From a virus: DNA of 21,825 bases. Position 1 is the stretch's first letter; every line of letters begins with the position of its first letter. The notes beneath the pieces were generated by a model, which was not told the DNA's origin, did no database searches, and was given only the letters and a program-made list of their open reading frames with translations. A program made the translations under genes and the position numbers. Location of the stretch: IMG/VR virus record IMGVR_UViG_3300017917_003357, positions 1 to 21,825 of that record; one strand, 5' to 3'. Below are positions 1 to 21,825 of the stretch, piece by piece.

Positions 1-105
1 TATTTGTAGCACGGGACAAGGATTTCCAGGGGACATATCAAAATCCTTAACCTTAGCAGCTAAATGACCTTCACAACACTTAGTACAATCACCACAAGAC
101 CTCAT
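1..105 (-). CDS. Cysteine-cluster protein, N-terminal part (cut by window edge)
   Basis: The reading frame starts at the ATG at 105-103 and runs off the window after 35 residues. The N-terminus MRSCGDCTKCCEGHLAAK contains Cys4, Cys7, Cys10 and Cys11, with a further Cys30 in a PGNPC motif. This CxxCxxCC head followed by a PG.PC element resembles the YkgJ/CxxCxxCC family of proposed zinc- or iron-chelating proteins, which have phage members. Its role in phage is not known. It is the third gene of a tightly packed minus-strand operon: its start codon overlaps the stop of the zinc-ribbon-like gene (TAATG), so translational coupling is likely. The C-terminus is outside the window, so length and remaining ligands cannot be judged. 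Confidence 0.6.
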   Translation of the reverse strand, partial: MRSCGDCTKCCEGHLAAKVKDFDMSPGNPCPVLQI

Positions 106-320
106 TACCATTTACCTACAGGACACTTAGCCATTTCTAAAGTGGTTTTAGCCTTCATAAAGCATCCACACTTCTTACACCTAGCTCCATTAACCTTAAA
201 AAATTCACAGGTTTGACAGATTTTCAAACGGGATTCAGCCAACTCTTCGCTGGCTCTTGGCGTAGAAGGATTAAGCCAGTCAGTAAACTTAACATCAGAG
301 CCATTCTGGTCCTCACTCAT
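105..320 (-). CDS. Small zinc-ribbon-like phage protein (71 aa)
   Basis: The C-terminal half carries a dense cysteine pattern: CQTCEFF, then CKKCGC, then a final CPVGKW. Two CxxC knuckles about ten residues apart, closed by the C-P-x-G-K-W tail, suggest a small zinc-binding fold. Short proteins with this C..C...C..CGC...CP.GKW layout recur in tailed phages with no assigned function. The N-terminal 30 residues are acidic and probably flexible. The gene overlaps its upstream neighbour by four bases (ATGA) and its stop overlaps the start of the next gene, so it is mid-operon. Metal binding is inferred from the cysteine spacing only. Confidence 0.65.
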   Translation of the reverse strand: MSEDQNGSDVKFTDWLNPSTPRASEELAESRLKICQTCEFFKVNGARCKKCGCFMKAKTTLEMAKCPVGKW

Positions 321-913
321 ATAACAATCCTCTCTGGTTCGCCTATTAGCGACTTATCCACGGTAGTCCATAATTGATGAGACATACTAGGATTAATCTT
401 AGCATGTAATCCTGGGATATCGTAGACATACTTAAAACCACCCTTCTTAGACTCTCTGATACCCCATTCGCCAGAGTAATCAAGCTTTGAGGACTCAAAC
501 ACGAATAGGTAGTAAACCTTCTCATCCTGCTTATCAGGTATGGTTTTCCAGTCTTCTTCAGCTTTAGCCAGACATACATAATAGTCAGCATGTGTTTGAT
601 TTATGCTTTCTACCATAGCTTCTAATGAGCCATGTTTTCCTAGCCTACTCCCCGAAAATTTCAGGGTTCCGTTTTTTGGATCATATACCCCAGACTTAAT
701 GGAAAATGACTGCCCAGTAGACAGGGTTAGATCCTTTGACACGGCATGTGACCTATTGGGCTTCCAGTCATTGTCCAAACCATTATCTTTTAAGGTTTCG
801 GCAATAAGCTCTTCTAGGAATTCAGATATAGCAGGTAGCCTATATAGCATGTGATGAATTTTTAACTTTCCTACAAGGAATAACCTTAATATATCTTTAA
901 TCTTATCTACCAT
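317..913 (-). CDS. Hypothetical protein, first gene of the minus-strand operon (198 aa)
   Basis: I do not recognise a family with certainty. The protein has a helical N-terminus (about residues 1-45) and a mixed central and C-terminal region without signal peptide or membrane segment. A strand-like segment ending SIKSG, followed by a FSGSR motif and a YYVCLA strand, recalls the core of PD-(D/E)xK-type restriction endonucleases, where the Lys of a short beta strand is catalytic. The acidic partners are not clearly visible, so this is only a suggestion. The start codon lies 6 nt after a TACAAT -10 box, so the mRNA is probably leaderless; no Shine-Dalgarno sequence precedes the ATG. It overlaps the next gene by ATGA. 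Confidence 0.55.
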   Translation of the reverse strand: MVDKIKDILRLFLVGKLKIHHMLYRLPAISEFLEELIAETLKDNGLDNDWKPNRSHAVSKDLTLSTGQSFSIKSGVYDPKNGTLKFSGSRLGKHGSLEAMVESINQTHADYYVCLAKAEEDWKTIPDKQDEKVYYLFVFESSKLDYSGEWGIRESKKGGFKYVYDIPGLHAKINPSMSHQLWTTVDKSLIGEPERIVI

Positions 914-919
914 TATTCT

Positions 920-948
920 ATTGTATCGTAAAGGTTTTTCTAAGTCAA
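920..948 (-). promoter_or_regulatory. Sigma70-type promoter of the minus-strand operon
   Basis: On the minus strand TTGACT (948-943) is followed after exactly 17 nt by TACAAT (925-920). Only 6 nt then remain to the ATG at 913. This is the closest match to a full -35/-10 consensus in the window, and it puts the transcription start at or next to the start codon (leaderless mRNA). Confidence 0.75.
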
Positions 949-974
949 TCTATACCACCAAATGTGTACATATT

Positions 975-989
975 TGCATTCTTAATGCA
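975..989. promoter_or_regulatory. Small hairpin/operator-like palindrome between divergent promoters
   Basis: TGCATT and AATGCA flank a 3-nt spacer. The site lies between the leftward promoter at 920-948 and the rightward promoter at 1091-1096. The same gap also holds a direct repeat GGGTTTGTA (990-998 and 1005-1013) and two copies of CGGCGGA, about 28 bp apart. It could be a control region for the divergent operons, but no regulator is identified. Confidence 0.3.
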
Positions 990-1090
990 GGGTTTGTACA
1001 TAGGGGGTTTGTAGCCTCTATTTCGGCGGACTTAAAAACGGCTTTGCTATACGGCGGAACTTTAAGACTGTTTATCTTATTTAATGGATG

Positions 1091-1096
1091 TATAAT
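1091..1096 (+). promoter_or_regulatory. -10 box for the first rightward structural gene (leaderless)
   Basis: TATAAT ends 6 nt before the ATG at 1103, so the transcript should begin at or next to the start codon. No clear -35 box is visible at 16-18 nt, and there is no Shine-Dalgarno sequence. The upstream dinucleotide TG directly abuts the hexamer rather than being spaced by one base, as it is in the other promoters here. Confidence 0.6.
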
Positions 1097-1102
1097 ACAG
1101 GT

Positions 1103-1384
1103 ATGACTACTCACGCACTTACTACGCTTAGCAACACTACCGCCACCCGCTTGACTCCAAACGGAATTCACTCAGGGTTGGATCTTACTATTCAAAATGT
1201 TCACGCTTCTGCCATTGTTTATCTTGGTGGCGAAGGTGTTACATCAACCAACTATGGCTACCGTCTTGACCCAGCAACCGCATGGTCAATTGAACTTACA
1301 GGCTACGATGCAATTTATGCAATCACAGATACAAATGGATCAAAGGTTGCAGTACTAAAAACTAATCTAGAATCAGGTATGTAA
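1103..1384 (+). CDS. Small virion-type structural protein (93 aa)
   Basis: The protein is rich in Thr, Ala and short beta-type segments. Its central pattern, in which IVYLGGEGVT is followed by YGYRLDPATAW and a strand ending IYAITDTNG, resembles small beta-sandwich proteins often encoded beside head or tail genes of tailed phages. A five-codon-longer start at 1088 would lie across the -10 box, so 1103 is preferred. The stop codon lies one base before the next start (1386). It is the first gene of the rightward structural region. A role in the virion is inferred from context and composition; the exact part is unknown. Confidence 0.65.
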   Translation: MTTHALTTLSNTTATRLTPNGIHSGLDLTIQNVHASAIVYLGGEGVTSTNYGYRLDPATAWSIELTGYDAIYAITDTNGSKVAVLKTNLESGM

Positions 1385-1385
1385 T

Positions 1386-2216
1386 ATGGCACGGTTTACA
1401 ACTAGAGGACCTAAAGGCGACACTGGAGCAGCAGGTAGCGGTTCACCTACAGACACATTTAGCAAAATAATTTTAACAAATAATGGTACAACAGACAACA
1501 TTAAAGTTGGTGACGATATTTACCTTGGTGATGGAAATGTTGCAAACAGTATTGTACTTAAAGGCCAGCAGAATGAAACAAATGCTGGCATTGTCTTGGG
1601 TAGCGGAAAAACTGAAAAGATCTCAACAGATGGATCTAATTTAAGCGTTGAAGCAGATAACGACATTGTTCTTTATCCTGGTAGCACATACGCATATATT
1701 GACACACCAGAGTTAGACGGTGGAAATCGTATTGCAACCTGGGACTATGTTCAGTCTGGTCGTCATGGTTCATCTGCTTCTTACTGGAGCACAGAAGATC
1801 AAACAGGAACTGTTAACTCAATACAGCCAATGACAATAACAGACAATGACTGGGAAACTGGAATCTCTGTAGCAAATAACTCAAGAATCACAATGGCTAA
1901 TACAGGTAAATACAATATTGCATTTTCTGCACAACTTCGTCAAACTAATTCATCTGGCGTTGTAAATATTTGGCTTGCAAAAAATGGAACAGCAGTAGCA
2001 AACTCAAATACTAAGGTTTCAATGAGTGCAAATGATCCTTGGAATGTTGCAGCGTGGAACTTTTTTGTAGATGCAGCAGCAAATGATTACTATCAAATTA
2101 TGTGGTCATCAGATAGTGCTAGCTCTAAAATAGAAGCAGAAGCAGCAACTGGTTCTGGTGCAACACTACATCCAGCAATTCCTTCTGTTATTATTACAGT
2201 TAATCAAGTTGGATAA
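1386..2216 (+). CDS. Collagen-like fibre protein with C1q-like C-terminal domain (276 aa)
   Basis: Residues 8-17 form a short Gly-X-Y stretch (GPKGDTGAAG), a collagen-like trimer-forming element common near the N-terminus of phage fibres. The middle (about 25-120) is a beta-rich shaft with motifs such as DDIYLGDGN and ADNDIVLYPGS. The C-terminal 140 residues look like the jelly-roll found in many phage fibres: a strand GKYNIAFSAQLRQ, then VNIWLAKNGT, then a final VIITVNQVG. Such domains trimerise and often contact receptors. It is probably translated with the preceding gene. The Gly-X-Y part is far shorter than in the paralogue at 4133-4858. Confidence 0.8.
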   Translation: MARFTTRGPKGDTGAAGSGSPTDTFSKIILTNNGTTDNIKVGDDIYLGDGNVANSIVLKGQQNETNAGIVLGSGKTEKISTDGSNLSVEADNDIVLYPGSTYAYIDTPELDGGNRIATWDYVQSGRHGSSASYWSTEDQTGTVNSIQPMTITDNDWETGISVANNSRITMANTGKYNIAFSAQLRQTNSSGVVNIWLAKNGTAVANSNTKVSMSANDPWNVAAWNFFVDAAANDYYQIMWSSDSASSKIEAEAATGSGATLHPAIPSVIITVNQVG

Positions 2217-2226
2217 TCTTAAATAG

Positions 2227-2235
2227 TGATATAAT
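2227..2235 (+). promoter_or_regulatory. Extended -10 promoter TGATATAAT
   Basis: A TGnTATAAT box ends 9 nt before the ATG at 2245, giving a leader of about 0-3 nt. No Shine-Dalgarno sequence precedes the start. It belongs to the recurring promoter class of this window. Confidence 0.6.
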
Positions 2236-2244
2236 CATCTTATT

Positions 2245-2529
2245 ATGTCAGCACAAGATTGGGCAGGATTTTCACTAACATTATTGTCAATATCTGGCAT
2301 AATACTAAGCGGTATTCGTTGGTACATAAAGGTTCAAATTAAGCCAATAGAGGAAGCAGTTCAGGATATTAGATCTGAAACTAAAACTAACGGCGGAAGC
2401 TCAATGCGAGATGAAATCAAAGCTATTAAAGCAGAACAAGAAGACGCAAGAGAGCGTCGCAAGGCAACAAGTGAAAAAGTAGATCACCTATATGATCTAT
2501 TTGTTGAATATGTCTCTCGTCCTAGATAA
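2245..2529 (+). CDS. Putative holin-like membrane protein (94 aa)
   Basis: One hydrophobic segment (about residues 5-30, FSLTLLSISGIILSGIRWYI) is followed by a charged helical region (about 34-90) rich in Glu, Lys and Arg, with a probable coiled coil. This single-span plus coiled-coil layout matches the DUF2746-type proteins proposed as holins or lysis accessory proteins in actinobacteriophages. The protein has no catalytic motif. A spanin-like or tail-associated membrane protein is possible instead. The lysozyme-like gene is 2.4 kb away on the other strand, so a lysis cassette is not contiguous. Its stop abuts the converging monooxygenase gene, with no terminator in between. Confidence 0.6.
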   Translation: MSAQDWAGFSLTLLSISGIILSGIRWYIKVQIKPIEEAVQDIRSETKTNGGSSMRDEIKAIKAEQEDARERRKATSEKVDHLYDLFVEYVSRPR

Positions 2530-3303
2530 TTAACGTTCAGCATTTTCTTTTACAAACTCATGAATCCTATGATATTCTTTATCTTCTTTATGTCTTCTTA
2601 TCATTATGTCTGTAATACCAGAAGCCTCTAATTCTTTTACCCGTTCCAATATGTGCTCTTTTGTGCCGTAAAAAGTTCTATCTTTAATATCTTTTCTAAC
2701 ATTTTTTAGTTCATTCTCTGCTTGTTCTTTTGTATCACGAATCAAGAAGTTAACTAAAGCCATTTTTTTGATATTAAAATCAACTCTATTTCTGTCATTG
2801 TCATATAAGTCTAGAGTAAAAGCACTGTAGTCCCCATACTTTTTTGCAAGAGCCAAAGAGTCATCTGCCATACCAGATATGACAAGCTCTGGTATTTTTT
2901 TGATAGACAAAACTTTTTCTAGCCATTTATCTGAGTAAGCAACCCTTTTTCTAGTATCATCAATTAGTTCACCAATGTATAAAGATTTTGTAACTATATC
3001 TTCACCATTTTCAACTCTGCCAGGAACTATATTAAACATAATTCTGTCTTTTGCTATTTCGTCAAAAGCATCGTACATCATGACAAAATACTCTGGGCTA
3101 ATTGCATAAGGCCTTATAGCTATCATATGTTTTATTTTTTGATTTTGATCTAGGACATGAGCAGCTCTTATCCAATTGGCAGGATCTGTTGAATGATATG
3201 TGTATAGTATTGAGTAGTATCTATTTTGGTCAAGAGTGTCTAAAGTCTTTTTAAGGTTATCCACTTTTGGGTCTTCAAAAACTGACATCCAATGGTATCT
3301 CAT
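2530..3303 (-). CDS. Luciferase-like (LLM) flavin or F420-dependent monooxygenase (257 aa)
   Basis: The sequence follows the luciferase-like TIM-barrel pattern. A strand and motif HMIAIRPYAISPEYF (about residues 59-73) matches the family's 'RPG..SP' element. RIMFNIVPG (87-95) matches the 'GR...N.V.G' motif after the helix. The C-terminal GTKEHILERVKELEASGI (213-230) corresponds to the typical 'G..e.v...l......G' helix. At 257 residues it is shorter than SsuD-type enzymes (about 380), so some insertions are missing. Family members oxidise small substrates with reduced FMN or F420; the substrate here cannot be told. It is a metabolic gene on the opposite strand inside a structural region. A TATACT box lies 8 nt before its start. 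Confidence 0.8.
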   Translation of the reverse strand: MRYHWMSVFEDPKVDNLKKTLDTLDQNRYYSILYTYHSTDPANWIRAAHVLDQNQKIKHMIAIRPYAISPEYFVMMYDAFDEIAKDRIMFNIVPGRVENGEDIVTKSLYIGELIDDTRKRVAYSDKWLEKVLSIKKIPELVISGMADDSLALAKKYGDYSAFTLDLYDNDRNRVDFNIKKMALVNFLIRDTKEQAENELKNVRKDIKDRTFYGTKEHILERVKELEASGITDIMIRRHKEDKEYHRIHEFVKENAER

Positions 3304-3311
3304 AGTATTTA

Positions 3312-3317
3312 AGTATA
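3312..3317 (-). promoter_or_regulatory. -10 box for the luciferase-like gene (leaderless)
   Basis: On the minus strand TATACT ends 8 nt before the ATG at 3303. The surroundings (3311-3350) are almost pure A/T, so other TATA-like hexamers exist and no -35 box stands out. No Shine-Dalgarno sequence is present. Confidence 0.4.
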
Positions 3318-3396
3318 TACTATATATAATATATATATAAAAACCTTACTAGTTAGGTATTCTTTTCTTTTATATATATTAAAAGTATACACCATC

Positions 3397-3505
3397 AATA
3401 CCCTGGCTTATTGGTATAAAACGGACATTTGGTATAAGTAACACTATAACAATTTGATAACTCTTTAATACTCTGGTTTAACACTTAAATATAACGTTTT
3501 GTTAC
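3397..3505. repeat. Two degenerate copies of a composite regulatory repeat
   Basis: AATACCCTGGCTTA (3397-3410) recurs as AATACTCTGGTTTA (3467-3480), matching at 12 of 14 positions. Downstream in each copy is a TATAACnnTTTG element: TATAACAATTTGATAAC at 3445-3461 and TATAACGTTTTGTTAC at 3490-3505. TTGGTATAA also occurs twice (3411-3419 and 3429-3437). A further element copy lies at 5561-5577, before another rightward gene. These may be operator sites. Confidence 0.4.
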
Positions 3506-3525
3506 ATATAGTGTATTTTAAATAT

Positions 3526-3567
3526 TTGACGATGAATCATAGTAATTTTATAAATGAATGTTATAAT
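3526..3567 (+). promoter_or_regulatory. Promoter pair upstream of the hairpin RNA
   Basis: TTGACG (3526-3531) is followed after 17 nt by TATAAA (3549-3554), giving a start near 3561. A second, extended -10 box TGTTATAAT (3559-3567) gives a start near 3574, which is the first base of the hairpin stem. No protein gene lies between these promoters and the terminator-like hairpin. Confidence 0.5.
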
Positions 3568-3573
3568 TTATAC

Positions 3574-3633
3574 GGATTGACTCCTAGGTTGCTCTCTAAC
3601 CCACCCCACTGCCCCTAGGAGTCAATTCTTTTT
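3574..3633 (+). terminator. Rho-independent terminator-like hairpin
   Basis: A 15-bp stem (arms 3574-3588 and 3614-3628) is followed directly by TTTTT at 3629-3633. The 25-nt loop is unusually long for a simple terminator. The next rightward promoter begins 5 nt downstream. Confidence 0.6.
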
Positions 3634-3635
3634 AT
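3574..3635 (+). ncRNA. Candidate small hairpin RNA (about 60 nt)
   Basis: A promoter directly upstream and a terminator-like end bracket only about 60 nt. The predicted RNA starts with the 5' arm at 3574-3588 (GGATTGACTCCTAGG), has a 25-nt pyrimidine-rich loop with little G (3589-3613, core ACCCACCCCACTG), then the exact 3' arm at 3614-3628 with one G-U pair, and a U run. There is no start codon or ORF. The C-rich exposed loop could pair with G-rich ribosome-binding sites. It might instead be only a terminator that protects the downstream leaderless gene from read-through. I know of no RNA family that fits. Confidence 0.4.
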
Positions 3636-3637
3636 TA

Positions 3638-3646
3638 TGGTATAAT
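3638..3646 (+). promoter_or_regulatory. Extended -10 promoter TGGTATAAT (leaderless gene)
   Basis: The box ends 7 nt before the ATG at 3654, so the RNA should begin at or beside the start codon. No ribosome-binding site is visible. Confidence 0.65.
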
Positions 3647-3653
3647 CAGTGAT

Positions 3654-4049
3654 ATGTGTTCACCTACAATAGAAAAATTTGGAGCTACCCCAGCAAATAT
3701 ACAATGGACAGTTGTTCGTGGGGACTCAGCATCTTTTACAGTAGATTTTCTTGAAAATGATGAAGTTACAGCATTTGATACAACTGGGTGGACATATTCA
3801 GCAACGGCATACGATCCAACCCTAGATGTTCTTGATCCACTTACCGTTACCGTAAATGATGGGGTAGTAACAGTAACAGCTCCTGCTCAAGTAACAGCAA
3901 ACTGGGGTACAAGATATAAGCCTGTTGTATCAGAGCTTTCTTTTGATCTTCAAGTGGTAATTCCAGACGGTAACTCTACAATGACCTGGACTCCAGTCAT
4001 AGGAACAATCTGTGTTCTTGGAGATGTAACGCCTGTAGGTAGTTTATGA
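3654..4049 (+). CDS. Baseplate/fibre-type structural protein, BppU-like N-terminus (131 aa)
   Basis: The segment WTVVRGDSASFTVDF (about residues 19-33), followed by a strand around TGWTYSATAYDP, is the pattern of BppU-like N-terminal domains of phage baseplate proteins (a GD..SF.V core, then a Trp/Tyr-rich strand). A paralogue at 5656-6069 shares WTVVxGDxASFxV and the overall strand order. No other domain is evident. The gene is expected to be leaderless from the promoter at 3638-3646. Its stop overlaps the start of a 27-codon ORF (ATGA), and a collagen-like fibre gene follows. Assignment to the baseplate or fibre base is by similarity of pattern, not proof. Confidence 0.65.
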   Translation: MCSPTIEKFGATPANIQWTVVRGDSASFTVDFLENDEVTAFDTTGWTYSATAYDPTLDVLDPLTVTVNDGVVTVTAPAQVTANWGTRYKPVVSELSFDLQVVIPDGNSTMTWTPVIGTICVLGDVTPVGSL

Positions 4050-4129
4050 TAATTAAAATTAAAGATATTAATCCTAAGCTGCCACCACTTATTAAAATAA
4101 ATGGGACAGTATTTAAAGTAAAGAAGTAA
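4046..4129 (+). CDS. 27-residue basic miniprotein (possible)
   Basis: The ORF starts inside the stop of the previous gene (ATGA) and ends four bases before the next ATG, filling the gap exactly. The peptide is Lys/Ile-rich (8 Lys), with MIIKIKDINPKLPPLIKING and a VFKVKK end. Two short beta strands around a Pro-Pro turn can be imagined. No family is recognised. The perfect fit in the operon favours real translation, but such a short frame could arise by chance. Confidence 0.4.
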   Translation: MIIKIKDINPKLPPLIKINGTVFKVKK

Positions 4130-4132
4130 AAA

Positions 4133-4858
4133 ATGGCAATATCCAAAAGCATGGATTCGCCTTTAAAAAAATCTAACTACGCATCTAAAGTAGAAGAGTC
4201 ACAAACGCAACCAGAGACCAATGCCCTTACCTTCCTACCAGTTCCTGGACCACAAGGTGAAAAAGGCCCTAAAGGGGACACAGGGGCAAAAGGAGAACAA
4301 GGTTTGCAGGGACCACAAGGAGAAAAAGGGGATCCAGGGAAAAATGGTAAAAATGGCAAAGATGGAAAAAGCATTTTATCTCCATCAGAACAGATGCTTG
4401 GATGGGGTTATTATGAATCCAAAAATCCAAAGCAAATAAGAACAGGAATTGATAAAGGTGAAGACGGTTGGGTAAGCCTAAAGCTTTTTGATATTTTAGG
4501 AGATACTAATGAACAATATTTGCCAATTGGAAATGTATCTCTTTGGAATAAAACAACAGACAGAATAAACCTAAAAACACTCAACACTGGAGCTATTGTA
4601 ACAATTTGTTATAATATTTTATTGAGCACATACCTAACAAATACTGAGGTTTGGTTTAAAACTTTTGTGGGTGATGATCTTGCCTCTCCAGTTTCATATG
4701 TAGGAAATTTAAAATATCAATATGACTATGAGTTTACCGTTGAGCAAAAAATATTTGTCAAAGATGAAAAAATTAATGTATTTGGGGCAATTCCACAAAT
4801 AAGAACGGACAACTCTTGTGAGGCTGTCCTAAGATCAATTTTTATTTCTGTTGGATAA
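4133..4858 (+). CDS. Collagen-like fibre protein (241 aa)
   Basis: Residues 39-80 are fourteen uninterrupted Gly-X-Y triplets, beginning GPQGEKGPKGDTGAKG and turning Lys/Asn-rich (GKNGKNGKDGK) at the end. Charged X and Y residues are typical of bacterial and phage collagens, which can form triple helices without hydroxyproline. Pro occupies the Y position only once (GDP). The N-terminal 38 residues probably anchor to the virion. The C-terminal 160 residues are a beta-rich globular domain ending VLRSIFISVG, likely a trimerising C1q-like head. The gene follows the baseplate-type protein and the miniprotein and ends at a bidirectional terminator. A receptor-binding or decoration role is inferred. 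Confidence 0.75.
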   Translation: MAISKSMDSPLKKSNYASKVEESQTQPETNALTFLPVPGPQGEKGPKGDTGAKGEQGLQGPQGEKGDPGKNGKNGKDGKSILSPSEQMLGWGYYESKNPKQIRTGIDKGEDGWVSLKLFDILGDTNEQYLPIGNVSLWNKTTDRINLKTLNTGAIVTICYNILLSTYLTNTEVWFKTFVGDDLASPVSYVGNLKYQYDYEFTVEQKIFVKDEKINVFGAIPQIRTDNSCEAVLRSIFISVG

Positions 4859-4861
4859 AAA

Positions 4862-4890
4862 AAATACCCCCACATAAAGTGAGGGTATTT
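4862..4890. terminator. Bidirectional terminator between convergent genes
   Basis: A 12-bp stem with a single mismatch (AAATACCCCCAC at 4862-4873, GTGAGGGTATTT at 4879-4890) has a 5-nt loop. Read leftward it is followed by a long T run, giving a strong terminator for the lysozyme-like gene. Read rightward the T tract is weaker. It sits 3 nt after the collagen-like gene's stop. Confidence 0.85.
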
Positions 4891-4900
4891 CTTATTTAAT

Positions 4901-5452
4901 TTACTCAATTTTAAAAGGGAACTTCTTCATCCACATCTTTGTCTTAGCTGTGATCCCATGCCAGGCGGACCAATTCTTACCGCCATCACTCATATGATAT
5001 GCAATTTGTGCATTAATGACTGGATTTAAAAGATCTGAGTTTGTATCAAGATTAAACTTGGCACGACGCTCTGGACCTAAGTCACGAATCATGTTGATCT
5101 GAAATAGCCCATATGAACTATCTCCTGTTTCTGTATTTCCATTGAATCTAATTGGTTGCCCGTTAGATTCCTTTTTTGCTATAGCCCAAGCCTCTTTCAA
5201 GTCATGGCCCTTAAAACCAACTGCCTTTAGAACAAGGTATAAGTCCTTATCTGAAAGTACAGGTGCATTTTCATACTTTTTTAATATTTCTGCCCTAGAA
5301 ACCAAAAAAACCGCTTTGTGGGCGGTAGCTGATTTCTGAACGGTACTCTGTTTTAGTAAATTATTTTTGGTTGTAGCATTTGCATTATTTGCAAATACCG
5401 CAGACACTACCACCATTAACAATACCCCAAACCACGCTTTAGTTTCTCTCAT
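4901..5452 (-). CDS. Secreted lysozyme/lytic transglycosylase-like enzyme (183 aa)
   Basis: Residues 1-26 form a signal peptide: MRETK, a hydrophobic core GVLLMVVVSAVF, and a likely cleavage site after ANA. After a linker, the catalytic region shows the lysozyme-like (SLT) pattern. AWAIAKKESNG gives a probable catalytic Glu95. SSYGLFQIN matches the conserved SxGLxQI motif. NAQIAYHMSDGGKNWSAW corresponds to the 'n...a......G...W..w' end. Such enzymes cleave the glycan backbone of peptidoglycan. Export by signal peptide would allow endolysin action through the Sec route; a virion role is less likely but possible. A strong AGGAGG lies 8 nt before the start. It has its own promoter with a 5' hairpin and ends at a strong terminator. 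Confidence 0.85.
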   Translation of the reverse strand: MRETKAWFGVLLMVVVSAVFANNANATTKNNLLKQSTVQKSATAHKAVFLVSRAEILKKYENAPVLSDKDLYLVLKAVGFKGHDLKEAWAIAKKESNGQPIRFNGNTETGDSSYGLFQINMIRDLGPERRAKFNLDTNSDLLNPVINAQIAYHMSDGGKNWSAWHGITAKTKMWMKKFPFKIE

Positions 5453-5476
5453 AGTTTTTACCTCCTAAGAAACGAA

Positions 5477-5496
5477 TGAGACCCGTTTAGGTCTCA
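5477..5496 (-). promoter_or_regulatory. 5'-end hairpin of the lysozyme mRNA
   Basis: A 7-bp perfect stem (TGAGACC/GGTCTCA) with a 6-nt loop begins 5 nt after the -10 box on the minus strand, so it lies at the extreme 5' end of the transcript. It has no T tract, so it is not a terminator. It may stabilise the mRNA or be a DNA operator over the start site. Confidence 0.5.
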
Positions 5497-5501
5497 AATT
5501 A

Positions 5502-5531
5502 AGTATAGCACAAATCTACTCACAAGTACAA
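5502..5531 (-). promoter_or_regulatory. Promoter of the lysozyme-like gene
   Basis: On the minus strand TTGTAC (5531-5526) is followed after 18 nt by TATACT (5507-5502), preceded by the extended -10 bases TGC. The string TGCTATACTTA is identical in the promoter of the ribonucleotide reductase gene. Confidence 0.65.
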
Positions 5532-5535
5532 AATA

Positions 5536-5577
5536 ATGTCCGTTTTGTCTTATTTAAGTTTATAACGTTTTGATAAC
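5536..5577. repeat. Third copy of the intergenic regulatory motifs
   Basis: ATGTCCGTTTT (5536-5546) is the exact reverse complement of AAAACGGACAT at 3418-3428. TATAACGTTTTG (5561-5572) exactly matches 3490-3501. The full TATAACGTTTTGATAAC (5561-5577) matches 15 of 17 bases of 3445-3461. Both regions sit between a leftward enzyme gene and a rightward baseplate-type gene. Confidence 0.45.
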
Positions 5578-5598
5578 AAAAATTACTATACTTTTTGA

Positions 5599-5607
5599 TG
5601 GTATAAT
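5599..5607 (+). promoter_or_regulatory. Extended -10 promoter TGGTATAAT
   Basis: The box ends 48 nt before the ATG at 5656, so this gene would have a leader of about 40 nt. A purine-rich ribosome-binding region (AAAGAAAAAGAGGTG) lies upstream of the start. It is a leadered member of the otherwise often leaderless class. Confidence 0.6.
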
Positions 5608-5655
5608 AACTTTACCTGTATTATCAAATATTAAAGAAAAAGAGGTGTATTTGAT

Positions 5656-6069
5656 ATGGCAACTTTAAGAAATGTGTCAAGCGGACCATACAACGTTGGA
5701 AATACTCCGCCAGTAGTTGTCTGGACTGTTGTAAAAGGTGACACAGCCTCTTTTAGAGTTTATGTTACAGACGATGCACAGATTCCACTGCATATTCCAG
5801 ACTGGTCAATAAGAATGCAGATAAAAAGACCAGCTCACACAGAAGATTATGGTTATGTAACAGATGACTCAACAATTATTCTAGATCTTTATCCAGAAGC
5901 TGATCCAGATGATGCAGAAGGAGAATTTACTGTCTCTATAACCTCTGAACAATCATCAATCCTTGCAACTGGAGATATCTTTGATATTGAATTGTCAAGA
6001 GCACAGAGAGAAACCGTATGGACTGTGGCCCAGGGCAGTATGAAGATTCTTGAGGATATAACACTTTAA
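5656..6069 (+). CDS. Baseplate/fibre-type structural protein, paralogue of 3654-4049 (137 aa)
   Basis: Residues about 22-37 (VWTVVKGDTASFRVYV) match the BppU-like N-terminal core, followed by WSIRMQIKRP, which aligns with the equivalent strand in the 3654 gene. A second acidic segment (EADPDDAEGEF) and a final strand WTVAQGSMKILEDITL complete a beta-sandwich-like fold. The two genes likely arose by duplication and have since diverged widely. It opens the long fibre module, and its stop codon overlaps the next start (TAATG). A connector or baseplate role is inferred. Confidence 0.65.
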   Translation: MATLRNVSSGPYNVGNTPPVVVWTVVKGDTASFRVYVTDDAQIPLHIPDWSIRMQIKRPAHTEDYGYVTDDSTIILDLYPEADPDDAEGEFTVSITSEQSSILATGDIFDIELSRAQRETVWTVAQGSMKILEDITL

Positions 6070-6296
6070 TGGCTTCCGCCGTAATAACTAAAAAACAAAC
6101 ATCTGCAACGATTAAGGCAGCATCTGCAGTAGCCTATGGAATTATTAATGTTACTGGTCCAAGACCAACTGTTCAAATTACAGATGTTATGCCTTACAGA
6201 ATAAGCTTTACAAATATTGGAATTCCTAGCTATACTATTAACAACGTTCCAGGAATTGGAATTCAAGTTATTGGCTACTCAAACTGGATCATTTAA
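6069..6296 (+). CDS. Small structural-type protein (75 aa)
   Basis: A short protein of Ile/Val/Thr-rich beta strands (YGIINVTG, VQITDVMPYRISFTNIG, IQVIGYSNWII), with no charged clusters, signal or catalytic motif. The start overlaps the stop of the baseplate-type gene (TAATG), implying coupled translation. The composition suits a virion component such as a small sandwich domain. No family is recognised, so a structural role rests on context. Confidence 0.6.
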   Translation: MASAVITKKQTSATIKAASAVAYGIINVTGPRPTVQITDVMPYRISFTNIGIPSYTINNVPGIGIQVIGYSNWII

Positions 6297-6299
6297 AAA

Positions 6300-6321
6300 G
6301 CATAACTAATTATGCTATAAT
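6300..6321 (+). promoter_or_regulatory. Extended -10 promoter TGCTATAAT overlapped by a palindrome
   Basis: The -10 element (6313-6321) ends 6 nt before the ATG at 6328, predicting a leaderless mRNA. The palindrome GCATAA-CTAA-TTATGC (6300-6315) overlaps its TGC part, so a protein bound there could block the polymerase. No -35 box is obvious. Confidence 0.6.
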
Positions 6322-6327
6322 ACATTT

Positions 6328-6774
6328 ATGGCTAAAATATCACTTGCAAGCGTAAAAGCTCTATTCCAAACTGGAGATAGACCATCTCAAAACGATTATG
6401 AAGATTTAATTGATACTACATCTGCTCAATCAACAGATTTGGGAACAGCTGGAAATAACGAGAACACAATTTCTGGAATTGAAAACGCAACCGTAATTGA
6501 TAATTTTGATGCAACAGTATGGAGAATGGTTAAATACATCATCTCTATTAAGAAGACTTCTGCTGGCGAGAATAAATACTATGCCACAGAGATGACCGTG
6601 CTAGTTGATGGTACAAATGTATCAGTAAGCGAGTATGGAACAATTGACAATGATGGGAATATTGGCACCATTGCTGTCTCCAGGGTTAATAACACAGTTG
6701 CCCTCACTGTGACACCCGTACAAGGAATAACCCCAATTACTGTACGTTTTGCACGTATGGGACTGAAGGCATAA
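6328..6774 (+). CDS. Structural protein sharing a C-terminal domain with the 843-aa fibre (148 aa)
   Basis: The N-terminal segment ALFQTGDRPSQNDYEDLID (about residues 11-29) is a pattern often seen at the start of small phage fibre or tail proteins. The C-terminal 85 residues (VKYIISIKK, then EMTVLVDGTNVSVSEYGTI, then a strand before FARMGLKA) align with the last 90 residues of the 6792 fibre (VKYLIRTVG, LLATVDGASNVAVTEYGTI). It may therefore be a freestanding copy of the fibre tip or of a shared trimerisation domain. The mRNA is likely leaderless. The large fibre gene follows after 17 nt. Confidence 0.65.
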   Translation: MAKISLASVKALFQTGDRPSQNDYEDLIDTTSAQSTDLGTAGNNENTISGIENATVIDNFDATVWRMVKYIISIKKTSAGENKYYATEMTVLVDGTNVSVSEYGTIDNDGNIGTIAVSRVNNTVALTVTPVQGITPITVRFARMGLKA

Positions 6775-6791
6775 TCTAAAGGAGATAAAAA

Positions 6792-9323
6792 ATGGCAACG
6801 ATTGATAAAAACTTTAAAGTAAAAAATGGCTTGGTTGTTGAAGGATCAACAGCAACTGTAAATGGAGATCAAGTCCTTACAGAAAATGCATCCGATCAAT
6901 ATATCATTAACCTTATTGGCGGTACAGCAACCCCTGATAACACACCTGATGCAGTTGTGAAGCGTGATGAGAATGGTGACTTTGCTGCTGGAGAAATTAC
7001 AGCAGATCTTGTTGGTGATGTAACTGGTCAAGTATCAGATATTTCAAATCATGACACAGATGATCTTGCAGAAGGAACAACAAACAAATATTTTACAGAT
7101 TCTCGTGTTAAAGATGTTCTTACAGGTGCTACAAAGACAAACATCACAATTGAGACAATTGCTGGTGAACTTCACATTACCGCTGAAAATGGTGTAGCAG
7201 ATTCAACAACAGACGATCTTACAGAAGGTGCTTCAAACAAATATTTTACAGATTCTCGTGTACAAGATGTTTTGTCAAATTCAGCAGGTATGGGCCTTGA
7301 CTGGAACTCAAATACAAATAGTTTTGATATCAATGCATCTGGAGCAGTTGGAGATAGTTCGGTAAGTGGTCTTACTGTATATCCTGGAACTGGACCAAAT
7401 GCAGTATCATTTGTAGCAATTGATCGCAATACTGTTGATACTTGGTACGATGCAGAAGGTGCAGCTCAAGATGTTCAGGATAACCTTGACACACACACAA
7501 ATGCAACATCTGCTCACGGTGTAACAGGAAATATTGTTGGTACATCAGATACACAGACACTTACAAACAAGACACTTGAGGGTACAATATACCTTGGTGT
7601 TGACAATACAAATGCAGCATATATTCAAACTGAAACTGATAGTGCAGGAAATCTTACAGTACATGCAGGAAATGATTTAACATTGTCTACAAACTCTGGA
7701 GACATTGTTATTAATCCAGATGGAACAGCATATATTGGTTCTGCTTCAGCAGGTAACGAAATTGCAACTAACTCATATGTTGATAATGCAGTTGCTGGTC
7801 TTAATTGGAAGCAAGCAGTAAATCTTCTTTGGGATGATACTCAAATAACAATGTCTGGTTCAACAGGAACATTAGCACTTGATGCACATCCAGCACTTAC
7901 ACAGGCAGAAAACGGATACAGAATCTTAACCATTAATATGGGCGCAGACAACGGTATCTGGGTATATAGCGATAATGGTACAAACTGGTCTATCTCTCGT
8001 CCAGCAGATGCTGATACATATCAAGAACTTATTGGTGCAGCAGTTTATGTTATGGAAGGAACCCAGTATGGTTCAACTTCTTGGGTACAGGGAGATCACT
8101 ATCTAACTGACTTTACAGGACAAGACTGGACACAGTTCTCAGGTAATGGTTCTGTAACAGCAGGAACAGGCATTATTGTAGATGGTCTTCAAGTATCTGT
8201 AGATACTGATGTAATTGCTACACAGTTCTATGCAGATTCTGCAGTTGGTACTCACTCAGATTACACAAGCAATATTCACGGTGTAACTGGTGATGTTGTA
8301 GGAACTTCAGATGCTCAGGATCTTTCAAACAAGACATTTAAAGGTCAGACTAACTTCCAGTCTGCAGGCGGTGCTGGAGGAACAAATAACCACATTGATG
8401 TAGATAACTCAACTGGCAAGATGACTGTTGAATCTGGTTATGCGTTAGATTTAACATCTCAAAATGATGTAACAATTACTTCTTGGTCATCAGATGTAGT
8501 ACTTAAGCCAGACGGAAATGCATTCCTATGGAATAAAAATGCTGAAAACCAAATTGCAACTCAAGGATATGTTGATGGTCAAACAACAGACGATATCTCT
8601 GAAGGTACAGCACAGTACTTTACACAGGCTCGTGCTCGTGAGTCACTATCTGCAGGAAATGCAATCAACTACAACTCAACAACAGGTGAGATTGCAGTAG
8701 ATGCATCACAACTTGATACAGATGATATTTCTGAGGGAGCAACTAACCACTACTTTACAGATGGTCGTGCTAAGGACGCAGCAGCAGATCTTTTGACTAA
8801 TGCCACCCTTTCAAATATTACAATCACTGGTACAGGTACAGGTCTTACTATCACAGCAGAAAATGGTGTAGCAGATTCTGATACTGACGATCTAACAGAA
8901 GGTTCAACAAACCTTTACTTTACAGATGCTCGTGCTCGTACTGCGGTAGATGGAACAACTCGCTCATTTACAGCAATTAACATAAATGATTACCGTAAAG
9001 AAGAGGCAACACAGCAATATGTTGCATCTGCTTCAACAGTTACAGCACATACATTTACTGGCAATCGCTCAGTTAAATATCTTATCCGCACAGTCGGAGA
9101 TGTATCTGGAACACTTCATTCACAGATTACAGAACTTCTTGCAACTGTAGATGGAGCAAGCAATGTAGCAGTTACAGAATATGGAACAATTCATAGCTCA
9201 GAAAATCCACTATCGTCAGCAACAGTTGACTTTGCAGGAGGAGAATTCCGACTTCGTGTAACAACAGCAATTGCAGGTGCAGAAGTTGTTGCAGCAGCAA
9301 CAATCATGTCCTGGGCAGATTAA
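6792..9323 (+). CDS. Long repetitive tail-fibre protein (843 aa)
   Basis: Five copies of a TDD(L/I)xEGxxNxYFTxxR element (near residues 89, 140, 600, 643 and 698) are the hallmark of long phage tail fibres. Between them are two copies of an HGVTG-(I/V)VGTSDxQxLxNKT module and two of a NPDG/KPDG-type motif followed by a NxIATxxYVD end. The N-terminus MATIDKNFKVKNGLVV is shared with the next gene, and the last 90 residues with the 6328 gene. No catalytic or protease motif is visible. It has a strong AAAGGAGAT ribosome-binding site, unlike the leaderless genes. It is probably the major host-recognition fibre or its shaft. Confidence 0.85.
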   Translation: MATIDKNFKVKNGLVVEGSTATVNGDQVLTENASDQYIINLIGGTATPDNTPDAVVKRDENGDFAAGEITADLVGDVTGQVSDISNHDTDDLAEGTTNKYFTDSRVKDVLTGATKTNITIETIAGELHITAENGVADSTTDDLTEGASNKYFTDSRVQDVLSNSAGMGLDWNSNTNSFDINASGAVGDSSVSGLTVYPGTGPNAVSFVAIDRNTVDTWYDAEGAAQDVQDNLDTHTNATSAHGVTGNIVGTSDTQTLTNKTLEGTIYLGVDNTNAAYIQTETDSAGNLTVHAGNDLTLSTNSGDIVINPDGTAYIGSASAGNEIATNSYVDNAVAGLNWKQAVNLLWDDTQITMSGSTGTLALDAHPALTQAENGYRILTINMGADNGIWVYSDNGTNWSISRPADADTYQELIGAAVYVMEGTQYGSTSWVQGDHYLTDFTGQDWTQFSGNGSVTAGTGIIVDGLQVSVDTDVIATQFYADSAVGTHSDYTSNIHGVTGDVVGTSDAQDLSNKTFKGQTNFQSAGGAGGTNNHIDVDNSTGKMTVESGYALDLTSQNDVTITSWSSDVVLKPDGNAFLWNKNAENQIATQGYVDGQTTDDISEGTAQYFTQARARESLSAGNAINYNSTTGEIAVDASQLDTDDISEGATNHYFTDGRAKDAAADLLTNATLSNITITGTGTGLTITAENGVADSDTDDLTEGSTNLYFTDARARTAVDGTTRSFTAININDYRKEEATQQYVASASTVTAHTFTGNRSVKYLIRTVGDVSGTLHSQITELLATVDGASNVAVTEYGTIHSSENPLSSATVDFAGGEFRLRVTTAIAGAEVVAAATIMSWAD

Positions 9324-9345
9324 TTAAATAAAAAGGAGACACTAA

Positions 9346-9798
9346 GTGGCAACGATTGATAAAGACTTTAAAGTAAAGAATGGGTTAGTCGTTGCCCTTG
9401 GTGCATCTTTTGGCGGTGCAGTTACAGTAGCAACTCCAACTCTTCCTGGACATGCTGCAACAAAAGATTATGTAGATAATTTAAGTTCTTCTATCCCTGT
9501 TTCAGATACTGCCCCAGAAAATCCATCTAATGGAAGTATGTGGTTTGACACTGTAACAAACAGAATTTATGTTTATTATAATTCAACTTGGAATGCACAA
9601 GCATCTCTCAATGATGCAGAAATTTTACCAGATCATATTCACGATACCGCAATTGACGGTACTGGAAGAATAGTCAGCATATTTGTAGACGGAGGATTCT
9701 ATAATCAAGCAGGGGCTTTAGTTGATTCTGGTTTTTACAATGCAACATCCTGGACTCAGGTTTGGGATGGGGGATCCTCAATAGATAATTTCAATTAA
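9346..9798 (+). CDS. Fibre accessory/short fibre protein with GTG start (150 aa)
   Basis: The start is GTG, supported by AAAAGGAG 8 nt upstream. Residues 1-16 (MATIDKDFKVKNGLVV) match the fibre at 6792 except at one position, suggesting a common attachment or assembly peptide. The middle GSMWFDTVTNRIYVYYNSTW matches the G.lWfdt.t...y.y..g.W motif of phage fibre and adaptor proteins. A Gly/Tyr-rich tail carries a doubled FYN-containing element (GGFYNQAG, SGFYNATS). It probably joins fibres to the virion or forms a short side fibre. Confidence 0.7.
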   Translation: MATIDKDFKVKNGLVVALGASFGGAVTVATPTLPGHAATKDYVDNLSSSIPVSDTAPENPSNGSMWFDTVTNRIYVYYNSTWNAQASLNDAEILPDHIHDTAIDGTGRIVSIFVDGGFYNQAGALVDSGFYNATSWTQVWDGGSSIDNFN

Positions 9799-9803
9799 TT
9801 ATC

Positions 9804-9812
9804 TGATATAAT
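9804..9812 (+). promoter_or_regulatory. Extended -10 promoter TGATATAAT
   Basis: The box lies 25 nt before the ATG at 9838, giving a leader of about 18 nt that still includes the strong GGAGGA ribosome-binding site (9828-9833). Confidence 0.6.
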
Positions 9813-9837
9813 ACTATAGACACCACTGGAGGAATAA

Positions 9838-12411
9838 ATGTCAACAAGAATGCAACAGCGTAGAGGAACTGCTTCACAGTGGATTTCTACAAACTCAGGT
9901 AACGGACCAATCCTAGCTGCTGGAGAAATTGGTTTTGAGTCAGACACTAATAAATTTAAGATTGGTGACGGAATCAATCACTGGGTAGACCTTGTTTACT
10001 TTACAGACGTAGAATCTGCTTTGGGTGCGATTTCAGGTCTTGTTGATGGTGCTCCAGGACTTCTTAACACTCTCAATGAAATTGCAGCAGCAATTAATGA
10101 CGACCCAAATTTCTTCTCAACAGTTTCAACAAACCTTTCTAACCATGCTTCAGATACAACAAATATTCACGGCATTGCAAATACTGCAGACCTTGCAACA
10201 CAGCAGTATGTTGACGATGCAGTTGGAAATGCAGAGGTAGACCAATCAACACTCGCTGGAACAGGTCTTGCTTGGAATATTTCTACAGGACAATTTGATG
10301 TTGATTCAACCATTGCTACAAAAACCTATGCAGATACAGCTGCATCAAATGCAGTTGCTGAAATTGTAGACTCAGCACCAGGAGCTCTTAATACCCTTAA
10401 CGAATTGGCAGCAGCAATTAATGATGATGCTTCTTATGCAGCTACAATTACTACTGCCCTTGGAAATAAAGCCCCACTAAATAACCCTACATTTACGGGT
10501 ACTGTTGATGTTACTGGAGCACAAATTACTGGTGTTGCAAACCCAGTAGCAGATTCTGATGCAGTAAATAAAGCATATATGATAACAACTGGTAATACAG
10601 CACTTAACTTGCATAATGAAGCTACAACAAATGTTCACGGAATATCAGATACAGAAAATCTAGTTTACACAAATGACGGTAGATTATCAGACCAAAGAAC
10701 GCCAGTTGATGACTCAGTTTCTGCACCTAAAATTCAAGACAGTGCTGTAACTACTAATAAAATTGCAAACTCAAATGTTACAAAAGATAAGATTGCAGAT
10801 TTAGCAGTAGAAACAGATAAAATCAATAGCTCAGCTGTAACAGAGGCCAAGATAGCAAATAATGCAGTCACCACTGATAAAATTGCAGACTCAAACGTGA
10901 CAGAGGCTAAGATTAATACAGGTGCAGTAACTGCTGACAAAATTGGATCATCTGCTGTAACTGAAGGAAAGATTGCAACAAGTGCAGTATCTGAATCTAA
11001 GATAGCTACAGGAGCTATTGTTGATTCAAAGATTGCAACTGCAGCAGATATTGCACAATCAAAGATTAAAGATTTGGTTTCAGATCTTGCTGCTAAGGCA
11101 ACAGATGCAGACCTAGATGCACACACAGGAGCAACAACTTCAGTACATGGAATTGCAAATACAGCAGACCTTGCTACGAATACGTATGCAGATACAGCAG
11201 CTTCTAGCGCAGTATCAACACACAACTCAGATACAACATCTGTTCATGGAATTACAGATACATCGCTTCTTGTTACAACAACAGGAACAGAGACTCTTTC
11301 TAATAAAACTATTGCAGATCCAACTATTTTAGTTGGTCAATCACCTTCTCAAGTTAGTATTTCTGCAACTGAAATTGGATACCTTGACGGTGTAACTTCT
11401 GCCATTCAGACACAATTAGACGCAAAGGCTTCATCGTCAGACTTGTCAGATCACAACTCAGACACCACATCTGTGCATGGAATTTCTGATACATCACAAC
11501 TTGCTTACAAGAATGCTGCAGACCAAACCTTTACTGGTAACATGGAAATTGACGGAAACCTAGTTGTTGACGGAGACTTTACTGTAAATGGTACAAATTT
11601 TGCAGCATCTGCAACATCTATTACAATTGAAGATAACATGGTTCAGCTTGCTCATCAAAATGCAGGTAACACAGTAGACCTAGGTCTTGTGGTTGCTTAC
11701 AATGATGGTGCAGCAAAGCATGCAGGTATTGTAAGAGATGTATCTGCTAATAAATGGAAGCTTTTTAGAGGAGTTACAACAGAGCCTTCAACTACAGTTG
11801 ATTTTACACAGGGATCACTTGATGACCTTGAAGTTGCTGAAATTATGGCATCATCTATTACAGTAGGAGATGTTTCAAATACTGAGTTTAGCTACTTAAA
11901 TGGTGTAACTTCTGCAATTCAGACACAGCTTGACGCTAAGCTTGCATCTTCAACAGCTGCATCTACATACGAAACAATATCAAATGTAGACCTAAAGGCT
12001 CCAAAGGCAGATCCAACATTTACAGGTACTGTAACCGTAGGATCTTCTGGAATCGCATTTTCTGATAAGACACAGACAAAAGCTGGAGTACCATCACTTA
12101 CTACAATTGCAACAGCTGTTTCATCAAGCACAACACTTGATGCACTTGGAACAGATGCATACGTAAGAGACTCGCTTGTTCCTCTATCAGGAGCAGTAAA
12201 CATCAGCTTTGAAGCAACAGGAAATGCTAAGTACGCAATAGGTTCTTCAATCAACTTCTATCAGTCATCAGGTACTGGTGCAAATATTACTGGAGACGGA
12301 ATAACAATTCTTTCAACACCAGGTTCAACACTAAGAACAACATATTCGTCAGTTACAGCTACTAAGGTTGCTTCAACAACATGGTTGTTAGCTGGAGACT
12401 TAAAAGCATAA
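9838..12411 (+). CDS. Long tail-fibre protein with Mtd-like N-terminus (857 aa)
   Basis: The N-terminus (RMQQRRGTASQW, then LAAGEIGFESDTNKFKIGDG, about residues 4-45) is the classic Mtd-type N-terminal domain that anchors phage fibres. Two copies of an APG.LNTLNE.AAAINDD module follow. Residues about 302-410 are ten decapeptide repeats of the form SAVTxxKIAx. Later come two YL(D/N)GVTSAIQTQLDAK modules and a domain DGDFTVNGTNFAASATSITI, followed by VRDVSANKWKLF, also common in phage fibres. The protein shares the LSNKT and HGI modules with the 843-aa fibre. No catalytic residues are seen. Together the two giant fibres imply a complex or alternative adsorption apparatus. Confidence 0.85.
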   Translation: MSTRMQQRRGTASQWISTNSGNGPILAAGEIGFESDTNKFKIGDGINHWVDLVYFTDVESALGAISGLVDGAPGLLNTLNEIAAAINDDPNFFSTVSTNLSNHASDTTNIHGIANTADLATQQYVDDAVGNAEVDQSTLAGTGLAWNISTGQFDVDSTIATKTYADTAASNAVAEIVDSAPGALNTLNELAAAINDDASYAATITTALGNKAPLNNPTFTGTVDVTGAQITGVANPVADSDAVNKAYMITTGNTALNLHNEATTNVHGISDTENLVYTNDGRLSDQRTPVDDSVSAPKIQDSAVTTNKIANSNVTKDKIADLAVETDKINSSAVTEAKIANNAVTTDKIADSNVTEAKINTGAVTADKIGSSAVTEGKIATSAVSESKIATGAIVDSKIATAADIAQSKIKDLVSDLAAKATDADLDAHTGATTSVHGIANTADLATNTYADTAASSAVSTHNSDTTSVHGITDTSLLVTTTGTETLSNKTIADPTILVGQSPSQVSISATEIGYLDGVTSAIQTQLDAKASSSDLSDHNSDTTSVHGISDTSQLAYKNAADQTFTGNMEIDGNLVVDGDFTVNGTNFAASATSITIEDNMVQLAHQNAGNTVDLGLVVAYNDGAAKHAGIVRDVSANKWKLFRGVTTEPSTTVDFTQGSLDDLEVAEIMASSITVGDVSNTEFSYLNGVTSAIQTQLDAKLASSTAASTYETISNVDLKAPKADPTFTGTVTVGSSGIAFSDKTQTKAGVPSLTTIATAVSSSTTLDALGTDAYVRDSLVPLSGAVNISFEATGNAKYAIGSSINFYQSSGTGANITGDGITILSTPGSTLRTTYSSVTATKVASTTWLLAGDLKA
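10741..11040 (+). repeat. Ten tandem 30-bp units coding SAVTxxKIAx decapeptides
   Basis: Unit register is fixed by the VTxxKI core (examples: SAVTEAKIAN, NAVTTDKIAD, GAVTADKIGS). DNA copies differ mostly at third positions, so the protein repeat is selected rather than freshly duplicated. It probably forms a regular beta-helix or shaft segment. Confidence 0.8.
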
Positions 12412-12427
12412 ATAAAGGGGATACATA

Positions 12428-13678
12428 ATGTCAAAAGGTATAGGTAGAAGAGCTTCAGCACAGGATAACTTTATTGGGCCAAATGCTCCAACTAACTTAA
12501 CTGCTACTAATGATCCAGCTAATCGTCCATATAATAATGGAAAAATTAATTTATCTTGGACTGCTCCTGCATCTGGAAATACTCCAACAGGATATAAGGT
12601 TTTTCGTGGTGGCACTGAAATTACAACGGTATCGTATGGAACAAATAGTTATTCAGATACTGGTTTAAACTCAGATACTCAATATACCTATGTTGTTAAG
12701 GCATATGATGATTATGCATCTAGCGCAGACTCTAATTCAGCATCTGCAACAGCGACTACGGTTCCAGCAACAATGACAGCCCCATCAGCTACAGCTGGAG
12801 TTGATAAAGATACAATTACATATACACAACCATCTACTGGTGGATCTGCAATTACAACATACAGATGGGAAAGTAATGATTCAAAAACTGGAACATCAGC
12901 TAGCACTTCTGTTGATATTGCACAAGAAGCAAATACAGCTCAAACATATCGTGTAAGAGCTGAAAATGCAAATGGTGTTGGAGAATGGTCTTCTTATTCA
13001 AACTCAGTAACAACACAGGCTCCAAGCTTCTTTGGACCACCAAGTTTCTTTGGTCCCCCAGGATTCTTTGGACCACCTGATTTTTTTGGTCCTCCAGGAT
13101 TCTTTGGCCCACCAGGGTTCTTTGGACCACCAGGGTTCTTTGGACCACCTGACTTCTTTGGCCCACCAGGTTTTAGTGGAAAGTCTTTAGGTGCAACAAC
13201 ATTGATTAAGACTCCAACTGGAACTGTTTCTGCTCAACAAATTTCTGTAGGAGATGAAGTTTTGGGGTTAAGAATACCAGGTGTTCCAGATGACTTTGCA
13301 ATGAATATTTCTGAAGCTCCTACTGATTTTCAGTATAACTTTACACAAGAACAGATAAACAATGCAGAAGAGACAGTTGTAACTGTTGTAGGAAAAGCTA
13401 TTCATGAATCACCTGGAGCAGTAGTGGTAAATTCAGATATATACTCTACAAGACACTGGGTATTAGTAAAGCGAGAAGAAAATATTATTCTTATAAACGC
13501 TATTGCAATTCAAGAAGGAGACTTAATCTATAACTATGATAGCAAAGATTTTTCTCCAATTGAAATATTTACGGTAGATACTAATACATGGATATCTGTA
13601 TACTCAATTAACGTAGAACCACAAGATTTTTATTTTACAGAAAGTGGTTTGACGTTTGATGGAAGTCCAACAGCATAG
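12428..13678 (+). CDS. Fibre/adhesin-like protein: Fn3-Fn3-(GPP/xFF repeat)-Hint-like domain (416 aa)
   Basis: Residues about 16-110 and 115-195 are two fibronectin type III domains ([23 protein letters not shown] in the first, [15 protein letters not shown] in the second). Residues 200-247 are eight hexapeptides xFFGPP, which in triplet register read GPP-GFF or GPP-DFF, a collagen-like Gly-X-Y pattern with Pro in X and Y. From residue 253 to the end is a Hint-like domain: [11 protein letters not shown], then SVGDEVLG, then an STRH motif (His343), [12 protein letters not shown], and [13 protein letters not shown]. Hint domains catalyse N-to-S/O acyl shifts and self-cleavage; here the first residue would be Ser253, and the usual C-terminal His-Asn is replaced by FDG, so splicing is not expected. 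AAAGGGGAT precedes the start. Confidence 0.75.
13025..13168 (+). repeat. Eight 18-bp units coding xFFGPP (collagen-like GPP triplets)
   Basis: Units begin AGC, AGT, GGA, GAT, GGA, GGG, GGG and GAC. Codons for Phe, Gly and Pro vary at third positions between units, so the repeat is protein-level. The variable first residue is Gly (4 times), Ser (2) or Asp (2), which restores Gly-X-Y periodicity in half of the units. Confidence 0.85.
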
Positions 13679-13732
13679 AACATGTCTAGCATTATAAACT
13701 TTATTAATAATTAATAATTTTGTATTTTGGGG

Positions 13733-14302
13733 GTGAGCAAAATAAAAATATATATTGGTGAAGAAAAAGAAGAAAAGCTTTTAGAGCCATACCTTTTTTA
13801 TTCTGAAATACCACAAAAAGCTTTAGATGCTAAGCTTTGGTTTCATCATTCCTTGATCTTTGATGAAGAGACAGGGATAAAGTTATTAGTCTCTACCTAT
13901 AAGAGCAGTGATGACAACAATAATTCTTATCCTCCAGGAACTATTGTAGTTTCTAATAAAATATATAATGAGTTCCCAGTAACACAAAGTCTATGGACTA
14001 TGGAAAATTGCATAAATAGAGGCTATGTAGACTTAAAATATAGAAAAAAATCTTTTACTTTTTACACCATTACAATCAATGATATGCTTTCAAGAGCACT
14101 AGACGTTGACGTTAAAACGTATATATATGCAAGCGGAGGAGTTACAGAACTTGGTTCTGAGATAGTTAACAAGGTTTTTGATCTTAATATATCTAATAAA
14201 GAAGTTGAAGTAGTAGATGATATTTTTCAGTTTAGAAATTATATGTTTCCAATAGCTTATATGGAAAAGAGGTTAGCTTATGTTGAAGACTATTCCAAGT
14301 AA
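13733..14302 (+). CDS. Unknown protein at the head of the dioxygenase cassette (189 aa)
   Basis: I do not recognise a family. The protein mixes short strands and helices (KIKIYIGEEKEEKLLEPY, LWFHHSLIFDEETGIKLLVS, SFTFYTITINDMLSRAL), is soluble-looking, and has no metal ligand triad. GTG at 13733 is chosen; an in-frame TTG at 13727 is an alternative. Neither has a well-spaced ribosome-binding site: the GGGGG run directly abuts the GTG. The last 23 bases overlap the next gene. By position it belongs with the cassette and could be a fibre chaperone or cassette-specific partner, but that is only a guess. Confidence 0.5.
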   Translation: MSKIKIYIGEEKEEKLLEPYLFYSEIPQKALDAKLWFHHSLIFDEETGIKLLVSTYKSSDDNNNSYPPGTIVVSNKIYNEFPVTQSLWTMENCINRGYVDLKYRKKSFTFYTITINDMLSRALDVDVKTYIYASGGVTELGSEIVNKVFDLNISNKEVEVVDDIFQFRNYMFPIAYMEKRLAYVEDYSK

Positions 14303-14861
14303 AACAAAATATTTGCATTCAAGCATAGATATGCCAAATAATTTTTTATCATCTTTAAATGGATTTGACTCAAAAGATGATAGAATTTTCATCATTAAAA
14401 ATGATGCTCTTACAGAAAAAGATTTAGTTGTTAATAAAACAAAAAACATTTTTTTAGTATATACAGATGAAATGTTTTTGCTTTATCAAAATATCTCTAA
14501 TCTGCTAAAAGATGCCTGCAACATGTATAGCATAGATACAACAAAGCAAAAATATTTTATTTATGGAAAAGTTGTGCAGTACTCTTTAGAAACAAATAAC
14601 CATTGGTATGATTTTCCAGGAATTAATAAACCATTTCTTCACGGCTTTTATTTTATAGACGGTCAAGCTGAAATATTTTTTCAAAACAACGATAAAATAG
14701 AATCAAAAGTCATAAAACAAAACGACATTATAATCAACAAACCTACTGATTTAATTAAGATAAAAACAGATTCTACAATAAATGTTGTTGAATTTTATAT
14801 AGCTCCAACATATATGCTTAAGTACAATCAGCCAGGTGTATGGTGTCCAATCTTAGTATGA
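14280..14861 (+). CDS. Degenerate dioxygenase-like (cupin-fold) protein lacking iron ligands (193 aa)
   Basis: The C-terminal half, LHGFYFIDGQAEIFF, then VIKQNDIIINKPTDL, then VVEFYIAP, follows the strand order of the double-stranded beta-helix core in the neighbouring dioxygenases (Y-L-N-x-x-x-G-E-L-x-F, then x-P-x-x-G-x-L-x-x-F-P). The HxD motif, the distal His before PV, and the 2-oxoglutarate-binding Lys or Arg are not found. It is thus either a cupin-fold binding protein or a pseudoenzyme of the array. It overlaps the previous gene by 23 nt. Its TGA stop forms part of the next promoter. Homology is inferred from pattern and position only. Confidence 0.5.
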   Translation: MLKTIPSKTKYLHSSIDMPNNFLSSLNGFDSKDDRIFIIKNDALTEKDLVVNKTKNIFLVYTDEMFLLYQNISNLLKDACNMYSIDTTKQKYFIYGKVVQYSLETNNHWYDFPGINKPFLHGFYFIDGQAEIFFQNNDKIESKVIKQNDIIINKPTDLIKIKTDSTINVVEFYIAPTYMLKYNQPGVWCPILV

Positions 14862-14867
14862 TATAAT
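14859..14867 (+). promoter_or_regulatory. Extended -10 promoter TGATATAAT of the dioxygenase operon
   Basis: The TG is part of the TGA stop codon of the preceding gene. The box ends 18 nt before the ATG at 14886, and AAAAGGGGA provides a ribosome-binding site. The next eight genes overlap or lie within 1 nt of each other, so this is the likely driver of the whole cassette to 20152. Confidence 0.65.
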
Positions 14868-14885
14868 ATTTAAAAAGGGGAGTAT

Positions 14886-15584
14886 ATGTTAGAAAATGCA
14901 GAATACCTAGCAACTGGAATAATGGTTTACAGAAATGTATTTAGTCCAGAGAAAAAGTATATTGAGCGACTAGAAGACATTCTTGGAAAAGCTGATGGCT
15001 CAAGATATGGCTGGAAGCCAAGCTATACAGGCTATGGTGCAAGAAACACAAAATATAGAGATTGTTCTGATTTTAAAGTTAAATATAACTCAAACGGATC
15101 TCTTTCTACTCATGCAGATGTAATCCAGAAAGAGAACTTTACTGAGACAGACAAAGAGTTAGTAAGACTTTGGGAAGATGCTTATTACGATCAATTAAAA
15201 CCAGTTGATGACTATAGAAATTTATTTAGTATGGCACCTCTAAAATACTGGGAGTCTTTTAATTTTATTAAATATGGTCCAGACCAACATTTTCAGATAC
15301 ACTCAGACCATGGATATTCCTACACTTGTGTGCTTTCTTTGGTGGGATACTTAAATGATGATTATGAGGGTGGCGAGTTGTACTTTGACAAACTAAATCT
15401 TAAGATTAAGCCAAAAGCTGGAGATCTATATTTGTTCCCATCTTCTTATGTATATTCTCATGCAGCAATGCCAGTAACTTCTGGAACAAAGTATTCTCTT
15501 GTAACAATGCTTGATTATCTAGAAACTGCTCATACTCCAGAATACAGAAACTTAGAGGAAAAGTACTCAAAAGGTCTTTTGTAA
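14886..15584 (+). CDS. 2-oxoglutarate/Fe(II) dioxygenase, prolyl-4-hydroxylase type (232 aa)
   Basis: The iron triad is visible as His139-x-Asp141 (QIHSDHG) and His192 (YSHAAMPV), with Lys202 (GTKYSL) ten residues after the distal His for 2-oxoglutarate. Lys at this position is the collagen prolyl-4-hydroxylase form; many bacterial and phage relatives have Arg. The core YLNDDYEGGELYF and KPKAGDLYLFPS matches the family exactly. The enzyme would hydroxylate a substrate using O2 and 2-oxoglutarate, producing succinate and CO2, in the cytoplasm. It is the first gene after the cassette promoter and is coupled to the next gene by TAATG. Substrate is not shown; fibre prolines are one possibility, small molecules another. 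Confidence 0.88.
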   Translation: MLENAEYLATGIMVYRNVFSPEKKYIERLEDILGKADGSRYGWKPSYTGYGARNTKYRDCSDFKVKYNSNGSLSTHADVIQKENFTETDKELVRLWEDAYYDQLKPVDDYRNLFSMAPLKYWESFNFIKYGPDQHFQIHSDHGYSYTCVLSLVGYLNDDYEGGELYFDKLNLKIKPKAGDLYLFPSSYVYSHAAMPVTSGTKYSLVTMLDYLETAHTPEYRNLEEKYSKGLL

Positions 15585-16279
15585 TGTATACAATTTCTGC
15601 ATATAGAATAAACAACTATTGCGATATTAAACAGTCATCTGTAAAACGTAAGTGGATGGATGAAACTTATGAAAGACATGCATATCACTGCTTTCCTGTA
15701 TCTTTAACAAATAGCCTTGGCTGGAGCATATCTTTTCCTGAAGACATATCTTTTGTTTGGAGCGGAATATCTGACTCAAATAAAGAAAATGTTAAGATAT
15801 TGAATGGGGAAAAGTATGTTTCTAATGCAAGGGCTAATGCAACATTAAGTTTTAATACAGGTATTATCTTTGAAACAGATGAAACTTTAAGCATGATGGC
15901 TATTCCAGTCCCAAACGAGTTTAATCCAGATTTTCAAATTTTTACAACAATTATGACTTCTTCTTTTTTTGCTGGGGAGTTTCCAATTGTAGCCAGAATT
16001 CTTTCACCAAACAAAGTAATAACAATTAAAGCGGGCACTCCTGTAGCAAACATAATTCCTGTATCACTTACAGAGTTACAAAATTCTGAAATTGTTTTTA
16101 AGCGAAAAAGAACAAAAAAAGAACCACCCTGTAATCCAGTTCACGGAGCACAAGTAAGAAAAGAAATTTTAGATTCTGGAAAATGGACAAATTTTTATAG
16201 GGATGCAATTAATCCATGTGGGGATAAAATTGGCAGCCATGAAGTAAAAGCAATAAGACTAGGAGTAAGAGAAGAATGA
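15584..16279 (+). CDS. DUF6065-like protein, copy 1 (231 aa)
   Basis: The run RKWMDETYERHAYHCFPV (about residues 22-39), then SLGWSISFP and FVWSGIS, follows the pattern of DUF6065 proteins (R-W-M-D, a clustered A-Y-x-C-x-P, G-W, then W-x-G). Near residue 160 ITIKAGTPVANIIPVSLTEL gives the family's late G-x-P-x-x-x-I-x-P strand. The C-terminus carries an EPPCNPVHG segment. The function of DUF6065 is unknown. The beta-rich layout suggests a jelly-roll or cupin-like fold. The start overlaps the stop of the dioxygenase, and the next gene is a diverged second copy. Placement between dioxygenases suggests a partner or substrate-handling role. Confidence 0.6.
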   Translation: MYTISAYRINNYCDIKQSSVKRKWMDETYERHAYHCFPVSLTNSLGWSISFPEDISFVWSGISDSNKENVKILNGEKYVSNARANATLSFNTGIIFETDETLSMMAIPVPNEFNPDFQIFTTIMTSSFFAGEFPIVARILSPNKVITIKAGTPVANIIPVSLTELQNSEIVFKRKRTKKEPPCNPVHGAQVRKEILDSGKWTNFYRDAINPCGDKIGSHEVKAIRLGVREE

Positions 16280-16995
16280 GTATTATAAGTTTTCATTCAC
16301 ATCAAAGATATAATGATGAAGGGACCATTAACGATCCATCTCCAGCTAAGTCTTTTGTTCCTAGATGGTTTGCTTCAGCAGACAGACACTGGAAAGATCC
16401 TCATGGCAATATAATGAAAAACTCTTATGGTGGAGAATCTTTATCGTTTAAGTCATGTCCAGCTCTTTTAGATATCTTCACAGCAGGATATGTTTTAAAA
16501 ACACCGTGTGATATTAATTTTGTGGAAATTGACGGAGTAATAGTTCCACAAGTTGATGAAAGTTACGAAGGCTTTTGTGAGATACGTGGAGAAATGCCAG
16601 GATTAGAAGTTCCTTATGGGCATAGCAAAACAGGCTATCACTGGTATCCAAACTGGGGTATTGGATTGCCTGAAGGCTATAGTGCTTTATGCATGAACCC
16701 AATAAACCATTTTGAACTACCGTTCATTACTATGTCAGGAATAATAGATAGCGATAGAACAAACACACCAGGACTGCTTCCCTTTTTTATAAGAGAAGGA
16801 TTTACTGGCAAAATTAGTGCAGGCACTCCTTACTTGCAAATCATTCCCATTAAGAGGGAAGACTGGTCTATGGATAAGGTATACTATACATATGCTGGTA
16901 TCCTTAATAGGCACCAAAAACAAGCAAATGATTTTAGAGTCCCAGAAGGCGGGGCCTATAAAAAAAGATTTTGGCAAAGAAAGAGGTATGAATAA
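16276..16995 (+). CDS. DUF6065-like protein, copy 2 (239 aa)
   Basis: It shares with the preceding gene the order of a Trp-rich N-terminal part (VPRWFASADRHWKD), an ALLDIF helix, a central strand HFELPFITMSGIIDSD, and the late motif GKISAGTPYLQIIPIKRE, which aligns with KAGTPVANIIPV. Identity outside these blocks is low, so the copies are old. Several His, Asp and Glu residues exist but no clear metal triad. Overlap with copy 1 is ATGA and with the next dioxygenase TAATG. The two copies are always co-oriented here and may act together as a heteromer; that is inference. Confidence 0.55.
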   Translation: MSIISFHSHQRYNDEGTINDPSPAKSFVPRWFASADRHWKDPHGNIMKNSYGGESLSFKSCPALLDIFTAGYVLKTPCDINFVEIDGVIVPQVDESYEGFCEIRGEMPGLEVPYGHSKTGYHWYPNWGIGLPEGYSALCMNPINHFELPFITMSGIIDSDRTNTPGLLPFFIREGFTGKISAGTPYLQIIPIKREDWSMDKVYYTYAGILNRHQKQANDFRVPEGGAYKKRFWQRKRYE

Positions 16996-17696
16996 TGAAG
17001 CATGACACAAGCATGAACATGGCTAATTTTAATGCAAAGTCAATAACCCCTTCTGGATTTTTTGGCAACTCAGAGAAAAATATTGTAGAAGTAGAAAATT
17101 TTTTGACACAAGAAGAGATAGATATTCTTGTAGAATTTTCAAAGAAAAATTCTTCATTTGATGTGAATAAAACTGAATACAATGAAAATGGAACTTTAAT
17201 TTATGACGATAATGTGTGGGTAAATAGAGTTGCTACAACAGAAACGTTGTCTAAGACTGGACCAGAGATACTAGTATTAATAGAAAACATTATCAAAAGA
17301 TTTCAACTAATAATAGAAGACTTTTTTGAGGTAAAGGTGATTCCTACAGGACCAGCCCTTGTTAGATGGCCAGTAGGAGCCAGACAAGAGCCACACGCAG
17401 ACAAAGAACTGCACGAAGGTCCAGATGCTGGAACAGCAAATGCTTTTCCTTGGTACGATCTAGGAACAGTTTTTTATCTAAATGATGATTATGAGGGGGG
17501 AGAATTATACTTTCCTCAACATGGAATTGAATTTAAACCAAAGCCTGGAGCAGGATATTTCTTTCCAGGAGATATGAACTATATACATGGAGTAAGACCA
17601 ATAATTTCTGGATGTAGGTATACCTCTCCAGTATTTTGGACAATTTCAAAGCTTCCAGAAAAATGGATGGGACCAAAGGAGATAAAAAATGTTTGA
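16995..17696 (+). CDS. 2-oxoglutarate/Fe(II) dioxygenase, prolyl-4-hydroxylase type (233 aa)
   Basis: After an N-terminal helix-rich part (VENFLTQEEIDILVEF, residues about 34-49) typical of prolyl-4-hydroxylases, the metal site is His134-x-Asp136 (PHADKE) and His198 (YIHGVRPI), with Arg208 (GCRYTS) for 2-oxoglutarate. The core YLNDDYEGGELYFPQHG and KPKPGAGYFFPG is nearly identical in style to the gene at 14886. All catalytic positions are present, so it is predicted active. It overlaps the preceding gene by TAATG and the next by 8 nt, with a good AAAGGAGAT ribosome-binding site for the latter within its 3' end. The substrate is unknown. Confidence 0.9.
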   Translation: MKHDTSMNMANFNAKSITPSGFFGNSEKNIVEVENFLTQEEIDILVEFSKKNSSFDVNKTEYNENGTLIYDDNVWVNRVATTETLSKTGPEILVLIENIIKRFQLIIEDFFEVKVIPTGPALVRWPVGARQEPHADKELHEGPDAGTANAFPWYDLGTVFYLNDDYEGGELYFPQHGIEFKPKPGAGYFFPGDMNYIHGVRPIISGCRYTSPVFWTISKLPEKWMGPKEIKNV

Positions 17697-18408
17697 TGCT
17701 ATTAAGCACAAAGATCAATGCTTTACTATTGAAAACTTTATGACACCAGAAGAATGTAAGAGTGTAATTGAGTATCTTGAATGGCAAAATGAAAAAAATA
17801 TTCTAACATGGAATCAGATTTCTTTTTATGACTCTTATGCTGTTGGTTTTTGGCCTATAGACCCAAGCTTATTGATGTTTGGTTTACAACCAAATTATTT
17901 TCACGAAATATTAAAGCCAAGAATTAAAATGGCTGCACAGCAGGTAATGGAAAGAGAGCTTTCCGAAGTAAGCTATCATGCTCAAAAGTGGATTGACGGG
18001 GCCTTTGCATCGTTCCATTCCGATAACTCAGATGAAGATGGAAACCCTACTACTTTTGAAAAAAGTAAGTTTGCTGCCTTTATTTATTTAAATGAAGATT
18101 TTGAAGGAGGGTTTCTAAACTTTAAGCATTATCCAATTACAGTAAAGCCAAAGATTGGAACAATAGCAATTTTTGCTGGTGGACACACCAATGAGCATGA
18201 GGTTACAATGGTTCACGGAGGCACAAGATATACTATTGGTTCTTTTTGGGATAATGCAAATTCAACCTATGATGAAGATAGAAAAAAGCAAATGAAAGAA
18301 GAGCTAAGAGCTATTCGTGAAAAACAAGATCTTGAATATAAAAAGTGGGCTGAAGAAAAAGCAGCTGGAATTAAACCTGTGTACATTGGAAAAAATGGTG
18401 AGGTTTAA
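17689..18408 (+). CDS. 2-oxoglutarate/Fe(II) dioxygenase with C-terminal charged tail (239 aa)
   Basis: The N-terminal FTIENFMTPEECKSVIEYL is the usual prolyl-4-hydroxylase entry helix. Ligands are His110-x-Asp112 (FHSDNSDEDG), His170 (NEHEVTMV) and Arg180 (GTRYTI). The core YLNEDFEGGFLNF and KPKIGTIAIFAG fits the family. Beyond the catalytic domain is a highly charged helical tail (about residues 190-232, KQMKEELRAIREKQDLEYKK) not seen in the other copies; it may be a coiled coil for partner or substrate binding. Predicted active. The start overlaps its upstream neighbour, and the stop overlaps the next start (TAATG). Confidence 0.9.
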   Translation: MFDAIKHKDQCFTIENFMTPEECKSVIEYLEWQNEKNILTWNQISFYDSYAVGFWPIDPSLLMFGLQPNYFHEILKPRIKMAAQQVMERELSEVSYHAQKWIDGAFASFHSDNSDEDGNPTTFEKSKFAAFIYLNEDFEGGFLNFKHYPITVKPKIGTIAIFAGGHTNEHEVTMVHGGTRYTIGSFWDNANSTYDEDRKKQMKEELRAIREKQDLEYKKWAEEKAAGIKPVYIGKNGEV

Positions 18409-18992
18409 TGCAGCTAAATCCAGAGCATTTGGATAAAAGAATAATTTATTACAAAGAAATTATTTCTAATCCAAATGAAGTTATAGAGTATTTTGAGAGC
18501 ATTGATCAGACTTCCTGGGATGACTGGATCTCTAGTGACAACACTAACATAAGGCATGGATTTAGCAAACGAGTGTCTTATTTAGATTTAGATGGCAAGA
18601 ATGAAAACTTGTCATTAATATCTAGCTCAATAAAAAATGCCATAACTTCAGCAACTGAATATTATAGGTCAAAAATTGAAACAAAGGCTGTTGATGTTCC
18701 AAACTTTTTTGATATTAAAAAATATACAGACGGAGCTGACATGGGTACACACACAGACTCAGAAGATGATTCAGATAAAAAGCATCCAGTTCTTTCTGCT
18801 GTTCTATATTTAAATAATAATTATGGCGACGGAGAAATTGAATTTATTAAGCAAGGAATAAAAATAAAGCCAGAACCAGGAAGCCTAATACTTTTCCCAT
18901 CTGTCCCACCGTATTACCATAGACCAATACCAGTAACATATGGAACAAAGTATATGGTTCCATTTTTCTTGTATGAGAAGGGAGCATTTTAA
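18408..18992 (+). CDS. 2-oxoglutarate/Fe(II) dioxygenase (194 aa)
   Basis: This is a shorter copy. Metal ligands are His115-x-Asp117 (GTHTDSED) and His171 (YYHRPIPV), with Lys181 (GTKYMV) ten residues later, as in the gene at 14886. The core YLNNNYGDGEIEFIKQG followed by KPEPGSLILFPS is well conserved. The N-terminal 100 residues carry an IIYYKEIISNPNEVIEYF helix in place of the longer prolyl-hydroxylase lead. Predicted active. The Lys-type pocket pairs it with the 14886 enzyme, whereas the 16995 and 17689 copies use Arg. It ends one base before the next start. Confidence 0.88.
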   Translation: MQLNPEHLDKRIIYYKEIISNPNEVIEYFESIDQTSWDDWISSDNTNIRHGFSKRVSYLDLDGKNENLSLISSSIKNAITSATEYYRSKIETKAVDVPNFFDIKKYTDGADMGTHTDSEDDSDKKHPVLSAVLYLNNNYGDGEIEFIKQGIKIKPEPGSLILFPSVPPYYHRPIPVTYGTKYMVPFFLYEKGAF

Positions 18993-18993
18993 A

Positions 18994-19587
18994 ATGATGT
19001 TTTATGGAGCAAAAATTAAAGATAATTGTTTTTATTTTATTAAGACACTATCTGAAAATAAAAGCCTAGTTAAGTTTATAGATGAGATGGAGAATGATTC
19101 ATCATCGTATCAAATGATCCCGTCGTGGGAAAAACTTGACGGTGCCTTTAAAAAACCTCTTTACAAAAATAATAAATCTGATAACACTCGTGTTTATCAA
19201 AAATCACTATACATAATAAATAGTGTGGATAGTGGGGTTAGATATTGCTTAAACTTGTTCTGTGAAAATTCAGACTTTGATACTTTTGACATGAAAGATA
19301 TTTCTTTATACAAGATTGATTCACCTAGAGAAAAAGACATAATAAAAGAATTAGAAAGAAAAGAAGACGACCTGTACTCTGCTTATATGTTTATCAACAA
19401 TGAGCCAGGGAAGATTGAAATATTGTTCCCTAGAAATGGTCAAGCTTTTACTATAGACGAGTCTAGTATTTTTGTTGTTTCCAACAAAGAAGAAGTTCAA
19501 ATTAAATATTTTTCAGATCAGCCTTTGTATATGTCAAAAGCAAATGTTGACTTTAAAAATAAAGGGGTAGAGGATCAAAATGTATGA
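18994..19587 (+). CDS. Degenerate dioxygenase paralogue without metal ligands (197 aa)
   Basis: Start at 18994 is preferred because GGGAG lies about 10 nt upstream and the previous stop is at 18992; a frame extension to 18940 would overlap the upstream gene heavily. The N-terminus (IKDNCFYFIKTLSENKSLVKFI) resembles the entry helix of the active copies. GKIEILFPRNGQAFTIDESSIFVVSN aligns with GEIEFIKQGIKIKPEPGSLILFPS of the 18408 enzyme. HxD and the distal His are absent (the equivalent positions read SPREKD and YFSDQPLYM). It is probably a non-catalytic relative, perhaps a scaffold or heteromer partner. Overlap with the next gene is 8 nt. Confidence 0.6.
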   Translation: MMFYGAKIKDNCFYFIKTLSENKSLVKFIDEMENDSSSYQMIPSWEKLDGAFKKPLYKNNKSDNTRVYQKSLYIINSVDSGVRYCLNLFCENSDFDTFDMKDISLYKIDSPREKDIIKELERKEDDLYSAYMFINNEPGKIEILFPRNGQAFTIDESSIFVVSNKEEVQIKYFSDQPLYMSKANVDFKNKGVEDQNV

Positions 19588-20152
19588 GATAAAGGTAAAG
19601 GATCCCGTAGTAAAAAGTAACATATTTAATGATGAATATTTTAATCAAATTAAAGAATACTTTGCAAACCATGATATTTTAAAGCAAGAAGAGTACCATT
19701 ACTATGGAAGCAAAAGAGTAGACTCTTACACTGACCCACTATTAGATGAAATACAGAAAATGCTAATGCCCATGGCTAAAGAGGTATTTCAGTCAGAAAC
19801 CCTTCTTCCCACATATGCAGTATTTTCAGAGTACTCTGGACCAACTGCGTATTTAGATAAGCACAGGGACGTTGGCCCATGTACCTACACTATAGATATA
19901 TGCCTTTATAAGGGTGCTGACTGGCCTTTGTTTATTGAAGACAAAGAATATAACTGGGGACCAAACGAAGGTATATTCTTTTATGCAAATGATCAAGACC
20001 ATTGGAAAGAAGATTTTCCAGAAAAAGATAATAATAAGGTTGGGCTATTATTTTTACACTATGTAGAGCCAGACCATAAGTGGTGGTCAGTTCCAGAAAA
20101 GATGCGTCCGTTGTTAAGAAACAACATAAAACATATTAAAAAAGATAGTTAG
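19580..20152 (+). CDS. Divergent 2-oxoglutarate/Fe(II) dioxygenase-like protein (190 aa)
   Basis: Likely iron ligands are His95-x-Asp97 (DKHRDVGP) and His141 (DQDHWKED). The 2-oxoglutarate-binding basic residue is less certain: a Lys lies 12 residues after His141 rather than ten. The core differs from the other copies: YTIDICLYKGADWPLFI, EYNWGPNEGIFFYAND, then KVGLLFLHYVEPDHKWW. This pattern is seen in small phage dioxygenases that are not classical prolyl hydroxylases. The protein closes the cassette; its stop is followed by about 140 nt without genes before the reductase. Substrate unknown. Confidence 0.75.
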   Translation: MYEIKVKDPVVKSNIFNDEYFNQIKEYFANHDILKQEEYHYYGSKRVDSYTDPLLDEIQKMLMPMAKEVFQSETLLPTYAVFSEYSGPTAYLDKHRDVGPCTYTIDICLYKGADWPLFIEDKEYNWGPNEGIFFYANDQDHWKEDFPEKDNNKVGLLFLHYVEPDHKWWSVPEKMRPLLRNNIKHIKKDS

Positions 20153-20180
20153 AGCATTTAAAAAAGAAAAGCACTGTTCA

Positions 20181-20199
20181 CCTAAACTATACATTTAGG
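20181..20199. other. Weak hairpin after the dioxygenase operon
   Basis: CCTAAA and TTTAGG form a 6-bp stem with a 7-nt loop, 28 nt after the stop at 20152. There is no T run after it, so it is at best a weak terminator. Confidence 0.25.
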
Positions 20200-20233
20200 A
20201 TTAATTTGTGCGTAAAACTTACTTAAAATGTTA

Positions 20234-20242
20234 TGCTATACT
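20234..20242 (+). promoter_or_regulatory. Extended -10 promoter TGCTATACT of the reductase gene
   Basis: The -10 box ends 50 nt before the ATG at 20293, giving a leader of about 45 nt. The 11-nt string TGCTATACTTA is the same as in the lysozyme promoter. No clear -35 hexamer is seen. Confidence 0.6.
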
Positions 20243-20245
20243 TAT

Positions 20246-20270
20246 AGTACTCTACAAAAGTTAGAGTACT
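20246..20270 (+). promoter_or_regulatory. 5'-end hairpin of the reductase mRNA
   Basis: A 9-bp perfect stem (AGTACTCTA/TAGAGTACT) with a 7-nt loop begins 4 nt after the -10 box, at the predicted transcription start. No T tract follows, so it is not a terminator. It may stabilise the transcript or be an operator. AAAGG near 20281 serves the start. Confidence 0.5.
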
Positions 20271-20292
20271 TATCTCTTTGAAAGGTTTTTAT

Positions 20293-21825
20293 ATGTCTGA
20301 AACTGTTTTTTCTTTTCGTTTGTCGGAAGATTTTGTCAATAAATATTCAACTACACCAGCTCCATTTGGATTTCAGGATGCAGGAGCTAATTCGCTAGGA
20401 GAGATTACATTTATTCGTACATATTCTCGTGTAAAGGAAAACGGTACAAAAGAGCGTTGGTATGAAGTTTGCCGTCGTGTAATTGAGGGTATGTACTCAG
20501 TACAGAAAAACCATGCAAAGGATAATCGTCTGCCTTGGAATGACAACAAGGCTCAGAAGTCTGCCCAGGAAGCATTCCAAAGAATGTTTGAGCTAAAGTG
20601 GACACCACCAGGCCGTGGGCTCTGGGCATTTGGTACTCCTATGACCATGGAGAAGCGAAACTCTGCTTCCCTACAAAACTGTGCAATGGTGTCTACTCGT
20701 GATATTGATCGCAATGATCCAGGTGCGTTGTTTGCGTGGGTAATGGATGCATTAATGCTTGGCATTGGTGTAGGCTTTGATACCCTTGGGCAAGATAAGC
20801 AAATGACGATTTATGCTCCAGCAGAGCCAGCAGCTATTTATGAAATTCCAGACACTCGTGAGGGATGGGTAGAGTCAGTTCGTCTTTTGGTTAATTCTTT
20901 TCTTCGTCAGAATCAGCCTATCCAGGAGTTTAATTATGACCTCATCCGTCCTCTAGGAGCCCCTATTAAGGGCTTTGGAGGGGTTGCTAGCGGTCCAGCA
21001 CCACTTATTGATCTTCATACTCGCATCCGCAATGTAATTGGCTCTAGAGCTGGAGAACAACTAGATAGTCGTGCAATTGTTGATATCGTAAACTTAATTG
21101 GTACATGCGTTGTGTCAGGAAATGTTCGTCGTTCTGCAACACTTGCTTTGGGTACACCAGAAGATGAAGGCTTTATTAATCTTAAGAATCCAGAAGTATT
21201 CCCAGAAAGAAATTCATACGATCCAGAAAAACCAGGTTGGGCATGGATGAGTAATAACTCAATTGCTGCTGAAGTTGGAACTAAGTATGAAGACTATGTA
21301 GATTTAATTGCAGACAACGGAGAACCAGGTTTTATCTGGCTTGATGTTGCTCGTAATTATGGCCGTCTTGCAGATGCTCCTGATTATAAGGACACACGCA
21401 TTATGGGCTTCAATCCTTGTGCGGAGCAGCCATTGGAAAGTTACGAATTATGTACACTTGTAGAAGTTCACCTAAATCGTCATGAATCTAAGGAGGACTT
21501 CCTCAAGACATTGAAGTTTGCTTATCTTTATGGAAAGACTGTAACCCTTATGCCAACACACTGGCAGCAGACAAACGGTATCATGCAAAGAAACCGTCGT
21601 ATTGGTACATCTCTTACAGGTATTGCTGCATTTGCTGATGAGCATGGTTTGCCAACAACTCGTGAATGGATGGATGAAGGCTACAACACAATCCGCAAAT
21701 ATGATCATCAATATTCAGAGTGGCTCTGTGTTCGTGAATCAGTTCGTGTAACAACAGTTAAGCCATCAGGATCTGTGTCACTTCTTTCTGGTGCTACCCC
21801 TGGAGTTCACTGGGGACCTGGTGGA
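20293..21825 (+). CDS. nrdJ: Class II (adenosylcobalamin-dependent) ribonucleotide reductase, partial
   Basis: 511 codons are open to the window edge. The sequence follows the monomeric adenosylcobalamin-dependent ribonucleoside-triphosphate reductase (RTPR) of Lactobacillus leichmannii. Cys130 (LQNCAMVST) is the first redox Cys; CVVSGNVRRSATLALG is the conserved barrel segment; Cys376 (NPCAEQPLE) is the thiyl-radical Cys and Cys387 (CTLVE) the second redox Cys, eleven residues later as in RTPR. KPSGSVSLLSGATPGVHW is also typical. The enzyme reduces ribonucleotides to deoxyribonucleotides for phage DNA synthesis using host- or environment-supplied B12 cofactor. The C-terminal redox tail lies outside the window. 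All catalytic Cys seen so far are intact, so it is predicted functional. Confidence 0.92.
   Translation, partial: MSETVFSFRLSEDFVNKYSTTPAPFGFQDAGANSLGEITFIRTYSRVKENGTKERWYEVCRRVIEGMYSVQKNHAKDNRLPWNDNKAQKSAQEAFQRMFELKWTPPGRGLWAFGTPMTMEKRNSASLQNCAMVSTRDIDRNDPGALFAWVMDALMLGIGVGFDTLGQDKQMTIYAPAEPAAIYEIPDTREGWVESVRLLVNSFLRQNQPIQEFNYDLIRPLGAPIKGFGGVASGPAPLIDLHTRIRNVIGSRAGEQLDSRAIVDIVNLIGTCVVSGNVRRSATLALGTPEDEGFINLKNPEVFPERNSYDPEKPGWAWMSNNSIAAEVGTKYEDYVDLIADNGEPGFIWLDVARNYGRLADAPDYKDTRIMGFNPCAEQPLESYELCTLVEVHLNRHESKEDFLKTLKFAYLYGKTVTLMPTHWQQTNGIMQRNRRIGTSLTGIAAFADEHGLPTTREWMDEGYNTIRKYDHQYSEWLCVRESVRVTTVKPSGSVSLLSGATPGVHWGPGG

Follow-up and report, generated by a model that had tools for sequence, protein, structure and literature searches.

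A cassette of prolyl-4-hydroxylase-like oxygenases that probably modifies an FFxPP repeat in phage tail fibres

Main

Among the unexplained extra genes that aquatic phages carry, those for 2OG-Fe(II) oxygenases rank with the commonest, and the usual label for them is metabolic. A virus-encoded enzyme with the prolyl 4-hydroxylase (P4H) fold is known from PBCV-1 (vCPH, PDB 5c5t), algal and plant P4Hs use Pro-rich cell-wall repeats such as (Ser-Pro)n as substrates without collagen Gly-X-Y triplets, and small bacterial P4Hs from P. putida (4iw3) and Bacillus (5v7y) act on EF-Tu, a protein target in the bacterial cytoplasm. Cyanophages can carry several oxygenases per phage, with 24 copies of the PHROG_61 family in S-SCSM1 (PMC9602691), and the use that viruses make of P4H ‘remains cryptic’ (PMC9301287).

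Here we describe a locus in a window of 21,825 nucleotides (the whole stretch of viral DNA analysed; IMG/VR record IMGVR_UViG_3300017917_003357) whose region 14886–20152 we interpret, with a probability of roughly 0.7, as a cassette dedicated to protein modification, with the FFxPP repeat of the phage’s own tail fibres as the target of hydroxylation. Many uncultured phages pair a fibre bearing this repeat with a conserved block of some five predicted protein hydroxylases. A large subset of phage oxygenases, represented by at least 583 matches to oxygenase A of this cassette in IMG/VR, thereby gains a concrete candidate substrate in the protein of a neighbouring gene. Literature searches, whose full-text coverage did not extend to most subscription journals, turned up no account of a module of this kind. 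Among cultured phages we found no such repeat–cassette system and no match to the fibre protein; megablast of the window against phages also gave no match.

The features of the locus are as follows.

12428–13678, plus strand: repeat fibre protein with N-terminal fn3 domain(s), eight FFGPP[SGD] units and a C-terminal Hint domain
13028–13173, plus strand: 18-bp tandem repeat encoding FFGPPx hexapeptides (TRF period 18, 8.1 copies, score 173)
13184–13675, plus strand: Hint or bacterial intein-like domain (alignment and PDB profile search)
13727–14302, plus strand: accessory gene between the fibre and oxygenase A (no Pfam or PHROG match)
14280–14861, plus strand: accessory gene between the fibre and oxygenase A
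14886–15584, plus strand: oxygenase A, prolyl-4-hydroxylase-like (PF13640, 3e-15; H139, D141, H192, K202)
15584–16279, plus strand: DUF6065 protein a, part of the cassette core (PF19541, 5e-24)
16276–16995, plus strand: DUF6065-like protein b (phrog_7084, 5e-30)
16995–17696, plus strand: oxygenase B (PF13640, 4e-6; HAD, distal His, Arg at +10)
17689–18408, plus strand: oxygenase C (PF13640, 6e-10; HSD, distal His, Arg at +10)
18408–18992, plus strand: oxygenase D (PF13640, 3e-10; HTD, distal His, Lys at +10)
18994–19587, plus strand: degenerate oxygenase-D paralogue (oxygenase-D (OXD) profile, E = 1e-12; start possible at 18940)
19580–20152, plus strand: divergent oxygenase-like gene E (HRD motif; phrog_2954, 1e-11; phrog_3531, 7e-7)

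The repeat fibre is not a collagen

The fn3 domain of the fibre is recognized by Pfam (E = 5e-7), and 41 relatives of the protein share 38–67% identity with it. In relatives FFxPP is the invariant core of the repeat, flanked by fn3 domains and, in many cases, by an intein-like Hint domain; we propose the repeat at 13028–13173 as the substrate of the cassette. FFP/YFP-rich repeats partly substitute for FFxPP in some cassette loci, and one cassette locus, L133, has the divergent mixed repeat FFPPSFPFFPP, which makes it less certain precisely what motif the enzymes would recognize. We reject a common bacterial motif: the repeat pattern had 11 matches in 257 Gb of genome_contigs, short or of low complexity, and no fibre-like ORF was recognized among them. 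The Hint family profile matches the bacterial intein-like (BIL) domain 2lwy (2e-9), the cyanophage-like gp41-1 intein 6qaz (3e-7) and several other inteins in the PDB. Relatives begin this domain with Cys1 and end it with His-Asn; the window has Ser1 and a terminal FDGSPTA, and as Ser stands at position 1 and the C-terminal His-Asn is missing, the domain is, judging by its sequence, probably not self-cleaving here.

The preliminary description read the repeat as eight Gly-Pro-Pro triplets in Gly-X-Y register. The eight units are there, as FFGPP; the register is interrupted by Ser or Asp, the longest Gly-X-Y run is seven triplets and the Pfam Collagen match falls under its cut-off. Two upstream fibres had been called collagen-like as well, which holds for 4133–4858 (14 Gly-X-Y triplets, Pfam 4e-8); 1386–2216 has only four such triplets. 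If the enzymes were collagen-type P4Hs, serving to stabilize a triple helix in collagen-like fibres, those with GPP included, this could account for the eight GPP units, the genuine collagen-like protein and the closeness of PBCV-1 vCPH in fold to oxygenase A. The relatives contradict this explanation: the Gly position is mostly Ala or Ser (Ala 270, Ser 174, Gly 79) and mostly Gly in only 4 of 47 fibres, and collagen-like runs are not enriched with the cassette (10 of 82 fibres with it, 3 of 25 without). Gly-X-Pro occurs once in 4133–4858 and nowhere in 1386–2216. We therefore reject the proposed triple-helix target, which we regard as extremely improbable.

The cassette encodes four intact oxygenases

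Four oxygenases and one divergent gene begin 1.2 kb 3′ of the fibre on the same strand, a spacing already noted in the preliminary description. Its count of five dioxygenases, by comparison, shrinks to four with all ligands: oxygenases A–D carry the complete HxD...H Fe ligands and score above the curated 27-bit cut-off of 2OG-FeII_Oxy_3 (PF13640), whereas gene E has an HRD motif, lies below that cut-off with no Pfam 2OG match and stands outside the oxygenase A–D profiles. Neither tblastn nor the viral scan found relatives of gene E; weak homologues occur in a few cassettes. The degenerate oxygenase-D paralogue has no Fe ligands, its ligand columns reading D, I, gap and L in the oxygenase-D profile. 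HxD..H..K is kept in all 197 oxygenase A sequences and the oxygenase B motif in 161 of 163 relatives. Ten residues after the distal His, at the 2OG-binding position, relatives of A have Lys (197/197) and those of D mostly Lys, with Arg in B and mostly Arg in C, which also has a weak NCBIfam match to the RiPP oxygenase YhhC (4e-5). The sequences of B, C and D are distinct as far back as the module can be traced.

By sequence profile, the best PDB relative of oxygenase A is the Bacillus P4H (4e-7). The AF2 model (pLDDT 94) has P4Hs and PHDs as its top Foldseek matches, the nearest folds being Chlamydomonas P4H, P. putida P4H with EF-Tu, and PBCV-1 vCPH (1e-9 to 6e-9), all of them protein hydroxylases. 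The predicted fold of oxygenase A is thus nearest to prolyl 4-hydroxylases, at moderate TM-scores (0.5–0.6). In relatives, DUF6065 protein a is flanked by oxygenases A and B; the model of the DUF6065-like protein b (pLDDT 93) has weak fold matches, dUTPase/dCTP-deaminase-like only. DUF6065 has no sequence relative in the PDB, a literature search found no paper on its function, and it is also present in the absence of the cassette.

Relatives of 13727–14302 occur in 9 of 58 cassette loci and 2 of 25 loci without a cassette. The gene at 14280–14861 (9 of 58 and 13 of 25, respectively) lies outside the cassette core, since it is so often found without the cassette. Some cassettes contain extra sulfotransferase-like (PF03567) and AspH-like genes. 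Hydroxyproline-type GlcNAc transferases (PF11397) are unconvincing as a core part (7 of 47 cassette records, 1 of 28 others).

Repeat and cassette occur together

Among 56 loci picked by the fibre alone and with at least 4.5 kb of 3′ sequence, 31 had both FFxPP and the cassette, 25 had neither and none had only one. The 25 fibres without a cassette have FTPFG-type repeats on the same scaffold. All sources together gave 81 loci with both, 25 with neither, and L133, with its divergent repeat and a cassette. Loci found only through oxygenase A had an FF/YF-P repeat ORF upstream in 58 of 59 cases, the exception again being L133. When DNA was scanned for the repeat only, 68 FFxPP ORFs were followed by 2.2 kb or more of 3′ sequence, and 60 of them had a 2OG gene within 2.5 kb; six of the other eight lie in records with 3–13 2OG genes elsewhere and two are short fragments. 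Chance, or a general abundance of 2OG genes, does not explain the pattern, as records without the cassette, up to 113 kb long, have 0–5 2OG genes and no such cassette beside the fibre. Second 2OG clusters elsewhere in two genomes (G011 and G013) had no repeat protein alongside.

Because the cassette is present if and only if the fibre has the repeat, these comparisons suggest that the phage modifies its own fibres. The preliminary description had tied the cassette to the adjoining repeat fibre and named a lack of co-occurrence in relatives as evidence to the contrary; co-occurrence proved complete (31 against 25), and the independent scans agree. Action on another part of the fibre, such as the fn3 or Hint domains, is very unlikely: these belong to the same polypeptide and are kept in many relatives, but the 25 fibres without a cassette have this fn3 scaffold and Hint too, many cassette fibres have no Hint, and it is the repeat, not these domains, that changes along with the cassette.

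The surroundings are otherwise alike in FFxPP and FTPFG-type loci. The upstream fibre gene (9838–12411) has relatives in 35/35 loci with the cassette and 21/21 without, and the RNR gene starts 6.2–13.3 kb 3′ of the fibre in the former and 0.9–2.4 kb in the latter. The fibre tree shows six switches of the trait, at least four of them on well-supported branches, and cassette and repeat are concordant at each switch; with only four supported independent switches, a sign test gives p = 0.125. Repeat and cassette adjoin, so one recombination could carry both. The cassette might then act on something else (a host surface glycan, a metabolite or another virion part), its link to the repeat reflecting one shared block of DNA beside the fibre. 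The many cyanophage 2OG oxygenases without a known role (PMC9602691) fit such a target, as do the sulfotransferase-like, AspH-like and PF11397 genes of some cassettes. We nevertheless consider it unlikely, given the absence of exceptions among the fibre-selected loci and the presence of the fn3 scaffold and Hint without a cassette. Moreover, the pairing recurs on unrelated scaffolds (PASTA, WVRVGG and long tail-fibre proteins), including a two-gene version of oxygenase A and DUF6065 on the PASTA type, and where a genome encodes a second FFxPP protein, that protein sits apart from the cassette.

Discussion

Modification of the fibre repeat, the reading we prefer, would proceed post-translationally, before or during virion assembly, with P4H-type 2OG-Fe(II) oxygenases hydroxylating FFxPP residues, in the window those of the eight FFGPP units. 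Oxygenase A would most likely target one of the two adjacent prolines, and B, C and D other positions: the second Pro, the beta carbon of Phe/Tyr or the x residue. DUF6065 may assist as a helper associated with the fibre. Such modification would yield a stiff rod of higher polarity, perhaps with further decoration, lying between fn3 domains and tip and of presumed benefit to the phage. More tentatively, we envisage a phage-specific chemistry in which several oxygenases and DUF6065 oxidize a Phe/Tyr-Pro virion repeat at multiple sites, giving a densely oxidized rod, in some phages perhaps glycosylated or sulfated, that acts as an adhesive or stiff tip, in a system transferable from one tail protein to another, unrelated one and widespread among phages not yet cultured.

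If this is correct, phages would modify a virion protein with a multi-enzyme cassette of their own, a prokaryotic counterpart of the eukaryotic structural proteins rich in hydroxyproline; the system would also offer several matched enzyme–substrate pairs for protein engineering.

Each of the closest known systems shares part of this arrangement. The cyanophage oxygenases belong to the same PHROG_61 family; they are annotated as metabolic, and the best tblastn matches reach only about 25–43% identity over part of the protein. The bacterial EF-Tu P4Hs, which include the best sequence relative of oxygenase A with a structure (Bacillus), are single enzymes with a cellular target. Chlamydomonas P4H-1 (PDB 2jig/3gze) matches oxygenase A best in fold (1e-9), but algal and plant P4Hs are eukaryotic secretory enzymes, whereas the substrate proposed here is FFxPP in a phage fibre. 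PBCV-1 vCPH, although near in fold, is a single algal-virus enzyme with no known tie to an adjoining structural repeat; the cassette comprises several paralogues in conserved order beside their proposed substrate.

Gene content of the window

Within this 21.8-kb IMG/VR virus record, several tail-fibre genes are followed, on the + strand, by a fibre of 416 aa and then by closely packed genes on the same strand that reach 20152, with a class II RNR gene next.

12428-13678, +, repeat fibre protein, 416 aa (fn3 domain, eight FFGPP units, C-terminal domain)
14886-15584, +, oxygenase A
15584-16279 and 16276-16995, +, two DUF6065-type genes, between oxygenases A and B
16995-17696, +, oxygenase B
17689-18408, +, oxygenase C
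18408-18992, +, oxygenase D
18994-19587 (start about 18994), +, oxygenase-D paralogue, Fe ligands lost, retained within the cassette
19580-20152, +, divergent fifth oxygenase-like gene

The preliminary description had counted five dioxygenases with complete or near-complete ligands. Four are clear 2OG-FeII_Oxy_3 genes with complete ligands (A-D), but the fifth, at 19580, is divergent, and a sixth, at about 18994, is ligand-less and may serve as a regulatory or substrate-binding subunit. At 105-320 (-) the window encodes a small, Cys-rich protein of the DUF6171 type, and 25 cassette loci have, between fibre and oxygenase A, members of an ORF family that weakly matches DUF6171 (2565-3254 in the related locus L316).

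A profile search identified the C-terminal domain of the fibre (13184-13675) as a Hint (bacterial intein-like) domain. In many fibre relatives a short tail takes its place (GGGGIRFY or FGSRFIRAY, for example). Many others (including the loci L067, L132 and L015) retain Cys1 and His-Asn at the C-terminus, residues that could permit self-cleavage or ligation at the tip of these fibres; the window copy has Ser1 and lacks the HN.

Pairing of repeat and cassette

The hexapeptide FF[A/S/G/T/V]PP[G/S/N/R...] is present in most of 41 fibre relatives. Across FFxPP loci with enough sequence the order is fibre, oxygenase A, DUF6065, (DUF6065), oxygenases B, C and D, on one strand, some loci carrying extra paralogues. 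Among fibre-selected loci, 31 combined FFxPP with the cassette and 25, obtained by searching with fibres bearing an FTPFG repeat, had other repeats and no cassette; with zero exceptions, the proposed co-occurrence of repeat fibre and oxygenases in relatives was borne out. The 25 no-cassette fibres carry FTPFGF, FSPFRVFG, FTPYAF, FVPYSF and others at the same position of the same scaffold. Cassette loci with room contain 5 or more 2OG genes, versus 0-2 in the others. Relatives of the upstream fibre gene (9838-12411 family) occur in every locus with room in both groups, and the distance from the fibre to the start of the RNR is 0.9-2.4 kb in 23 of 25 no-cassette loci and 6.2-13.3 kb in cassette loci where the RNR is within reach. 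Between fibre and RNR, the cassette thus behaves as a block that a locus either has or lacks.

The chief reservation is that repeat and cassette could travel together as neighbouring DNA with no functional link, against which the lack of exceptions argues. A tree built from the fn3 portion of 80 fibres, with repeat columns excluded, requires 6 changes of repeat type. At least 4 of these fall on branches with good support, and in each independent pair the cassette shifts in the same direction as the repeat; four pairs alone give p 0.125, which puts significance out of reach. Of 59 loci found by oxygenase A only, 58 had an FF/YF-P repeat ORF upstream; L133, the exception, carries a mixed repeat. 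Searching for DNA that codes for three FFxPP units, regardless of scaffold or cassette, returned 96 distinct ORFs; where there was room, a 2OG gene lay no more than 2.5 kb downstream in 60/68 and a DUF6065 gene within 3 kb in 58/68. Six of the 8 exceptions to the former are in records with 3-13 2OG genes elsewhere, and two are short fragments. The repeat is borne by fn3, PASTA, WVRVGG and long tail-fibre scaffolds, and two different proteins of one genome share repeat and C-terminus (FAPPTFGSRFIRAY). With PASTA-type proteins the module is reduced to oxygenase A and DUF6065, which suggests that these form its core. Pairing on additional scaffolds, this reduced module and second FFxPP proteins distant from the cassette all speak against mere co-travel.

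A predicted substrate for the oxygenases

The GPP repeat had been described as a collagen-like substrate, a reading that the relatives contradict: Gly is mostly replaced by Ala or Ser (variable position across distinct fibres: Ala 270, Ser 174, Gly 79), mostly-Gly repeats occur in just 4 of 47 fibres, the window's all-Gly version among them, and collagen-like runs elsewhere are about as frequent in loci with the cassette (10/82) as in those lacking it (3/25). The protein at 4133-4858, also called collagen-like, is truly so, with 14 Gly-X-Y triplets, but would be a poor P4H substrate because it has a single Gly-X-Pro.

Sequence comparison and modelling point to the FFxPP repeat as the predicted cassette substrate, since it is the sole fibre part that varies with the cassette, scaffolds are replaceable and the enzymes resemble protein prolyl hydroxylases. 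Oxygenase A would hydroxylate one Pro of the PP pair, and oxygenases B-D would act at other positions.

Oxygenase A has HxD...H and Lys at +10 in 197/197 sequences; the +10 residue is Arg in oxygenase B and mostly Arg in C. An oxygenase-A profile (40 sequences) first matched Bacillus P4H in the PDB (4e-7). The folds nearest to its AF2 model (pLDDT 94) are those of Chlamydomonas P4H (also in complex with (Ser-Pro)5), P. putida P4H bound to EF-Tu, PBCV-1 vCPH and HIF PHDs, at moderate TM-scores (0.5-0.6); all four hydroxylate protein proline. Oxygenase C weakly matches the RiPP oxygenase YhhC, a hint that targets may not all be Pro.

DUF6065 gives a confident predicted model with weak, dUTPase-like matches. 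Homologues occur in about 50 records, mostly haloviruses. In haloviruses the gene lies close to those for the adhesin, tail fibre and class II RNR, as at 7872-8705 of Halorubrum phage HRTV-14 (L143), where no annotated oxygenase is nearby. DUF6065 also adjoins the fibre in some no-cassette loci and, because it is found beside fibre genes even without the cassette, is probably a fibre-associated helper.

Additional putative modifying genes in relatives

A PF11397 GlcNAc transferase is encoded in 7 of 47 cassette records versus 1 of 28 others (in cassette phages, L347 11786-12790; also L075, L048 and L228); the founding member of PF11397 glycosylates hydroxyproline of Skp1. Thirteen cassettes (L084, L105, L106, L227, L230, L246, L258, L270, L274, L276, L284, L288 and L289) carry sulfotransferase-like (PF03567) and Asp/Asn beta-hydroxylase-like (PF05118) genes between fibre and oxygenase A, each assigned on a representative. 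Second 2OG clusters in two records (G011:C1:16.7-22.0 kb and G013:C1:15.0-19.3 kb; L345, L346) also contain DUF6065, sulfotransferase-like and peroxidase-like genes, with no adjoining repeat protein.

Comparison with known systems

P4Hs have been described before from viruses and algae. Cyanophages encode numerous 2OG oxygenases without an assigned role (PMC9602691), and a Baltic virome paper that mentions collagen in viral tail fibres states that viral use of P4H 'remains cryptic' (PMC9301287). None of the INPHARED cultured phages matched the fibre, and in the literature we searched, no cassette of several oxygenases was linked to a repeat protein of a phage. The system would be known in kind, as protein hydroxylation of a structural repeat, with a fair chance that it is more distinctive.
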